Shown: one piece after another, positions 1 to 64,000 of the stretch | Position numbering within the stretch: the stretch's first letter is position 1 | Layout: each line of letters opens with the position of its first letter | Notes under the pieces: generated by a model | What the model was told of the DNA's origin: nothing | The model's input: only the letters and a program-made list of their open reading frames with translations | Database searches by the model: none | Translations under genes and position numbers: made by a program | NCBI GenBank assembly: GCA_030425385.1 | Contig: JAUIAH010000026.1 | Coordinates: 1 to 64,000 of the forward strand | DNA length: 64,000 nt | Origin: Verrucomicrobiia bacterium | Lineage (GTDB): Bacteria; Verrucomicrobiota; Verrucomicrobiia; Verrucomicrobiales; DEV007 | Direction: 5' to 3'

Positions 1-111
1 AAAGACCCTTATGAATTGCCGAACGGCTATCCATTGGTGCACTCGGAAACGCTCCCGCAATGGAACTACACATGTTATCCATTTGAACCTCTAAAAGCTC
101 ATCTTAACTAA
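1..111 (+). CDS. C-terminal end of an unidentified gene (partial)
   Basis: An open frame enters from the left edge and runs 36 codons to TAA at 109-111. The visible tail is rich in Pro, Tyr and His and ends KAHLN. I do not recognise the family. No signal or membrane segment is visible in this fragment. The third codon positions are more AT-rich than in the genes that follow. It could be a real gene end or a chance frame, because only 36 residues are visible. Confidence 0.4.
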   Translation, partial: KDPYELPNGYPLVHSETLPQWNYTCYPFEPLKAHLN

Positions 112-444
112 TTCTTGCGCCATTCCCTAGAAAGCTGGATACAGTATTACAAAGTGAGCGATCCGCCATTTGACGCAGTTGCTGATATTGGGTATTCAGT
201 GAGACCTGAAGCCTTTGGAGGCAGTGCCGCTCTCAGTTGCGAGTCGATGCGCAGATTCGCGGATGCCCATATTGAAATCCATTTTTCGGAATACCCTTTA
301 GGGGACTATGACCATGAGTGAATCATCGATGCGGATCAATGGGCGCTCTAAACTCTTAGCTCCTATCTATTGGTTCCCGGAAGCTTAGGCTCAGAGGCAC
401 TTGAACCTTTTCGCGTTCGTACCCATGCTGGTCCAGATCACCTC
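112..444. other. AT-richer stretch without a convincing gene
   Basis: This 333-base stretch before the first sulfatase holds only one short frame, 115-321 (68 codons, TTG start), in the same frame as the partial gene upstream. That frame has low GC at third positions compared with the rest of the window and I recognise no domain in it. It may be a decayed 3' part of the upstream gene or a small unrecognised gene. The promoter of the sulfatase should lie in its last 100 bases, but I see no clear -35/-10 pair. Confidence 0.4.
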
Positions 445-1851
445 ATGCGATTGCTGGCATTTCTCACACTCCTTCTGACCCTCTCCTGTCTTGGGTTGGC
501 GGCAGAATCACCCAATGTGATCCTGCTCGTTGCCGATGACTTGGGTTATGGGGAATTGGGTTGTCAGGGAAATCCTCAGATTCCCACCCCTCACATTGAT
601 TCGATTGCAGAAGAAGGCGTCCGCTTCACGCAAGCGTACGTCACCGCTCCCAATTGTAGCCCTTCGCGCGCGGGATTCCTCACGGGAAAGATCCCCACGC
701 GCTTCGGCTACGAGTTCAATCCGATAGGTGCTCGCAATGAGGATCCTGCCATTGGCCTTCCTGCTAGTGAGCTCACACTCGCAGAATGCCTTCACGACGC
801 GGGCTACACGACGGGTCTCATCGGGAAATGGCATTTGGGTGGCGCCGCGCCCTATCATCCACACCGTCACGGTTTCGATGAATTCTTTGGCTTCACACAC
901 GAAGGCCATTACTTTGTTCCCCCTCCTTACCACGGGGTGACGACGATGCTGCGTCGCAAGACGCTGCCAGGGAAAACCCAGGGGCGATGGGGTGAAGGTG
1001 GCAAGCTGATCTACACGACGCACATGGGCCACAATGAGCCCGACTACGATGCCAACAATCCGATCGTGCGTGGCGGACAACCCGTGGAAGAAACAGCTTA
1101 CCTCACCGATGCCTTCACGCGCGAAGCCGTCGATTTCATTGATCGCCATGCCGATAAGCCGTTCTTTCTTACAGTAGCCTACAATGCGGTGCACAGCCCG
1201 CTGCAAGGTCAAGATCGCTACATGGATCAATTCAAGACGATTGACGACGTGCATCGACGCCTCTTTGCCGCCATGCTCGCCAACCTTGATGATAGTGTGG
1301 GGGCCATTCTTCAAGCCCTGCGACGGAACCAACTGGAGACGGAGACTCTGGTCGTGTTCTTCAGTGACAACGGAGGCCCGACGCGCGAACTCACGTCTAG
1401 CAATGCGCCGTTACGCGGAGAGAAGGGCCACATGTATGAGGGTGGTCTCCGCGTCCCTTTCCTTCTGCGTTGGCCTAACAACCTTCCTAAAGGCAGCATT
1501 GAAGCAGGCGTTGTCAGTACCTTGGATCTCTTTCCGACCATTGCCCACCTAGCGGGGCAGCCCGTAGATGATGAACTCGACGGCATCGATCTCATGCCCA
1601 TGCTGTCAGGCAACGCACCGCCACCCTCCCGTACCCTCTACTGGCGGCAAGGACCGCGTGCGGCGCTGCGCCTTGGAGAGTGGAAAGCCGTTCGGCCCAA
1701 AGAAGGCCGATGGGAACTCTATCATTTGCCCACTGATATCGGAGAATCCAACGACCTTGCGGAGACGAATCCCGACCAGTTGCAAGTCCTCCAAACCCGG
1801 TGGCAAGCACTGGATGCAGAGATGGCTCCTCCACTCTTCGATAGGCGATAG
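445..1851 (+). CDS. Secreted formylglycine-dependent sulfatase
   Basis: 468-residue arylsulfatase-type hydrolase. ATG 445 is chosen because it begins a signal peptide (MRLLAFLTLLLTLSC...LAAES); the open frame extends upstream but without such a start. The metal-binding DD pair lies near residues 31-32. The sulfatase signature NCSPSRAGFLTG places Cys71 as the residue converted to formylglycine. A downstream FFSDNGG motif supplies further metal ligands, and a GEKGHMYEGGLRVPF block is typical of the family. It should act in the periplasm or outside the cell, removing sulfate esters from a carbohydrate; the substrate cannot be told from sequence. It stands alone on the plus strand and converges on the GbsR-like gene, with stops 14 bases apart. 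An anaerobic or aerobic maturation enzyme is needed but is not in the window. Confidence 0.95.
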   Translation: MRLLAFLTLLLTLSCLGLAAESPNVILLVADDLGYGELGCQGNPQIPTPHIDSIAEEGVRFTQAYVTAPNCSPSRAGFLTGKIPTRFGYEFNPIGARNEDPAIGLPASELTLAECLHDAGYTTGLIGKWHLGGAAPYHPHRHGFDEFFGFTHEGHYFVPPPYHGVTTMLRRKTLPGKTQGRWGEGGKLIYTTHMGHNEPDYDANNPIVRGGQPVEETAYLTDAFTREAVDFIDRHADKPFFLTVAYNAVHSPLQGQDRYMDQFKTIDDVHRRLFAAMLANLDDSVGAILQALRRNQLETETLVVFFSDNGGPTRELTSSNAPLRGEKGHMYEGGLRVPFLLRWPNNLPKGSIEAGVVSTLDLFPTIAHLAGQPVDDELDGIDLMPMLSGNAPPPSRTLYWRQGPRAALRLGEWKAVRPKEGRWELYHLPTDIGESNDLAETNPDQLQVLQTRWQALDAEMAPPLFDRR

Positions 1852-1865
1852 ATCGCGTGAAACGC

Positions 1866-2390
1866 TCAAGATCGCTTCAAGACGGAGAGCACTTTGTCGC
1901 TCGTCTTCAGTGCCTGCACAGCGGCTTTCGTGGGGAGCTTCTCCACGCGTTCGTAGAAATCCACGCTTAGTTGGAGGAACGCGCGCATGTCATCGATCCT
2001 GGCCGAGGCGTAGGCATCTCTACCATCGTCGTCTTGCAAACAGGATTCCAAGTGCCGCAGGGTCGGATCCACTTCGCGCCGTTTGCGCTCTGCTAGGATT
2101 CTCCGGAACATTTCCGCAACATCTTTGAGTGACTCGAAGTGATCTCTCCGATCTCCGGGGAGGTGCACGACATTCACCACGCCCCAGTTCTGCAATTCCT
2201 TCAGACTGTTGCTCACATTGGATCGGGCCACACCAAGTGCCTCGCAGATTTCTTCCGCGTGCAGTGGCTTCTCGGATGTGAAGAGGAGGGCGTGAATCTG
2301 CGCCACCGTCCGGTTGATCCCCCATCGCGTGCCCATTTCTCCCCAGTGAAGGATGAACTTCTGCACGACCGGAGGCAAATCACTCTGCAT
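1866..2390 (-). CDS. GbsR/MarR-family transcriptional regulator
   Basis: 174 residues. A winged helix-turn-helix lies around residues 28-85 (INRTVAQIHALL, then EEICEALGVARSNVSNSLKEL as the recognition region, then the wing VVHLPGDRRDHF). A helical dimerisation tail follows. This is the GbsR-like branch of the MarR family, in which members control osmolyte or aldehyde/alcohol metabolism genes. It sits 70 bases downstream of the zinc alcohol dehydrogenase on the same strand, so the two are probably co-transcribed and the regulator may control that gene. No ligand can be inferred. Confidence 0.85.
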   Translation of the reverse strand: MQSDLPPVVQKFILHWGEMGTRWGINRTVAQIHALLFTSEKPLHAEEICEALGVARSNVSNSLKELQNWGVVNVVHLPGDRRDHFESLKDVAEMFRRILAERKRREVDPTLRHLESCLQDDDGRDAYASARIDDMRAFLQLSVDFYERVEKLPTKAAVQALKTSDKVLSVLKRS

Positions 2391-2460
2391 GTCAGGACAT
2401 TCTGTCGCTTCAGAAGAAGGGCAAGCGCAAACCTCACTTGCGGATCAGCTCTCGGAAGCC

Positions 2461-3477
2461 TCACACTTCCACCATCGCCTTGAGAAGCTCCGGATCTCCT
2501 TCCAGCAAGGGCAGTTTGTCAGGGACATCCTCGAGCGCAAGCCGATGGGTGATCCACGGGCGGGTATCGACGCGACCAGCTTCGAGTTGAGCGAGCACGT
2601 GGTGAAACGTGGAGGCGGGAGCATTTCGGCTCGCTAGGAGGGAAAGTTCCTTCCGATGGAAAGTAGGATCACTGAAAGCGAGATTCCCTTGGACGATCCC
2701 CAAGAAGACGATGCGTGTGCCATGCCCGGCTATTTCAAAGGCGTTCTCCATGGAGCCGGAGTGTCCCGTGGCGTCCACGATCACCGAGGGCCGCCCCACA
2801 AAGCGTTCCTCGACTTGGGCGATTTCTTCATCAGCCTTCAGTTCGAGGGTGGTAGCGATCCCGAGTTGTTTCTCACAGAAGTGCAATCGATTGGCGGAAA
2901 CATCCGCCAAGACCACGTTCTCTGTCTCGAGACGAGCAAACTGATAGGCGCTCAGTCCGATGGGACCAGCCCCCAACACCAGGACGCGGTCATCGGACTG
3001 GAGCTGTGCGCGCTCGCAGCCATGAGCGCCGATGCAGAGCGTTTCTACCAGAGCGAGGGCATCCCATTCCAAGACGGTTGACCGATGCAGCTTCCGCGCT
3101 GGCAAGACCAGGTGCGTGCACATCCCTCCATCCATGTGGACGCCGAGCACGCGAAGGGCTTCGCAGCAATTCGTTTTCCCAACGCGTGAAGCCGGGCTTT
3201 CGGGATCATTCAAATACGGCTCGACCGAACACCGATCGCCCACCTGCAGATCCGTGGTGGTATTCGGACCGATCGCCTCGACTTCCACTCCGAGTTCGTG
3301 GCCGAGAACTCGCGGGTAGGCGAAGAAGGGATTCTTGCCTGCGAACGAATGCCAGTCTGTCCCGCAAACGCCGATGCGACGCACGCGCACGCGGATCTCT
3401 CCCTGCTGGGGGGCTCCCGGATCGGGAATATCGATCGCCCGCAAGCGACGTGGACCTTCAAGCTGGATGGCAATCAT
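2461..3477 (-). CDS. Zinc-dependent alcohol/polyol dehydrogenase (MDR family)
   Basis: 338 residues from ATG 3477, the start that begins directly with the catalytic fold; the open frame continues upstream to 3642 but would overlap the divergent ACT gene. The catalytic zinc site is Cys38 (GVCGTDWH) with His60-Glu61 (GHELG). The nucleotide-binding motif is VLVLGAGPIGLSA. The sequence resembles sorbitol, idonate or galactonate dehydrogenases, so it likely oxidises a sugar alcohol or sugar acid with NAD(P). Oddly, the structural-zinc lobe has lost its usual first three cysteines (EPYLNDPESPASRVGKTNCC), so that zinc is probably absent. Its start lies 30 bases from the divergent ACT-domain gene, and the GbsR-like regulator follows it. 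Confidence 0.88.
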   Translation of the reverse strand: MIAIQLEGPRRLRAIDIPDPGAPQQGEIRVRVRRIGVCGTDWHSFAGKNPFFAYPRVLGHELGVEVEAIGPNTTTDLQVGDRCSVEPYLNDPESPASRVGKTNCCEALRVLGVHMDGGMCTHLVLPARKLHRSTVLEWDALALVETLCIGAHGCERAQLQSDDRVLVLGAGPIGLSAYQFARLETENVVLADVSANRLHFCEKQLGIATTLELKADEEIAQVEERFVGRPSVIVDATGHSGSMENAFEIAGHGTRIVFLGIVQGNLAFSDPTFHRKELSLLASRNAPASTFHHVLAQLEAGRVDTRPWITHRLALEDVPDKLPLLEGDPELLKAMVEV

Positions 3478-3507
3478 TCTTGCTTGATCAAAGGCGAAGT
3501 GCGTAGG

Positions 3508-3999
3508 ATGGACAAACGGAAAGATCCGGTTCGGCCTATGTCTCCAGACCCATCGACCAAGAAAGGAACCCCCATCGTCCAGTTTTCCGTGATGTTTGAG
3601 AATCGCGTGGGCAGCCTCAGTGGCATTGTGGGCCTTCTCCACGACAGGATGGTAGAAGTGTTGGGCTTGAGCCTCGCGGATTCCTCAGATGTGGCGGTGG
3701 CTCGGCTGGTGGTCAGCGATCCTGACCTTGCCATGCAAGTCTTCCTTGAGAAGGGGATCCCGCACGTGATGGGAGGCGTGGTGGTGGTGGAACTCACGCG
3801 TGGCGCGTCTGACCTCGGACGCTGCCTTAAGACCTTGAATCAGGCGGAGACGAACATTCATTTCAGCTACCCGCTGCTCGTACGTTCTGAGGCGCGCAAT
3901 CCTCTCCTGGTGCTGCACTTGGAAGATTCTGACTTCGCGGAGAAATTGTTGGAGCAACAGGGCTTTCCCTTGGTTTGCCAAGAAGATTTGAGCCGCTAG
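3508..3999 (+). CDS. Tandem ACT-domain regulatory protein
   Basis: 163 residues from ATG 3508; ATG 3538 is an alternative and neither has a strong ribosome binding site. Residues about 20-90 form a first ACT domain (FSVMFENRVGSLSGIVGLLHD). Residues about 95-163 form a second (YPLLVRSEARNPLLVLHLEDSDFAEKLL). Tandem ACT proteins of this size bind small ligands, often amino acids, and have no catalytic domain. It is divergent from the alcohol dehydrogenase and lies 11 bases upstream of uxaC, so it may start the plus-strand operon. A role in sensing is inferred; the ligand is unknown. Confidence 0.82.
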   Translation: MDKRKDPVRPMSPDPSTKKGTPIVQFSVMFENRVGSLSGIVGLLHDRMVEVLGLSLADSSDVAVARLVVSDPDLAMQVFLEKGIPHVMGGVVVVELTRGASDLGRCLKTLNQAETNIHFSYPLLVRSEARNPLLVLHLEDSDFAEKLLEQQGFPLVCQEDLSR

Positions 4000-4010
4000 G
4001 GTGGGCCCAC

Positions 4011-5435
4011 ATGAGCACCTTCATCCACGACGATTTCGTTCTCCAATCGCAAACAGCCCAGATCCTCTATCACAGCCACGCCAAGGATCAGCCGATCATT
4101 GACTATCATTGCCACCTCCCGCCCAATGAGTTGGCGGAGAACCGGCAGTTCGAACACCTCACGGCCATCTGGCTAGAGGGTGATCATTACAAATGGCGTG
4201 CCATGCGGGCGGCGGGCGTGGAAGAACGTTTCTGTACGGGCGACGCGGATCCGTATGACAAATTTCTCGCCTGGGCGCGGACCGTCCCGCAGACGATTCG
4301 CAATCCACTCTATCATTGGACGCATTTGGAGTTGAAGCGCTACTTTGGGATCGATGAGCTTCTCAATGAAGCCAGCGCCCCCGCCATCTGGGAAGCCTGC
4401 AATGCGAAACTGAGTGAAGCCACTCTGCGCCCTCACGGAATCACCGAGAAATTCAAAGTAGAGGTGATTGGCACGACGGACGATCCCGCGGACGACTTGG
4501 CCCATCATCGTGCCCTGCGGGACATGAATCTACCCGTCCAGGTATTTCCAGCTTACCGACCCGACGCCGCCCTCACCGTGGATCATCCCGAGGCCTTTAA
4601 TGCCTATGCCGACCGTCTGGGCCAGGCAGCCGACCACGACACGGGCAGTTATCAAGGTTTCTGTGAGGCACTCCACAAGCGGCACGACTACTTTCATGCG
4701 CTGGGTTCGCGCCTGTCTGACCACGGCCTGGGCGAATGCCCCGCAGCCTTCGCGAGTGAATCCACTGTCCAAGGGATCTTTGATAGGGCTCGAGCAGGGA
4801 AAGCCGCCTCGCCCGAAGAGCGGGAGCAATTCGCCACCGCGATCATGCTCTTGAGCGGCCGGCTAGACGCGGCCAAAGGATGGGTCAAACAGCTTCATCT
4901 TGGAGCCCTGCGCAATACCAACACGCGCAAATTCCAGGAACTCGGGCGTGACACGGGCTTTGATTCCATCGCCGACACGCCACAGGCAGAGTCGTTGCGC
5001 GCCTACCTGGATCGGCTCGACCAAGACGACTGCCTTCCCAAGACCATTCTCTACAACCTCAATCCCCGCGACAACTACCTCTTCGCCTCTATGATAGGCA
5101 ATTTCCAAGATGGCAGTGTGGCCGGGAAGATGCAGTTTGGTTCAGGATGGTGGTATCTGGATCAGAAAGAGGCGATGGAGTGGCAAATGAATGCTCTTTC
5201 TAACATTGGCCTGCTTTCTCAATTCGTCGGCATGCTCACAGATTCGCGCTCATTCCTCTCCTACCCACGCCACGAGTATTTCCGCCGAATCCTCTGCAAC
5301 CTGATCGGAACGGATGTCGAGCAAGGACTCATCCCCAATGACATGGCTTTGTTAGGTCAGATGGTGGAGAATATTTGCTATCACAACGCCAAAGCCTACT
5401 TCGCCTTTCCCGAGCGCTCGTCTCATGCAGCTTAA
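4011..5435 (+). CDS. uxaC: Glucuronate (uronate) isomerase
   Basis: 474 residues from ATG 4011, with an agggtggg ribosome-binding-like stretch just upstream. Uronate isomerase (EC 5.3.1.12) converts D-glucuronate to D-fructuronate and D-galacturonate to D-tagaturonate in the cytoplasm. The N-terminal YHCHLPPNELAENRQF block carries the metal-binding HxH of this amidohydrolase-superfamily enzyme. The SMIGNFQDGSVAGKMQFGSGWWY and HEYFRRILCNLIG blocks near the C-terminus are characteristic, and the length matches the family. It ends 11 bases inside the next gene, an ABC ATPase, which suggests coupled translation. The downstream uronate enzymes (UxaB/UxuB, dehydratases, KdgK) are not in the window. 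Confidence 0.96.
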   Translation: MSTFIHDDFVLQSQTAQILYHSHAKDQPIIDYHCHLPPNELAENRQFEHLTAIWLEGDHYKWRAMRAAGVEERFCTGDADPYDKFLAWARTVPQTIRNPLYHWTHLELKRYFGIDELLNEASAPAIWEACNAKLSEATLRPHGITEKFKVEVIGTTDDPADDLAHHRALRDMNLPVQVFPAYRPDAALTVDHPEAFNAYADRLGQAADHDTGSYQGFCEALHKRHDYFHALGSRLSDHGLGECPAAFASESTVQGIFDRARAGKAASPEEREQFATAIMLLSGRLDAAKGWVKQLHLGALRNTNTRKFQELGRDTGFDSIADTPQAESLRAYLDRLDQDDCLPKTILYNLNPRDNYLFASMIGNFQDGSVAGKMQFGSGWWYLDQKEAMEWQMNALSNIGLLSQFVGMLTDSRSFLSYPRHEYFRRILCNLIGTDVEQGLIPNDMALLGQMVENICYHNAKAYFAFPERSSHAA

Positions 5436-6168
5436 GCTGGAGGGATTGCAAAAGCGTTATGGTGAGCAATGGGCGCTGCGGGGACTCGATCTCGATTTAG
5501 ACGGTGACCTGGGTTCGCTGGTCTTGATTGGCCCTAGCGGTGGGGGCAAATCCACCCTCCTCCGCATTCTTGGGTCTTTGGAAACGCCGACGGCTGGAAC
5601 AGCGACCCTTGATTCCCAACGCAACGCCCCCGATGTCGATGAGCGCTCCTTACGAGCCGTGCGCCGTGCCCACGGCTACCTTTTCCAATCGTTCAATCTC
5701 TTCCCGCATCTCTCGGCTCTGGAGAATATCACTCTGCCCTTGGAGAAAGTGCATGGACGAGATCATGATGAGGCGAAAGAGCGCGCATTTGGCTGTTTAG
5801 ACCGCTTTCAACTAGCCGAGCACGCCCACAAACGTCCCGCCGAACTCTCTGGTGGTCAACAGCAGCGGGTGGGCATCGCGCGGGCGATTGCCCACGAGCC
5901 CCGGTTGCTTATTCTTGATGAGCCCACCTCGGCGCTCGATCCCGAGATGACCGCGGAGGTCCTTGAAGTGATTCGGCAACTGCGTGAAAGCGGGCAGGAA
6001 ATCATCCTCTCCACGCACGAGATGGGATTTGCCCGGGCGGTGGCTGACCACGTGCTCTTCCTTGCTGATGGGCAAGTGGGCGAGCACGGCGACGGGGCTC
6101 ACGTCTTCGAGCAGCCGGCCACCGAGGCCGCTCAACGCTTCCTTTCCAAAGTCATGCACTACCGCTAG
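5425..6168 (+). CDS. ABC transporter ATP-binding protein, polar amino-acid type
   Basis: 247 residues. All nucleotide-binding motifs are intact: Walker A GPSGGGKST (near residue 37), Q-loop FQSFNLFPHLSALEN, signature LSGGQQQR, Walker B LLILDEPTSALD and H-loop STHEMGFA. The closest family is the GlnQ/HisP type that energises polar amino-acid uptake. No permease or binding-protein gene is nearby, so its partner is elsewhere or it has been co-opted. It begins inside the end of uxaC (11-base overlap) and is followed after 49 bases by the AsmA-like gene, whose lipid-transport theme could hint at an envelope role; that link is inference only. Confidence 0.92.
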   Translation: MQLKLEGLQKRYGEQWALRGLDLDLDGDLGSLVLIGPSGGGKSTLLRILGSLETPTAGTATLDSQRNAPDVDERSLRAVRRAHGYLFQSFNLFPHLSALENITLPLEKVHGRDHDEAKERAFGCLDRFQLAEHAHKRPAELSGGQQQRVGIARAIAHEPRLLILDEPTSALDPEMTAEVLEVIRQLRESGQEIILSTHEMGFARAVADHVLFLADGQVGEHGDGAHVFEQPATEAAQRFLSKVMHYR

Positions 6169-6217
6169 TCCACGTTGCAAAGGCTCCTTTCGCGGCTTCA
6201 TTACGTGCTGCCGCCGC

Positions 6218-8758
6218 ATGAAATTCCTCCGCCGATTTGCTCTCCTCATCACCCTTGTCCTCTTCGGCGGACTGCTTTATCTCGCCGTCTACGCCTACCA
6301 GGAAGGATTCACCAAGAGCTGGCGCAAACGGATCATCAAGGAGTTCGCCAAACACGATCTCAACATCAGTTTTGACAAGCTGACGATTGATCCCTTTCAG
6401 GGTTTGGTGGCTAACAACGTGATCTTACATGATCACGATACGAAGCAAGAGGTGGCGCGGGTGTCCAAGGTGCAGCTGGACATCGATGTGGCCAAGTTCA
6501 TACGGAAGGAGCGCTTTCTTGAAAGGGTCCAGCTCAAGTCCGCAAACCTCTCATTGCCCTACGATCGCAAGGACCCCACTAGCAAACGCTTAGCCCTCGA
6601 AGACCTGGAAGCCACCGTTGTCGTCCCTAACGGGCGCATCGAGATCGCCCATGCCAAGGCAACGTTCTACGGACTGCAAGTCAGCCTCACGGGCACCCTA
6701 TTGCGCCCTCAAGACGAAGGCGCTTCGTTCAAATGGGAATCCGAGAAACTCCGCGCCGCTTACCGCCGCCTGGAGTCTGTGGCGGCCCATCTGGAGAAAG
6801 TTAAGACACGGGGCCACCATCGCCCAGTGCTGGATATGATCGTTTCGGGAGATCTGGCCAAACCGGAGACGCTTCGCATGGTGGCTCAGTTAGAAGCCGC
6901 GCAGATTGCCTACGACTCCTTTCTCTGCCGTCAGCTCAATGGAGACGCGGAGATCACTCACGAGATGGTGCATCTGAATCACCTCGCACTGGTCGACGAT
7001 GCCAACGGACGTCTTGATTTCACTGGGCAGTTTCCCCTCGATCAGTCGCAACCGGCCGCAGTGTCCTTAGAATCTACCATGCAAGTGGAAGCTCTCTTCC
7101 GCTCCGTCGCGCCGGATCTGCCATTCTGGTCTTGGTTGACATTGTTAGAAGCACCCAAACTCTCTCTCCAAGGTTCCATCGATCAGGATCAATCCTTCAC
7201 CTGGTCAGAGCCACCCATCGATGTGGTCGGCCACGTCGACACGGGGAAGTTTCGCCTCGGCGAGCAGGAGTTCACGCATTTGTCAGGGGACTTCCACTTG
7301 GATGGGAATCAGTTTCTCGCTCGCAATCTGCATCTCCGCCACGAACATGGCGAATCCAAAGGCAAGTTCATGGTTTCACCCGAGACCGGCTGGCGCTATG
7401 ATCTCCAATTGGGCATGTCCCCCACTCTGTTGCGAGCCCTCTCATTGACCGAGAAGGCAGAAGCCTTTCTCAGCAAATGGGAGTTCCGCCCATCTTCGGG
7501 CATCGCTGTGACTCTGTCAGGAGAACGCCCGGCGGATGATCCTTCCGGGTGGCGCCACCGTGGGCACGCTGAATTCACCGGCTGCCGTTTCCAAACCGCT
7601 GAAATCGAAGATCTGGCGATGGATTTCGATGTCTCCCCACAAGGCCACGTGTTCTCCGATGTGTCCATCTCCTTGGCTCCAGACCCACGACGAGAGTATT
7701 CTGGGGGCACCCTTCAAGCTGAGAAGATTGAAGTCGCCCTGGCAGACCGCCTCACCACCTTGACTAATCTGCGAGGAACCCTCGATGCAGGCCAAGTCGT
7801 GCGTTGCTTCAGCCCGCGCATTGCGAATCGCATCGATCTCTATCGCTTTTCCCAACCGGCGGAAATTGTGATCGAGAAAGGGACCATCGATGCGAGCGGC
7901 ACCACGCGCACGGATCTCCCCGTAGAAGTGAAATCCACCGGCACTCTGAGCGTGCCTTTGTTAGGCCAGCACTTACCTCTCGATCAGCCGCGCTTTGGCC
8001 TACACTTTCACAAGAAGAATCTCGTCGTGCGCGGGGATCACGCCCAACTCTTTGATGGTTCTATCTCGGGAAATGTTAGCCTGCGCGATCTTCGCGACCA
8101 ACAGGACTACGATGCCGTGCTCACCATCGACCATGTGGACTTCAGCAAATTCGCCAAGATCTATTTCCCGGACCGTGAGGCGGATGGCCACCTCACGGGC
8201 AACTTTGTATGGAAAGGTCAGGGCACATCGATCGCCAGCATGCATGGTCAAGGCTCGGCCCATTTGCTCAATAGCAAGCGACTCGAAGTACCCGTCTTTG
8301 GCCCCCTCTCCAAGCTGATGCAATTGGTCATCGGAAAGACAAACGTGTCCCACGAAATCATCCGTGATTTGGGTGCCGCCTTCGAAATCGATGATTCCAC
8401 GTTGCACCTCAAGGCTATTCACGCTGATCTCACGCACTACCGTGTCGACGGCAAGGGGACGATTCATCTGCCCACGGAAGCCGTCGACATGGAGGTCTCA
8501 CTGTGGAATCAGTCAGCTCCCGCTGTGGTGCTCAATGTTCTCTATGAAATCTTTGGCACTTACAGATGCACGGGCACTTTAGAGGATCCAGAGTGGCAAC
8601 TGGTCAACCGACTGAGCCCCAAAGATATTCTAAAAGTAGTGGATAAGCTTGGAGACCCTAACAAAGAAGTACGCCTAGATCCTTCCAAGCTCCTCGACCT
8701 CGCTCCCAAGCTCACCGATCTCTTCAAGCGGAACAAGAAAGCTGAAGAAGAGCGTTGA
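6218..8758 (+). CDS. AsmA/TamB-like envelope protein
   Basis: 846 residues from ATG 6218, chosen because it starts an N-terminal membrane anchor (residues about 5-27, LLITLVLFGGLLYLAVY). The rest is a long periplasmic, beta-rich domain with repeated short strands. The C-terminal part (VWKGQGTSIASMHGQG, then a VDGKGTIHLPTEAVDMEVSL block and FGTYRCTGTLEDPEWQL) matches the AsmA-like C-terminal region. Such proteins bridge the inner and outer membranes and are thought to move phospholipid or help assemble outer-membrane proteins. It lies 49 bases after the ABC ATPase and 84 before crcB. Confidence 0.82.
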   Translation: MKFLRRFALLITLVLFGGLLYLAVYAYQEGFTKSWRKRIIKEFAKHDLNISFDKLTIDPFQGLVANNVILHDHDTKQEVARVSKVQLDIDVAKFIRKERFLERVQLKSANLSLPYDRKDPTSKRLALEDLEATVVVPNGRIEIAHAKATFYGLQVSLTGTLLRPQDEGASFKWESEKLRAAYRRLESVAAHLEKVKTRGHHRPVLDMIVSGDLAKPETLRMVAQLEAAQIAYDSFLCRQLNGDAEITHEMVHLNHLALVDDANGRLDFTGQFPLDQSQPAAVSLESTMQVEALFRSVAPDLPFWSWLTLLEAPKLSLQGSIDQDQSFTWSEPPIDVVGHVDTGKFRLGEQEFTHLSGDFHLDGNQFLARNLHLRHEHGESKGKFMVSPETGWRYDLQLGMSPTLLRALSLTEKAEAFLSKWEFRPSSGIAVTLSGERPADDPSGWRHRGHAEFTGCRFQTAEIEDLAMDFDVSPQGHVFSDVSISLAPDPRREYSGGTLQAEKIEVALADRLTTLTNLRGTLDAGQVVRCFSPRIANRIDLYRFSQPAEIVIEKGTIDASGTTRTDLPVEVKSTGTLSVPLLGQHLPLDQPRFGLHFHKKNLVVRGDHAQLFDGSISGNVSLRDLRDQQDYDAVLTIDHVDFSKFAKIYFPDREADGHLTGNFVWKGQGTSIASMHGQGSAHLLNSKRLEVPVFGPLSKLMQLVIGKTNVSHEIIRDLGAAFEIDDSTLHLKAIHADLTHYRVDGKGTIHLPTEAVDMEVSLWNQSAPAVVLNVLYEIFGTYRCTGTLEDPEWQLVNRLSPKDILKVVDKLGDPNKEVRLDPSKLLDLAPKLTDLFKRNKKAEEER

Positions 8759-8842
8759 GGTTTCGTTCATCTCAGGGGACAAATAGGGCCCAATGCGGGT
8801 GGCAGTCGCGTGCCTTTCGCCATCAACCCCTCACATTCCCCC

Positions 8843-9238
8843 ATGGACAAACTCCTTGCCGTTGGCTTTGGCGGCTTCTTTGGCGCCATCCTCCGCTATG
8901 GCTACGGGATCTGGATTCCCCGAATCCCATTCCTCGCGGATTGCCCCATGCCGCTCCCCACCTTACTCGCCAATCTCTCTGGCTGCCTGCTGATCGGCCT
9001 CTTGAAAGGAATAGCTGACTGCCTTTATCTCATCAGCCCCAGCACTTCCCTCTTTCTCTTCACTGGCGTCCTAGGAGCGTTCACCACCTTCTCGACGTTC
9101 GCATTTGAATCGTGGACCTTTCTTGAGGACGGCAAGATCTTTGAACTACTCCTTTACGTATCTCTCAGTGTCTTCCTAGGCATCGTGCTTGTCTGGGCTG
9201 GCTACAACCTATCCTGCCGACTCTTTCAAGATCCGTGA
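8843..9238 (+). CDS. crcB: Fluoride exporter CrcB/Fluc
   Basis: 131 residues from ATG 8843, which starts the first membrane helix (MDKLLAVGFGGFFGAILRYG). Four transmembrane segments are visible. The family's hallmark residues are present: LLANLSGCLLIG in helix 2 and GAFTTFSTFAFE in helix 3, the latter containing the phenylalanines and polar track that line the fluoride pore. CrcB works as a dual-topology dimer, so a single gene is sufficient. I looked for a fluoride riboswitch in the 84 bases upstream and did not see its conserved sequence. It is in the plus-strand run between the AsmA-like and lipoprotein genes. Confidence 0.93.
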   Translation: MDKLLAVGFGGFFGAILRYGYGIWIPRIPFLADCPMPLPTLLANLSGCLLIGLLKGIADCLYLISPSTSLFLFTGVLGAFTTFSTFAFESWTFLEDGKIFELLLYVSLSVFLGIVLVWAGYNLSCRLFQDP

Positions 9239-9290
9239 AGGGCAGGATTCTCTGTTGATGCGCGAGGAAATCCACCCTTTGGTCCTCATC

Positions 9291-9851
9291 ATGCGCATTC
9301 TTGGCCTCTTTCTCCTTCTCCTGGGTCTCGTTTCCTGCACCACCACGGTGGAAGACGAGTTTGCCGAGTTTGAACCGCTGATTCGCCCTCAAGGCAAGGC
9401 GGCTGAGGAAGAGAAAGCCATGCGGATGTTTGGCGACTACGACCCCAACAAGAAGAGCGCCTTCGCAGGGAAAGAGTTTAGGGGCAAAGAAGCGAACCTA
9501 CGCAGTTCCTTCGAGAAGAAGGCCTACGTGGATCATCCCTACTATCAATTGCGCAAGAAGGGCTACTTCTCTGACAAGAAAGCCTTTCGAACCAAGAGCG
9601 CACGCGAAGGTTCTCAGGTCGCTTCCTGGCAGAATAGCGAGAATTCCTGGTTCAAACGTGTCTTCTCCAAGAGACAATCCTCGGATGCGACCCGAGAAGT
9701 AGCCCGTCAAGACTTTCGTCTCCCCCAAGCACCTCGCACCTTTGATTCCCGCAGTCACTACGAGAAGCGCGATTATCCTCTCAAGATCATTGATGATCCT
9801 GACAAAGACAAGAAGATTGCCCGCAAGGACCTGCGCGATCTCCTGAACTAA
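9291..9851 (+). CDS. Putative lipoprotein of unknown function
   Basis: 186 residues from ATG 9291, which begins a lipoprotein signal MRILGLFLLLLGLVSC with the lipobox cysteine at residue 16. An upstream in-frame ATG at 9258 has a better-placed aggat sequence and would only lengthen the n-region. The mature protein is strongly basic and charged, with many Lys, Arg and Asp residues and no recognised domain; the tail reads RKDLRDLLN. It is likely tethered to a membrane by lipidation. It precedes tyrS by 32 bases. Similar short charged lipoproteins are common orphans in this phylum, but I cannot assign a role. Confidence 0.7.
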   Translation: MRILGLFLLLLGLVSCTTTVEDEFAEFEPLIRPQGKAAEEEKAMRMFGDYDPNKKSAFAGKEFRGKEANLRSSFEKKAYVDHPYYQLRKKGYFSDKKAFRTKSAREGSQVASWQNSENSWFKRVFSKRQSSDATREVARQDFRLPQAPRTFDSRSHYEKRDYPLKIIDDPDKDKKIARKDLRDLLN

Positions 9852-9883
9852 CTCTAGCCTATCTTTCCTATCATTTCGTTCAT

Positions 9884-11053
9884 ATGACCGAAGACGCCCT
9901 CACCCTGCTTTGTCAGGATACGGAACATATTCACAGCCGCGAAGAGCTGGCCACGAAGCTCAAATCTGGTCGCCCTCTTCGAGTGAAGCTTGGCGTGGAC
10001 CCCACGGCTCCTGACATTCATCTGGGCCACGCGGTACAACTAAGGAAGCTCCGGCAATTTCAGGATCTCGGCCATCAGGTGGTTCTTATCATTGGCGACT
10101 TCACCGCCATGATCGGCGACCCCTCGGGACGTTCCGCCACGCGCCCTCCACTCACTCACGAGGAAGTGTTAGAGAACGCCAAGACCTTTACCGAGCAGGC
10201 CTTTCTCATTCTCGACAAGGACAAGACGGAGACCGTCTACAACGGCGATTGGTTTTCCAAGATGCCCTTTCAAGAGGTCATCAAGCTCAACGCCAAGGTG
10301 ACCATGCAGCAAATGCTGCAACGCGAAGATTTCCGCAAGCGCATCGATAGCCACCAGGAAGTGCGTCTGCACGAGATTCAATACCCTATCATGCAAGGCT
10401 GGGACTCCGTCGTCATTCGCTCGGATGTAGAGATCGGAGGAACGGATCAGCTCTTCAATGTCCTTGTCGGACGCGACTTACAGAAAGGCGAAGGCATGGA
10501 TCCTCAAGTCGTCATGACTCTCCCCTTGCTCGAAGGTCTCGATGGCAACAAGAAGATGAGCAAGAGCCTCGGCAACTACGTGGGCCTCACTGATGTGCCA
10601 GACGACATGTTTGGCAAACTCATGAGCATCTCGGATGAGCTCATGCCGCGCTACTACCGCCTCGTTCTCGGTGAAGACATGGATGCCGAGATGCATCCCA
10701 TGGAAGCCAAGAAACAACTCGCCGCCAAGACGGTGGCACTCTATCACAACAATGATGCCGCTCAGGCCGCGCGCACCAATTTCGAGAACAAGTTTGCCAA
10801 AGGGAGCCTGGAAGAAGCGGACCTTCCTGAGGTTGACTGCCCACCTGCGGAGAGCCCGCTCATCGCCTTCGTGAGCCAAGTCTATCAACAGACCTTCGAC
10901 CAGAAGCGCTCTAATGGCGACATCCGACGCCTTATTCAGCAAGGCAGCATCCAGCTCAACGGTGAGAAGCTGTCGGATCCCAAAGCCACTCTAACACTCC
11001 GCGCGGGTGACGTTCTCAAGCTCGACAAGAAGCGCCTCATCCGTCTTCGGTAG
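9884..11053 (+). CDS. tyrS: Tyrosyl-tRNA synthetase
   Basis: 389 residues. Class I synthetase that charges tRNA-Tyr in the cytoplasm. The HIGH-type motif is H46-L-G-H49 and the KMSKS loop is at residues 224-228 (KKMSKSLGNYVG). The LIIGDFTAMIGDPSGRSATR stretch and VEIGGTDQLFN are typical of the tyrosine-binding fold. The C-terminal 60 residues form an S4 RNA-binding domain (GSIQLNGEKLSDP...LRAGDVLKLDKKRL). The arrangement matches the longer TyrS type with GDPSGR. It is followed by a small inverted repeat at 11074-11094. Confidence 0.97.
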   Translation: MTEDALTLLCQDTEHIHSREELATKLKSGRPLRVKLGVDPTAPDIHLGHAVQLRKLRQFQDLGHQVVLIIGDFTAMIGDPSGRSATRPPLTHEEVLENAKTFTEQAFLILDKDKTETVYNGDWFSKMPFQEVIKLNAKVTMQQMLQREDFRKRIDSHQEVRLHEIQYPIMQGWDSVVIRSDVEIGGTDQLFNVLVGRDLQKGEGMDPQVVMTLPLLEGLDGNKKMSKSLGNYVGLTDVPDDMFGKLMSISDELMPRYYRLVLGEDMDAEMHPMEAKKQLAAKTVALYHNNDAAQAARTNFENKFAKGSLEEADLPEVDCPPAESPLIAFVSQVYQQTFDQKRSNGDIRRLIQQGSIQLNGEKLSDPKATLTLRAGDVLKLDKKRLIRLR

Positions 11054-11073
11054 GCTGAGGCGAGCATCGCATC

Positions 11074-11094
11074 GCTCCCGAACCTACCGGGAGC
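11074..11094. terminator. Short inverted repeat after tyrS
   Basis: Perfect 7-bp stem gctcccg/cgggagc with a 7-base loop, 20 bases after the tyrS stop. There is no T-run behind it on either strand, so it is a weak terminator candidate or an RNA-stabilising hairpin. The 117-base gap to the next gene is the largest in this plus-strand run, which fits a transcription break here. Confidence 0.35.
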
Positions 11095-11170
11095 AGGACA
11101 TTCCGCTTTGACTCCCTCGAGGGGTCTCGTATCATCGCACGCACTCCCACCCGTAACCATCTACTGATCT

Positions 11171-12529
11171 ATGTCTGAAGAGCGCTCGTTTGCCACATCC
11201 GCCAAATTGGCGGTGATGATGTTTCTGCAATTTGTCATCTGGGGTGCGTGGTATGTCACCGCGCCAAACTACCTTTCCACCATCGGCTTCACGGCCGATG
11301 ATTTCAGCTGGACCTATGCGGTCGGCCCTTTCGCAGGCATGATTTCTCCCTTCTTCGTGGGGATGATCGCGGATCGTTTCTTCCCTGCTCAACGGGTCCT
11401 CAGCGTGCTTCACCTGATTGGCGGTGCTGTCATGCTCTACGCAACTACGCTGATGAAGGCCGAAACTCCTTCAGCAACGTCGATCAACTGGATGTTCTTT
11501 GGTCATATGCTCTGTTTCTACCCAACGCTCGCATTGTCTAACACCTTAGCAATGCGTCACATGACGAATCCAGAGAAGCAGTTTCCTGTCATTCGTGTGT
11601 TTGGAACTCTCGGTTGGATTCTCGCTGGGATCTTTCTCACCTTTATGGCGTGGGACACATCGATTGATATGTTCTATCTCTCAGGTTGGGCTGCGATCGC
11701 GCTCGGCGTCTTCAGTCTGTTCCTACCCCATACACCTCCCGGTGGAGCCGATGGAAAAGTCTCGATCCGAGAGATCCTTGGAATGGACGCTTTTGTGCTT
11801 CTCAAGAACCGCTCCTACTTAATCTTTATGGTCGCCTCGATGCTCATCTGCATTCCTCTCGCCTTCTACTATCAGATCGCGAGCCGCGTCGTGGAAACCG
11901 CCGCTCTCCCTATTGGACTGACGATGTCGACCGGCCAGATGTCGGAAGTCTTCTTCATGTTGCTAATGCCGTTGTTCTTCGCTCGTTTGGGCGTGAAGAA
12001 GATGTTAGCAATTGGCATGGCTGCTTGGGTCTTGCGCTATGTGCTCTTCGCATTCGGGACACCGAACCAAGTGAGTGCCATGATTGTCTTTGGGATTCTC
12101 CTGCATGGCATTTGCTATGATTTCTTCTTTGTCACCGGACAAATCTACACGGATCAAGTCGCTCCTAAGCCCATTCGAGCGCAAGCCCAAGGCATGCTCG
12201 TCTTCTTCACTTTAGGGCTTGGCATGTTCATTGGTGCCAAGGTCGCAGGCGTCATCGAAACCCAGCATACGCCACAAGCCTCTCTCGATTTGAAAGCGCA
12301 AGTAGTGGAAGTGAACGATCAGATCAAGGCAGCGGGAGAAGGTGCGGACACGACTGCGCTGGTAGAAGAGGCCAACGAATTGCGTCTACAGGAACTGCGT
12401 GCGGTTGAATGGAAACCCCTCTGGCTCAAGCCGGCTGGGTTTGCAGCGGCCGTCCTCATTATCTTTCTACTTCTATTCCGTGATCCCCCGCGGACAAGCG
12501 AAGGAGATCATTCTCCTCACGCTTCCTAA
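11171..12529 (+). CDS. MFS permease, nucleoside:H+ symporter-like
   Basis: 452 residues with about 12 hydrophobic segments. The N-terminal [23 protein letters not shown] and the segment [20 protein letters not shown] (the MFS loop 2-3 motif) resemble the NupG/XapB nucleoside and sugar permeases often found in PVC bacteria. A hydrophilic insert of about 50 residues ([19 protein letters not shown]...) precedes the last helix. It should import a nucleoside or sugar in exchange for proton movement. It is 13 bases upstream of a Gfo/Idh/MocA oxidoreductase, so the pair may take up and oxidise the same sugar. Confidence 0.87.
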
Positions 12530-12542
12530 ACTACTTATTGAT

Positions 12543-13616
12543 ATGGCTAATCTTAAAGTTCTTGTCGTCGGTGCCGGAAACATGGGTGCTTCCCATGCCC
12601 GCGCGTATCAGAAGCTCGATGGTTTTGAAATCTGCGGTGTGGTGACGCGCTCAGAAGAAAGCCGCAATAAACTGATCGATTCATTAGGAGGCGGTATTCA
12701 GGGTTTCGGTAGTTATGATGACGCGCTGGCTGAAGCCAAACCTGACTGCGTATCGATCAATACCTACCCTGAGACGCACGCAGAGTATTCGCTCAAGGCC
12801 TTTGAAGCCGGAGCTCATGTCTTTCTCGAGAAGCCCATCGCCGAAACCGTCGAGGAGGCTCAGAAAGTAGTGGATGCCGCAAAGGCAGGCAATCGGAAGC
12901 TGGTCATTGGCTACATTCTCCGAGTTCACCCTTCATGGATCAAGTTTATCGAAATTGCGCACACGTTAGGGCATCCTCTCGTCATGCGGATGAATCTGAA
13001 CCAGCAGAGCCATGGCTACATGTGGGATGTGCATCGCAATTTGATGAATTCCATGTCTCCGATCGTCGATTGCGGCGTGCACTATGTGGACGTGATGTGT
13101 CAGATGACGCGCTCAAAGCCCATCCGCGTGAGTGCCATCGGAGCGCGATTGTCCGATGAACTGAATCCTGGCATGTACAACTACGGCCAATTGCAGGTAA
13201 CTTTTGAGAATGGCTCCGTTGGTTGGTATGAGGCCGGTTGGGGTCCCATGATGAGTGAGACCGCCTTCTTCGTGAAAGATGTGGTGGGACCGAAAGGTAG
13301 CGTCTCGATCGTCGCCAAAGACGCTGGCGGCAAATCCAAGTCCTCGGACATTGATTCCCATTCTAAGACGGAATCACTTCTCGTTCACCACGCAGACCTT
13401 GATGAGAAGCAGGAGTTCGCAAAGCCAGACGAAGTGATCGATCTCCAAGATGAGCCTGATCACGATGAATTGTGCGAACGCGAGCAGGCCTATTTCCTGA
13501 AATCGATCCAGGAAGATCTGGACCTGAGTGATCACATGGCGGATGCGGTGAACAGCCTCCGCATCGTCTTGGCTGCCGATCAGTCCTTCAAAGAAGGACG
13601 CGTCATTGATCTCTAA
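12543..13616 (+). CDS. Gfo/Idh/MocA family oxidoreductase
   Basis: 357 residues from ATG 12543. The N-terminal Rossmann motif is VLVVGAGNMGASHARAY and the catalytic EKP motif is FLEKPIAETVEEA. The C-terminal alpha/beta domain contains VDCGVHYVDVMCQM. Enzymes of this family oxidise or epimerise sugars and inositols with NAD(P). The substrate cannot be told, but its placement 13 bases after an MFS permease suggests an imported sugar. It converges on the TPR gene: the two stop codons interleave within CTAA (TAA at 13614-13616 on plus, TAG from 13615-13613 on minus). Confidence 0.9.
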   Translation: MANLKVLVVGAGNMGASHARAYQKLDGFEICGVVTRSEESRNKLIDSLGGGIQGFGSYDDALAEAKPDCVSINTYPETHAEYSLKAFEAGAHVFLEKPIAETVEEAQKVVDAAKAGNRKLVIGYILRVHPSWIKFIEIAHTLGHPLVMRMNLNQQSHGYMWDVHRNLMNSMSPIVDCGVHYVDVMCQMTRSKPIRVSAIGARLSDELNPGMYNYGQLQVTFENGSVGWYEAGWGPMMSETAFFVKDVVGPKGSVSIVAKDAGGKSKSSDIDSHSKTESLLVHHADLDEKQEFAKPDEVIDLQDEPDHDELCEREQAYFLKSIQEDLDLSDHMADAVNSLRIVLAADQSFKEGRVIDL

Positions 13617-16600
13617 GGCTTGAGATCCTCTTTGGTGATCACGCGCACGTCCATGTTCAGGTAGAGGTCGCTGCTCGCACTGTCTGCCTGGTGGACGCTG
13701 ATGGCGATGCCATTATCTCCAGCCTGAAGGAGATTGGGATCGATGAAGAAAGTGTCCGGCTGGCCCTTCTCGCCTTTCCCAGCGGCGGTGGTGGTGTGGG
13801 AGTCCGCGTCTTCGGCGCGCATGTTCATGCGGTGCACTTCCTTTCCGTTCACATACACGATCGCTCCATCGTCAGACTCCATCGTGGCATAGACCTTCAC
13901 ATAAGCTTTCGGATCGTCCACGTTCACGGTCTTCCGGAAATAGGCTGTTAAGGTTTTATTCGCGCTGTCACCACCGAAGGACAGACGCGACCGGACACTC
14001 TCCCCATAGCCAAGCGGAGCGGTCCCTTCCTGCCAGGAAGTATCATCGAACCCAGGTTGACTCCAGGTGGCCGGTGGAGCCTGTTGCCCATCGTAATAGC
14101 GCCAGCCATCACTCCCTTTCTCGATGAGAAACGTCTTGGCGTTCTCTAGCATGCTCACAAGATACACCTCTCCCTCGGGATGAATCTTCCGCCACTCCTC
14201 GACCAAGACGAGCTCTGGAATGGCCGGAGCTTTCCTTCCCGTGCTTGTGACCGCCACGGCTTTCAAATCGGGATCGAAGCGGATGGAGAACGTTTGATTG
14301 CCTAAGCGATCCTCGAGCTCCGGTTCATCGCTCAATTCCTCATAACGATAGAGCCGCGTGGAATCGTCCGATCTCAGAACGATCCCATAACGCGCCGCAT
14401 TGGATTCCTCTTCCCACAGCAAGCGCCATTGCTCCGTCCAGAACGCACTTTCCGCTTCGTCACCTGATTGGCGGGCAAGGGTCAACCCATCTGAAACCAA
14501 GGTGGGATGCATGGTGTAGTCGAGGCTTTCACGTGCCAAAGCCATGGCCGCCTTGGAGCCTTCAATTTCCGCGACCTTGCGAATCACCTCGGGCACTCGT
14601 GCGACAAGCAACTGGCGTTTGCCTAACAAGTCCTTGGCGAGACGCAACCAAACGGCATCCTCCTGCATATGCTCCGCGACATCGAGCAGCCAGAGATGTT
14701 GATCTGGTAGAGTAAGTTCTAACTCTTGCAAGGTGCTCAGATTTCTTCGTGCGGCGTCTTCAAAACCCAGATCGTGTTGGCGAATGGCTGCCAACGCGAG
14801 GATGCGGAGAGTCTGCGCATCGGTCAATTGATCCTTGCCATGCAACTCGCGGACCAAGCCACTTAGTGTAGCCAACCAAGATGCGGGTGCCTTCCACGAT
14901 TCCATCGATTCCGGAAAGAAGAGGCGCAAATCGGCATCGGTGAACCCACCTTGAAGGAGGGCGCTGTTACCACTGACATAATTCACGCTGCCATTCGCCG
15001 TCACCACCATCGTTGTTCCGTTAGGACCTGGAGGCGGCGAACTGGTGAGGGCATGCCGCAAGGCCGCTGCCGCTTCGTTTACGGCTCCCCCACTGGCCAG
15101 AAAGACGCTCACGAGCTTCGCGAGCATTGGTTGATCCAAATGTTCGCGCATCACTTCCTCGCAAATCGTTGCGGTCCGCCTCAGGGCTTGCTCTGCGGGC
15201 AACACCTCTTTCCATGTGTTCAGTACCAACATGTAATAGGGAACCATGTAGCGTAGATCCGTCGACGTCGGTCGCGACAACTCGAAGACACTTTCTAATG
15301 CACGCACCTCGTGGTCGCCCTCCAAATGCTGACGCACCTCATCAATCAAACTCCGCGTCGTGAGCCGTCCGTCTCCATAGTTGTAAGGGGAGAAAGTCGT
15401 CTTGCTAGCGCACCAGCGATACACCGCCAGCGCCCGCTCAGGCTGCCCGGTGCGTGCCTGGCAGCTTGCCAATCGCATCAGGGAGGCGGTGTCGTTCGCT
15501 CGAGCCAACCGAAAGAGCGCGTCGCGCAGGCCCGCAATCAATGCCTCATCCACATCCTCTTCCTCTTCCGCAGACATTTCTAACAGCGAGGCATAACGCA
15601 CCCGGTCTAACGGAGGCACCTCACCTGATTCCATGGCACTCAAAGCGTTCTTCAAGGCCTGCTCCAGTCCTTCCATAGCCATGTCAGCGCGAGCCAGTAC
15701 ATCCACTTGCTGTTGGAAAACCGTTCCCAAATACTGGTTGGGTTCCAATCCACGAAGCGCACGCGCAGCCTCCTCCTGCACGAACGCGCGATCCCCCTCC
15801 ACCTCGAAGATCGTCTTCTGATTCTCTTGGGCGCGACGTCGCACCTCGCTTGGATCAATGACGCGCTGGGTAAGGAATCCTTTCAAGCCACCCAAGGGTG
15901 AGGGCACATTCGACGCCACGCTAGCAGACTGCGAAGAGGGCCACCGATAGAGGCCCGTGTTGTACGGATTGTAATAGACATAGCCGCGGCTCGCGTCCAA
16001 TTGATCGAATCGACGCCACACCCGACGGAAAAGGTGTTGAGCCTCTGCCAATTCACCTGCTTCGACGCGACTCTTCACCTCGTTCATATTGGCAGGTGGC
16101 AATTGTTTCTCTTCATCTTGGAGATCAGACGAGGCGTCGTCGGAAGGGGCGCTTCCTGCTACCGCCACCGTAGCCACGCGAGCAGCTGTCACCATGGGAA
16201 CCGCGGGAGTCACGCGTGTCATGGGAACAGCGGCCACTGTCCTAGCAGGCGCTGGCGCTGGCGTTGCGGCGGCGTCCTCATTCTTGGCCTCCACAGGTGC
16301 AGGTGCGTCATCTTGCGGAAGCTGTTCGGCCAAGTCTGCCTGCACCGGGTGCTCTAACTGTTTCCAAAGATTTGCCAATGCCTGCCGGAGGGAGGCATTC
16401 TTGGGATCCTTCTCCACCAGTTCTTGCTGCAATTCGAGTGCTTCCCAAAGCAGCCCCATGGACTCTAACAACCGCCGACGCTCCTCACGAAAACTCTGTT
16501 CCTCCGGAAAGGCGGAGCTTGCCAACTCCAAATGTTGCATGAGCAAGCCCTGATCGCGAACCTGCTTCACGAAAGCGATGCGCTGCTTGGCAATCTCAAG

Positions 16601-19600
16601 GGGCTCATTGCCTTCAACCTTCTCTGCCCTATCGAAAGCTTCCAACAATGGCTGAAAGTACGCGGGCAAGAAGGCTCGCTGCAGGGCTTGCACACGCGCT
16701 GTCGCCACCTTGGAATCCTTCGCTAATGCCGCCACCTGGACCTCCTTGGCCAAAGCCACAGCTTCTTCCACACGTTCCCCGTCCTGCAAGAGTAGCGTCG
16801 CACGAAGGGCCTTCATCTCCGTTTGCTTCGCTTCCTCTAAGGCAGCTGCCAACTTGCCTAACAAATCTGCTCCAAACCCAAGATTCTGTTCTTTCTCACC
16901 CGAGGAATAGCGACGCGCTTGTTCCCACGCGAGGACCGGATCCTCCTTCGATTCGACCGCTGCATCCAGCACGAGCTCGGTGAAAAACTCACGAAAAGCG
17001 TCGTCCATGCCTCCCTCAAAACTCTTGATCAGGGTGAAGAGCACTTGAAGCCGAGTCGGTCCTTTCAGTTTGGGATAGGTCTCCTTCAGTGCCTCGGCAT
17101 ACTCCTCGCGATCCAAGGCGTTGAAGAGACTACCTAACGAATTGAGGTAGTATCCACCCTGACTGAGAGCCTGCTTTAGCGGCGCTTCCAGGTGCTCCCT
17201 CCCCAAGGTGAATCGCCTTCCTGTGAGGCGATTCAGTTGTTGCATGTAGTAATGTAAGGACGTGTTCGTACTAGGATCAAGATCCTCCAACTTGGTTGCG
17301 ACCAAATCGGTGAGCGCTTCCTTGGCTGTGTCGTCCACGTGTGGCCACACTCTTGAGAGAATCGAACTATACTGCCAGACTTGCGCACTCGGCGTCTTCA
17401 TCAGCGCTCTCCGCGCTAGCATAGCCACCATCTGCTGATCTTGAAGAAACAAGGCCGCGCTGAAGAGTTCCCCTCCCAACTGCGCTTCACTGTCATCCGC
17501 GGCCGCCACTCGCTCTCTCAAGGTCACGCGACTTTCCTCCCGCTGCCTCTCTAGTAGGTCGCGAAACCACCCGTCGCCATCTTTCCCGTGAACGCGTTCC
17601 AGCAAGCGCTCACCGGCCGCGTGACTGGGATGATCGGGACTCGCTGCCATCAATCTGGAGGCCACCTCCGGCATGCCCCAGCTCAGCAGGGTGCGACTCA
17701 ATCCAGGAAGCAGCGTCGTATCATGAGGAAAGCTTTCGATCAACTGCCGGTAGACCCGTTCGATCCGGTCCTGTTGCCCAAAGACAGCAGCCACACGACG
17801 GATGAGCCCGGCACGCTTCTCGGCTCTCGGACTTTGACGCAGGGTCTGGTCAGCCTCCGCGCGATCGAACTGTCGCACCTGCTCCAGATCGGCAGCCAGC
17901 GCGCGCTCCTGCTCCTCAAGAAAACGCTCTAACACTACCCCTTCAGTTGCCGTGGTGAGGTAGCCGGTGATCGCCCGGTTGAAGTACTTTCCAAAGGAAT
18001 CCTGATTCCTCGCATACACATATTGTTGAGACGCCTGAGTCCCCTCGTCCTTCAAAGTCATGGCCGGTTGTTGCGAGATGAGCACATCCAACACCCTTTC
18101 GTAGGCTTCTCGGGCCTGCTCTTGCTCTCCGAGCGTCTCTTTCAGTTCGCCTAATTTCAGCAGCAGGCTCACATCTACTTGATCTCCTAACAGAAGCTTC
18201 TCGTAGACGCGAAGCGCATTCTCAACATAACGCTTCTGCTCAAAGCTTGCGGCAACCTTGCGTTGAAAGGCATTGAAATCCGCCATGTCTTCCGCCCGAG
18301 CAAAGGTCTTGGCAGCACTTCGGATATCACCGCCATCCAGAAAGGCATGGCCCAAGTCCAGGTGGACCTGCGGGGGAACGGCTTCACCCATGCCGATGAG
18401 CCGACGCCCATAGCGCATGAGGCCTTCACGATCTTTGGCTGCGCGAATGCCACGACTGGCCGAACCAGAACCGCCGACGCCCACCTTGGCGAGTTCGACC
18501 AATTCGCGTAATTGTGAGGTACGGCGCTCCCCTGCGATGGGCAGGGTTTCCGAAAGCGAGCGCACCAGCATCGCTTGATCACGCAACTCCTCCGAAAGAT
18601 CGCCTAACAACTGGTAAAGATACACCTTGTCATCGCGCTGCGAAATACGCTCTAAGATCACGCGCCGAGCCCAGCGCAAGACCGGCTGACCCACGCGAGC
18701 ATTGAGAAGGCCATCAATAGCAATGGTGAAGAGATCATCCTTGTCGGCGTGCTCCACCAAATATTGAAAGACGCCTTGAGCCTGGGTCGCCTTGCCCACC
18801 GTCTTTAACGCATCGCCTAACAAGAGATAAGCATCGATGCGGTTTGGCTGCTCGGCAATGCCACGCCAATAGGCTGCCGTCGCCTCCTCATGCATCCCCG
18901 CGATCTTGAGAACCCCTGCCTCGAACTCCGCACTGGCTGCGTTCTGGGGAAGCGATCGCATTTCTAACAAGACCTCACGCGCCTGATCATGTTTCCCTCG
19001 CTCAAGACAGCTCATGGCCAGCTGCGTCAAATACTCTGGCGTACCTTCAGGATCCAAGCGCATCAGCTCGCGCAGAGTCTGCTCGTAATGGTAGTAATCG
19101 TTGCACATCACGTAGATACGCGCTTTCTCCTCTAACAATTGCACCTCTGATCCCCCTGATTGCTTGAGGAATTCCTCAATGATCTCGGATGCCGAGACGG
19201 GATCACCCACCTTGACGTAGAGGCGTACAAGCAAGGCACTGTCGCGCTTGTCAGCCTTCCCTGACAAAAGCTTCTCTTCCAGTTCAATGGCAATGTCAGC
19301 TAATTTCCCTAACCGCGACGCCGTCGCCATGAGGCGATCCTCGACATAGCGTCGGCGCCCGGGCGACTCCACGCGCAACCAGACGCGATGCCAATGGTCG
19401 AAGGCCTTCTCCTCATCTCCGGTCTCAGAGTAGAGCCATGCCAATCGCATCTCCAAATCGGCCGAGAAATTCTCCGGCCCTCGTGCCTCGCGCAAGCGTC
19501 GCAGCACATCAGCCGCCTTATCCTGACGACCAATCTGCTCCCAGGATTCCGCCAGTTGAACACGGTTGGCTGAATCGGCTGGAGCCATGGTTTCCATCCG

Positions 19601-20899
19601 TTCCAGCACCTCTACCATGGGGGCATCTTCCCCACGATTCTTGTGCATTTGAAAGAGGAACTGCAGTCCGGGAATGACCCGATCGGACGCAATGGCCTTC
19701 TCCGCATACTGAATGGCAAGATCTTGCATTCCCAGTCCCTGCACCATCGCCGCCGCCTCTAACACCGTGTCCACATCGGCCACTCCGAGAAACCCTTCCC
19801 AGGCCTGATGCCCAAGCTCTCGATTGCCCTGCTCTAGAAAGAAACGGCTCAAACCCGCTCGCCATTCCAAACGCTCTGGCTGTTCCGCAATCGCCTGTTG
19901 GTAAGCCTCCACTAGCACTTCATCGCGCCCTGTCTCACGACAGATTTCCAATAACTCTCGACGCATCTCCGGAGTGAACCCTTGGTCGCTCGCCGTGTCT
20001 TGGAACATGGCTAGGGCCTCATCCGCCTTACCGAGTTCGCGGAGAATCTCGATCCACACATGGCGAGCCTCCGCACTGAGCGCCTCCGTTGCTGCGAAAC
20101 GCTCGACCAAAGCTTCCAAGGCATCTGCTTGCCGATAGGCTTCTGCCAGGATGGTGAGCGCGTAACGGCGGTCGCGCTTCAGCTTCGACAACTGCAAGGC
20201 CCGCCAGGCCGCTTCTTGAGCCTTCTCCGTTTCCTTCGCCGCCATGGCCCATTCCGCTACGCGAATCTCTTGTTTGAAACGCGCACTCTCGTCCTCACCA
20301 TCAACCTGATAGAGTTCCATGGCTTCCTTGGGTTTTCCCGCCAAGGCAAGCACCACTGATGCCCGATTCTTGAAACCCTTATCTCCGTGGCTTTCGGCGT
20401 AGGCCGATAGATCCTCAAAGTCGTCTACCTTACCTCCGGTCGACTTGAAGATGGCCAGGCGCAGACGAATGGCTTCATGCCAAGACTTGGCATCCTCACG
20501 CTGTAATAACGTCGTGTAAGCCTCCACCGCCTTCGACTCCATCCCCCGAGCGTCCACCAATTGCGCCACATGATACGCCGCTTGAGCAGACGCTGTCTCC
20601 TCGGCCAATTGCTCATACAACGTCTGCGCTTCCTCCAGGAGCCCATAGCGCCAGTGCAACTTGGCCCGCAACCAGCGCGACGCCGTGCCGTCATCCTCGG
20701 CCACCTTGTCTAACAGAGGTTCCAAGGCCTCATGCTCTTGGAGAGCGGCCTGGTAAACGGCAAGCTCATCCTGAGTTTCGGGACTGGTGGTCTGCAGCCA
20801 AGCCTCAGCCGCTGCTATCGAGGGCGAAGCTTCCTGAGCGGACGACCACGCGAATGGCCATCCAATGAGTAACAGGGCAAAGACAAGGCAACGATTCAT
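13613..20899 (-). CDS. Giant secreted TPR-repeat protein with C-terminal carbohydrate-binding-like domain
   Basis: 2428 residues, by far the longest gene here. A signal peptide (MNRCLVFALLLIGWPFAWSSAQ) directs it to the periplasm. Most of the chain is helical tetratricopeptide-type repeats, recognisable by recurrent spacing of Ala, Leu, Tyr and Glu (for example AREVLLEMRSLPQN, ALRVYEKLLLGDQ). Around residues 1520-1600 there is a low-complexity Ala/Pro/Val linker. The last 180 residues form a beta-sandwich module (GSDGWRYYDG, SRLSFGGDSANKT, DDGAIVYVNGKEVHRMNM, GISVHQADSASSDLYL) that is also present at the N-terminus of the protein at 31476-33350. It starts with an ATGA overlap on the VWA gene, so it is the last member of the MoxR/DUF58/VWA run. 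A scaffold role is inferred from the repeats. Confidence 0.9.
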   Translation of the reverse strand: MNRCLVFALLLIGWPFAWSSAQEASPSIAAAEAWLQTTSPETQDELAVYQAALQEHEALEPLLDKVAEDDGTASRWLRAKLHWRYGLLEEAQTLYEQLAEETASAQAAYHVAQLVDARGMESKAVEAYTTLLQREDAKSWHEAIRLRLAIFKSTGGKVDDFEDLSAYAESHGDKGFKNRASVVLALAGKPKEAMELYQVDGEDESARFKQEIRVAEWAMAAKETEKAQEAAWRALQLSKLKRDRRYALTILAEAYRQADALEALVERFAATEALSAEARHVWIEILRELGKADEALAMFQDTASDQGFTPEMRRELLEICRETGRDEVLVEAYQQAIAEQPERLEWRAGLSRFFLEQGNRELGHQAWEGFLGVADVDTVLEAAAMVQGLGMQDLAIQYAEKAIASDRVIPGLQFLFQMHKNRGEDAPMVEVLERMETMAPADSANRVQLAESWEQIGRQDKAADVLRRLREARGPENFSADLEMRLAWLYSETGDEEKAFDHWHRVWLRVESPGRRRYVEDRLMATASRLGKLADIAIELEEKLLSGKADKRDSALLVRLYVKVGDPVSASEIIEEFLKQSGGSEVQLLEEKARIYVMCNDYYHYEQTLRELMRLDPEGTPEYLTQLAMSCLERGKHDQAREVLLEMRSLPQNAASAEFEAGVLKIAGMHEEATAAYWRGIAEQPNRIDAYLLLGDALKTVGKATQAQGVFQYLVEHADKDDLFTIAIDGLLNARVGQPVLRWARRVILERISQRDDKVYLYQLLGDLSEELRDQAMLVRSLSETLPIAGERRTSQLRELVELAKVGVGGSGSASRGIRAAKDREGLMRYGRRLIGMGEAVPPQVHLDLGHAFLDGGDIRSAAKTFARAEDMADFNAFQRKVAASFEQKRYVENALRVYEKLLLGDQVDVSLLLKLGELKETLGEQEQAREAYERVLDVLISQQPAMTLKDEGTQASQQYVYARNQDSFGKYFNRAITGYLTTATEGVVLERFLEEQERALAADLEQVRQFDRAEADQTLRQSPRAEKRAGLIRRVAAVFGQQDRIERVYRQLIESFPHDTTLLPGLSRTLLSWGMPEVASRLMAASPDHPSHAAGERLLERVHGKDGDGWFRDLLERQREESRVTLRERVAAADDSEAQLGGELFSAALFLQDQQMVAMLARRALMKTPSAQVWQYSSILSRVWPHVDDTAKEALTDLVATKLEDLDPSTNTSLHYYMQQLNRLTGRRFTLGREHLEAPLKQALSQGGYYLNSLGSLFNALDREEYAEALKETYPKLKGPTRLQVLFTLIKSFEGGMDDAFREFFTELVLDAAVESKEDPVLAWEQARRYSSGEKEQNLGFGADLLGKLAAALEEAKQTEMKALRATLLLQDGERVEEAVALAKEVQVAALAKDSKVATARVQALQRAFLPAYFQPLLEAFDRAEKVEGNEPLEIAKQRIAFVKQVRDQGLLMQHLELASSAFPEEQSFREERRRLLESMGLLWEALELQQELVEKDPKNASLRQALANLWKQLEHPVQADLAEQLPQDDAPAPVEAKNEDAAATPAPAPARTVAAVPMTRVTPAVPMVTAARVATVAVAGSAPSDDASSDLQDEEKQLPPANMNEVKSRVEAGELAEAQHLFRRVWRRFDQLDASRGYVYYNPYNTGLYRWPSSQSASVASNVPSPLGGLKGFLTQRVIDPSEVRRRAQENQKTIFEVEGDRAFVQEEAARALRGLEPNQYLGTVFQQQVDVLARADMAMEGLEQALKNALSAMESGEVPPLDRVRYASLLEMSAEEEEDVDEALIAGLRDALFRLARANDTASLMRLASCQARTGQPERALAVYRWCASKTTFSPYNYGDGRLTTRSLIDEVRQHLEGDHEVRALESVFELSRPTSTDLRYMVPYYMLVLNTWKEVLPAEQALRRTATICEEVMREHLDQPMLAKLVSVFLASGGAVNEAAAALRHALTSSPPPGPNGTTMVVTANGSVNYVSGNSALLQGGFTDADLRLFFPESMESWKAPASWLATLSGLVRELHGKDQLTDAQTLRILALAAIRQHDLGFEDAARRNLSTLQELELTLPDQHLWLLDVAEHMQEDAVWLRLAKDLLGKRQLLVARVPEVIRKVAEIEGSKAAMALARESLDYTMHPTLVSDGLTLARQSGDEAESAFWTEQWRLLWEEESNAARYGIVLRSDDSTRLYRYEELSDEPELEDRLGNQTFSIRFDPDLKAVAVTSTGRKAPAIPELVLVEEWRKIHPEGEVYLVSMLENAKTFLIEKGSDGWRYYDGQQAPPATWSQPGFDDTSWQEGTAPLGYGESVRSRLSFGGDSANKTLTAYFRKTVNVDDPKAYVKVYATMESDDGAIVYVNGKEVHRMNMRAEDADSHTTTAAGKGEKGQPDTFFIDPNLLQAGDNGIAISVHQADSASSDLYLNMDVRVITKEDLKP

Positions 20900-23232
20900 G
20901 AGCGTTCACGCGTGGGCCAGCGCCGGTAGACAATATCAGCGAGGTAAGTGAGCAGAGCGAGTAGGAGGCACAGATTCCACAAACGGAGGATGTCATAGGC
21001 GTCCCCCTGACCTCCCGCCGCCGGGACGAAAGCGAGCGCAGGCTCCCATTTCCGAAACTGTCCACCAGTCTCTTCGGCTAACAAAGACAAATCGAGAAAT
21101 TTGTCAGGGTCCTGATGAGCCGGGGAAACGGAATCTTCGTGCTTGTTAGAAACCAGGGGCAACGCGGGCTCTTGTCCCGCGAGCACGCGTAATTCCTCGT
21201 CAGGAGCCACCACCAGTCGTGCCGTGTGCACCTCGGGCGAGCGCTTCGTGAATTGGATCGGGATGCGTTCCGTACCAACCAACTTCGTGGCTTGCGGTTC
21301 GGTAGCGCTTGGCATCCGCCTCGTGGCGCGCACCCAGACTTCGTGGCGGCGGCGCGTCACTTCATAATGAAACGGCCGCCGCTCCTCGCGAGCCGTCCGT
21401 GCCATGACTCGGCCTAACCACTGCCCATAATTTTCCCAAGATTCCCAAGGAGCCGTCCCTTTCCCCACTGGCTCCGTCATGAGCGCGGTCACGCGTCCGA
21501 GGCCATCCTTCCACGTAGCCAGAACAGGATGCTTGTTCGCCTGTGTCTCTAACAACACCTCAGCACCTTCACGCGGACGCGTTTCAACATAGCCCGCCAG
21601 CGGTGGCAGCGATGCCCGCGGCACCTCTCCCCACCACCCCGCAGCGCCGCGCCCATCAACCACATGAATCCCCGGCCGGTAAGCGGGAATCTTGGACGTC
21701 GAGGGTTGTTTGAGAAGAATCTCAGGGATGCTGAAACGGTTCGAAGCGCTGTAGAAGTGGCCCTTGCCCCAGTTGGCGAGGTTCACAAGAAATTCCGAAT
21801 GCGCATTTCCCCCGACGAGAACCGTGGAGACGTTCATGCCTTTGGCCGCCATCTTGCGCAGGAGCGGCTCAAATTCGCCCGCCTCGACACCGCCGTCCGT
21901 GAGAACTAACACATGTTTATAGCGGGTCTGCACATTGAGGAGCGCGTAGTAAGCCTCCTCAATCGCGGGCATGATCACGGTGCCACCTCCGGCGTCCAAT
22001 CGGTTCAAGGCACGCTGGATATCGATAGCATTGGCGGCAGATTGCAATGGAGCTGCCCATTGCTTGGTGCCGTAGAATTCCACAATTCCCACCTTGTCGT
22101 GTGGCAAGAGGCGCCGAATGGCAAGCCGTGCCACTTCCTTTGCCAATTGCACGCGTTCACCTCCCATCGAACCAGAAGTATCGATGATGACAGCGAGAGC
22201 GGTACTGGGATCGCGCTTCTCTTCCTTCTGCATGAATTCCACCGGCAGTGACTTTGCTAGAGGCGTCTGTTCGTATCCTCCCGGTCCAAAGGCCGCCATG
22301 CCTCCCGACACAAAGAGACCCAGGCCATGATCTCGCACCTCGGCCCGCAACCTCTCTTGATCAGTCTCCACAAGCTGTGAGGCCGGCAGATCATCGATCA
22401 CCACGAGATCGACACCACTCAACTCTGGCAGGGGCACACGCCCCTTCTCCAAATGCACACCATTCCCTAACAAACGCTGCAGCGATTGCTCGCCCTCTTG
22501 CCATCGCGCCCCTAGGTAGAGCGCACGCAGGGGATCCTCCACGCCGACCGTCTTGCGCAAAGACGACTCGCCGCATTCCACGCGTAGCGTAAGAAAGCCC
22601 GATTGCTCTGGTTCAAATGTCAGAGGCACCTGCGCGCGTGAATCATCCCCCGTCACGGTCCCCGTGGCGAGCACCCGCGCATCCCTCTCATCAATCAAGC
22701 GCACCTCGGTTCCTGGCGTCATGCCAAGAACGTTCACCTGCATGGTTGCCGATTGTCCTACGCGGAGAGGCTGTGTTTCCGTCAGGCTCAGCACGCGCGC
22801 ACTGGGCCTTTCCGCTGACGCGGCGAGCGCATGAATGGGCAATCCCCGTTCCTGACAAGCGCGCACGGCTTCCCCCCAATGGCGATCAGCCGAGGCTCCC
22901 GCGCCGATGAGCGTGATCGATCCGCGATCACCCGCCGGGATCTTGCGCAGGGCATTCTCCAGTGCTTCTGATAGAGATCCCTCACTTTCAAGAGCCACTC
23001 TTCCCTGCCATGAGCGCGCCCGCACCCATTCCGCTTGCTCTGCCTCATGGATGACCACATGAACGGCATCCTCGGAGGCATCCTGCAAGAGCGCAGGACG
23101 GGCAAGGGCGAGAACGAGCCACAGGAGGGCCAGACTGCGGATTGCGGCATGCGTCTTCGTAGACGAGCGCCGAATCCAAGGCACGATGACTACGAACGCC
23201 AGCAAGAGGTATCCAGGCTGCAAGAAAGTCAT
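20896..23232 (-). CDS. Membrane VWA protein with amidotransferase-like domain
   Basis: 778 residues from ATG 23232, which overlaps the upstream gene's stop as ATGA. The open frame extends further upstream but lies inside the preceding gene. N-terminal membrane helices lie at about residues 5-20 and 30-50. A beta-rich region follows, then a glutamine-amidotransferase-like segment (LGLFVSGGMAAFGPGGYEQTPLAKSLPVEF). A VWA domain near residue 350 has an intact MIDAS (IIDTSGSMGG) and a downstream VLVLTDGGVEAGEF. A C-terminal helix (LRLWNLCLLLALLTYLADIVY) anchors the end. It likely binds a metal-dependent partner on the outer face of the membrane. It is the paralogue of the protein at 33387-36347. 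Confidence 0.88.
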   Translation of the reverse strand: MTFLQPGYLLLAFVVIVPWIRRSSTKTHAAIRSLALLWLVLALARPALLQDASEDAVHVVIHEAEQAEWVRARSWQGRVALESEGSLSEALENALRKIPAGDRGSITLIGAGASADRHWGEAVRACQERGLPIHALAASAERPSARVLSLTETQPLRVGQSATMQVNVLGMTPGTEVRLIDERDARVLATGTVTGDDSRAQVPLTFEPEQSGFLTLRVECGESSLRKTVGVEDPLRALYLGARWQEGEQSLQRLLGNGVHLEKGRVPLPELSGVDLVVIDDLPASQLVETDQERLRAEVRDHGLGLFVSGGMAAFGPGGYEQTPLAKSLPVEFMQKEEKRDPSTALAVIIDTSGSMGGERVQLAKEVARLAIRRLLPHDKVGIVEFYGTKQWAAPLQSAANAIDIQRALNRLDAGGGTVIMPAIEEAYYALLNVQTRYKHVLVLTDGGVEAGEFEPLLRKMAAKGMNVSTVLVGGNAHSEFLVNLANWGKGHFYSASNRFSIPEILLKQPSTSKIPAYRPGIHVVDGRGAAGWWGEVPRASLPPLAGYVETRPREGAEVLLETQANKHPVLATWKDGLGRVTALMTEPVGKGTAPWESWENYGQWLGRVMARTAREERRPFHYEVTRRRHEVWVRATRRMPSATEPQATKLVGTERIPIQFTKRSPEVHTARLVVAPDEELRVLAGQEPALPLVSNKHEDSVSPAHQDPDKFLDLSLLAEETGGQFRKWEPALAFVPAAGGQGDAYDILRLWNLCLLLALLTYLADIVYRRWPTRERS

Positions 23233-24842
23233 GGCATCCTCCCATTCTGAAAGAGCACCCACTCTCCTAACAACAGCACCAACACAACCAGGATGAGCCA
23301 GGTGGCCCAGGAGCCACCCTTTATGGCTCCTGACAAAGTCGTCACGCGTGGCTCCGAACCCTTGTCCGATGATAGAGGATCTCCTGACAAATGCGCCACT
23401 CGCAACTGTCCAAGACCATCTTCGTAGTCCCCTGCCCGCGGCAGTGCAAAGGGAACGCCAGCGGCCTTCAAGCGCGGATGGGTTTCTCCTGCCGCGACAT
23501 AGGGGTCGACCTTGGGCACTTTTGCGAGCCAGCGCAGCGTCTGCCCAACGTAAAGCGGGAAGGCCGACGACTGGATGAAATGGTATTCCTGTGAGAGTAA
23601 CTGAGGCCACAACTGGGCCCTCCGCGTGGGTCCTGTCTCCACTTGAAGGCGCACCACTCGACCGCTCTGCTCGGCAAGCCCCACGGTATCGATTTGATCC
23701 AGTCCCATCAACGCATGCAAGCTCTCCGGCGCTTGTGCTTCCTCGCTCACGAAGACAAACGCTTCCCCGGTCTCGTCCCAGACGAGCGAAGGAATCCCAT
23801 CGCTTGTGGTGAAACCGACGGTGACGTCCGCTTCTGCATCCACCATCTCGACGGCGTCGTCCGCCTCTAGGACGCGCCGCAGCGGCAGTGGTGTGTCTTC
23901 ACTGACAGACACGCGAATACGTTGACGCCAAGGCAACTGAATCGCGGCGACATCATCTGCGGAAAGCGCCCCCCCATTGCTCAAACGCACTTCCAAGCGT
24001 CCTCCTCGAGCAGGCACAGCCTCACACCATACCCTTCCCGGTTGCCTCTCGTTCAAGGCTCCCGTCCACGGCTTGGCGTCCACCTTCACCTGGACTTCGC
24101 TCATGGGCGCGTCGACCTCGAACCACACGTCTACCGTCTCCGGATTTCCCAAGGTCGCAGCCATGCCAAGAGCCCGCACCCCGGTGTTAGAAGGCTTTGC
24201 TTCTTCCTCCTCGTTCACCAATCGCAGGACTTTGACATCTTCTGGTAATAGCGTTAGCACATCATCACCTAGCGAGCCGTTGCCAGCCACCACGAGTTGC
24301 AGAGGACGCGCCTCTGCCTCTGAGGAGAGGGCGAGACAGGCTTGCTCAATCCCCGATGGGGCCACCTCAGCTTGCCGCCCCTTCCAACGGGCTTCCAAGA
24401 GCAACGCCTCCTCTCCACGATCTAACAAAAGCGTCGTTTGACCACCTACCCAGAAGACACGTCGGTGTTCCGCAGGCAATCGCCGCAGCTCTCGCATCAC
24501 TTGCTCTCTCACCTGCGCCAGCCGATCACCTACCATCATGGCAGCGGAGCCATCGATCAGGATCACGGTCTCGACCGCTCCCTCTCTTTCCGGTCTTGGG
24601 TCCGCCCACGCCAGCCAAGTGAGGCCAGCGATAAGGAGGGCAAGAAGATACGCCCAAGGATGCCGAAAGCGGCGCCAGAAGACACGCGCGCGTGACTCCT
24701 CCATCGCCTCCTGCCAGAAGAGCGTGGTCACCACATGCACCGTGCGATGCCGAGTCCGCAGCCACTGCAGCACTGCCAACATCAGCGCTAGTGCGGCGCA
24801 CCCCATCCAGAATCCCCAAGGACTGACATTGGTCAAAGTCAT
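23229..24842 (-). CDS. BatA-like membrane protein with degenerate VWA
   Basis: 537 residues. An N-terminal BatA-type domain has two membrane helices (about residues 10-28 and 60-80), with TLFWQEA between them. A VWA-like region opens with VILIDGSAAM, where the MIDAS pattern DxSxS has become D-G-S-A-A, so metal binding is doubtful. A C-terminal helix (WATWLILVVLVLLLGEWVLF) closes the chain. It overlaps DUF58 upstream and the VWA gene downstream by ATGA each time, so translation is coupled. BatA-like proteins accompany MoxR ATPases in bacterial stress-tolerance or complex-maturation operons; the degenerate MIDAS suggests a structural role. Confidence 0.85.
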   Translation of the reverse strand: MTLTNVSPWGFWMGCAALALMLAVLQWLRTRHRTVHVVTTLFWQEAMEESRARVFWRRFRHPWAYLLALLIAGLTWLAWADPRPEREGAVETVILIDGSAAMMVGDRLAQVREQVMRELRRLPAEHRRVFWVGGQTTLLLDRGEEALLLEARWKGRQAEVAPSGIEQACLALSSEAEARPLQLVVAGNGSLGDDVLTLLPEDVKVLRLVNEEEEAKPSNTGVRALGMAATLGNPETVDVWFEVDAPMSEVQVKVDAKPWTGALNERQPGRVWCEAVPARGGRLEVRLSNGGALSADDVAAIQLPWRQRIRVSVSEDTPLPLRRVLEADDAVEMVDAEADVTVGFTTSDGIPSLVWDETGEAFVFVSEEAQAPESLHALMGLDQIDTVGLAEQSGRVVRLQVETGPTRRAQLWPQLLSQEYHFIQSSAFPLYVGQTLRWLAKVPKVDPYVAAGETHPRLKAAGVPFALPRAGDYEDGLGQLRVAHLSGDPLSSDKGSEPRVTTLSGAIKGGSWATWLILVVLVLLLGEWVLFQNGRMP

Positions 24843-25732
24843 GCCACGCGATAAGCTCCTTTCTCAAACACTTTGGCGAACTGGGCGACAATATCCTGTT
24901 CCACATCGATCTGCAGCAAGCCTGCCCCTAGTCTACGGGCAGTCTGTGCCAACCGCTCCTGAAAGGCATCGTAGCTGTTGATGTAGCGCTCGCGCACACG
25001 CGGCGTGACACTGACATTGTGCGCGCTTCCAGATTCACAATCGACCAGGCGTACTTCCCCATCCACAGTCGGCTCCCGATCCGTGCTGCGAACGAGTTGA
25101 ACCAAGAGCAGGCGGTGCCGCACCGTCTTGAGAGCGTGCGCCACGGCATCCATGCCTGCCGGATCAAAGAAATCAGAAACGATGGCCACCAGCCCCTTGC
25201 GCAGTCGCAAGCGCTCCAAGTACTGACATGCTTGTCGGAAGTCGGTGGTTCCACCTGGCTCCAGCGTTGCCAAGCGTTCTCCTAACAACATCACCTTACT
25301 GGCTCCGGCTTGTGGCCGCCAAAGCGTGCTCGCCTCATCGCTGAAGGGAAAGACGCCCACCTTGTCGTGATGGTTCAGACTGATGGAGGCCAGAGCAAGC
25401 GTGGTCCGCAAACCAGCAATCACACGGGGCGGCTCTTCCAGAAAGAGCGAGCGCGACACATCAGGCATGAGGTAGAGAGGCAGGTCCTCCAATTCCTCGT
25501 AGAGGCGGAGAAACACTTTCCCCAATCGCTGATAGATATTCCAGTCGATGGCTCGGAAATCATCGCCCGGAGCATAGGGTCGGAAGTCTTTGAAGTCGAT
25601 GCCGCCGCCGGAATCGACCGAGCGTTGTTCTGCAAACCGACCACCCGCAGGCACTCGCCGAGCAACCAGACGAAGGTGTTTGAGCGACTCTAGAAAGGCC
25701 GCATCAAAGAGTTGAGCCGAAGCGAAGGCCAT
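24839..25732 (-). CDS. DUF58-domain protein
   Basis: 297 residues. The N-terminal half carries the DUF58 signature (SGGGIDFKDFRPYAPGDDFRAIDWNIYQRLGKVFLRLYEEL). A VWA-like fold follows (LMPDVSRSLFLEEPP as the MIDAS-like region, with DVSRS preserving DxSxS). It has no membrane segment and should be cytoplasmic. DUF58 proteins pair with MoxR AAA+ ATPases. This one starts 9 bases after the MoxR stop and overlaps the BatA-like gene by ATGA, giving the standard MoxR-DUF58-BatA order. Confidence 0.93.
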   Translation of the reverse strand: MAFASAQLFDAAFLESLKHLRLVARRVPAGGRFAEQRSVDSGGGIDFKDFRPYAPGDDFRAIDWNIYQRLGKVFLRLYEELEDLPLYLMPDVSRSLFLEEPPRVIAGLRTTLALASISLNHHDKVGVFPFSDEASTLWRPQAGASKVMLLGERLATLEPGGTTDFRQACQYLERLRLRKGLVAIVSDFFDPAGMDAVAHALKTVRHRLLLVQLVRSTDREPTVDGEVRLVDCESGSAHNVSVTPRVRERYINSYDAFQERLAQTARRLGAGLLQIDVEQDIVAQFAKVFEKGAYRVA

Positions 25733-25741
25733 CGCGTGCTG

Positions 25742-26758
25742 TTAGGCGTAGAGCTGCGGCACATCAACGTGATCGAGCACCGCCGAGATCACTTGATCGG
25801 GCGTGATCCCTTCCGATTGCCCATGAAAGTTCAGGAGCACCCGGTGCCGTAGCGCCGCCAGTGCCACCGCCTTCACATCATCACCACTCACCGCGTAGCG
25901 TTCGCCTAACAACGCCTTCACCTTACCGGCCAAAAGCAAGCTCTGCGCGCCACGTGGGCTGGACCCCATCGCCACGAAATCGCCCACCATCCCCGGACAG
26001 TAGTCACTCCCCGGCTGGGTCGCCATGACCAGTTGCACGGCATACGCTTGCACGTGATCAGGCACGGGAACGGCCCGCACGGTCTCTCGCAGTTTCACAA
26101 TCTCTTCGCCACTGGATACGTGTTGGATCTCGATGGCGTCTGTCGACGTGGTGCGATTGAGAATCTCGTGATACTCTTCTTCTTTCGGATAACCGACTAA
26201 CAATTTGAAGAGAAAGCGATCGAGCTGCGCCTCGGGGAGCGGGTAAGTGCCCTCTTGCTCAACCGGATTCTGGGTCGCCATCACACAATACGGCTCGGCC
26301 AACTTGATGGTGCGATTGCCCACCGTGACCTGTTTCTCCTGCATGGCCTCCAACAAGGCCGACTGCGTCTTAGGTGTGGCCCGGTTGATCTCATCCGCGA
26401 GCACGAGGTTGGCCACCAAGGGACCCTCACGAAATTGCACCTCCTGCTTGCCATTGCCCGCATCGACCAGCACCGAAGTCCCCTGGATGTCGGCTGGCAT
26501 CATGTCCGGCGTGAACTGGATACGCGAGAAATCCAGATTGATCGCTTCTCCCAGAGAACGCACTAACATCGTCTTTCCCAGTCCGGGTACGCCCTCAAGG
26601 AGAACGTGGCCTCCCGCGAGCATGGCGGATAGGACGCCCTCGATCACGTCCTCCTGACCCACCATCATCCGGCGAACTTCGTCTCGAATCTTTGTGTAAG
26701 TCATGCGGAACGCCTCGGCTTGCGCTTCAGCTGTTTGTGGGCTCGTCGAATCACTCAT
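25742..26758 (-). CDS. MoxR-family AAA+ ATPase
   Basis: 338 residues from ATG 26758. Walker A is GVPGLGKT (residues 56-63) and Walker B is LVLADEINRA. The sensor 1 region is CVMATQNPVEQEGTYPLPEAQLDRF, very characteristic of MoxR. The C-terminal lid holds the sensor 2 region with LAALRHRVLLNFHGQSEGI. MoxR ATPases act as chaperones that, with VWA proteins, activate or assemble metal- or cofactor-containing complexes. It lies 60 bases after the propeller gene and 9 before DUF58, in a co-directional run. Confidence 0.95.
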   Translation of the reverse strand: MSDSTSPQTAEAQAEAFRMTYTKIRDEVRRMMVGQEDVIEGVLSAMLAGGHVLLEGVPGLGKTMLVRSLGEAINLDFSRIQFTPDMMPADIQGTSVLVDAGNGKQEVQFREGPLVANLVLADEINRATPKTQSALLEAMQEKQVTVGNRTIKLAEPYCVMATQNPVEQEGTYPLPEAQLDRFLFKLLVGYPKEEEYHEILNRTTSTDAIEIQHVSSGEEIVKLRETVRAVPVPDHVQAYAVQLVMATQPGSDYCPGMVGDFVAMGSSPRGAQSLLLAGKVKALLGERYAVSGDDVKAVALAALRHRVLLNFHGQSEGITPDQVISAVLDHVDVPQLYA

Positions 26759-26818
26759 GATATGGGAATTTCTGTAACACGGCCCCCTTGCCAGGTCCAG
26801 TAGCAAGGATAGTGCCGC

Positions 26819-28297
26819 CTAGGGGGTCGGGATCTCGTTCAGCGTGTAATACGCTTGTGGGTGCACAAGCGCATCACCCTCCGACGAGCGCAACGCCGGC
26901 AGGTGAAAGGCATGCACGTGGCCTTTCACCATCCCATCCACCCAAAGGCGCACCTGGCGTCCGTCAGAAGCCACCTCAGCTTTGGTGACGGTAGGGGTGG
27001 TCTGATCCACTTCTGGGCTACCGTAGCCCTGTTGATAAATGTGGGTGAACGTCTCGATCGCGTAGGTCGTACATTCCCTAGAGGTGCCCACGTCTACCAG
27101 ATCCGTGAACGAGAGGAGGAAACCATCAGGCGTGACCCGAATCTCCTGGATCTCGAAGGGCATTCTCCCCGTCCACTCAAGGCGCTCTAACACGTTCTCA
27201 CGATCCCCACGTACTGGCCATCCCCGATTCGTCCCTCCCGCAATGAGGTGTCCGTTAGGCGTAAACTGCAAATTGAGGATCCCCGTCGAAAGCCCCTCGC
27301 GAAAGGGATAGCACGCGCCCTGCCACACGCCATTCACCTCTTCCATCGTTGCGCGCATGATGCAGCTCAGCGTGTAGTCGCCAATGAAAAGCTGATCTTG
27401 AAAGGGTCCAAATTTCCCCTCCGACCGATCCACGACAAATCCCGAGATTGATTGGCCCATCTTGCGGTAGGGAAAGACGACGGCATACGGCACGAGTTCA
27501 GGCACACGTTTCCGCTCTACCATGAGGCGGGAACGTGTATTGGGCATTTCTGGAATCGGCCCCATATGAGGTGCTTTGGCATAGCCCGGAAAGCTTGCTG
27601 GATGGCCCATGAAACCGCCAGGTTTGAGGTGTTTGAGAGAACAGGAACCATTCCAAGGCCCCTGGCTCTCGGCGTAGATCATCACGCCTTGAGGATTCAT
27701 CCCGATTCCTAACGGACTCCGAATTCCACTGCACATTGGTGTCGTCTTTCCATCGGGACTGATCTTAAGAGCCCACCCTCGGAAATCCGTTTTGTAATGA
27801 TAGGACGCGGAGAGACAGAGCGCCACCCAAAGATTGCCTTCTCTATCAAACTTCGAACCCACAGAAAACTCATGATAGTTCTCAAAGCCCCAGAGATCGC
27901 TCAGCGTTTCAAAGCGATCGGCGCGTTCATCCCCGTCGAGATCGGTGAGTCTCGTGACCTCCGTCTGCTGCGTCACATAGAAAGCGCCCTCGCGATAGGC
28001 AAGCCCCAAGATCTCATCCAATCCACTCGCATAACGATGGAAGGTTGGCTCGGGGACCCGGTCGTCCACACCGTCGACAAGATAGAGATCCCCCCGCCGC
28101 GTCCCGATCGCCAAGCGACCATCCGGCAACCAATCGAAACTGCCAGCCTCTACTATGAGCCCTTCCGGAATCGGAATCTCGACGATGCGGTAATAATCCT
28201 GCTCGACCGCCGCTGTGCCCCACTCGACATCGCTGAGAGGCGCCGCGGAGACCACCGCCATGGACCACCCAGCGACAAGGGCGAGAATGGCTTTCAT
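26819..28297 (-). CDS. Secreted beta-propeller protein, PQQ sugar dehydrogenase-like
   Basis: 492 residues from ATG 28297, which begins a signal peptide (MKAILALVAGWSMAVVSAAP). A GTG at 28321 overlapping the upstream stop (GTGA) would add eight residues and cannot be excluded. Repeated blades are visible (GSFDWLPDGRLAIGTRRGDLYLV, SVGSKFDREGNLWVAL, GLSTGILNLQFTPNGHLIAGG). The fold is that of soluble PQQ-dependent sugar dehydrogenases, common in this phylum as hypothetical membrane-bound or periplasmic proteins. I do not see a separate cytochrome motif. It follows the sulfatase fusion. Confidence 0.8.
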   Translation of the reverse strand: MKAILALVAGWSMAVVSAAPLSDVEWGTAAVEQDYYRIVEIPIPEGLIVEAGSFDWLPDGRLAIGTRRGDLYLVDGVDDRVPEPTFHRYASGLDEILGLAYREGAFYVTQQTEVTRLTDLDGDERADRFETLSDLWGFENYHEFSVGSKFDREGNLWVALCLSASYHYKTDFRGWALKISPDGKTTPMCSGIRSPLGIGMNPQGVMIYAESQGPWNGSCSLKHLKPGGFMGHPASFPGYAKAPHMGPIPEMPNTRSRLMVERKRVPELVPYAVVFPYRKMGQSISGFVVDRSEGKFGPFQDQLFIGDYTLSCIMRATMEEVNGVWQGACYPFREGLSTGILNLQFTPNGHLIAGGTNRGWPVRGDRENVLERLEWTGRMPFEIQEIRVTPDGFLLSFTDLVDVGTSRECTTYAIETFTHIYQQGYGSPEVDQTTPTVTKAEVASDGRQVRLWVDGMVKGHVHAFHLPALRSSEGDALVHPQAYYTLNEIPTP

Positions 28298-28317
28298 ATG
28301 GACCAGGTCGACGCGAT

Positions 28318-31300
28318 TCACAGCCCAGCAGCCCAGTCGAGCAGTGCCTCCATGATGATTGCATTGTCATGCACTTCGACCACGACCCCGCCCAAGCCCT
28401 CACCGTTGAGGACACTGTTATTGATCCAGCCCGCATCCGTGACCACGACCACGCGGCCGTTTCCAGGCTCGGCCACGCCTAACAGACATCCCTCCGCATT
28501 GCGTTCGCCTTTCAATGGGTTGACGCTCATATCATTATCCACCAGGCTGCGCGGCTTCGCCGGATGCCCAGCAGTCCATTCGATGAGATTGCCTGTGTAG
28601 TAGGCCCAGATGAGGCCGCCAAACAACGGATTGTCCGCCGGGATCCGGATGGCTTTGGCATCGGTGTAGTCATCGACCCACTTCATCCCAAAGTGGCCTA
28701 ACAAGTCATTGGTCGATTCGGTTTCCAAGTTGTGATTCTCCTGGTTTCCCATGAGCACCAGGCCACCGCCCTGATAAACGTAGTCTCGCAAGGTCAGGAT
28801 CATTTCCTTAGAAAAGCGTGGGGGCATGGGGCCATCCCCGACAGCTTCCGCACTGGGATTGCTGATCAAGAGAATGTCCACATTGGCCAAACTCATCTCC
28901 GTGGGAGCAGAATCACTCACCGAAACGTCGAAGTTCTCCCCTAACTTCGCAAGAATCTGACTATAACTGCCGTCTGGAAGATACCGCGTTTCGCCTTCCG
29001 CATTGAAATATCGGGAATAGCTCACTCGCGGCTTCGCCTCTGGCTGAGAGGTCAGCGGCTGATACCCAGGCGTGGTGGTTTGTATGGACCACAATTGCCC
29101 ACCCGCGGTGATATAGAGCGTCTTCCAATCAGGTCCACCAAAGCTGCAATTGGTCACTTCGTCATTAGGAATCGCCACAAAGTCTAACAGCTCCCCATCC
29201 TGCGACAACACATAGACGCCAGCCGTGCTTTCTTCCGCAATCTCCACCGGCGGCTTCGGAACGTGAATCCCTGCGGCCACGTAAAGTCGCCCCTCCGTAT
29301 CCTGAGCCATGCCATCAGGCCCGCGCGTTGCTCCCCAATCGTACACAAGGTAGCGCGAGCCTAGCACGACATTGCCCTGCTCACTGAGATCGAACCGCCA
29401 CAGTTTACGCGCCGCCCCCACATTATTGTTATTGTTATCCGCTACGAAAAGATAGCGGTCATCCGCCGAGACAAGGATTCCGTTAGGGCGATCGACCTCA
29501 TCATCAATGATTTGGACAAGCCTTCCATCGGGATCAATCCGATACACCCCTTCCACCGCGCGCCCCTCTGAATCCACGATTTCCATTGACTCGCGGGCCC
29601 CGTAGCGAGGATCCGTGAAATAGATCCGCCCGTGTGAGTCCACCGCGAGATCGTTCGGAGTGGCAAAGCGTTTGCCACGATAGGTCGACGCCAGCACCTC
29701 GACGCGCCCGTCATCCAGGTGATGCCGGGTCACCCGACGTTGCTTGGGTTCGCAAACAAGCAGGTTCCCGTCCGCCTCAACGAGCAGGCCATTAGAGCCC
29801 ACGTCCGCCTTGAAAGCACCGAAGCTGCCATCGACGCCCAGCCGATTAATCCCACCGTTTCCACTCATGAGGAGACCCAAGCGCGGATGCCAGGCAGGGC
29901 CTTCTCCGGCGCCCGAGTCTAGCAGTTTCACAGGCTTGGCTCCTTCAGCGAAGATCTTTGCGCCTGGCTTGGAAATGGGCACGTCCCCGGGCAACAACTC
30001 TTGACGCTGATCGATCTCCCTCCCCTCCCAAATCACTGTCTCCCCGTCGTAGGTGAGGATCCGGTGAGCGCTTCGTGGGGCGGGCGGCGCACTCTCCTTG
30101 GGTAAGAACGCAGCCATCGCCTTCTTCACCTCGTCATGCTCTGACAAATGGGCGATATTCGTCCATTCGTGAGGGTCTTGACGCAAATCATAGAGTTCCT
30201 CACTCCCATCCGCATAGCGAATATACCGCCAATCCTCCGTGCAGGCCCCGTGATTGTCATGATTGTGAGTGGTGATGGCTGGAAAGGCGCGCGGCGCTTG
30301 AGGATCGTTCAATTGTGGCACCAGACTTCGCCCCTCAAGATCTTCCCGCTCTGGCAACCCACAGAGTTCCGATAGTGTCGGATAAAGATCTAACAATTCT
30401 GCAGGCCGATGACAGGTCACATTCTCCCCCACCCCAGGGCCGGCGAAGATGAGGGGAACGCGTGTTCCATCCGTCCACAGCGTGTTCTTCCCGGTGATGT
30501 CCTTCTCACCCACATGCCATCCATGATCCGACCACAACACCACCACTGTATCGTCCGCTTTACCACTTGCTTCCAAAGCATCTAAGACACGCCCAACCTG
30601 ACTATCGACAAAACTCACACTAGCAAGATACGCTTGCACCAGGTGTCGCCATTCATTGTGTTGTTGCAACCAGCTAAGCCGCGTCTCAGGAAGATCCCAA
30701 TGCAAGTAGGAGGCGAAGCGTGGCAGGTCGGACCGATCCCCATGCAAGTAGGGTGGCAATGCAAGGGTATCTTGCGGATAGAGATCGAACCACTTCTGAG
30801 TCGCGTAGCAAGGTACGTGTGGGAGAAAGAAGCCCACGGCAAGGAAGAATGGCTGCTCGGATGCCGCTTGTTTCTCTAGCGTTTCCACCGCCCAGCTCGC
30901 CACGGCCCAATCACCTTTGTCCTCGTCCTTGTGAGGAAAGGTGCCCCAATCCACCAAGGGATTCTTGGACGGTGTATCAACGATCTTCTTATCTGGCTTC
31001 GCTCCCACGCTTGCATTCGGCCCCCATTCATCGAACTCATCCTCGCGACCGCGTTTGCCACCATGAAAGATCTTGCCACCACTCATCGTGTGGTAGCCCT
31101 GTTGGGAAAAGTGTTGGGCCAAAGTCACACGATCCTCTAGTCCCTCCACGGTGCGAAACCACGGCGCCAAGCCGTAAATACCGGTCGTGGAAGGACGCAA
31201 GCCTAACATCAGACTTGTGCGCGACGAATTGCAGAGCGGTGACTGGCAATGCGCATTGGTAAACGTCGTCCCCCGCGCGGCCAAGCGATCCATGCTTGGC

Positions 31301-31443
31301 GTCTGGACCTGAGGATGGCCGCCTAACGGCCCCACCCAATCGTTGAGATCATCGATCGCGATGAAGAGGACATTCGGCTTGGCCGCCGCCGTGCCCAACA
31401 GAGAAACCCACCCAAAGAAGAGGGCGCAAAGGAGTCGTGTCAT
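28318..31443 (-). CDS. Sulfatase / SMP-30 propeller / ThuA-like fusion
   Basis: 1041 residues from ATG 31443, which begins the signal peptide MTRLLCALFFGWVSLLGTAAA; a TTG at 31479 touching the upstream stop is the alternative. Residues about 22-460 are an iduronate-2-sulfatase-type sulfatase: DD near 31-32 and the modification site C71-N-S-S-R75, where the usual third residue Pro/Ala is Ser. Residues about 490-780 are an SMP-30/gluconolactonase-like propeller (GPAWHPRLGLLMSG, NDLAVDSHGRIYFTDPRYG, DRPNGILVSADDRYLFV). The last 240 residues are a ThuA-like, amidotransferase-type domain (YVYQGGGLVLMGNQENHN, GRVVVVTDAGW). It is likely periplasmic. Such domains are usually separate genes, so a three-part polypeptide acting on one sulfated sugar is an attractive inference. 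Confidence 0.88.
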   Translation of the reverse strand: MTRLLCALFFGWVSLLGTAAAKPNVLFIAIDDLNDWVGPLGGHPQVQTPSMDRLAARGTTFTNAHCQSPLCNSSRTSLMLGLRPSTTGIYGLAPWFRTVEGLEDRVTLAQHFSQQGYHTMSGGKIFHGGKRGREDEFDEWGPNASVGAKPDKKIVDTPSKNPLVDWGTFPHKDEDKGDWAVASWAVETLEKQAASEQPFFLAVGFFLPHVPCYATQKWFDLYPQDTLALPPYLHGDRSDLPRFASYLHWDLPETRLSWLQQHNEWRHLVQAYLASVSFVDSQVGRVLDALEASGKADDTVVVLWSDHGWHVGEKDITGKNTLWTDGTRVPLIFAGPGVGENVTCHRPAELLDLYPTLSELCGLPEREDLEGRSLVPQLNDPQAPRAFPAITTHNHDNHGACTEDWRYIRYADGSEELYDLRQDPHEWTNIAHLSEHDEVKKAMAAFLPKESAPPAPRSAHRILTYDGETVIWEGREIDQRQELLPGDVPISKPGAKIFAEGAKPVKLLDSGAGEGPAWHPRLGLLMSGNGGINRLGVDGSFGAFKADVGSNGLLVEADGNLLVCEPKQRRVTRHHLDDGRVEVLASTYRGKRFATPNDLAVDSHGRIYFTDPRYGARESMEIVDSEGRAVEGVYRIDPDGRLVQIIDDEVDRPNGILVSADDRYLFVADNNNNNVGAARKLWRFDLSEQGNVVLGSRYLVYDWGATRGPDGMAQDTEGRLYVAAGIHVPKPPVEIAEESTAGVYVLSQDGELLDFVAIPNDEVTNCSFGGPDWKTLYITAGGQLWSIQTTTPGYQPLTSQPEAKPRVSYSRYFNAEGETRYLPDGSYSQILAKLGENFDVSVSDSAPTEMSLANVDILLISNPSAEAVGDGPMPPRFSKEMILTLRDYVYQGGGLVLMGNQENHNLETESTNDLLGHFGMKWVDDYTDAKAIRIPADNPLFGGLIWAYYTGNLIEWTAGHPAKPRSLVDNDMSVNPLKGERNAEGCLLGVAEPGNGRVVVVTDAGWINNSVLNGEGLGGVVVEVHDNAIIMEALLDWAAGL

Positions 31444-31475
31444 GGGTCTATCCGAACGGGGAATGCCTCCCGGTG

Positions 31476-33350
31476 TCAATGCAACAACGCCTGGATGGCC
31501 TTCTTCACAATCGGCTCGACTTCGGGGGCCACCCGCGAGGCGCGAGGACTCGACTCATAGCCGCCTTCTTCATATTGCGCCGTCAAACAGATGTAACCGG
31601 GCCCGTAGTCGCCATAGCTGGCAAAGGCGACAAAGGCGTCTCCGGCGACTTCTTGTGCAAAGAGCTGGTAACCCACCACCATCTCTCCGGGGCCAAAGAG
31701 GGCACGCACGCTTCCGAGTTGCAACCCACTGAGTTGTTGGGCATGCCCAACTTCTCCCCGCCAGTGCCAGGCGAGGTACGCTGCCGCGCCTTTCTTCGCC
31801 AGGAGAGTGACTTCCGGATCTTTAAGCTGGGTCTCCAACTCCTCCGTCGAGGCGAAGGCAGTGGAAATGGGCAAGTGCATCGATTCCACCTGCCATTGCA
31901 GATCCGCTCGCCCGATGGGAGTCTTCTCCATGGAGGAGACAGCCGCCGCCATGCCTGCCGCAAGTCGCTCCGCTAGTTTCAGGCGATTGCTAGGGTCGCC
32001 ATCGTTCCACTTGCCCGCGCCGATGTCACCACCCGCACCATTGAAATGAATGTGAGGCACCCCGCCCATGGCGGTCTCTCGCAGCTGACGCGCAATGCCT
32101 GGAAAGTCAGGATTGGCTCCACCCGTTCGATAGTAGCTCTGTGGATGCGTGGCGTAGAATGTTAGGACCAATTGCAACGCATCCTCCGTGTAGAATCCGA
32201 TCGCTCGCAGCATGGGGTCCACCGTCCCAATGGGGAGCGCTCGCACCTCTGGATCCTTGCACGCCGTGTAGCGGGTGTGGGCCACCTTACCATCGGGACC
32301 TAACAAACGCCGATTTGACGCCACTTCTTCTACTTCGCCCTTTCCATGACCGAGGTGAGTGATGGGCTGAGGATCGCGGAGAGAGGCCTGCAAGGCGGTG
32401 GCGGCATTGGCAATGGTCCGCCTCATGAAGACGGGATCAAACAGCTCCCCACCCAATCCATGCGCTGCCAAGATCTTGTGCGCAGTGAAGTCACACACGG
32501 GAGCGTCATGCTGGTGCAAGGTGTGCACGACGACGCGATCCGTCGTCGTGTCTGCGGCTTCTGCCAGGGCTTCTTTCCACGCATCCTGCCCCTCATTTGC
32601 CACCCCGATCCAGTCCAGCACACAAAGCACGACAGGCAGCCCCTCTCCTAACAAGGCCACCCCGCGACAGCTCAGCGGAAGATCTTCCCAGGTCATTTCA
32701 TCATAGGCCAATGGCGTGCCAATCGGGGGCGTGGCATCGCATTCAAAGTAGGCTATCTGCAAAGGGGGCTGACGGAGATGCGCAGTGAGAGCGAGATCGA
32801 AGGCGAGGTCACTGCTGGTGCGATCCGATTGATGGACGCTGACTGCCAAGACATTGGTTCCGCCACGCAGATGCTCTGGATCCAACGTCACCTTCACTCC
32901 TTCCGTCACTTCGCCCCGCAGCTTCTCCGCAGCAAGTGTCTCGCCTGACACTCTCCCTTCTGGCATCCGCACACGCCCCATCTCCTCCCCATTGAGATAA
33001 ACGACGGCACCATCATCGACGAGAACCTCCGCGACCAACGTCTCCACCGCCGAAGGGCGCTCGATCTCAAAAGCCTTCCGGAAATAGGTGACCGCGTGCT
33101 TGGCACTAGCATCCTCCCCGAAGGATAGGGTTGTGGCAAAGCTCACCGACTCATCCGTTTCATATCCCAGCGGGGCGGCACCAACCCTCCAAGGATCACC
33201 GTCAACCACGCGCGTGCGCCATTCGTGCCCAGGCTCCTTGCCGTCATCGCGATACTGCCACCCATCGGCCCCCTTGCTAATTAGCGGCCTTTCACCAGAA
33301 GCAGTGACAAGAAGGAAGAGAAATGTGAGGATAGAGACGACCGGCTTCAT
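31476..33350 (-). CDS. Neutral ceramidase-like secreted hydrolase with N-terminal beta-sandwich
   Basis: 624 residues. A signal peptide (MKPVVSILTFLFLLVTASG) is followed by a 180-residue module (GADGWQYRD, TLSFGEDASAKH, DDGAVVYLNGEEMGRVRM, LAVSVHQSDRTSSDLAF) that also ends the giant TPR protein. The rest resembles the neutral/alkaline ceramidase N-terminal domain: VVHTLHQHDAP (metal-binding histidines), FYATHPQSYYRTGG, PHIHFNGAGGDIGAGKWND. It should cleave an amide or ester, but the lipid or sugar substrate is unknown. It is the second gene of the minus-strand run, 36 bases after the VWA gene. Confidence 0.8.
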   Translation of the reverse strand: MKPVVSILTFLFLLVTASGERPLISKGADGWQYRDDGKEPGHEWRTRVVDGDPWRVGAAPLGYETDESVSFATTLSFGEDASAKHAVTYFRKAFEIERPSAVETLVAEVLVDDGAVVYLNGEEMGRVRMPEGRVSGETLAAEKLRGEVTEGVKVTLDPEHLRGGTNVLAVSVHQSDRTSSDLAFDLALTAHLRQPPLQIAYFECDATPPIGTPLAYDEMTWEDLPLSCRGVALLGEGLPVVLCVLDWIGVANEGQDAWKEALAEAADTTTDRVVVHTLHQHDAPVCDFTAHKILAAHGLGGELFDPVFMRRTIANAATALQASLRDPQPITHLGHGKGEVEEVASNRRLLGPDGKVAHTRYTACKDPEVRALPIGTVDPMLRAIGFYTEDALQLVLTFYATHPQSYYRTGGANPDFPGIARQLRETAMGGVPHIHFNGAGGDIGAGKWNDGDPSNRLKLAERLAAGMAAAVSSMEKTPIGRADLQWQVESMHLPISTAFASTEELETQLKDPEVTLLAKKGAAAYLAWHWRGEVGHAQQLSGLQLGSVRALFGPGEMVVGYQLFAQEVAGDAFVAFASYGDYGPGYICLTAQYEEGGYESSPRASRVAPEVEPIVKKAIQALLH

Positions 33351-33386
33351 GAGGCGATCGTAGTGGGATTGAATCAGGAGTGCAAT

Positions 33387-36347
33387 TCAATCGTCGTCGC
33401 GTTCCTGGCGCTTCCGCTTCAATGCTAACAATCGCTCGGTCGTCGATAGAGCGCTTTCGTCAATGGGCTCTTCCGACTTCTCGTCCTCGACTGGGACGGC
33501 CTTCGGCGATGGCGACCTCGTGGGCGAGGGATGCTTGAGAGGCAACTCTTGAGGACGCTCGCTCCGCGCTTCCACGGCCGCTTTGCGCTTGAGGAGCGCG
33601 CTCATGGTTGCCCCTGATTCTTCCGATGCCTGCCGCCGAGTAAACCAGCCCTTCACCACAGCAGGATCGATTTGCACCCGTCGCAACCCCACATCGAGTG
33701 GCAAGAGGCAGGCGAGCATGACGAGGAACCAATCAGCAATGGATCGCGACGATTCCTTGCTGATGCGCTCAAAGGTGAAGAGCTCCGTTTCATCCCCGCG
33801 CAAGACACGGCCGCCGGTACGCTCGGCGATGCGCTCTAGCGTCTTCGCGGTGGAATGCAATTGCAGATACTCCGGCGAGTAGGCCACGGCAAGGCTATCG
33901 ACCGCTTTGTCAGAGCGCCCTTGCCCCGTTCCCGCCACCATCACTTGGTACCGCCCCGTACCCCAGAGGGGAACAACGGCCCGGTAGCGACGCGGCGCTA
34001 CTTGCGTGAGCGTTAGAGTCTCCTCCTGATCGCCCGGTCCCAGCACTCGAGCCTGCATTTCGAGGAACCCACCATCTTCGTGATGATCTTCCACCGTGAT
34101 TACCCCCTCGTTGCCCACAGCAGAGACCTCCATGTTCAGATCGCTCTCCTCCTCGCCCCGCGAAATCTCTGTCATGAGTTGGCTGACAAAGGCGCGATAC
34201 TTGTCCCAACTCACCCAATCGACTCCCCAATTCGGAGCCAGATCGGAAGTGAAGGCCGCAGCCGCTCCCGTGCCATAGCGCCAGACAGAGAGGATAGGAT
34301 TGATTTCCTCCTCTTCAGGCCCACGTAGAATCGTGTGCGAGCGCGGCTTCGCACTGGTGAGGACGTAACCGTGTAACTCTGGAGTCGCTTGGATCCCTTT
34401 GAGTATCGGTGAGGGAAATTCCACAGACGGCGCAAAGGTCTTGTTCTGAATCATGCTCCGCTTCAACGTCTTAGCCTCCTTGATGAAGATGGAAGGGAGC
34501 TCCGCTGGATCGATCGGTTCGTAATAGCGTCCGCCAGTGGTCACTGCCAGCGATTCTAACAATTGCGTATCATTGGGACCATGGGGATTGATCCCAATCG
34601 TGCTAATAGTGATCTTGTTAGCAACAAACGCATCCACCACAGCGGGCACCGGCGGCGTCGGGTCACCATCTGAAATGATAATCATGTGCTTCATCGCCGC
34701 GTCATTGGCCACCAAGCCGTCCAACGCCATTTGCATCGTCGGCGCAAAGGACGGCATGTCGCCCGGATGCGCTTGATTGATCTTCATCGCCAGTTCCTCA
34801 TAGTTTGAGGCAGCTTGTAGCGTGAAGAGCCACTCGACCCCTCTTCCTCCGTAGATCAATACGCCCACGTCGTCTTGATCCCCTAACACTCGGATCGCTT
34901 GCTTGGCGATCTTCTTGGCCCAGGTATTGCCCCCTGGAAACTCACAGGTATGCAAGACCATCGCCAACGCGCCTTTCGGCAAGATCTTCTTCTGCTTGAT
35001 ATCCATGCTCACTGGCAAGGTCTCTTCGATCGCCGTCCGATGATAGCCGCCCGGACCAAAGCTATTCTCCCCGCCTACCATCAGAAATCCGATGCCCTGC
35101 CCATAGACCGCTCGTTTCACCGCATCCAACTGCACGACGTCAAAGGCATCCGACGGCACATTAACAAAGACCACACTATCATAGGGCATGAGAGAGATCG
35201 CCGTACGCGGGAACGCGTAGGCATCGCGCACTTCCACCACGCGATTCGCCTCTCGCAGTGCTCTCACAAAGGCCTCATGATCACGCGCATCCCCATCGGG
35301 ATCGATCACTACGAGGGTCTTCCCTTCCCCACGAAGGAACAAATCGCTCACGGCCACGTTATTCCCTTCCCAGCCATCCTCACGCTCATCCATCAGGAGA
35401 CGCGCGGTGTACTCATAGTAGCCCGCTTCACGCAGGTAGATCGGCAAGGTGATCCGATTCTTTCCCTCGGTGAACGTCACTTCCTCTCGAAAGATATCGT
35501 GTCCATTCTCCTGGACGAGCAAAGTCCCCTTCCCCGAGTGGATGGCCGTGAGCAAGACGTGCGCTTCATAGCTCTCCCCTACCTTCACCGCCTTGGGAAG
35601 ATCGATCCGCTCTAGCCACGCCTCCTTCTCCAGATGCATCTGCACGGGCAACACATCCACGGCAATGCCCCGCGCATTCAACTGATCTAACACAGGCGTC
35701 ACATCCCCTGCCGTCTCCGTACCATCGCTGATCAGCACGATCCGGCCAGGATTCTCCTCAGGAATCACCGCCGCGGCCAGGCCGAGTCCCTTCTGCAAAT
35801 CCGTCCCATCTTTGGATAACTGTGAGTTGATTGCCTCAAAAGGAAACGATTGCTGCGGAGGCAACTCCACCGCGGCATCGCGCCCGAAGAGAACGAGCCC
35901 CACTTCATCAGTCTCCCCCTTTCCACCCGCCGTCTCCAGGATGTAGCGGATCGCTTCATCCTGCACCGGACGACTCATCGAATCCGACAAATCCAAAGCA
36001 TACATCACGGCGTACTGATCATTCTCCCGCACCGCGCGTGGCCCTGCCAAGAGCATCAGAAATAACCCTAGCATCACCAAGCGAAAGGCCAACGCAAGGA
36101 CGCCTCGCACCTTCCCCAATCCGTGAAAGCCCTGATGATGCATCCACCAGAACCAAGGCGCCGTCGCCACGAGGAGAAAGACCCAGCGATGGGAGAACCG
36201 CACCTTCTGCTGCGTCTCAAGCGCAAGGATGCCCCCCAAGAACGCCAGCAGAAACACAGCCAACGGCAGCACACTCTGCCAGGTCACCGCCCGACGTTTC
36301 GGCGGGATGACAGCAGCAACACTCTGGCGAAGAACAGACACAGGCAA
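33387..36347 (-). CDS. Large membrane protein with two VWA domains
   Basis: 986 residues. The frame begins with TTG at 36347; a GTG two codons later is possible, so the exact start is unsure. Three membrane helices lie near residues 24-42, 52-68 and 83-101. The first VWA opens at D119 (LDLSDSMS, intact MIDAS) and continues with IVLISDGTETAGD. An amidotransferase-like segment (GIGFLMVGGENSFGPGGYHRTAIEETLP) precedes a second VWA whose MIDAS is lost (LAMVLHTCEF). A final membrane helix (ADWFLVMLACLLPLDVGL) and a charged, proline-rich cytoplasmic tail end the chain. It is paralogous to the protein at 20896-23232 and starts the nine-gene run. Confidence 0.88.
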   Translation of the reverse strand: MPVSVLRQSVAAVIPPKRRAVTWQSVLPLAVFLLAFLGGILALETQQKVRFSHRWVFLLVATAPWFWWMHHQGFHGLGKVRGVLALAFRLVMLGLFLMLLAGPRAVRENDQYAVMYALDLSDSMSRPVQDEAIRYILETAGGKGETDEVGLVLFGRDAAVELPPQQSFPFEAINSQLSKDGTDLQKGLGLAAAVIPEENPGRIVLISDGTETAGDVTPVLDQLNARGIAVDVLPVQMHLEKEAWLERIDLPKAVKVGESYEAHVLLTAIHSGKGTLLVQENGHDIFREEVTFTEGKNRITLPIYLREAGYYEYTARLLMDEREDGWEGNNVAVSDLFLRGEGKTLVVIDPDGDARDHEAFVRALREANRVVEVRDAYAFPRTAISLMPYDSVVFVNVPSDAFDVVQLDAVKRAVYGQGIGFLMVGGENSFGPGGYHRTAIEETLPVSMDIKQKKILPKGALAMVLHTCEFPGGNTWAKKIAKQAIRVLGDQDDVGVLIYGGRGVEWLFTLQAASNYEELAMKINQAHPGDMPSFAPTMQMALDGLVANDAAMKHMIIISDGDPTPPVPAVVDAFVANKITISTIGINPHGPNDTQLLESLAVTTGGRYYEPIDPAELPSIFIKEAKTLKRSMIQNKTFAPSVEFPSPILKGIQATPELHGYVLTSAKPRSHTILRGPEEEEINPILSVWRYGTGAAAAFTSDLAPNWGVDWVSWDKYRAFVSQLMTEISRGEEESDLNMEVSAVGNEGVITVEDHHEDGGFLEMQARVLGPGDQEETLTLTQVAPRRYRAVVPLWGTGRYQVMVAGTGQGRSDKAVDSLAVAYSPEYLQLHSTAKTLERIAERTGGRVLRGDETELFTFERISKESSRSIADWFLVMLACLLPLDVGLRRVQIDPAVVKGWFTRRQASEESGATMSALLKRKAAVEARSERPQELPLKHPSPTRSPSPKAVPVEDEKSEEPIDESALSTTERLLALKRKRQERDDD

Positions 36348-36611
36348 GGCAACCTAACGAAGATCGCTCAACCGCACCACCATTCTTTCTCCTGAATCCG
36401 AATCAGCGATGCAACATTCTCTGCTTCGGTGAAGGCAATCCAGAATGACCCGCGAAATCGAGTGCATCATCGACGGTGAGTGTGTATGATAGGACTCGTG
36501 ACTTAGGAAGGTGCTCACCGTTTCCCAATAAGGATCTGCGGCCGCGTAACGGGCTGCCGCGAACGTTTCCAGAGTTGGCAGAGGCCCGGTTTCGGCGTAG
36601 CGTGAATCCTG
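36348..36611. other. Divergent intergenic region
   Basis: 264 bases separate the start of the VWA gene (minus) from that of the DUF4058 gene (plus). It must hold the promoters of both transcripts, including that of the nine-gene minus-strand run. A 38-codon frame on the minus strand (36470 to 36354) ends 6 bases before the TTG start of the VWA gene but has no ribosome binding site or recognisable domain. I see no clear operator or riboswitch. Confidence 0.5.
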
Positions 36612-37442
36612 ATGGAAGCCTTCAAACAGAATCCGTTTCCCGGCATGAATCCCTTCATGGAGCAGCAGTGGGAGGATGCACACGCTCGGCTCATCGGCTA
36701 TATGAGTGATGGGATTCAAGAGCAGTTGCCAGAGGATCTCGTGGCGCGGGCGGAAGAACGGGTGGTTGGGATTGGGGATCCCATCGGTTCGACTGAATTT
36801 CGCTCCGATGTGAGTGTGGTGGAGCCTTGGAAGGACCATCGCGATGATCGTGGTGGTGGTGTGGCGACGATGCCTCCACCTGTGACAGTGAGGGCGCCTG
36901 GAGCAGAGGAACCGAGTTTCACCGTTCGTCTGGAGGAATTTCACCGCTGGATCGAAATCCGAGACTTAAAGGGCAAGGTGGTCACTGTGATCGAGTTGCT
37001 GAGCCCCTCTAACGAAGTCGGAGCCATCGGTCGGGAACGCTACCAGCGGAAACGCCAATCCTTTCTCTCCAATGGCATCAATATGGTGGAGATTGATCTC
37101 ATCCGGCAAGGAGCACCCGTCTTTGACGACGAATGGAGCCGCCTGATGGGTGAGAACGCCAAGCCCTACGGAATCTACGTGTCTCGCATGAACCATCCCC
37201 AATGCCGCGAAGGGGAAGCCGACGTCTATCTCGTGGGCCTTCGGCAAACGCTCCCGGTCATTTCCGTTCCCCTCCGCTCGGGAGAGCCTGAGATCGCCCT
37301 GGCATTGCAGCCATTGATCGATCAATGTCATGTGCGTGGCCGCTATCATTTGCTTCACTACGACCGGCAGCTCTACCCACGACTAGTTGAAGACGACCTC
37401 ACCTGGGTAAATGGACGCCTCCTAGAACACGGACTCTCCTAG
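36612..37442 (+). CDS. DUF4058 family protein
   Basis: 276 residues. The N-terminus FPGMNPFMEQQWEDAHARLI is the hallmark of DUF4058, as are YVSRMNHPQCREGEADVYLVGLRQTLPVISVPL and IELLSPSNEVGAIGRERYQRKRQSF. This family has a restriction-endonuclease-like look in the core (E...D...ELLS) but no proven activity. It is common in cyanobacteria, planctomycetes and verrucomicrobia, often in many copies. No membrane or signal segments are seen, so it should be cytoplasmic. It stands alone, divergent from the VWA gene and 235 bases before the CotH gene; that gap holds nothing I can name. Confidence 0.87.
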   Translation: MEAFKQNPFPGMNPFMEQQWEDAHARLIGYMSDGIQEQLPEDLVARAEERVVGIGDPIGSTEFRSDVSVVEPWKDHRDDRGGGVATMPPPVTVRAPGAEEPSFTVRLEEFHRWIEIRDLKGKVVTVIELLSPSNEVGAIGRERYQRKRQSFLSNGINMVEIDLIRQGAPVFDDEWSRLMGENAKPYGIYVSRMNHPQCREGEADVYLVGLRQTLPVISVPLRSGEPEIALALQPLIDQCHVRGRYHLLHYDRQLYPRLVEDDLTWVNGRLLEHGLS

Positions 37443-37677
37443 CAACTCTTTGGATGGGTTTGATTGTCTTTGGCCAGTAGACTACCTGACGAAAACTGCA
37501 GCCGTCCAAGGAGTCTCTCCTTTCACTCAATCGTCGGCGCGTCACGAACGGTGAGCCAGCCCGGCTCGCCGATAGCGCAACGCAAACCGTCATTTGAAAG
37601 AAGCCCTGAATCTGCAAGGCGTCGTCCACGAAAGATCAGCCTGTTCCACCGTGGCTAATTCAAGTAGATTGCCCAGC

Positions 37678-40600
37678 ATGGCTCGCATCCTCTCGCATCT
37701 GATCTTCCTCGCCAGCATTGGCATCGCCTCTGGAGAGCTGATCATCAGCGAGTTCCTTGCCATCAATGGCCAGGGACTCGTCGACAAAGATGGGGATCAC
37801 TCTGACTGGATTGAGTTGCACAACACAGGGTCGGAGCCCGTGGAATGGACGGGCTGGCATTTGACTGATGATCCTGACAACCTTACGAAATGGCGCCTTC
37901 CCAAAGGCTCTCTGGCGCCTGACACTTACACGATCATTCACGCTTCGGGGAAGGATTTCGCCAGTCTCTTCCATCCTGAGATCCATGCCAACTTCAGCTT
38001 GCAGGGGGACGGCGAATACCTCGCATTGGTGAAGCCCGATGGGCTCTCAATCGCTCAAGAGTTCGCTCCTTCCTTCCCCGAGCAGCGGCGGGACGTTTCC
38101 ACGGGCCTTGCCCCTGACGGCACCCTCGCGCGGTTCCCCACCCCCACCCCGGGCGCTGCCAATGGAGAACCCAGCGCGGGGATCGTGGCTCCGGTGCGAT
38201 TCAGCGTCACGCGAGGGATCATCAATGAGCCGTTCATGCTTCAACTTCACTGTGACACTCCAGAGGCGACCATTCGCTTCACCACGTCTGGCAAGGCACC
38301 CTCCCTCTTCACGGCACAGACCTATCAAGAGCCCATTCCGATTGCAGAGACCACCATTATTCGGGCGCATGCGGTGCATGACGGATTCATCTCGGCACCG
38401 TTGGAAACACATACCTATCTCTTTCTCGACGACATTCTCCGCCAGGAGACCTTGTCTACGAGCGTGACGGCGCATCCCGTCTATGGCCCCCTCATGCGCT
38501 CGGCCCTATTAGAACATCCCTCCATATCGCTCGTCACGCCGGAACCTGACATTAGCAAAGTCACGGAACAGGAAACATCGGTTGAAATGCTATTCCCTGA
38601 TGGTGCGGATGGCTTTCAAATCGATGCCGGCGTGAAACGCGTGGGCGGTCACAGCTTGAATGCCTATCCCAAGAACAACATGCGTCTCTATTTCCGCAGT
38701 GTTTACGGGAAGGAGGCCTTGCGCTTTCCCCTATTCGAAGACCACCCATATACGGACGTGGCGGCTGATCGCTTTGATCAATTGAATCTTCGCAGCGGCT
38801 CTCATGACAGTCTCTTCTATCTCGGAGCGGCCTCGCCTCCTCAACCACCCAGCAATGGTCAATACCTACGCAATCGTTGGATCAATGACATGCAATTCCT
38901 CATGGGGCATGAATCGCTACGCGGCCGATGGGTGCATGTCTATATCAACGGCCTTTATTGGGGACACTATCAATTGCTCGAACGCAATACTCAGGACTAC
39001 TTTGCCTCCTACCTGGGCGGCAACGAGGAGGACTACGTGGCGGTGAACAAAGGACAAGGCATTGGCAACAGCGATATGAGTGCCTGGAGCGCGATGCAAG
39101 CAGCGCGCCATGACTATGAAGAATTTCTACGCTGGGTAGATATTGAGAATTACGTCGATTATATGCTGCTGAATTATTACTGCGGTAACGATTGGGATTG
39201 GAATCCGGAACAGAATTGGGCAGGCGGTGGTCCGGTGGAGCCTGATCGCGGCGGCATGAAATTCATCGCCTGGGACTCTGACATCATCTTCAGGCGCTTG
39301 AATGACAATAACCTGGGGAAAGGCGGCCCGCACAGCCTCTTCCCGACACTCATGCGCCATGAAGAATTTGCCATGCTGGTGGCCGATCGCATCCAGCAAC
39401 ACTTCCATCACGACGGCTTGCTCACTCCTGACAACGTTGCCAAAGCCTACAACTTTCGCGCCGAACAAATCCGGCTTTCCATCATTCCCGAAACCGCCCG
39501 TTGGGAACGTGGCCGATGGACACGGGACAACCAATGGCAACGCGAATGGGATCGTTTGAACGACGAGTTTTTCCCAAACCGAACCGCCGTCGTTCTGGAG
39601 CAGTTCCGCGCGAAAGGGTGGTCGGGCGTCACCGCGGCACCGGAGATGCATCCTTTCGGTGGTTATGTCAGCGACGACTTATCGGTGAGACTTTCGAAGG
39701 GACTCTTTGCCACGGGCACCATTCTCTACACCACGGACGGCAACGATCCACGAATGCCCGGTGGCGAAACATCTCCAACGGCTCAAGAGGCAACGGCGCC
39801 ATTCACGCTCAGCGAATCGGCAACCGTGAAGGCGCGCGTCCGCCAAAGCGGAGGCTGGTCCCCCCTCACCAAGGCACGCTTCTTCGTGAATCAGGTGGCC
39901 GCATCTCCCAGCCATCTCACCTTCTCCAAGATTCACTATCGCCCCGCCGCTCCCTCGCCAGAAGAAATCGCCAGCGGCTACGACAGCCGCAAGGATTTCG
40001 AATTTGTGGAGATCCACAATCTGAGCACGGACACCGTGAATCTTGAAGATGTCCGCTTCGACCTGGGGATCCGTTTCACGTTTCAGGACGCTGCCATCCT
40101 GCATTTGCAACCAGGCGAGGGCGTGTTCGTCGTCAGCCACGAGGCCGCTTTCCACGCTCGCTACGGCGAAGGCTTGCCAGTCGCCGGTGAGTTCGCAGGG
40201 AGTCTCTCCAATGATGGCGAAACATTGCGATTGGTGAACCAGGCGGATGAGATTCTGCAAGAGCTGCGCTATGACGACGAGAGTCCCTGGCCAACAGAAG
40301 CGGACGGCGACGGGCATCACCTCCATCTCGCCATCGATGGCAAAGCCTCCACTTCCTCTCCCGATGAATGGCGCGCCAGCCGGATGGAAGATAGCCTAAT
40401 CGCCTCCGAAGACATCACCTACGACCAATGGGCATCGGTCACTTTCGACAACGATGGTGATCCCCAGCCTGACAATGATGCCGACAACGACGGCTTCTCC
40501 AATTTCCTTGAGTATGTGTTCCAGAGCAATCCGAATGATCCCAGTGATCAACCCCTGTTCACCATCGTCCGTGACTCTGAGGGACGCGTGACACTTTCCG

Positions 40601-40791
40601 TGCCCCTACGTGCTCAGCTCAGGGACGCCACGGTGCATCTGCAAGGATCGTCGACGCTGCACAAGTGGCAGAGGCTCTCTCTGGACGAGGAGCCTCTTAC
40701 GATGGACGCAGAAACCACTACTTTCTCCCTGCCCGCGCCCGTTGCCGAACAGCATCCCTTCCTGCGCATGGAAGTTCGGCACGACGGCTAA
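37678..40791 (+). CDS. Secreted LTD-CotH kinase-like protein
   Basis: 1037 residues from ATG 37678, which starts a signal peptide (MARILSHLIFLASIGIASG). Next comes a lamin-tail domain (ELIISEFLAINGQGLVDKDG, DWIELHNTG), then a chitobiase-type C-terminal fold (TPEATIRFTTSGKAP), and a CotH kinase domain at about residues 270-640 (KNNMRLYFRSVYGKEALRFP, FDQLNLRSGSHDS, YINGLYWGHYQLLERN, and KFIAWDSDIIF as the metal-binding aspartate region). A second chitobiase-like repeat (GTILYTTDGNDPRMPGG) and a second lamin-tail domain follow. A Ca-binding DNDGD..DNDADNDGFSNFLEY linker precedes the C-terminal beta domain. CotH kinases phosphorylate extracellular proteins; here the target is unknown. It converges on the AI-2E gene with 10 bases between stops. 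Confidence 0.9.
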   Translation: MARILSHLIFLASIGIASGELIISEFLAINGQGLVDKDGDHSDWIELHNTGSEPVEWTGWHLTDDPDNLTKWRLPKGSLAPDTYTIIHASGKDFASLFHPEIHANFSLQGDGEYLALVKPDGLSIAQEFAPSFPEQRRDVSTGLAPDGTLARFPTPTPGAANGEPSAGIVAPVRFSVTRGIINEPFMLQLHCDTPEATIRFTTSGKAPSLFTAQTYQEPIPIAETTIIRAHAVHDGFISAPLETHTYLFLDDILRQETLSTSVTAHPVYGPLMRSALLEHPSISLVTPEPDISKVTEQETSVEMLFPDGADGFQIDAGVKRVGGHSLNAYPKNNMRLYFRSVYGKEALRFPLFEDHPYTDVAADRFDQLNLRSGSHDSLFYLGAASPPQPPSNGQYLRNRWINDMQFLMGHESLRGRWVHVYINGLYWGHYQLLERNTQDYFASYLGGNEEDYVAVNKGQGIGNSDMSAWSAMQAARHDYEEFLRWVDIENYVDYMLLNYYCGNDWDWNPEQNWAGGGPVEPDRGGMKFIAWDSDIIFRRLNDNNLGKGGPHSLFPTLMRHEEFAMLVADRIQQHFHHDGLLTPDNVAKAYNFRAEQIRLSIIPETARWERGRWTRDNQWQREWDRLNDEFFPNRTAVVLEQFRAKGWSGVTAAPEMHPFGGYVSDDLSVRLSKGLFATGTILYTTDGNDPRMPGGETSPTAQEATAPFTLSESATVKARVRQSGGWSPLTKARFFVNQVAASPSHLTFSKIHYRPAAPSPEEIASGYDSRKDFEFVEIHNLSTDTVNLEDVRFDLGIRFTFQDAAILHLQPGEGVFVVSHEAAFHARYGEGLPVAGEFAGSLSNDGETLRLVNQADEILQELRYDDESPWPTEADGDGHHLHLAIDGKASTSSPDEWRASRMEDSLIASEDITYDQWASVTFDNDGDPQPDNDADNDGFSNFLEYVFQSNPNDPSDQPLFTIVRDSEGRVTLSVPLRAQLRDATVHLQGSSTLHKWQRLSLDEEPLTMDAETTTFSLPAPVAEQHPFLRMEVRHDG

Positions 40792-40801
40792 TCATGCTTC
40801 T

Positions 40802-41941
40802 TCACAAAGAAGAGGACTCGTCAGCAGGAAGTTCTCCGGTCTCCGATTGGCCCTCTTGCCAGGCAGGATTGCCTAACATCTCCACACTCGATTTGCCCAT
40901 GGCCACCGAGATCCAGCGAAATTCTTCCATGTTGTCGAGGATCACCTTGATGAGCATCGTCAGCGGAATGGCGACGAACATGCCGGCGGGGCCCCAGAGC
41001 CAACCCCAGAACAAGGCGGAGAGAATCACCACGAGCGTGGAAAGTCCAAACCGACGCCCGAGAAGCATGGGCTCAATGAAATTGCCTAACGACATGTTGA
41101 TACAGAGGTAGCCCACTCCAATCAACGTCGCCGGCACAATCCCCAGTTGCCATAAGGCGAGCAAACATGGCGGGATGGCAGCGATGATGGACCCAATGGA
41201 AGGGATGTAATTGAGCGCAAACGCAAGCAACCCCCAGAGCAGTGGAAACTCCAAATTGAATGACCACGTCAGCAGGGAGGCGAGCAGTCCCGTGGCGAGG
41301 CTCACCGCGGTCTTGATGTGCAAGTAACGTTGGATGTCCTGCGAGATCTGCCCGAGAAAAGCCAAGTCCGGTCCTTTGGCCTTGAGAATGTCCTCAAGCC
41401 TTGAGGGCATGACAAGCGACTCCGTCATCATGAAGATCATGACGATGAAGATGAAGAAGACGGTTCCAGCGAGGGAGACAAATTGGTCTAACACTTGATT
41501 TGCCGTGGGCAATTCGTAGCTGAAGTGAAAGGCCATGCGCCGGATGACTTCAGAGAAATTCTCCTTACTTTCTTTCAACTGATCAGTCTTGGTAAGGATC
41601 GGTGTTTCTTCGAAAACCTTGTCCCCCCATTGTTCCAATGTCTGCCGCATTTCATCCACGTAAACAGGTGCCTTGGGCAGGAAATCCATCATCACATTGA
41701 CAGTCAGCGCCACAAAGACTCCCAGCAGCGTGAGGTTCACAATCAACGCCACCAGAACCGAGAGCACGTGCGGGATACCTCGGTGATGGAGCCACCCAAT
41801 GAACGGCGCATTGAGCGCTGCAAGAAAGAAAGCCAGGACCACGGGTACAAGGAAACTGCCCGCGACGCGGAGGCCCCCGAGAATGATGAAGAGACATGCC
41901 ACGGCGAGGATCATTCGCAGGCCCGGGGTAAGGATCTTCAT
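40802..41941 (-). CDS. AI-2E/PerM family transporter
   Basis: 379 residues with about eight hydrophobic helices. The central PSIGSIIAAIPPCLLALW and the C-terminal NFIEPMLLGRRFGLSTLVVILSALFWGWLWGPAGMFVAIPL are diagnostic for the AI-2E/PerM (UPF0118) family. Members export signal molecules or serve as sodium/proton antiporters; the substrate here is not inferable. It is the last gene of a minus-strand run, 38 bases after a Gfo/Idh/MocA gene. Confidence 0.93.
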   Translation of the reverse strand: MKILTPGLRMILAVACLFIILGGLRVAGSFLVPVVLAFFLAALNAPFIGWLHHRGIPHVLSVLVALIVNLTLLGVFVALTVNVMMDFLPKAPVYVDEMRQTLEQWGDKVFEETPILTKTDQLKESKENFSEVIRRMAFHFSYELPTANQVLDQFVSLAGTVFFIFIVMIFMMTESLVMPSRLEDILKAKGPDLAFLGQISQDIQRYLHIKTAVSLATGLLASLLTWSFNLEFPLLWGLLAFALNYIPSIGSIIAAIPPCLLALWQLGIVPATLIGVGYLCINMSLGNFIEPMLLGRRFGLSTLVVILSALFWGWLWGPAGMFVAIPLTMLIKVILDNMEEFRWISVAMGKSSVEMLGNPAWQEGQSETGELPADESSSL

Positions 41942-41979
41942 CTTGCCTGGGAACTAACGCAGGTTCGGACCGCTGTCGA

Positions 41980-43023
41980 CTATTTCGCGAGGTCCCCACG
42001 CGCCGTGAGAGGCAGGCGGACAAGCGAATCGTCGCGATAGGCGCGCTGAGCAGCAAGCGCGATCCGCGTGCCGCACCAGCCATCTTCCACCGTGACCGGG
42101 GCCGCCTTTCCTTCCAGGCAGCACTGCACAAAGGCCTGTAATTCATCGCGATACGCGGTCTCGAAGCGCTCGAGAAACCCCTGGCTGCAGAGACGGCGCA
42201 CCCCATGCCCGTCGAGGATCTCCACGTGATTGCGCTGGGGCACCGTACCGACGCGCAGTGATCCCTCGGTGCCAATCACCTCTGTTTCGACCTGATAGCC
42301 ATGAGCCGCCATTCGCCCGGCAAAGACAAAGAGCATGGCTTGATTCTCAAACTTCAGAAACGCCCCCACATGATCCCCATCGTCATGCGCCGCGAAGGCC
42401 TCATGCGCGTAACACCCTCCGCCAGCCACCACTGACACAGGCTCTGAATCGAGCAGCCACCTCGCGAGATCAAAGTCGTGCACCGCCATGTCGAGAAACT
42501 GCCCCGCACTGTGCGGCAGGTAGGCGAGGGCCCCATCGATCGCTGCTGCGGGATCCACACTGTAGCTACGGACAAGCATGGGGCGCCCAATCTCGCCCGC
42601 GTCGAGACGCCGTTTCACTTCGCGATACGACGGGTCAAATCGCCGCATGAATCCTAGCATCACCACCTGATTGGGATGCGCCCGGCAACAGGCCATCACT
42701 TCCACACACTCCTCCTCACGCGTGCCTAGTGGCTTCTCACAAAAGACATGCTGCCCCGCAGCCAACGCCATCTTGATGTGCGCGCAATGACAGTCGGAAG
42801 GCGTGCTCAGGACGACGGCATCCAAGGCCGCCTCCGCCAGCATCCGCTCATAATTCGCAAACACCGGCGTCCCGGGAAACGATTCCTCAGCCGCCGCCCG
42901 CTCATTTGGTGTCACACTGCAAACCGCGGCCAGCTCAGCATCGCGCAGATGAAAGGCGAGCGTCTCCGCATGGAACTTCCCCAAGCGCCCCAGCCCAACG
43001 GCTCCCACCCGCAGCGGCTTCAT
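41980..43023 (-). CDS. Gfo/Idh/MocA oxidoreductase, inositol 2-dehydrogenase-like
   Basis: 347 residues. Rossmann motif RVGAVGLGRLGKFHAE, catalytic EKP in HVFCEKPLGTREEE, and AGQFLDMAVHDFDLARWLL with the conserved DxxxHDxD block of the inositol dehydrogenase (IolG) branch. It should oxidise a cyclitol or sugar with NAD, but IolG partner genes are absent, so the substrate is not assigned. It overlaps the Trm112-like gene by ATGA (stop and start share 4 bases), implying coupled translation with an apparently unrelated protein. Confidence 0.9.
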   Translation of the reverse strand: MKPLRVGAVGLGRLGKFHAETLAFHLRDAELAAVCSVTPNERAAAEESFPGTPVFANYERMLAEAALDAVVLSTPSDCHCAHIKMALAAGQHVFCEKPLGTREEECVEVMACCRAHPNQVVMLGFMRRFDPSYREVKRRLDAGEIGRPMLVRSYSVDPAAAIDGALAYLPHSAGQFLDMAVHDFDLARWLLDSEPVSVVAGGGCYAHEAFAAHDDGDHVGAFLKFENQAMLFVFAGRMAAHGYQVETEVIGTEGSLRVGTVPQRNHVEILDGHGVRRLCSQGFLERFETAYRDELQAFVQCCLEGKAAPVTVEDGWCGTRIALAAQRAYRDDSLVRLPLTARGDLAK

Positions 43024-43256
43024 GCCTCTGCCGTCACTTCAGGAATCTCTAACAAGCGATCCAACAGCAGGATGGGAAAACCATCTTCAATCGGATACGC
43101 GCGCTGCCCATCCTCGGTGACAAGGAAATCCTCAGCCTCACTAACCTGACTCCAGTGACTACGCTCGGCGGCATCGGCAGGATGTAAGACCTGCCCACTT
43201 CGAGGACATCGCAAGAGTGCTAGGAGTGCCGGTTCAATCTTCAGAGCTTCAGTCAT
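43020..43256 (-). CDS. Trm112-like small protein
   Basis: 78 residues. The N-terminal LLALLRCPRSGQVLHPADA and C-terminal RAYPIEDGFPILLLDRLLEI match the Trm112/YcaR family. In eukaryotes and archaea Trm112 activates methyltransferases; in bacteria it is a small zinc-ribbon-like protein, often of unknown partner. Only one cysteine of the usual zinc set is visible, so metal binding is doubtful. It overlaps the redoxin fusion by 8 bases and the oxidoreductase by 4. Confidence 0.82.
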   Translation of the reverse strand: MTEALKIEPALLALLRCPRSGQVLHPADAAERSHWSQVSEAEDFLVTEDGQRAYPIEDGFPILLLDRLLEIPEVTAEA

Positions 43257-44943
43257 CTACCGTGAACTGGTAGGTAGCAAAGAACATTTCTTGGAAACTT
43301 TGCTCTCCCCAGGTCACTGGGATCGTGGGGTCTGGATTGTGCGGATTGAGCGCCGAATTGTCCCAGGCATTGCGAATGACAAGCGTTGACCCTTTCGGAA
43401 GCTTGACGGGCTCTTCCAACACGTAAGTGCGTTGCCAGTTGAAGTTATAGTTAGGAACCGAAAGCAGATCCTCCTCCGACCCATCGGGTAGGCGCGCGTG
43501 AAAGCTCATCCGTTTCCCACGGTAATGCATGTGGGGATTCATCGCATACAGCGTGATATCTTTATTCGTCCGGCGTTCGTAGCTTTCGGCGTATTCCCGG
43601 TCACCTGGTGGGATGCGGAATTTCGGGTGAATCACGACTCCCGTGTGGACTTCTTTCTCCACAGGGCCCTCCGCCAAGAAGAAGCCAATCTGGGTTTCGT
43701 CTCTCTCGGGTTTGCCCGATGTGGTGTAGTGCAACTGGAACTTCAATCGGAAACCGGCAGGCAACCGCACGCCCATCCCGTCCGGCGCTGGCCAAGCCGC
43801 AGTTCCCGGAGCGTATCCCGTGAACCACTTCTCATGGCGCCCGCGACTCTTCGATCCTTTGGGATACCCGGTCACGACCACATGGTGCAGCACACGAGTA
43901 TTGTCAGGATTGACCTCCATGCCGCGAAGCCACACATCTTTGTCAAACGGTGTGTCCACCGTGACATACCGATAGTCAATCACGCCCTCAGCGGGAATCT
44001 CTTGCTTGGGTAACTTGAGGACATGGTCCGGCTCGCCCAAGCGCCACTCCGATTGCTCTGGCACGTATCCCTCCAAGGGATCAGGCCCCTCGCCACGAGG
44101 CGAGCCTGCCCGGATCCATGCCAGCACCGTCTCCGTCTCTTCAGGAGTCAGCCCCTGGTCTTCTTGAAATTTACCAATGTGAGGGTCCGCATGCCAAGGG
44201 GGCATCTGTTTGGTAGCGATGACTTCAGCCATCATCTCCGACCAGCCACGCACCTTGCGATGACTCGTCATCGCGAAAGGTCCGATACCTCCTTTCGTGT
44301 GACAAGTGACGCAACGCTTCATCAAGATAGGCGCCACCTGCTCCCCGTAGGATGGCACTTCTGAAGGCCCCATGGTGATCTTGCACCCAGGCGCCTCCGT
44401 CGACGCTACCGGGGGCGCTTCTTCTTTCAAAAGAGCATCAATCGCGTCACGCAGATAATGCTCCGTCGCTTCCGGTTTCTCTTTCTGATAGCTCAGGCGA
44501 TCATCAATCGCTCCCCGGTAGAAGACCTGCGGCCCTTCCGGTTTGATCAAGATCGCCTCCGCCGTCCGGTCGATTTCTAACAAATGCGCTACCGTCTGTG
44601 CCTCGTCTAGGAGGATGGGAAAGTCCATTCCGTAAGTAGCAGCCTCTGACACAATCTCCTCACGCGTATCCTGCAAATTCGCGTTGAGCATGCCGAAGAG
44701 AATTCCCTTCGCTTCGTAAGCGTCACGGAGCCGTTTCAATTCGGGAACGCGCTTCTGCACTAGTGGACAACCATTTCCCTGCACGAAAAGCACGATACCT
44801 TTCACGCCAGGCACCCGACAGTAATAATCGAGTTCATGGTAACGCCCCTCATGGTCCAAGAGGGCGAAATTGGGAACAGCAGAAGCCGCCGCTACCGCTG
44901 TACACAGCAAGGAGAAACAGGAGATTTGGAGAAATCGCATCAT
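43249..44943 (-). CDS. Redoxin / cytochrome c / copper-monooxygenase-like fusion
   Basis: 564 residues from ATG 44943 (a second ATG follows immediately), which begins the signal peptide (MMRFLQISCFSLLCTAVAAASA). A thioredoxin-fold redoxin domain (about residues 24-165) has a single active-site cysteine (GNGCPLVQ) instead of CxxC. A c-type cytochrome (CVTCHTKGG, with QMPPWH as probable axial Met) follows. The last 300 residues resemble copper type II ascorbate-dependent monooxygenases: RVLHHVVVTG, FQLHYTTSG and NPHMHYRGKRM supply His ligands. It should be periplasmic. This three-part architecture is frequent in PVC bacteria and its substrate is unknown. The sigma factor gene lies 130 bases upstream. 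Confidence 0.88.
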   Translation of the reverse strand: MMRFLQISCFSLLCTAVAAASAVPNFALLDHEGRYHELDYYCRVPGVKGIVLFVQGNGCPLVQKRVPELKRLRDAYEAKGILFGMLNANLQDTREEIVSEAATYGMDFPILLDEAQTVAHLLEIDRTAEAILIKPEGPQVFYRGAIDDRLSYQKEKPEATEHYLRDAIDALLKEEAPPVASTEAPGCKITMGPSEVPSYGEQVAPILMKRCVTCHTKGGIGPFAMTSHRKVRGWSEMMAEVIATKQMPPWHADPHIGKFQEDQGLTPEETETVLAWIRAGSPRGEGPDPLEGYVPEQSEWRLGEPDHVLKLPKQEIPAEGVIDYRYVTVDTPFDKDVWLRGMEVNPDNTRVLHHVVVTGYPKGSKSRGRHEKWFTGYAPGTAAWPAPDGMGVRLPAGFRLKFQLHYTTSGKPERDETQIGFFLAEGPVEKEVHTGVVIHPKFRIPPGDREYAESYERRTNKDITLYAMNPHMHYRGKRMSFHARLPDGSEEDLLSVPNYNFNWQRTYVLEEPVKLPKGSTLVIRNAWDNSALNPHNPDPTIPVTWGEQSFQEMFFATYQFTVDD

Positions 44944-45073
44944 CGTGATCTCTGAAGAAACCCCTGGAGCGCGTCCTGTCGCTGCCGAAATCGTTTCAGA
45001 CTGTTGCAAAGACGCTCTGCTCAATCTCATCGACCCCACACTCTGCCTCTTTGCACGAGGTTGGAACTCGAGC

Positions 45074-47530
45074 CTAGCGTGAAGCGAGGAAATCGAGACG
45101 TTCGCGCAAGTCTGTCAGCGATTGTTCGCTGAAAGCGACATCGGGGCGCTCTTCTAAACTTGGTTTGGGATGGGCAGCCCTAAGGGCACGATCGATGATC
45201 GCCGCGAAATCAGCGCGCGTCGCGTGATCTTGAATCTCGGACAACCAAGCACGCGCTTCTTCCGGGTCGGCAGATGACCGATGCACCACGCGCTCGATGA
45301 GTCGACCCACGAGCGGATCGCGAGAGCGCGATGGGGGCAGTTTCAGCACCATCGACTTCGCACGCTCTGGCTTAAGCGCGGCCACCAAATCGATCTCGGC
45401 AAGCTTGGCACGATAGAAATCGGCACTGTCCTCGCCTAACGCTTGCACCCACTGATCAAACCCTGATTTGTCCCCACGGACAATCCATCCGAGACCGAAA
45501 CTGTGCATGACGAGGGCCCGCGTTTCTGGATTCCGGACACGCGCTAAAGCAGCTAGGCCATCCTGCGGCGACTGTTGGCCAAAGCGATAGAAGGCCTGTT
45601 CAAGAACGGCCCGTTGATTGGCCAGGCTCTCGATATCTTGCGACCAAAGCACAGCTTCTTCCGGGGTCAGTTGCGCCGCAGCCAATCCAAAGAGCGCAGA
45701 TGCCTGCTCGACCTCCTGAAAGCCATCGAGCCATTCCCTCGAATGCGCACTGGATTGTGGCACCCACTCTTCGAATACCGTGAGAGCAAGCTCCCAAGGA
45801 TTCTGTGAGGATGGGCGTTCAAGCGCCCATTCCATCGCTCGCGTTGGCTCGGAAGCCGACCAGACCCGCGCGACAGCACGCTGCGCGGCGGGCCGTTCGC
45901 TATCCTGCAATTGGGTCGCCCATGCTGCCGCCGCAATGGGATCGCTCAACGTCCAATGGGCGACAATTTGTGAAAGGACTCGAGTGGTGCGCTCTCCTTC
46001 AGGCAACTGACTCAACCAATCTGCCACCGCCTGAGGATCACGATCAAAGAGAAGTGGCAACGTCGCCGACCAGACAGCAGTCTTAGTATGCCCAGCCGCC
46101 TGCGACGTTTCGGCAATGCTCGTGGCCAACGACTCACCCTCTGGCAAGTTCACCAACCAATGGAGAACCGCCTCACTGTCCTTTGCAGGGTCCACAATAG
46201 CCCGCGCCAAAGTATCAACGTGCTCCTCCCGATTGTGGGTCCGTCCCACTAACCAATCGTAGGCGGCATCGATGTTTTCCCGGCCTAACTGATGCAAGAC
46301 GACCGCAAAGGCCGATTGTTCCGCTTCCGCCTGACGAGGAAGAGCGCGCACCCACGCCAGGGCTGCCAAGGAATCCTCCTGCATCCATCTTTCTAACGGA
46401 ATAGCCATCGACTCTTCAAGAGTCTCTCGATGGGGATCTGTGAGGGCCTCGCTCTCCATCAGATCGGAGATGACACGCGCATTGCGAGGGGAATCGAGCC
46501 TCGTCCAGCGAGTGAAGAGATCTAGCAGATAGGCGGCGTCATCACGTCCCCGCAAGTAGACGGTGAGGCGTTCCAGTGCTTCCTCGCGCGGACTGGGTTC
46601 GAGTCGATAAATGCCTTCGATGTCATCGATCGCCAACCGGGCGGCCCTGGACAGGTGTGGAACCTGCCCAAGGCCGGGGTTGTCAACGATTGCAGGGTTG
46701 AAGGGGCTGACATCCGGCGTCGACTCCGCGAGTGCCGAAGAGGGTTGGAAAAGGTGTTGATGTGAGAGCCATCCGGTGCTCACGACGGCGATGGCCGCGA
46801 GCGCGAGGGTGCCCGTGGAAGGGGTCCATCCGTTCGTGAGTTGACTCCACCACGAAGGGGTGGCTGCACTACTAAGGGGTGGCACTGAGCGCAGGGCCGA
46901 CTCCGCCAGTTGATGCGCGAGGAAGTGCGGAGGCGTCATCGCATCCACGCTCAGAATCTGCGCGCCCATGACACCGGCTGGCAGTGCCAATCCCCGCCTG
47001 GCAACGAGGGAGCGTAAACTCTCGGTCGCCCGCTCCACCCGCTTCTGAGCGGCACGCGGCTGAATCCCATACAATTCCCCAATCGCCTCAGCACTCTGAC
47101 CATCATAATAGCGGAGGAAGAGCAACGTGCGCTGATTGTCGGGCAAGCCAGCCAAGGCTTCGCGCACGGCACCAGCGAGTTCATCGCTCACAGCTTGCCC
47201 TTCACGAGCGATCGTTTCGCGGCGGGCGGCCTCCTCCTCGCGGGCTTGTCGACGTTGTTCGGTGCGCATGGTTTGAGCGATTTGTTTCTCGGTGACTCGG
47301 TAGAGCCAGGCAGGCAGGCTGAGGATCTTCTCTTGCTGGCGAGCGCTCTTGGCCAGAGCACAGAGGACATTCTGACTGACCTCTTCAGCCATGGGCGCAC
47401 TGCGGAGGCGCCGTTTGGCCAAGCCGTAGATAAGAGGAAGATGCCGACGAACCAACTCGCGGAAGGCTTCTTGGTCGTCTTTCTGCCCGTAGGCGGCCAG
47501 GAGGCTGGCATCCTCCATCCCGTCGTGCAT
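45074..47530 (-). CDS. ECF sigma factor with membrane anchor and large periplasmic repeat domain
   Basis: 818 residues. Region 2 (about residues 25-95: LVRRHLPLIYGLAKRRL, AEEVSQNVLCALAKSA, LSLPAWLYRVTEKQIAQ) and region 4 (about 120-178: EALAGLPDNQRTLLFLRYYD, IGELYGIQPRAAQKRVERA) form an ECF sigma factor. A transmembrane helix (240-256, TLALAAIAVVSTGWL) follows, then about 560 residues of helical repeats of the form A-x-x-W...LP (e.g. AAAWATQLQ, AMEWALERP, AVADWLSQLPEGE). The repeats should lie in the periplasm and may act as a built-in anti-sigma or sensor. The start is 3 bases from the stop of the secreted-protein gene upstream, so both are on one mRNA. Confidence 0.9.
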   Translation of the reverse strand: MHDGMEDASLLAAYGQKDDQEAFRELVRRHLPLIYGLAKRRLRSAPMAEEVSQNVLCALAKSARQQEKILSLPAWLYRVTEKQIAQTMRTEQRRQAREEEAARRETIAREGQAVSDELAGAVREALAGLPDNQRTLLFLRYYDGQSAEAIGELYGIQPRAAQKRVERATESLRSLVARRGLALPAGVMGAQILSVDAMTPPHFLAHQLAESALRSVPPLSSAATPSWWSQLTNGWTPSTGTLALAAIAVVSTGWLSHQHLFQPSSALAESTPDVSPFNPAIVDNPGLGQVPHLSRAARLAIDDIEGIYRLEPSPREEALERLTVYLRGRDDAAYLLDLFTRWTRLDSPRNARVISDLMESEALTDPHRETLEESMAIPLERWMQEDSLAALAWVRALPRQAEAEQSAFAVVLHQLGRENIDAAYDWLVGRTHNREEHVDTLARAIVDPAKDSEAVLHWLVNLPEGESLATSIAETSQAAGHTKTAVWSATLPLLFDRDPQAVADWLSQLPEGERTTRVLSQIVAHWTLSDPIAAAAWATQLQDSERPAAQRAVARVWSASEPTRAMEWALERPSSQNPWELALTVFEEWVPQSSAHSREWLDGFQEVEQASALFGLAAAQLTPEEAVLWSQDIESLANQRAVLEQAFYRFGQQSPQDGLAALARVRNPETRALVMHSFGLGWIVRGDKSGFDQWVQALGEDSADFYRAKLAEIDLVAALKPERAKSMVLKLPPSRSRDPLVGRLIERVVHRSSADPEEARAWLSEIQDHATRADFAAIIDRALRAAHPKPSLEERPDVAFSEQSLTDLRERLDFLASR

Positions 47531-47533
47531 GCG

Positions 47534-48739
47534 TTAGTCTAACAAAGTGGTCTTGATCCGGAACAGCTTGAGTCCCATCTCGTCAATGGGAGCTACCGAG
47601 CGAAGGGTGATCTTTTGGAAATTCGGAGCCGTCTCAGCTGCTTCGAGTACTTCAAAGTGGTCGTCAGCCATTTCCCATTGGCGCCCATTGCGAGAGCCTT
47701 CGATCGCTGCAGCCATCCCGATCGCATCGACTCGTCGCGTCACGGTGAGGGTCACATACCAGGCGCCTTGCAAAGCCACTAAGCGAAGGTCGACGGGATG
47801 TTTCTCCGCACCGGAAAAGGGATCACTGCCCAAGAAATACTCGGTGATGTCCTCAATGCCATCGCCATCTGAGTCAGCGGTGGGATCTGGCTGCTCATTC
47901 TCTTCTAACGCTAATGCCTCTTCCAGCCCATCCGTCCAATCGAGAAAGTCCTTCTCCAAATGAGCGAGGTCCAAGGAGAAATCGAAGAGAATGGCTCCAA
48001 TGGTGCGCTTGATAGGTTCGGCACCATCGGGAGTCGGTTTCTGATAGATCACCTCGACCACCGCTTCTTCACCGAATTGAAACCATCCGTCCGAGGGTCG
48101 CTTCACCCGATAGGTCGCAATGAGTTCATCGGGAGTGGCGCCGTAGCCCAACTCTTCCAATTCTGGCTGGCATGGCGCACTCCCACCGTAGTTCAAGGCA
48201 GAGTGGTGCCGGCCTACCCGCACAGTGAGCCGTTGGAAGGTCTCGAAGTCCACGCCGCCATCGCGATAATAAGAAACTTGAATACCATGCGAGGGCTGAT
48301 CTTCCTCCGTGACAGCTTCGGTCATGAGACGGACAGCAATGTCGTCCAACTGAATGGGCGGTTTCGTAGCTTCTCCCTCCAACGTGTCTTCCACCTCTGG
48401 ATCGATGGGCTGCGAGGGCAACTGCCCCTCGGCGACTTCTCCCGGATCGGCACCTTCGCGGGTGGGACCCTCATCGCTCTCGGGGAGCAGCGGCTCGGGC
48501 GGCTTCGGAGCGAGTTCGGGGTCCGACAACTCGTTGTTGGGACCGACGAATGCCCCATCAAAGGGATCTTGGGGGGTGTACGTCCCGGGCACCGGTGTCC
48601 GTTGCTCTTGAAATTCCCCGTTGGGCCCCACAATTCCGTGAGATTCTTCCTCAGCCAGGCCGCTCCCACCCAGCAGCGACCAAGCGCCGAGGACGCAGGT
48701 CAGGCGAGCTTTCGAAGAGAAGTGAGGAATTCGGATCAT
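47534..48739 (-). CDS. Secreted protein of unknown function
   Basis: 401 residues with a signal peptide (MIRIPHFSSKARLTCVLGAWSLLGGSGLAE). A proline/acidic linker of about 100 residues (PKPPEPLLPESDEGPT...) precedes a beta-rich region. A calcium-type loop (TADSDGDGIEDITEYFLG) lies near residue 300, followed by a C-terminal beta domain. I do not recognise the family. It is directly upstream of the membrane-anchored sigma factor and downstream of the 28-bp triple half-site element, so it may be a partner or signal of that sigma factor. That is inference from position only. Confidence 0.72.
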   Translation of the reverse strand: MIRIPHFSSKARLTCVLGAWSLLGGSGLAEEESHGIVGPNGEFQEQRTPVPGTYTPQDPFDGAFVGPNNELSDPELAPKPPEPLLPESDEGPTREGADPGEVAEGQLPSQPIDPEVEDTLEGEATKPPIQLDDIAVRLMTEAVTEEDQPSHGIQVSYYRDGGVDFETFQRLTVRVGRHHSALNYGGSAPCQPELEELGYGATPDELIATYRVKRPSDGWFQFGEEAVVEVIYQKPTPDGAEPIKRTIGAILFDFSLDLAHLEKDFLDWTDGLEEALALEENEQPDPTADSDGDGIEDITEYFLGSDPFSGAEKHPVDLRLVALQGAWYVTLTVTRRVDAIGMAAAIEGSRNGRQWEMADDHFEVLEAAETAPNFQKITLRSVAPIDEMGLKLFRIKTTLLD

Positions 48740-48786
48740 GAGACGTTCTCAAAAGGGTTGTTGCCGCTAAACGGGACGAAGCGACG

Positions 48787-48814
48787 AGAAAGTTCGAACT
48801 TTCTGCAGAAAGTT
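48787..48814. promoter_or_regulatory. Triple half-site palindromic operator candidate
   Basis: Three 8-base half-sites: AGAAAGTT (48787-48794), AACTTTCT (48797-48804), AGAAAGTT (48807-48814). Adjacent ones alternate in orientation, giving two overlapping perfect 18-bp palindromes (48787-48804 and 48797-48814). Spacing between starts is exactly 10 bases, one helical turn. A weaker copy AGAAAGAG lies at 48828-48835. The element ends 23 bases from the stop of the upstream gene and lies 47 bases before the ATG of the next minus-strand gene, as an operator would. It could alternatively form hairpins in RNA, but no U-tract follows. Confidence 0.6.
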
Positions 48815-48837
48815 TGCCAAGCTGTCGAGAAAGAGCC

Positions 48838-49785
48838 TCATTCCGAACGGATCCATTGCTGGATATCATTGAGGCTGAGGGGCTTCCACCGCTCGCGAAT
48901 CTCTGCGAAGACGGAGGTAATTTCGGGGCCTTCATGGAACGAGAGCCACCCGTTGAGAACGGTCGTTTGTCCTGGAGCCGTATCGGGAAATTGAGGATCG
49001 GCGTGCAAACAGGGCACCGGCGGATTGGCCCACGCACGCTGGCAAGGCTCCCAGGCAGTCACGATCCACTGCCCTCCGCGAGCCGATTCTACGGCGACAA
49101 AGGGTGCTTGAAGCGTCTTATTCGCATTCGTCTGAGCCTCAAACCCGCGTGCGCCTTTCAACATGACGCAATTCTGCACGCGCAAATCCGAAAGCAGATC
49201 CGCGGTCCCGTTGTGCAACCACATGACCATGGCCACGTGATCCCTCTTTGGGAGAATCAGCGTTCCGAATCGGATTCCATTGGGCAATGCGCGTTCCATC
49301 TTCAAGTGCCCCTCAGGGAGGATCTCCCACTCTTGCTGGGCCAAGGTTACCCCTCGGCCACTCCAAATGGTGTCGATGTGGGTGTGGGCGAGATACGTCA
49401 GGCCAAGGTTCGACCAGAGCGCTTCGGGCACATCCACCACCACGTAGCTGGTGGCGTCCCAGGGCGTGAACACGCTGATCTTCGTCTCACGTTGGGGATC
49501 GATGGCGCCATCGAGAAACCCAATGCGTGGATGACGCCCGCCCGGATACGGCAAGACGCGGAGGCCCTCAACAGCCTTGAGAGGACTCACGTCGCGCAGG
49601 GCTACCGCGATGTCGGGAAACGGCATGCCCGTCGCTGCCTGAATCTCATGCATCTGATATCCATGAGCGCGCATGTGGCCTAACCAAGCCACCAAATCCT
49701 CTCGATCACGGGGAGGCCGTGGTTCTCCCGAGGCTGTCCACGCGACCACCAGCAAGCAGACTCCAGCGAGGCTGAACGGTTTCAT
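48838..49785 (-). CDS. Secreted protein of unknown function
   Basis: 315 residues with a signal peptide (MKPFSLAGVCLLVVAWTASGE). It is beta-rich, with PWDATSYVVVDVPEALWS, YLAHTHIDTIWSG and a C-terminal tryptophan-rich block (GGQWIVTAWEPCQRAW). Proteins of this kind recur in PVC genomes without assigned function; a carbohydrate role is possible but not shown. It begins immediately after a 30-codon minus-strand frame (TGAATG junction) and precedes the triple half-site element. Confidence 0.72.
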   Translation of the reverse strand: MKPFSLAGVCLLVVAWTASGEPRPPRDREDLVAWLGHMRAHGYQMHEIQAATGMPFPDIAVALRDVSPLKAVEGLRVLPYPGGRHPRIGFLDGAIDPQRETKISVFTPWDATSYVVVDVPEALWSNLGLTYLAHTHIDTIWSGRGVTLAQQEWEILPEGHLKMERALPNGIRFGTLILPKRDHVAMVMWLHNGTADLLSDLRVQNCVMLKGARGFEAQTNANKTLQAPFVAVESARGGQWIVTAWEPCQRAWANPPVPCLHADPQFPDTAPGQTTVLNGWLSFHEGPEITSVFAEIRERWKPLSLNDIQQWIRSE

Positions 49786-49878
49786 TCAGGAAATCTCCCG
49801 CACCCCGTGGGCGAGGTCAAGGCGAAGGCGTGCGGTCACTGTCTCGACAGGCACCTCTTCTTGATCGAGAGTTGCCAT
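49786..49878 (-). CDS. Possible 30-residue small ORF
   Basis: ATG 49878 to TGA 49786, directly abutting the ATG of the secreted-protein gene (TGAATG), which favours co-translation. The peptide starts MATLDQEEVPVETVTARLRL and ends HGVREIS; it is amphipathic and acidic at the N-terminus. It has no recognisable domain and no clear ribosome binding site. It lies 5 bases from the divergent truC start, so it may be a chance frame or a leader peptide. Confidence 0.25.
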   Translation of the reverse strand: MATLDQEEVPVETVTARLRLDLAHGVREIS

Positions 49879-49883
49879 CGTCT

Positions 49884-50555
49884 ATGCTCGAAATCCTCCA
49901 TCGCGATCGCGGATTTGTCATCGTGAACAAGCCTGCGGGGATGCTTGTTCATCCCGGCCGCACGCCCGAGCCACCAGAGCACATCGCCATGAAGGTGGTG
50001 CGCGATCAGTTAGGCCAGCGTGTGGAAACGGTGCATCGGCTAGACCGCCCCACCTCTGGCGTGCTGCTCTTCGCGCTGGATCGCCAGAGCGAGGTGCATC
50101 TGCGAGAGCAATTCGCGCGGCACCAAGTGGTGAAGACCTACACCGCCATCGTCGTTGGCCACACACCAAGCCATTGGGTCAGCTGCCACCCCTTACAAAA
50201 GCAGGCATCCGAACCGCCGCGCCCTGCCGAGACGGCTTTCGTGTGTCAGTGTCACTTCGACCATGAATCCGAGCCGTTCTCCATTCTGACAGTCACACCA
50301 CGAAGCGGCCGCTTTCACCAGATTCGGAAACACCTCGCCTTGGAGGGTCATCCCATCGTGGGAGACTTTCTTCATGGCGATCCTGACAGAATGACGGAGT
50401 ATGCCAAGCGATTGTGTGCCACTCGACTTTTCTTGCATGCGCGTTGCTTGGAGTTTCTCCATCCCGACAATGGGCAAGAGATGAGTGTCTTCGCTCCCTT
50501 TCCCAAGGCTTTTCGGAGGTGGCAACGTGGCGCTCATCCCACCATTCGCGCTTGA
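49884..50555 (+). CDS. truC: tRNA pseudouridine synthase, TruC-like
   Basis: 223 residues from ATG 49884; the frame extends upstream but MLEIL is the usual TruC beginning. It is an RluA-family enzyme that converts a specific uridine of tRNA to pseudouridine (position 65 in TruC). The catalytic aspartate is in VETVHRLDRPTSGVL. The downstream RSGRFHQIRKHLALEGHPIVGD block is typical. There is no S4 domain. It is divergent from the small ORF and followed by a small membrane-protein gene. Confidence 0.9.
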   Translation: MLEILHRDRGFVIVNKPAGMLVHPGRTPEPPEHIAMKVVRDQLGQRVETVHRLDRPTSGVLLFALDRQSEVHLREQFARHQVVKTYTAIVVGHTPSHWVSCHPLQKQASEPPRPAETAFVCQCHFDHESEPFSILTVTPRSGRFHQIRKHLALEGHPIVGDFLHGDPDRMTEYAKRLCATRLFLHARCLEFLHPDNGQEMSVFAPFPKAFRRWQRGAHPTIRA

Positions 50556-50584
50556 AGAGAGCCTTGCCCTCGTCATCGTATGGC

Positions 50585-50839
50585 ATGTCTGATGATGATG
50601 TCGTGCGTGAACGCCAAGCCAAACGATGGCTCTTCGTTGGCATGTTAGGATCACTCATCATCGGCGGCCTGATCACCGCCACGGGCTACATCCTCGGGGG
50701 AGGCCTCGCCATCACGCATGAGCCCGATGGCCTGCCCGAAGCCCGTGCCATGATGATCATGGTGGGCGGCATCCTTCTAGCGATCGTGGGCGGCCTATTC
50801 TCCATGTTCAAGGCCTCTCGGCTCGCGGCCGAGCTGTGA
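50585..50839 (+). CDS. Small membrane protein, two helices
   Basis: 84 residues from ATG 50585. Two hydrophobic segments (about residues 16-38, WLFVGMLGSLIIGGLITATG, and 55-72, MMIMVGGILLAIVGGLFSM). The basic stretch RERQAKR before the first helix suggests a cytoplasmic N-terminus. I recognise no family and cannot give a function. It lies 29 bases after truC and may be on the same transcript. Confidence 0.68.
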   Translation: MSDDDVVRERQAKRWLFVGMLGSLIIGGLITATGYILGGGLAITHEPDGLPEARAMMIMVGGILLAIVGGLFSMFKASRLAAEL

Positions 50840-50842
50840 GCG

Positions 50843-50868
50843 TGGATCCGCCAACGCGAAAGGATCCA
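50843..50868. terminator. Inverted repeat after the small membrane gene
   Basis: Perfect 7-bp stem tggatcc/ggatcca with a 12-base loop, beginning 4 bases after a stop codon. The following bases (ccaatttctgaaattcag) are only partly T-rich. A weak terminator is possible; a second small repeat TCTGAA-A-TTCAGA follows within 10 bases. The next gene starts 55 bases later with a strong gaggtaagggg binding site. Confidence 0.35.
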
Positions 50869-50922
50869 CCAATTTCTGAAATTCAGATGAAATAATTGCC
50901 AGCCGTTTCCGAGGTAAGGGGC

Positions 50923-51732
50923 ATGAAATACTCCCTCCTCTCCATCGCGCTGCTTCTTGTCCTGGCAGGCGCCGCCTATTTCCGAGGTGGTGGAGAGCCT
51001 GCTGACGCGATCGGTTCATCACCCGTCACCGAGGTGGAGTACCTCCCGATGCCCGTCACTGAGCCAGCGACGCCAGCACCGCCGGTTGACGGGGCGGAAG
51101 CAACCCTTCTCGCGAAGGTGCGGGCAGCCTTCACAGACGATCACAGCCCCGCGCAACGAATCCGCGCGCAGTCGATGCTATCGAAAGCATGGGCGGCAGG
51201 GGTTCCACACCCGCTGATGATCCAGGAGATAGGTGATCAAGAGGCCCCGCCGATGTATCGGTCCTACCTCGCACGGTGGCTCCGCAATGAGATCAAACGG
51301 GATCCGTCAATCGTTGACGCCAACGTGGCAGATGCCATTCGGAAGATGGTTAGGGAAACGACGGATAGCTTCGAAGCCCGCAGCGCAATCGCACGGGCAT
51401 TGATTGATGTGGCGCCCTCGGATCGAATGGTAGCGGCCATCACTCCCCTCTTGTTCGAGGCGCGCACGGACGTGGAAGCAACTGGGGTGGTGACGACGCT
51501 GTCTCGGACCAAGAACACGCTGGCAACCGATGCCCTCAAAGACTTTGTGCAAGCCCACCAGGACAATCCTAACAAATTCCCCAAAGCGCTAGCAGCTGCT
51601 GTTCTCCCGTTGAGTTACCGAACTGACCTGCCCCTGACCGATCTCCTCTCCACACTCGCTTCCCATGCAACCGACCCAGCGTTGCAAGGCTCTCTCACGA
51701 AAGCCATCGCCAATCATCGTTCCCATGAATAG
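50923..51732 (+). CDS. Membrane-anchored helical-repeat protein
   Basis: 269 residues from ATG 50923 (strong upstream gaggtaagggg). An N-terminal signal or anchor (MKYSLLSIALLLVLAGAAYF) is followed by a Pro-rich linker and a helical domain of HEAT-like repeats (AIARALIDVAPSDRMVAAI, TDVEATGVVTTLSRT, ALAAAVLPLSYRTDLPLTD). Function is unknown; a scaffold role is inferred. The stop overlaps the start of the CARDB-lipase gene by 8 bases, so the two are probably co-translated. Confidence 0.75.
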   Translation: MKYSLLSIALLLVLAGAAYFRGGGEPADAIGSSPVTEVEYLPMPVTEPATPAPPVDGAEATLLAKVRAAFTDDHSPAQRIRAQSMLSKAWAAGVPHPLMIQEIGDQEAPPMYRSYLARWLRNEIKRDPSIVDANVADAIRKMVRETTDSFEARSAIARALIDVAPSDRMVAAITPLLFEARTDVEATGVVTTLSRTKNTLATDALKDFVQAHQDNPNKFPKALAAAVLPLSYRTDLPLTDLLSTLASHATDPALQGSLTKAIANHRSHE

Positions 51733-54700
51733 TCGCCTCGTTTATACTCACATCATCACCACAGTCGTCCTGCTCAACCAAGCCTGGTCTCGGGACCCGG
51801 ATCTGACCGTAACTTCCGTTTCCGTATCTGATCGCACGGTGAATCCAGGGCAATTGGTAACGGTCTCCTATACCATTAAAAACATTGGAAACAAAGGCTC
51901 GTGGTACACCAGCACGGGACTAATGTGGTCGACAAATTCAACCATTTCGCGAGGGGATCATCGCATCATCGCCAATTCACTGGCGCCACTGGGTGATGGC
52001 AACAGCCGGAATCAGAATCAGATCATTGCCATTCCCAGCAATGCCACCTTTGGGGCGACCTACTATGTGGGGGCCTATGCTGATTACAATCAGACGAGCG
52101 ATGAATCGAGGGAGAATAACAATGGACGCGGGATCTCGGTGACGATCAATGATGATCGCCCGGATCTGGTCGCCGAGAACCTCACGGTTTCCAATAGCGA
52201 AGCCAGTTATCTGTTAAGAGAAAAGCTGACGTCCTTCACAGGGGGACGCAATGAGAATGTCTATTTGCATTGGACAGCACGCAATCGAGGTCTCAAGGGC
52301 TCGACGCCCTGTGCGCAGGCTATCATCTGGTCTTCCGACCCCCAAGTGACGCGAGCAGATGGCGCCGAAGAAACGGATACCCTTCTAGCACTCTTCGCAG
52401 GCAACACGAGGGAGCAGGGGCAGAACTTTGAAATCCCATCGGATGCCATCATCGGGCACACCTACTACCTGGGTGTCTACACGGATTTCAACCAAACCGT
52501 GGACGAACAGAGGGAGAATAACAATGTGAGCAATACGATTCCTTTCAAGATTCATGGCCCGGATCTCATTGCACAAGATCTTACCGTATCGGAGAATATC
52601 ACCGAACACACCCTGGGCTTCAAGGACACGCAGTATCGGGGCTTCCCCGGGGAAAGTCTTTATTTCCACTGGACCGCCAAGAATCAGGGCGGCAAGGGCT
52701 CGGGCTATACGAAGCAAGCGATCATCTTCTCGGATGATCCGAATATTGATCGGACAAGCCCCCACCGCGAGACCGATACGTTGGCACCTCTCTTCAGTGG
52801 CAATGACAGGGAGCAAGGACAAGTCTTCAAGATTCCCGAATCTGCCACCCCTGGGGACACCTACTACGTGGGCGTCTATGAAGACTTTGAAACGGAAGAA
52901 GACGAAGAAGATGAAACCAATAATCTAAGCAATGTGGTCACGATCAATGTCATTCACCCCACCACCGTATCGCGTTTCGAACTGAGTGATTACAACTACT
53001 TACCGGACCTTGATCCTGACGATGATAGGTTGCAAGATACCAGTAACGATCGAGATCCGAATCCGGGTGCGACCATGAACCCTTCCCGCTGTTTCGCCCC
53101 TGGCGATCGCGCTTATATACATGCGACGGCCGTGCACGATCTCGAATTTCTTGGTTTATCGACTGGGCGAGAGACACGCCTCCGTGCGTGGTACAACACC
53201 ACCCCAACCGATGCAGGGGCCACCTACATTGGGAAGATCCAGCAAGATGTCGGCGGCATCGTGGATCGCCGATTGAATCTCCCATGGACCGTTCCCAATA
53301 GTCCAGGCAACTATTACCTCAAGGTGGCGATGGAGGTGGAATATGAAGCCGGCACATGGACAAGCGTTCGCAGCGCTTGGCTCGACGATGGCGACCCCGT
53401 GGTAGTCTCTGAGGGGCTTCCCATCATTCTGGTTCATGGATGGAGCGATACGGATGGGAACACGTTTCATCATTTGGAAACATTGCTAGAAGTGGAATTG
53501 AATCGGCCTGTCCGATTCTTCCAATATGAGACCTCCAAGTTTCCTTTGGTGGGGAGTGGCGACGGGCCACGAATCGACCAAGGATACGAGGGCAAGCCTT
53601 CCTTGGCAGATCAGCTTGAGGACTTTCTCGCCAAGCCTGAAGGCGATGCGAATCGTCCCTTGGTAGAAGTCGATATCGTGGCACACAGCATGGGAGGGCT
53701 TGTCGTGAAGAACTATGCTCTCAAGTCTGGGCAAAAGATTCGGCGCCTCGTCACGCTGGGAACGCCAAGTTATGGAGGACTCTTTGCGGACACCTTGGGC
53801 GGGATCCTCAACAACCAGGCCGAAGACCTTGAGCATGGGAGTCCTCTGACCTGGAAGCTGCACCACGAATGGCTGCGGCGCGCAGATGACATGCCGGATT
53901 TATTCACGATCGTCGCGACCAATGATGATCTGCCAGGGATCTACAATCAAAGTGATAAAGTTGTCTTATGCACGAGCGGCAGCATGGAGAATCTCGGTTA
54001 TCCAACCTATTACGTTCCCCTTCATCATTCCGGTGAGGAGGGCATGACGCATATTGATGACCACACACATGAGTCCTGGGAACCCATCCGCGCGTTTCTA
54101 TCAAACGCCGAACCGGAGGTCGTGGGTGCTTTGCCAGGGCATGGTGGTGGACGAGATGATGTGGGCCATCGCTCCCATCCAGATCCACTCACAGCAGGCT
54201 CCCTCTACGTCGTGGGACCGCGCAGCACCGCCTATTCCATCGAGCCTATCAGCCAAGTGACCCTGGATGCGGACTTCACTCTCTTCGGGCAACAGGATGT
54301 GAATCGCCACGGCATCTATTTCGCCAATGGCGTCGTGGCGACAAATGCCGTCGACGGTTCGGAACGCTACTCCACCGTGAGTGTTCAGGCAGATAGTCGT
54401 GGGGCGACCTTCCGTGAGAAGATCCGAGTCAAGGCGGGCGAAACCACCGTCTACGTGATCAATGGGCTCAATCCTCATTTAGACGAAACATCGGATTCGG
54501 ACGGCGATCTGATTCCCGATGCGCGTGAGAATCGGTTGATCGACGCCTTGTTAGGGGATGCCTATGCCGATCACCATGCCATTGGTCCGAATACAGACAT
54601 TGATGGCGATGGGCTCACCGAATGGGCCGAGCTTGCTTTGGGCACTTCGAGTTTGGTCCGTGACGAAGACGTCTTTCAGAAGCGCTTAGAGGCGGGTTTC

Positions 54701-54904
54701 CTCTACTTGCGGCACCCCGAGTCTCTCCTACCCACGAGACTGAAGCTCACGGCTCAGCAATCGACCGACCTCCAAGGGTGGTCACCAGAAGGCGTGGTGC
54801 GCCAGGTGATCGAGACGCATGCGAACCATCGTGTCGTGGAATGGAGCATTCCTGACGCAGGCAGTCGTGGCTTCCTCCAGGTCATGATCGAGGCCAGCCC
54901 GTGA
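51725..54904 (+). CDS. Secreted CARDB-repeat lipase-like protein
   Basis: 1059 residues from ATG 51725. A signal peptide (MNSRLVYTHIITTVVLLNQAWS) precedes three CARDB beta-sandwich repeats (about residues 25-430), each with a GxTYYxGxYxDFxxxxDExxExNN pattern. An alpha/beta hydrolase follows: oxyanion H571-G572 (LVHGWSDT) and nucleophile S655 (VAHSMGGLVV), in the style of lipases and PGAP1-type esterases. A Ca-type DSDGD...DIDGDGLTEW linker and a final beta domain (SLLPTRLKLTAQQSTDLQGW) end the chain. It should be exported and may bind to a surface via the CARDB part while hydrolysing an ester; the substrate is unknown. Confidence 0.87.
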   Translation: MNSRLVYTHIITTVVLLNQAWSRDPDLTVTSVSVSDRTVNPGQLVTVSYTIKNIGNKGSWYTSTGLMWSTNSTISRGDHRIIANSLAPLGDGNSRNQNQIIAIPSNATFGATYYVGAYADYNQTSDESRENNNGRGISVTINDDRPDLVAENLTVSNSEASYLLREKLTSFTGGRNENVYLHWTARNRGLKGSTPCAQAIIWSSDPQVTRADGAEETDTLLALFAGNTREQGQNFEIPSDAIIGHTYYLGVYTDFNQTVDEQRENNNVSNTIPFKIHGPDLIAQDLTVSENITEHTLGFKDTQYRGFPGESLYFHWTAKNQGGKGSGYTKQAIIFSDDPNIDRTSPHRETDTLAPLFSGNDREQGQVFKIPESATPGDTYYVGVYEDFETEEDEEDETNNLSNVVTINVIHPTTVSRFELSDYNYLPDLDPDDDRLQDTSNDRDPNPGATMNPSRCFAPGDRAYIHATAVHDLEFLGLSTGRETRLRAWYNTTPTDAGATYIGKIQQDVGGIVDRRLNLPWTVPNSPGNYYLKVAMEVEYEAGTWTSVRSAWLDDGDPVVVSEGLPIILVHGWSDTDGNTFHHLETLLEVELNRPVRFFQYETSKFPLVGSGDGPRIDQGYEGKPSLADQLEDFLAKPEGDANRPLVEVDIVAHSMGGLVVKNYALKSGQKIRRLVTLGTPSYGGLFADTLGGILNNQAEDLEHGSPLTWKLHHEWLRRADDMPDLFTIVATNDDLPGIYNQSDKVVLCTSGSMENLGYPTYYVPLHHSGEEGMTHIDDHTHESWEPIRAFLSNAEPEVVGALPGHGGGRDDVGHRSHPDPLTAGSLYVVGPRSTAYSIEPISQVTLDADFTLFGQQDVNRHGIYFANGVVATNAVDGSERYSTVSVQADSRGATFREKIRVKAGETTVYVINGLNPHLDETSDSDGDLIPDARENRLIDALLGDAYADHHAIGPNTDIDGDGLTEWAELALGTSSLVRDEDVFQKRLEAGFLYLRHPESLLPTRLKLTAQQSTDLQGWSPEGVVRQVIETHANHRVVEWSIPDAGSRGFLQVMIEASP

Positions 54905-54958
54905 CCTCGAGTGTCATCTACGCTTGCACCCATCCGAGAATCTCGTTACGGGAGGCGG

Positions 54959-55441
54959 ATGGAGAAGTCCATCGATATCCGTTCCCACCACATCCACTAC
55001 TGGATGCGCTGGTTGGCGATGGTCATTGCCGTGGTCGCACTCTTTGTCTTGGAGTCCATCATGCAGGGAGGTCTGGCGACGAAGGTGCACCAGGGGATGT
55101 TCATGGGCGCCCTTGGATTCATTGTCCTTCTCGCGCTCATTCATCGCCCGAAAAGCTTTCGGCTCGTCCTGAAGGATGGAGAGGTGCGCCTCCAGAGACT
55201 CCCGGGCGGGCGTGTCATCGCCACCTTCCCTGCCAAAGACCTGCGTTACACAACCGTCCGCCATACGGGCCATCTCATGAATCTCTCGGTCCTCAAACTG
55301 GTGGTGCGCACCAAGCAGCACGGCTCGCGCTTCTTCGGCCCGATCTACATCAATGGCGTGGATACCGTCACCAGTTCGGAAGTTTCCCAGCTACTTCCAA
55401 GAGTGCAACGCCCCGAGATTGCGCATTCTCATTCTTCTTGA
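54959..55441 (+). CDS. Small integral membrane protein
   Basis: 160 residues from ATG 54959 (ggaggcgg just upstream); a GTG at 54911 in the same frame is less likely. Two hydrophobic helices (WLAMVIAVVALFVLESI, then MFMGALGFIVLLALIH) are followed by a beta-rich cytoplasmic part (RLVLKDGEVRLQRLPGGRVIATF, PIYINGVDTVTSSEVSQLL) like PH-domain-type membrane proteins. I cannot name a function. It lies 33 bases before manC. Confidence 0.7.
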   Translation: MEKSIDIRSHHIHYWMRWLAMVIAVVALFVLESIMQGGLATKVHQGMFMGALGFIVLLALIHRPKSFRLVLKDGEVRLQRLPGGRVIATFPAKDLRYTTVRHTGHLMNLSVLKLVVRTKQHGSRFFGPIYINGVDTVTSSEVSQLLPRVQRPEIAHSHSS

Positions 55442-55474
55442 AATTTCAATGATTCAAAGGAGCAGTGACACACC

Positions 55475-56548
55475 ATGTCCAACAACGCCCCTTTCGCTCT
55501 GATTCTTGCCGGTGGTAGCGGCACGCGCTTCTGGCCTGTGAGTCGCAATGCGCGCCCGAAGCAACTCCTGAATCTCTTCGACGACGCTACCCTCCTGGAA
55601 AAGACCGTCACGCGACTGGAAGGCTTCATTCCCAAGGAGAACATTCTTATCCTGACCAATGTGGATCAGGAAGCTGGCGTGCGCGATCTCCTCGATCTTC
55701 CGGATGAGAATATCATCGCGGAGCCTGCCAAACGCGACACAGCTCCAGCCATCGCCTTGGCGGTGGGATGGGTGCGGAAACGGAATCCCAAGGGGGTCAT
55801 GGTGGTGCTGCCCGCAGATCATCTCATCACCGAGGTGGACAAATTTCAGGCGGTCTTGAAGAACGCCGCCGCCGCCGCAGAGAACACCGAAGCGCTGGTG
55901 ACCATTGGGATCAAACCCACTTGGCCGTGCCCCAGCTACGGCTACATCGAACGCGCTGGCGAAGCGGATCTGCCCGATGGGGTCTGCGACATGCCCGTCT
56001 ACGAAGTGAAGCGGTTCCGCGAGAAACCGACCCCCGAGGTGGCGCAAGAATTCCTCGATCAGGGCACCTTCACATGGAATGGCGGAATGTTTATCTGGTC
56101 TGCAGAAACGGTGCGCACCGAATTGCAGACCCACGTCCCGGAACTCGCCTCGTTTATTGACGCTGTCGCCGAGACCGATGATCTCCCCGCGCTCCTCAAC
56201 GAACAGTTTCCCACCCTGCCAAAGATCTCGATCGACTTTGCCCTCATGGAGAAGGCCAAGCGTGTGCTGAATCTCGAGGCGATCTTCGACTGGGACGACG
56301 TGGGTTCCTGGATCTCGGTGGCCAAGTATTTGAAGGCAGACGCGAATGACAATCGCTCCAATGCCGAGCTCACCCAGATCGATGCCAAGAACAACATCAT
56401 CTTCTCTAAAGAAGGCAAACGCATTGCTCTGTTAGGAGTCGAAGATCTCATTGTGGTGCAGACGGATGACGCCGTCCTCATCGCTCAACGCGATCAGGCG
56501 GATGCCATCAAGAAGCTCGTGGACGCGGTGCCCAAGGAACTCCATTGA
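55475..56548 (+). CDS. manC: Mannose-1-phosphate guanylyltransferase
   Basis: 357 residues with a clean aaaggagc ribosome binding site. It makes GDP-mannose from GTP and mannose-1-phosphate. The nucleotide-binding signature LILAGGSGTRFWPVSR and the RPKQLL block are intact, as is VVLPADHLI. There is no phosphomannose isomerase domain at the C-terminus, unlike the longer bifunctional form. GDP-mannose feeds exopolysaccharide and fucose routes, in keeping with the surface-sugar theme of the region. The stop precedes ruvX with no gap. Confidence 0.94.
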   Translation: MSNNAPFALILAGGSGTRFWPVSRNARPKQLLNLFDDATLLEKTVTRLEGFIPKENILILTNVDQEAGVRDLLDLPDENIIAEPAKRDTAPAIALAVGWVRKRNPKGVMVVLPADHLITEVDKFQAVLKNAAAAAENTEALVTIGIKPTWPCPSYGYIERAGEADLPDGVCDMPVYEVKRFREKPTPEVAQEFLDQGTFTWNGGMFIWSAETVRTELQTHVPELASFIDAVAETDDLPALLNEQFPTLPKISIDFALMEKAKRVLNLEAIFDWDDVGSWISVAKYLKADANDNRSNAELTQIDAKNNIIFSKEGKRIALLGVEDLIVVQTDDAVLIAQRDQADAIKKLVDAVPKELH

Positions 56549-56992
56549 TTGGGGGTGGACCCCTCCCCCGCTCTCCAACCACGTCTCCTCGGCGTCGACT
56601 ACGGCGATGCTCGGATTGGGCTGGCCATCAGTGATGAATTAGGCCTCTTCGCACATCCGTTAGAGACCATTCATTGTCGACAAACGCACCCGCTCAAGCG
56701 CATCGCCGAACTCGTTCAGGAGAAAGGCATCGCCAAGATTGTCCTCGGTCTCCCGCTGCGGCGCGATCAATCGGAAGGACCGGCAGCTGAGAAAGTGCGC
56801 GCGTTTGCCGATCGCCTGCTGCAAGAACTCCCTAACACCATCACCCTTGATTGGATAGACGAAAGCTTCTCGACGGTGGAGGCCCAGGCTCACCTCCACG
56901 CTGTGGGGAAGACTACCAAGAAATCGAAACCGATCATCGATCAAGCGGCTGCCGTAGTCATCTTGCAAGCCTACATGGATCAACAAGGCTGA
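56549..56992 (+). CDS. ruvX: RuvX/YqgF-type Holliday junction resolvase-like nuclease
   Basis: 147 residues from TTG 56549 (GTG 56555 is an alternative), directly after the manC stop. The RNase H-like fold shows LLGVDYGDARIGLAIS with the conserved aspartate and IVLGLPLRRDQSEGPAAEKVR. The C-terminal block DESFSTVEAQAHL and IIDQAAAVVILQAYMDQ completes the active site. It processes 16S rRNA 5' ends or resolves junctions in other bacteria. It follows manC without a gap. Confidence 0.92.
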   Translation: MGVDPSPALQPRLLGVDYGDARIGLAISDELGLFAHPLETIHCRQTHPLKRIAELVQEKGIAKIVLGLPLRRDQSEGPAAEKVRAFADRLLQELPNTITLDWIDESFSTVEAQAHLHAVGKTTKKSKPIIDQAAAVVILQAYMDQQG

Positions 56993-57050
56993 AAGGTTCT
57001 TGCCAAACTCAGGCTTGAGCTTGCTCTTCCCACCAGGCAGATTGCCCTCC

Positions 57051-58040
57051 ATGAAAGTCGTCATTACCGGAGGTGCCGGGTTCATTGGTCTACGTCTCGC
57101 TCGCCGATTGTTAGAGCTCGGTCATTTGATCGATAGCAGTGGCGAAGAGCGCGCGATCACCAAGCTCGTCCTCAATGACATTGCCGAGCCATCCGTCCCG
57201 CTTCCCGAAGACACGCGCCTGAACTTTCTGCCAGGCGACTTCGGCGAGCCCGCGTTGTTAGACCAATTGATCACGCCGGATACAGGAGTCGTCTTCCATC
57301 TTGCAGCCGTAGTGAGCGGCGGGGCCGAGGAAGACTTCGACCTCGGGATGCGTGTCAATTTGCACAACACACAGTGTTTGTTAGAAAGTCTACGGGCGTT
57401 GGAAACCTGCCCTCGCTTGGTATTTGCCAGTTCCGTGGCAGCCTACGGCGGGGATCTTCCTGAGGTCATTCAAGACGACACGCCGCTCACGCCGCAAACC
57501 TCCTATGGCGGGCAGAAAGCGATCACCGAGTTTCTCATCAACGACTACACCCGTCGCGGTTTTCTCGATGGACGCGCCCTTCGGCTCCCGACCATCGTCG
57601 TACGTCCCGGCAAGCCTAACAAAGCCGCGTCCAGTTTCGCGAGTGCGGTCGTGCGCGAGCCTCTTCAGGGCACGCCTTACGCCTGTCCCGTGGCGCCCGA
57701 GACCGGTGTTTGGGTGCTTTCCCCGAAGCAAGTGGTCGAGAGCTTTCTCCACGCGGAACGCTTGCCCGCCGAGACGTGGGGATTCCATCGCGCGCTCGCC
57801 CTCCCTGGCCTCACCACCACCGTGCAAGATATGGTCGATGCCATGCGAGCCGTCGGCGGTGAGAAGGTGGTCGATCGCCTTTCATGGGAACCAGATCCAG
57901 TCATCGAACGCATCGTGCGCACATGGCCCGTGCGATTCGCTCCCAAACGCGCGCTCGACATGGGGTTTGAAGCGGACGCCGGCATCAGCCAGATGATTGA
58001 TGACTTTGTGAGGGAAGAACTCCAAGGCCAAGTCGCTTGA
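57051..58040 (+). CDS. denD: D-erythronate dehydrogenase-like SDR
   Basis: 329 residues from ATG 57051. Extended SDR with the nucleotide motif GGAGFIG near residue 7 and the catalytic pair Y152/K156 (TSYGGQKAITE). RLPTIVVRPGKPNKAASSFASAVVREPLQG is the strongest match to DenD, which oxidises D-erythronate to 2-oxo-tetronate. The partners DenK/OtnC/OtnI are not visible. D-erythronate arises from degradation of sugar acids, which fits the uronate isomerase elsewhere in the window. Confidence 0.82.
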   Translation: MKVVITGGAGFIGLRLARRLLELGHLIDSSGEERAITKLVLNDIAEPSVPLPEDTRLNFLPGDFGEPALLDQLITPDTGVVFHLAAVVSGGAEEDFDLGMRVNLHNTQCLLESLRALETCPRLVFASSVAAYGGDLPEVIQDDTPLTPQTSYGGQKAITEFLINDYTRRGFLDGRALRLPTIVVRPGKPNKAASSFASAVVREPLQGTPYACPVAPETGVWVLSPKQVVESFLHAERLPAETWGFHRALALPGLTTTVQDMVDAMRAVGGEKVVDRLSWEPDPVIERIVRTWPVRFAPKRALDMGFEADAGISQMIDDFVREELQGQVA

Positions 58041-58116
58041 GACAAGCGCGCTAACTTCTCTCACTTGCTGACTTGCCGTAGCAGGGATAACGTTGTTACC
58101 CCCAAACCCCAACCAG

Positions 58117-61100
58117 ATGATACCAGATATCTTCTCCAAAGTCGGGGCGTGGCGGCACCATGCTGCCATTGCCATTGTCACCGGAGCTGGGTTGTCCGGC
58201 CTGCATGCGCAGGACCCGGAGCCTGACTTCACATTCGATTTCAACACGGATCCTTCCGACCAGATTGACATCATCACGAACAACCCCGGCTCGACCGAGT
58301 GGCGTGCCAGTGGTGGTGTCGATGACACGGGCTACCTCAGCCTAACGGACGCCACCAACGGCACCCGTGCAGCCATCATCTTTGATGACCCGACGGGTGG
58401 CAAACCCATTGAAGGACTGAACTTCTCCGTCGATTGCCGGATTGGAGGCGGCACTGATCAGCCCGCTGATGGCTTCAGTGTCAACATCGTGCGGCCGAGC
58501 GATCCCTTGCTACAAGGCGCTGGAGGCGTCGGCTATGCCGCTTCCCCCACCAACGAGGCCGATCTCCCTGAAGAAGGTTCGCAGACCGGACTCGGCATCG
58601 GTTTCGATGCATGGTACAGCGGCGGCACGGACGTCATTGGCTTCAGCGTGCGGGTCGATGGTGAACTCGTCACTCAGGTGCCGGCTCCTACCTTGAATGG
58701 TGAGGCCGATGACATCGAGTCGCTGCAAACAGGGCCTCTCAACGTCGATGATCCCCTCAGCGAACTGACCTGGCAGCCGTTCGAGGTAGACCTCACGCCT
58801 GCCGGCGAATTGACCATTTCATGGAAAGGTGAGGTCATCGTAGATGCCCTCCCCGTGAACTACTTCCCTGGTCCAGGGCAAATCGTCTTTGGCGCACGGA
58901 CGGGTGATGCCAATCAGCATCATCACTTCGATAATCTGAGTTTGACCATTCTTGCGGCGGCTAAAGCTGTGGTCTCCGGGCTCGAATTCTCTCGCGAAGA
59001 GGTGAAGTTTCAGATCACCGATGGCGAAGACAGCGCCGTGGCGGATGGAAGCATTGCGCTGACGCTCAACGGCGAGGAGGTCAACGCCACCATCACCAAA
59101 GAGGGGCAGATCACGTCGATCCTCTACACCCCCGAGACGCCCTTCGAGACGGCCTCCATTCTCACCTACGAATTGACCGCCATGGATACGCTGGGGAACG
59201 ATGTCGGCCGTTCAGGCACGATCGAACTGCCGGTTCCCTACTTTCCCATCGATCCCCTGCCTGGGGCGGAACCGGCGGCAGGCCAATTCGGCGTGCGCTA
59301 TCTCTGGGGTGGAACCGGTGATTTCGAACAGATCAACGACGCCCGCGAAGCCATCGCCGCGATTCAGGCCGTGGCCAACGGGACGTGGGAGGGCGAGTTC
59401 TTCGACACCCTTTCGCCAGTGATCAACTACACCGGAGGTGGCATCTTTGCCGACGACCTTCAGTATCCAGAGGAAGTGACCAGTTCCGACCTGTGGACCG
59501 CTGAAGACTTCGTGCAATACGCGCGTGGTTATTTGCGCATCACTCAACCGGGCGATTACACCTTCGGCGTGCATTCGGACGATGGCTTTGGCCTGCGGGT
59601 GCATGGCGCTAGTTTCGTCAGCTTTGACACGGGCGCGTCTGGGGAAATCGATCCTGGCGATCCATCGACCCTGTTTCACAACACCCCCACCGGAGACGCC
59701 AACACGCGCGGCGTCCTACGGGTGACTGAAGCTGGCACCTACCTCGTCGAATTCTTCTGGTATGAGCGCGGCGGTGGCGACAACGGCGAATTCTACGTTT
59801 CCAAAGGGGCGATTGAAGGTGGCGATGCCGATCCTGCCGCCAGCTGGACCCTCGTAGGCGAAAGCGAATCGTTCCTCAACTTCCCTGTGCCCGGAGTCGA
59901 TGAGAACGGCTGGGACATCATCGCCTCAGCACCAGGGGGCGATGAAATCAATGACCTTGCCTCAGCACTTCTGGATATCGAAGCGACCGGCGTGGCTGTG
60001 AATGTCGATGCCTTCAATATCGGCAACAACGGAGCCACGGGCAGCCTTCCAGGTGACATCGCCATTCCCGGGGACACCGGCGGCGATGACGACGACTTCG
60101 CCGTGAGTGGCACAGCCAAATTAGTCATTCCGCAAGACGGCACCTACATGATTGGCTTCCAAAGCGATGACGGCATGGAGGTCCGCATCCCTGGACAGGA
60201 GTTCATCGAAATCGTGGAGAACGCCACCGGGGAAGCCGTATTGGAGGGAGACACCATCCGTTGTGACTGCCTCACAGGCAATAGTCGGACCGTGGCCACC
60301 ATCGCGCTCACGGCTGGCACCTACGACATCGAGGCCTTGTTCTTCGAACGTGGAGGCGGCGCCTATGGAGAAGTCTTCGGTGCCGGTGAAGGCGCGTCTG
60401 GCATGTTCATCCTCACTCGGAACGGCGCTGGGATCCGCTCAGTGGAGCCCGCGCTTGCCCTCGTTGAGCCGCCTGCTCCCCAGCTCGATATCATTTCCTT
60501 CGAGAGCGATGCCGATCAGGTCAGCATCGATTTCCTCGCGCTGGATGTGAGTGCACCTCACGAGATGGAAACGAGCGCTGACCTCATCGAATGGACGGCT
60601 CTGGAAACCACGGTTTCCGTGGTGGATGGTGCTCAACTCAGAGCGGAAGTCGCTCGAGACGATGCCGCCGCAGCCTACTACCGGGTGGTCCAATTGCCAC
60701 CGCCTCCGATTCTTGGATCCACTTTTGAAGATGGTGCCGATGGCTGGACGGTCGATGCAGGCGTCTGGGAATCAGGCATGCCCGCCGAGGGAACGATCAC
60801 CGCGATCGAAGGCACGAATGTCTTCGCCACGAGTCTACAAGACGGCTACACCGACAACGCCAATTCTGGGCTGCGTTCGCCTATCATCGATCTCACTGGG
60901 GTGAGTAATCCCCGCCTCCGTTTCCAGTACTTCCAAGAGATGGGAGAGGATGAAGGGGTCCGCCTCGACTTCCTCGACGCCGATGGCACGCCACTCTTCA
61001 ACTCTGACATTATCTTCACTGGATCGAGTGGTGGCTGGGTGGAGTTCAATCGCCCCATCCCGACAGAGGCCCGTGACCAGGAAATCTTCGTTGAATTCCG

Positions 61101-61176
61101 TCTCCTCACGGATTCGGACGCGGGCAACAACGGCTTCGGCTTTGCGCTCGACGACGTGCTGATCTCAGGAAACTAG
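58117..61176 (+). CDS. Secreted lectin/PA14-type multidomain protein
   Basis: 1019 residues from ATG 58117; a TTG at 58093 is in frame but would add residues before the signal peptide (ending GLHAQ). Residues about 25-290 are a legume/L-type-lectin-like sandwich (FNFSVDCRIGG-like, ADGFSVNIVRP, HHFDNLSLTI). Two PA14-like modules follow (GYLRITQPGDYTFGVHSDDGFGLRVHG and KLVIPQDGTYMIGFQSDDGMEVRIPG, with YERGGG or FERGGG). The chain ends with an MAM-like module (FEDGADGWTVDAG...FALDDVLISGN). It should be secreted and bind polysaccharide. No C-terminal sorting signal is visible. A terminator follows at 61216. Confidence 0.82.
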   Translation: MIPDIFSKVGAWRHHAAIAIVTGAGLSGLHAQDPEPDFTFDFNTDPSDQIDIITNNPGSTEWRASGGVDDTGYLSLTDATNGTRAAIIFDDPTGGKPIEGLNFSVDCRIGGGTDQPADGFSVNIVRPSDPLLQGAGGVGYAASPTNEADLPEEGSQTGLGIGFDAWYSGGTDVIGFSVRVDGELVTQVPAPTLNGEADDIESLQTGPLNVDDPLSELTWQPFEVDLTPAGELTISWKGEVIVDALPVNYFPGPGQIVFGARTGDANQHHHFDNLSLTILAAAKAVVSGLEFSREEVKFQITDGEDSAVADGSIALTLNGEEVNATITKEGQITSILYTPETPFETASILTYELTAMDTLGNDVGRSGTIELPVPYFPIDPLPGAEPAAGQFGVRYLWGGTGDFEQINDAREAIAAIQAVANGTWEGEFFDTLSPVINYTGGGIFADDLQYPEEVTSSDLWTAEDFVQYARGYLRITQPGDYTFGVHSDDGFGLRVHGASFVSFDTGASGEIDPGDPSTLFHNTPTGDANTRGVLRVTEAGTYLVEFFWYERGGGDNGEFYVSKGAIEGGDADPAASWTLVGESESFLNFPVPGVDENGWDIIASAPGGDEINDLASALLDIEATGVAVNVDAFNIGNNGATGSLPGDIAIPGDTGGDDDDFAVSGTAKLVIPQDGTYMIGFQSDDGMEVRIPGQEFIEIVENATGEAVLEGDTIRCDCLTGNSRTVATIALTAGTYDIEALFFERGGGAYGEVFGAGEGASGMFILTRNGAGIRSVEPALALVEPPAPQLDIISFESDADQVSIDFLALDVSAPHEMETSADLIEWTALETTVSVVDGAQLRAEVARDDAAAAYYRVVQLPPPPILGSTFEDGADGWTVDAGVWESGMPAEGTITAIEGTNVFATSLQDGYTDNANSGLRSPIIDLTGVSNPRLRFQYFQEMGEDEGVRLDFLDADGTPLFNSDIIFTGSSGGWVEFNRPIPTEARDQEIFVEFRLLTDSDAGNNGFGFALDDVLISGN

Positions 61177-61215
61177 AGAGAAAGGACGCCTCATCATTTG
61201 GCCTTCAAGGCCGCC

Positions 61216-61252
61216 GGAAAGGCAGCGCGGCCCTCGCGCTGCCTTTCCTTTT
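61216..61252 (+). terminator. Strong Rho-independent terminator
   Basis: Perfect 14-bp stem ggaaaggcagcgcg/cgcgctgcctttcc with loop gccct, followed by four T residues (61249-61252). It begins 39 bases after the stop of the lectin/PA14 gene and 84 before the ATG of the next gene, so it ends that transcript. Confidence 0.88.
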
Positions 61253-61336
61253 GCCAGGCGGACCAGCTGGCACAAACGTTGCTTTGCGTACATCGTCGGC
61301 CCCTCTATCGTCGCGCCGATCCCCTACCCTGAAATC

Positions 61337-64000
61337 ATGAAACGTCTCGCTGCCCACCTTTGCACCCTTCTTGCGCTTTCCTTATCGTCCCTCTTTGCCG
61401 CCTCTTCCGTCTTACTGAAGGAGGATTTCGAGGAGAGCTCTAGCCTCGGACTCTTCACTCAAGTCAGCGTGACGAGTAACTTCGCCTGGCGATGGCTGGA
61501 GAACGACTTTGATGGACGCTTTGCCGAGATGAATGGGTATCAAGCAGATGGACCCAGCGACGACTGGCTGATCCTCACCAATCCCCTCGACCTCGGAGAC
61601 GTCTCCAATCCGAATCTGGATTTCAAATTCATCGCTCGTTACGGCGGCCCTCACATTGAATTAAAGGTCTCGAGTGATTATGACCCCGCCACCCATACTG
61701 ACCCCGCTGCCGCGACTTGGACGACGGTTCCTTTCTATACGGAAGGCTCAGAGTCAGAACCAAACAACGACAGCTGGGATGCGCAGTTCGCGGAAACCAT
61801 CGATCTCTCCCCCTACAAGAGTGATCGCCTCTACATCGCCTTTCATTACACCTCCGTGGGTGCCGAAAGCGGCGACGCCGCCGTGTGGCGCATTGATGAA
61901 GTGACTATCACTGATGCCGATCCCGATGCCATCTTGCTCGCCTCTGCTCTCGATGAAGTGGACCCGTGGACCCCGGTGAATGTGTCCGGTGACGACGAAT
62001 GGTCCGTCTTCTTTTTAGGGGATCGTGACCGAATCGCCCTGGATGGCACCTTCGTCACCGTGCCGAATGAAGACTGGCTCATCTCTCCACCGATCACGAT
62101 CACGGATGCGGATGTGCCCCTGATCAATTTCGATTATTACACGGAGTTCGGAGGCCCTCACATTGAGTTACTCGTTTCCACCGATTACGCAGAGGGAGAT
62201 CCTAACACTGCCAATTGGACACCGATTGCCATTGACTACACCAACGCAGCAGATACCGCCTGGACCAGCTACACCGGCATCAGTCTCTACGGCATCACGG
62301 GTGAGGCAGTCCGTGTTGCTTTCAAATACACTTCCGTAGGCGGCGACACGCCTCAGGGACGCTTCATTGGCATTGGCGATGTATGCGTCTTTCGCGCGGC
62401 GGAGGCTCCAGCTCTCGAAGCCGTCGTCAAGGCCTCGACGGTCCAGCCATCGACTGAGGACACGGTGACCTTCTCGGCGCTCCCTTCAGGCGGCCAGCGC
62501 CCTTACACTTATGCCTGGGACTTTGGGGATGGCAGCACCAGCGAAGAACAGAATCCCTCTCATCAGTATGCGACCCCGGGAATCTACACCGTTTCCTTGA
62601 CGATCATGGATGCGCTCGGCGGGGAAACGACCGTGACCCAGGCGGACCTCATCACTGCAGTTAGCGCTGGCAATGTGCTCGTGCAGACAGACTTTGAAGG
62701 ACCCGAAGAGACTGACATCCCAGCCCCCTGGGAAAGCGTTAGCGTAGCGAGTGATGCCATCTGGTGGTTGGAGGCTCAGGAAGGCCGTACGGGGGCCGTG
62801 GTATCCGGTTTCGGATCGGACGAAGCTAGCGAGGACTGGCTCATTTCTCCTCCGTTCTCGGTGGTCGCCGCGGACATTCCCGTGCTCGCCGTCGATCTCT
62901 ACAGCAATTTCGATGGCCCCTTGATGGACATTCTCGTTTCCTCCGACTACGACGGCGGCAACCCTAACGAAGCCACGTGGACATCACTGAACGTCGACTT
63001 ATCGACCCTACCAGAACAAGCATGGACGGAAGTGGGTGGACTCAGCTTGGCTGGCTTGGAAGGCGATCTTCGCGTGGGCTTCAAATACACCTCAAGCGGC
63101 ACAGGTAGTGGCGATGGACGCACCTACGGCGTGGATAACGTTCGTATACTCAAAGAAAGCGCCATCCCTCCTCTCACCGAGCTCACATTCAACGTCTCTG
63201 CTAGTGATGCGACCAATAGTCAGGCCGTGTCCTTTCACCCTTACATCACCGGCGGCAAACACCCTTACACATTTGCTTGGGACTTTGGGGATGGAGAGAC
63301 CAGTGGTGACGCCCTTCCCACGCACACCTTCGCCACGCCTGGCACCTACACCATTCAGCTCACGGTGATGGATGCGGATGGCAATGAACGCACCCACACG
63401 CTTCCCGAAGCCATCACGATCATCGATGCGGCATCGGTTCTCCTCAATCAAGACTTCGTCGGCTTCGACGGGGATCCTCCGTCCGATGATTGGCAAGTCA
63501 TCAGTCTCGCCAGTTTTGCCGTTTGGGAACTGGACACCATCGGTGGGCAGCAAGGCATCTTTATCAATGGCTTTGGATCGGACGAAGGCAGCGACGACTG
63601 GCTCATCTCTCCCGTCATCCTGTTAGGATCCGAAGACAAGGGACTGCTCAATCTCGATTTCAACAAGTTCTTTAGTGGCGGCACCTTTGAGATCCTTGCC
63701 TCCAACACCTATGATCCCGCTTCGGAGGATCCTTCCTCTGCGGAATGGGTGCCTATCTTGGCCGACCTTTCGGCGGACGACTGGTCGCGGCTCACTGACC
63801 TTGACATTCCTCTTACGGGCGATGTTGTGTTAGGGTTTCACTACACTTCTACCGGCACCGGTGGGGGAGATGGCCAACGGATCGGCATCGACAATGTCCA
63901 GGTGATTCGATCCAGCGAATCAGACCCGGGCGACCCTGAAGCATTGATTGTGGGCGACTTTGAGGGCGAACTGGACGCCCCCATTGCAAGCCCTTGGACC
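61337..64000 (+). CDS. Large secreted protein of choice-of-anchor J and PKD repeats (partial, runs off the end)
   Basis: Open from ATG 61337 to the window end, 888 codons without a stop, frame preserved to base 64000. A signal peptide (MKRLAAHLCTLLALSLSSLFAASS) leads into repeated cleaved-adhesin/choice-of-anchor J modules, each with an 'xDWLISPP' core: SDDWLILTNP, NEDWLISPPI, SEDWLISPPF, GSDDWLISPV, plus the start of a fifth (DFEGELDAPI). Two PKD domains (AWDFGDGSTSEEQNPSHQY, AWDFGDGETSGDALPTHTF) alternate with them, in the order J-J-PKD-J-PKD-J-J. It should be exported as an adhesin or as the non-catalytic part of a secreted enzyme whose catalytic domain lies outside the window. Confidence 0.85.
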   Translation, partial: MKRLAAHLCTLLALSLSSLFAASSVLLKEDFEESSSLGLFTQVSVTSNFAWRWLENDFDGRFAEMNGYQADGPSDDWLILTNPLDLGDVSNPNLDFKFIARYGGPHIELKVSSDYDPATHTDPAAATWTTVPFYTEGSESEPNNDSWDAQFAETIDLSPYKSDRLYIAFHYTSVGAESGDAAVWRIDEVTITDADPDAILLASALDEVDPWTPVNVSGDDEWSVFFLGDRDRIALDGTFVTVPNEDWLISPPITITDADVPLINFDYYTEFGGPHIELLVSTDYAEGDPNTANWTPIAIDYTNAADTAWTSYTGISLYGITGEAVRVAFKYTSVGGDTPQGRFIGIGDVCVFRAAEAPALEAVVKASTVQPSTEDTVTFSALPSGGQRPYTYAWDFGDGSTSEEQNPSHQYATPGIYTVSLTIMDALGGETTVTQADLITAVSAGNVLVQTDFEGPEETDIPAPWESVSVASDAIWWLEAQEGRTGAVVSGFGSDEASEDWLISPPFSVVAADIPVLAVDLYSNFDGPLMDILVSSDYDGGNPNEATWTSLNVDLSTLPEQAWTEVGGLSLAGLEGDLRVGFKYTSSGTGSGDGRTYGVDNVRILKESAIPPLTELTFNVSASDATNSQAVSFHPYITGGKHPYTFAWDFGDGETSGDALPTHTFATPGTYTIQLTVMDADGNERTHTLPEAITIIDAASVLLNQDFVGFDGDPPSDDWQVISLASFAVWELDTIGGQQGIFINGFGSDEGSDDWLISPVILLGSEDKGLLNLDFNKFFSGGTFEILASNTYDPASEDPSSAEWVPILADLSADDWSRLTDLDIPLTGDVVLGFHYTSTGTGGGDGQRIGIDNVQVIRSSESDPGDPEALIVGDFEGELDAPIASPWT

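Follow-up and report, generated by a model that had tools for sequence, protein, structure and literature searches.

A double palindrome adjoins a conserved 26-bp element ahead of a secreted-protein/ECF sigma factor gene pair in a verrucomicrobial genus

What does a perfectly symmetric DNA structure do when it lies in a short gap between two genes, and does it act alone or belong to something larger? This question is raised by the window analysed here (the whole stretch of 64,000 nucleotides), in which a gap of 98 bp between two minus-strand genes (48740-48837) holds a double palindrome. Positions 48787-48814 read AGAAAGTT-CG-AACTTTCT-GC-AGAAAGTT, that is, two overlapping perfect 18-bp palindromes whose symmetry includes the centres CG and GC and whose half-sites follow one another in exact 10-bp steps. 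The original prediction had described this arrangement, together with a weaker copy 21 bases further on, and both are found exactly where it placed them:

48787-48794, 48797-48804 and 48807-48814, no strand assigned: three 8-bp half-sites in alternating orientation
48828-48835, plus strand: weaker half-site AGAAAGAG, 21 bases past 48807

Two overlapping perfect palindromes exceed chance. From base composition, 0.29 perfect 18-bp palindromes are expected in the window; two are found, and both are this pair. Among 200 windows simulated with a first-order Markov model, 48 had at least one perfect 18-bp palindrome and none had two overlapping ones, which bears out the earlier view that a chance origin is unlikely. 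The pattern is single-copy in the 8.0-Mb draft genome: no further copy exists within one mismatch, and one other place (C18:2965) matches with two. A 101-base similarity search gave no second copy of the gap either.

The double palindrome lies 47 bp before the ATG of a 401-aa protein and 23 bp past the stop of a 315-aa gene. Its position upstream of a secreted-protein/ECF sigma pair is thus as first described, and it is also just downstream of another gene. The genes around it are as follows:

45074-47530, minus strand: 818-aa ECF sigma factor with regions 2 and 4 (Pfam, TIGR02937) and a long C-terminal extension
47534-48739, minus strand: 401-aa protein, first gene of the pair, probably secreted, with a moderately hydrophobic N-terminus
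48838-49785, minus strand: 315-aa gene, upstream in the same direction, outside the module and conserved elsewhere without it

The 818-aa protein is an ECF sigma factor by its matches to PF04542 (E 1.9e-10), PF08281 (E 2.5e-8) and TIGR02937 (E 2.7e-22), and solved ECF sigma structures match its sigma domain. At E 0.001, no structure chain matched beyond residue 177 and no Pfam domain was found besides the sigma domains. The original prediction suggested a periplasmic extension of this factor as the sensor; a periplasmic location is weakly suggested by a possible membrane segment at about residues 237-256, where the hydropathy maximum is only 1.33 and residues 180-199 are similar. The secretion of the 401-aa protein is judged from hydropathy, without a signal-peptide predictor (best 19-residue mean 1.15). 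This protein has no Pfam or NCBIfam match and no relatives in a search of genome contigs, and its C-terminal half resembles the first genes of paralogous modules. The 315-aa gene has 51 related loci in genome contigs, nearly all labelled as Planctomycetota or Verrucomicrobiota groups, and one clear orthologue in each of the genus members G001, G002 and G003. The 401-aa protein was not found beside these orthologues, so that the gap is not directly comparable by synteny. As side observations on the neighbourhood, the 315-aa protein is itself probably secreted, lacks a Pfam or NCBIfam match and has relatives at about 40-67% identity; the sigma extension is weakly matched (24%, E 3e-5) by the gene that converges on its orthologue in G001 (L138:3509-3997); and the product of the minus-strand gene downstream of the pair (43249-45039) joins a redoxin-like domain to a C-terminal domain like that of copper type II monooxygenases.

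The 401/818 pair has paralogous modules in its own genome and in G002 and G003, and we compared the leaders of twelve first genes: the window, L126, L127, L129, L130 (G003:C324), L131, L132, L133, L134, L136 (G002:C172), L057 and L201 (G000:C30, also L128). Three further sigma loci, L135, L232 and L233, show no leader, as they begin too near the sigma gene or inside it. This comparison revealed a conserved element of 26 bp, GTC[G/T]C-N13-GCGGCA[A/G]C, on the minus strand of the window at 48785-48760. It is present in nine of the twelve leaders and in a looser form in a tenth, and it adjoins the double palindrome:

48760-48767, minus strand: GCGGCAAC, a -10-like element, 13 bp from GTCGC in nine leaders and 12 bp in the looser tenth
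48781-48785, minus strand: GTCGC, a -35-like element; GTC in all ten leaders with the element, GTC[GT]C in nine
48786-48805, minus strand: a 20-bp A/T-rich box that abuts the GTC element on its upstream side, common to the module leaders

The leader closest to that of the window is L130. Both carry CGAAYTTTCTCGTCGC-N12-AGCGGCAACAA, and the exact CGAAYTTTCTCGTCGC occurs at only two places in four genus genomes, namely these two leaders. L131 and L127 have GTCGC-N13-GYGGCRAC in common, and scans gave GTCTC-N13-[GC]CGGCA[AG]C in L126, L133, L134, L136 and L057. L201 reads GTCCG with a spacer one base shorter; in 1.99 Mb of other sequence, counting both strands, there are 99 instances of this loose form, and in 13 of them the 20 bp upstream are A/T-rich. 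The element is absent from L129, where no sigma gene is seen downstream, and from L132, where there is one. The contig of L131 ends before any sigma gene, and L136 has none downstream within the stretch fetched. Some copies of the module look degenerate and keep the leader motif all the same: the first gene is interrupted in L127 and L136, the sigma frame of L057 has stops, and the fetched stretch of L136 lacks a downstream sigma gene.

When the nine loci were scored with leave-one-out matrices, L201 being excluded for its spacer, the site ranked first in seven, second in L131 and eighth in L057. When a 62-position sequence model of the nine leaders was run against 57 related genomes, all nine scored at least 22.9 bits and no other place exceeded 16.2 bits. 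The model was built from these leaders, and the motif was partly derived from the leaders tested, so their own recovery is expected; the information lies in the absence of others. L201 was not recovered by this model at E 10 under strict filters. The order was covered with 386 genomes, and the best match outside the genus (G129, 19.6 bits, E 0.0028), which lies inside a CheB-like gene and antisense to it, is attributed to chance. Of the sigma loci that are more distant, L234 and L235 lack a loose core; L236 has one about 590 bp from the sigma frame, likewise attributed to chance. In the genus member G001 the motif is absent and no sigma match reaches E 1e-20. As judged from these searches, the motif appears confined to this module. 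Taken as a bare pattern, GTCRC-N13-GYGGCRAC gave 56 matches in seven genomes against 49 for its reversed control, hardly an excess, so the motif's weight rests on its position; of 30 matches that were given loci, four are known module leaders and no further module leader was seen among the other 26.

Directly upstream of the element, the leaders are rich in A and T. Aligned on GTC, the ten leaders have an A/T fraction of 0.67 at -20 to -11 and 0.69 at -10 to -1, against 0.42-0.46 in each of the eight decades from -100 to -21 (overall about 68% in the box against 43%). The maxima lie about 11 bp apart, near -16/-15 and -5/-4, and so echo the 10-bp step of the half-sites. Over the 18 bp that precede GTC, shuffling within rows gave an equally strong periodicity of 10-11 bp in 56 of 20,000 trials, or in 89 of 20,000 once the window copy had been removed; the range of 10-11 bp was picked after the profile was seen. 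Two of the half-sites, centred at 48790.5 and 48800.5, sit in this box and the third lies one turn further upstream. Comparison of the leaders shows that the 26-bp element and the A/T-rich box recur together ahead of the paralogous secreted-protein/sigma modules of the genus. The A/T-rich box leaves the perfect symmetry, present twice, unexplained.

The explanation that we tentatively prefer, at somewhat less than even confidence, is that the double palindrome is the upstream part, an UP element or an activator box, of a putative autoregulated ECF promoter, and that this part happens to be perfectly symmetric here. On the minus strand the order would be the A/T-rich box with its half-sites, the -35-like GTCGC, 13 bp, the -10-like GCGGCAAC, 20 bp, the ATG of the 401-aa protein and then the sigma gene. 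The 26-bp element would be the promoter, and the sigma factor of each module would read its own element. The A/T tracts, which lie upstream of the -35 at a spacing of about one turn, would aid the binding of RNA polymerase or form an activator site, and those of the window copy would have become perfectly symmetric via selection for a regulator or via mutation. The distance from GTC[GT]C to GCGGCA[AG]C is constant and the sequence between them variable, which fits a promoter. An autoregulated ECF factor leads one to look for a shared promoter-like motif in front of the group's sigma operons; here nine of the twelve leaders and the looser tenth have it and two are without it. In the recognition-helix region of the sigma factors, AQKR is found in nine of ten aligned sequences, that of the window included, and the tenth, L057, is disrupted there. 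A review puts autoregulation at about 55% among ECFs that have a predicted regulon (PMC8103513). Another assignment, with GAAA/GAAC as -35 and [CT]GTC as -10, was dropped, as its spacing varied by several bases between leaders in a hand count and that of GTC to GCGGC was constant.

In bacterial promoters, UP elements consist of A/T-rich tracts that adjoin the -35 on its upstream side and are spaced by about one helical turn; they need no palindromic form. The tracts described here resemble them by their spacing and by their place at the -35-like site; the likeness holds if the element is a promoter, and both the promoter and the binding of the alpha subunit are putative.

The same palindromes could instead be a dedicated operator, to which a dimeric regulator other than the sigma factor would bind cooperatively on one face of the helix and activate or repress the operon. 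The 10-bp register and the excess of symmetry over chance speak for such a site. Moreover, L130 keeps the dyad by a paired change, AGAAAG/CTTTCT to AGAAAA/TTTTCT, and G002:C172 carries AACTTTTTCATGAAAAGTT at the same place. The paired change of the arms (G-C to A-T) hints at selection on the dyad, and a template-switch mutation could do likewise. What weakens the operator is its poor conservation. In the 32 nt before GTC, scored in nine leaders with L201 left out, the best inverted repeat with 8-bp arms pairs at 8/8 positions in the window; L130 and L136 reach 7/8 each and the remaining six leaders 5/8, and these values were reached in fractions of 0.001, 0.06, 0.05 and 0.70-0.93 of 2000 shuffles, respectively. 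A strong inverted repeat is thus found in only three of nine scored leaders, two of them, L130 and L136, marginal against shuffles, and there is no second copy in the genome. As far as these leaders tell, the relatives keep an A/T-rich stretch, and the perfect symmetry is mostly peculiar to the window copy. The operator therefore stays a rival and not a conclusion, since template switching could give the paired change and most scored leaders lack the dyad; we consider it unlikely, with a good deal of weight left to it. The original prediction, which took the palindrome as a possible operator of the gene pair and made its recurrence ahead of related loci the check, holds in one respect, as the palindrome lies in a control region that adjoins the conserved 26-bp element and recurs with it. 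It does not hold for a conserved operator, as the palindrome itself mostly fails to recur.

Symmetry might also have arisen by mutation, through template switching that corrected a pre-existing, imperfect inverted repeat of A/T tracts (quasipalindrome correction); it would then add no function to that of the A/T-rich box. Template-switch mutation at quasipalindromes is reported in E. coli (PMC7202029), and imperfect versions stand at the same place in two related leaders. However, two overlapping perfect palindromes would require two events or a further duplication, and we regard this origin as improbable.

A role in RNA is the least credible of the explanations, and we hold it to be very improbable. 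The palindromes would then be a transcribed hairpin or terminator of the upstream 315-aa gene, whose transcript could run through the gap, and a 7-bp hairpin is indeed predicted. Against this, folding is not clearly better than that of shuffles (z -1.27 and -0.35), no intrinsic terminator (a G+C-rich hairpin with a T run after it) is called there, and no Rfam match reaches the gathering threshold. A stem between GTCGC and GCGGC was tried and given up: in none of its pairs have both partners changed, and one of them fails to form in five of nine leaders. A transcribed hairpin, which the original prediction had named as the finding that would overturn it, is thus disfavoured.

A fourth alternative concerns the 26-bp element rather than the palindrome. 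The element may open a short leader ORF, or it may begin an N-terminal extension (start-Ser-x-x-x-x-x-Arg-Gln), in which case the A/T-rich box and palindrome would be an initiation region and the promoter would lie further upstream. A/T-rich sequence before a start codon is ordinary. GTC overlaps an ATG in four, a TTG in three and a CTG in one of the ten leaders. The start-Ser-x5-Arg-Gln frame is present in most of these eight and stops after 10-16 codons in L127 (MSPKFDGRQLQ-stop), L131, L134 (ten codons) and L201; in L126, L133, L136 and L057 the frame enters the main gene, with RQ or similar residues in register. With the start codons judged by eye, the end of the element stands 20 nt from the start codon in the window and in L201, 19 in L130, 62 in L127, 28 in L131, 32 in L126, 18 in L134, and 11 in L133, L136 and L057. 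The last three distances tell against a promoter, as they would leave almost no 5′ leader; together with the overlap of GTC with possible start codons, they led us to grade the promoter lower.

Nonetheless, a start codon and an open frame through the element are not common to all copies, eight of ten having a possible start. The window and L130 read TCG at that place, and the frame of the window stops after six codons inside the element. Positions fixed at the base level encode different residues (P, H, Q or L at the third codon), the information is nearly even over the codon positions (1.07, 0.95 and 0.88 bits), and the shorter spacer of L201 breaks the frame. The even conservation and the early stop in the window indicate that the element is not simply coding. 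Conservation at the base level is favoured on these grounds, and the translational leader, a real rival, is to our mind a rather doubtful one. In a subgroup, a common further stretch extends past the second box (L133:135-175, L136:378-420 and L057:383-425), with an open frame [ML]S[HQ]xxxxRQL into the main gene. Judging by this frame, the element may be partly coding in L133, L136 and L057.

The putative promoter invites comparison with that of ECF41, whose sigma factor controls an operon of a neighbouring gene and the sigma gene itself via TGTCACA-n16-CGTC; the authors of that work describe these as the sole targets (PMC3426412). The likeness lies in a C-terminally extended sigma factor, an adjacent partner gene, a bipartite element ahead of the pair and few other targets. 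The register also matches: the window reads CGTCGCT-n16-CAAC, with GTC in the -35 box and the same 16-bp spacing, and its CAAC (48763-48760) falls at the position of the ECF41 CGTC. ACA and CGTC themselves do not agree, and no Pfam match beyond the sigma domains (E 0.001) corresponds to a SnoaL_2 domain at the C-terminus. While ECF41 has TGTCACA/CGTC and a SnoaL_2-type extension (PMC3426412), the module described here has GTC[GT]C/GCGGCA[AG]C and a probably secreted partner. More generally, the -10-like CA[AG]C differs from the usual CGTC of ECF promoters and the -35-like GTC from the usual AAC. ECF groups with membrane-anchored C-terminal extensions, such as ECF48, ECF52 and ECF53, share with the 818-aa protein a sigma domain followed by a long extension; anchoring is only weakly suggested here, and, unlike them, the window protein has no zinc-finger or carbohydrate-binding domain (Pfam, E 0.001) (PMC8999054). 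Our literature searches found no paper on this module, which is not proof of absence.

One may go further and see in these loci an extended ECF sigma family specific to the genus, each member with a secreted partner and its own unusual promoter (GTC[G/T]C-N13-GCGGCA[A/G]C, preceded by a phased A/T box), to which this copy would add a cooperative operator of three half-sites. Taken as a whole, we think this fuller picture rather unlikely.

If the promoter that we tentatively prefer is real, a multi-copy ECF family of a little-studied verrucomicrobial genus would gain a predicted promoter whose -35/-10 pair is non-standard, and the self-regulation of each sigma/secreted-protein pair would become directly testable. 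More broadly, the case would show that a striking palindrome can be the mere visible edge of a larger control region, which the comparison of paralogues exposes.
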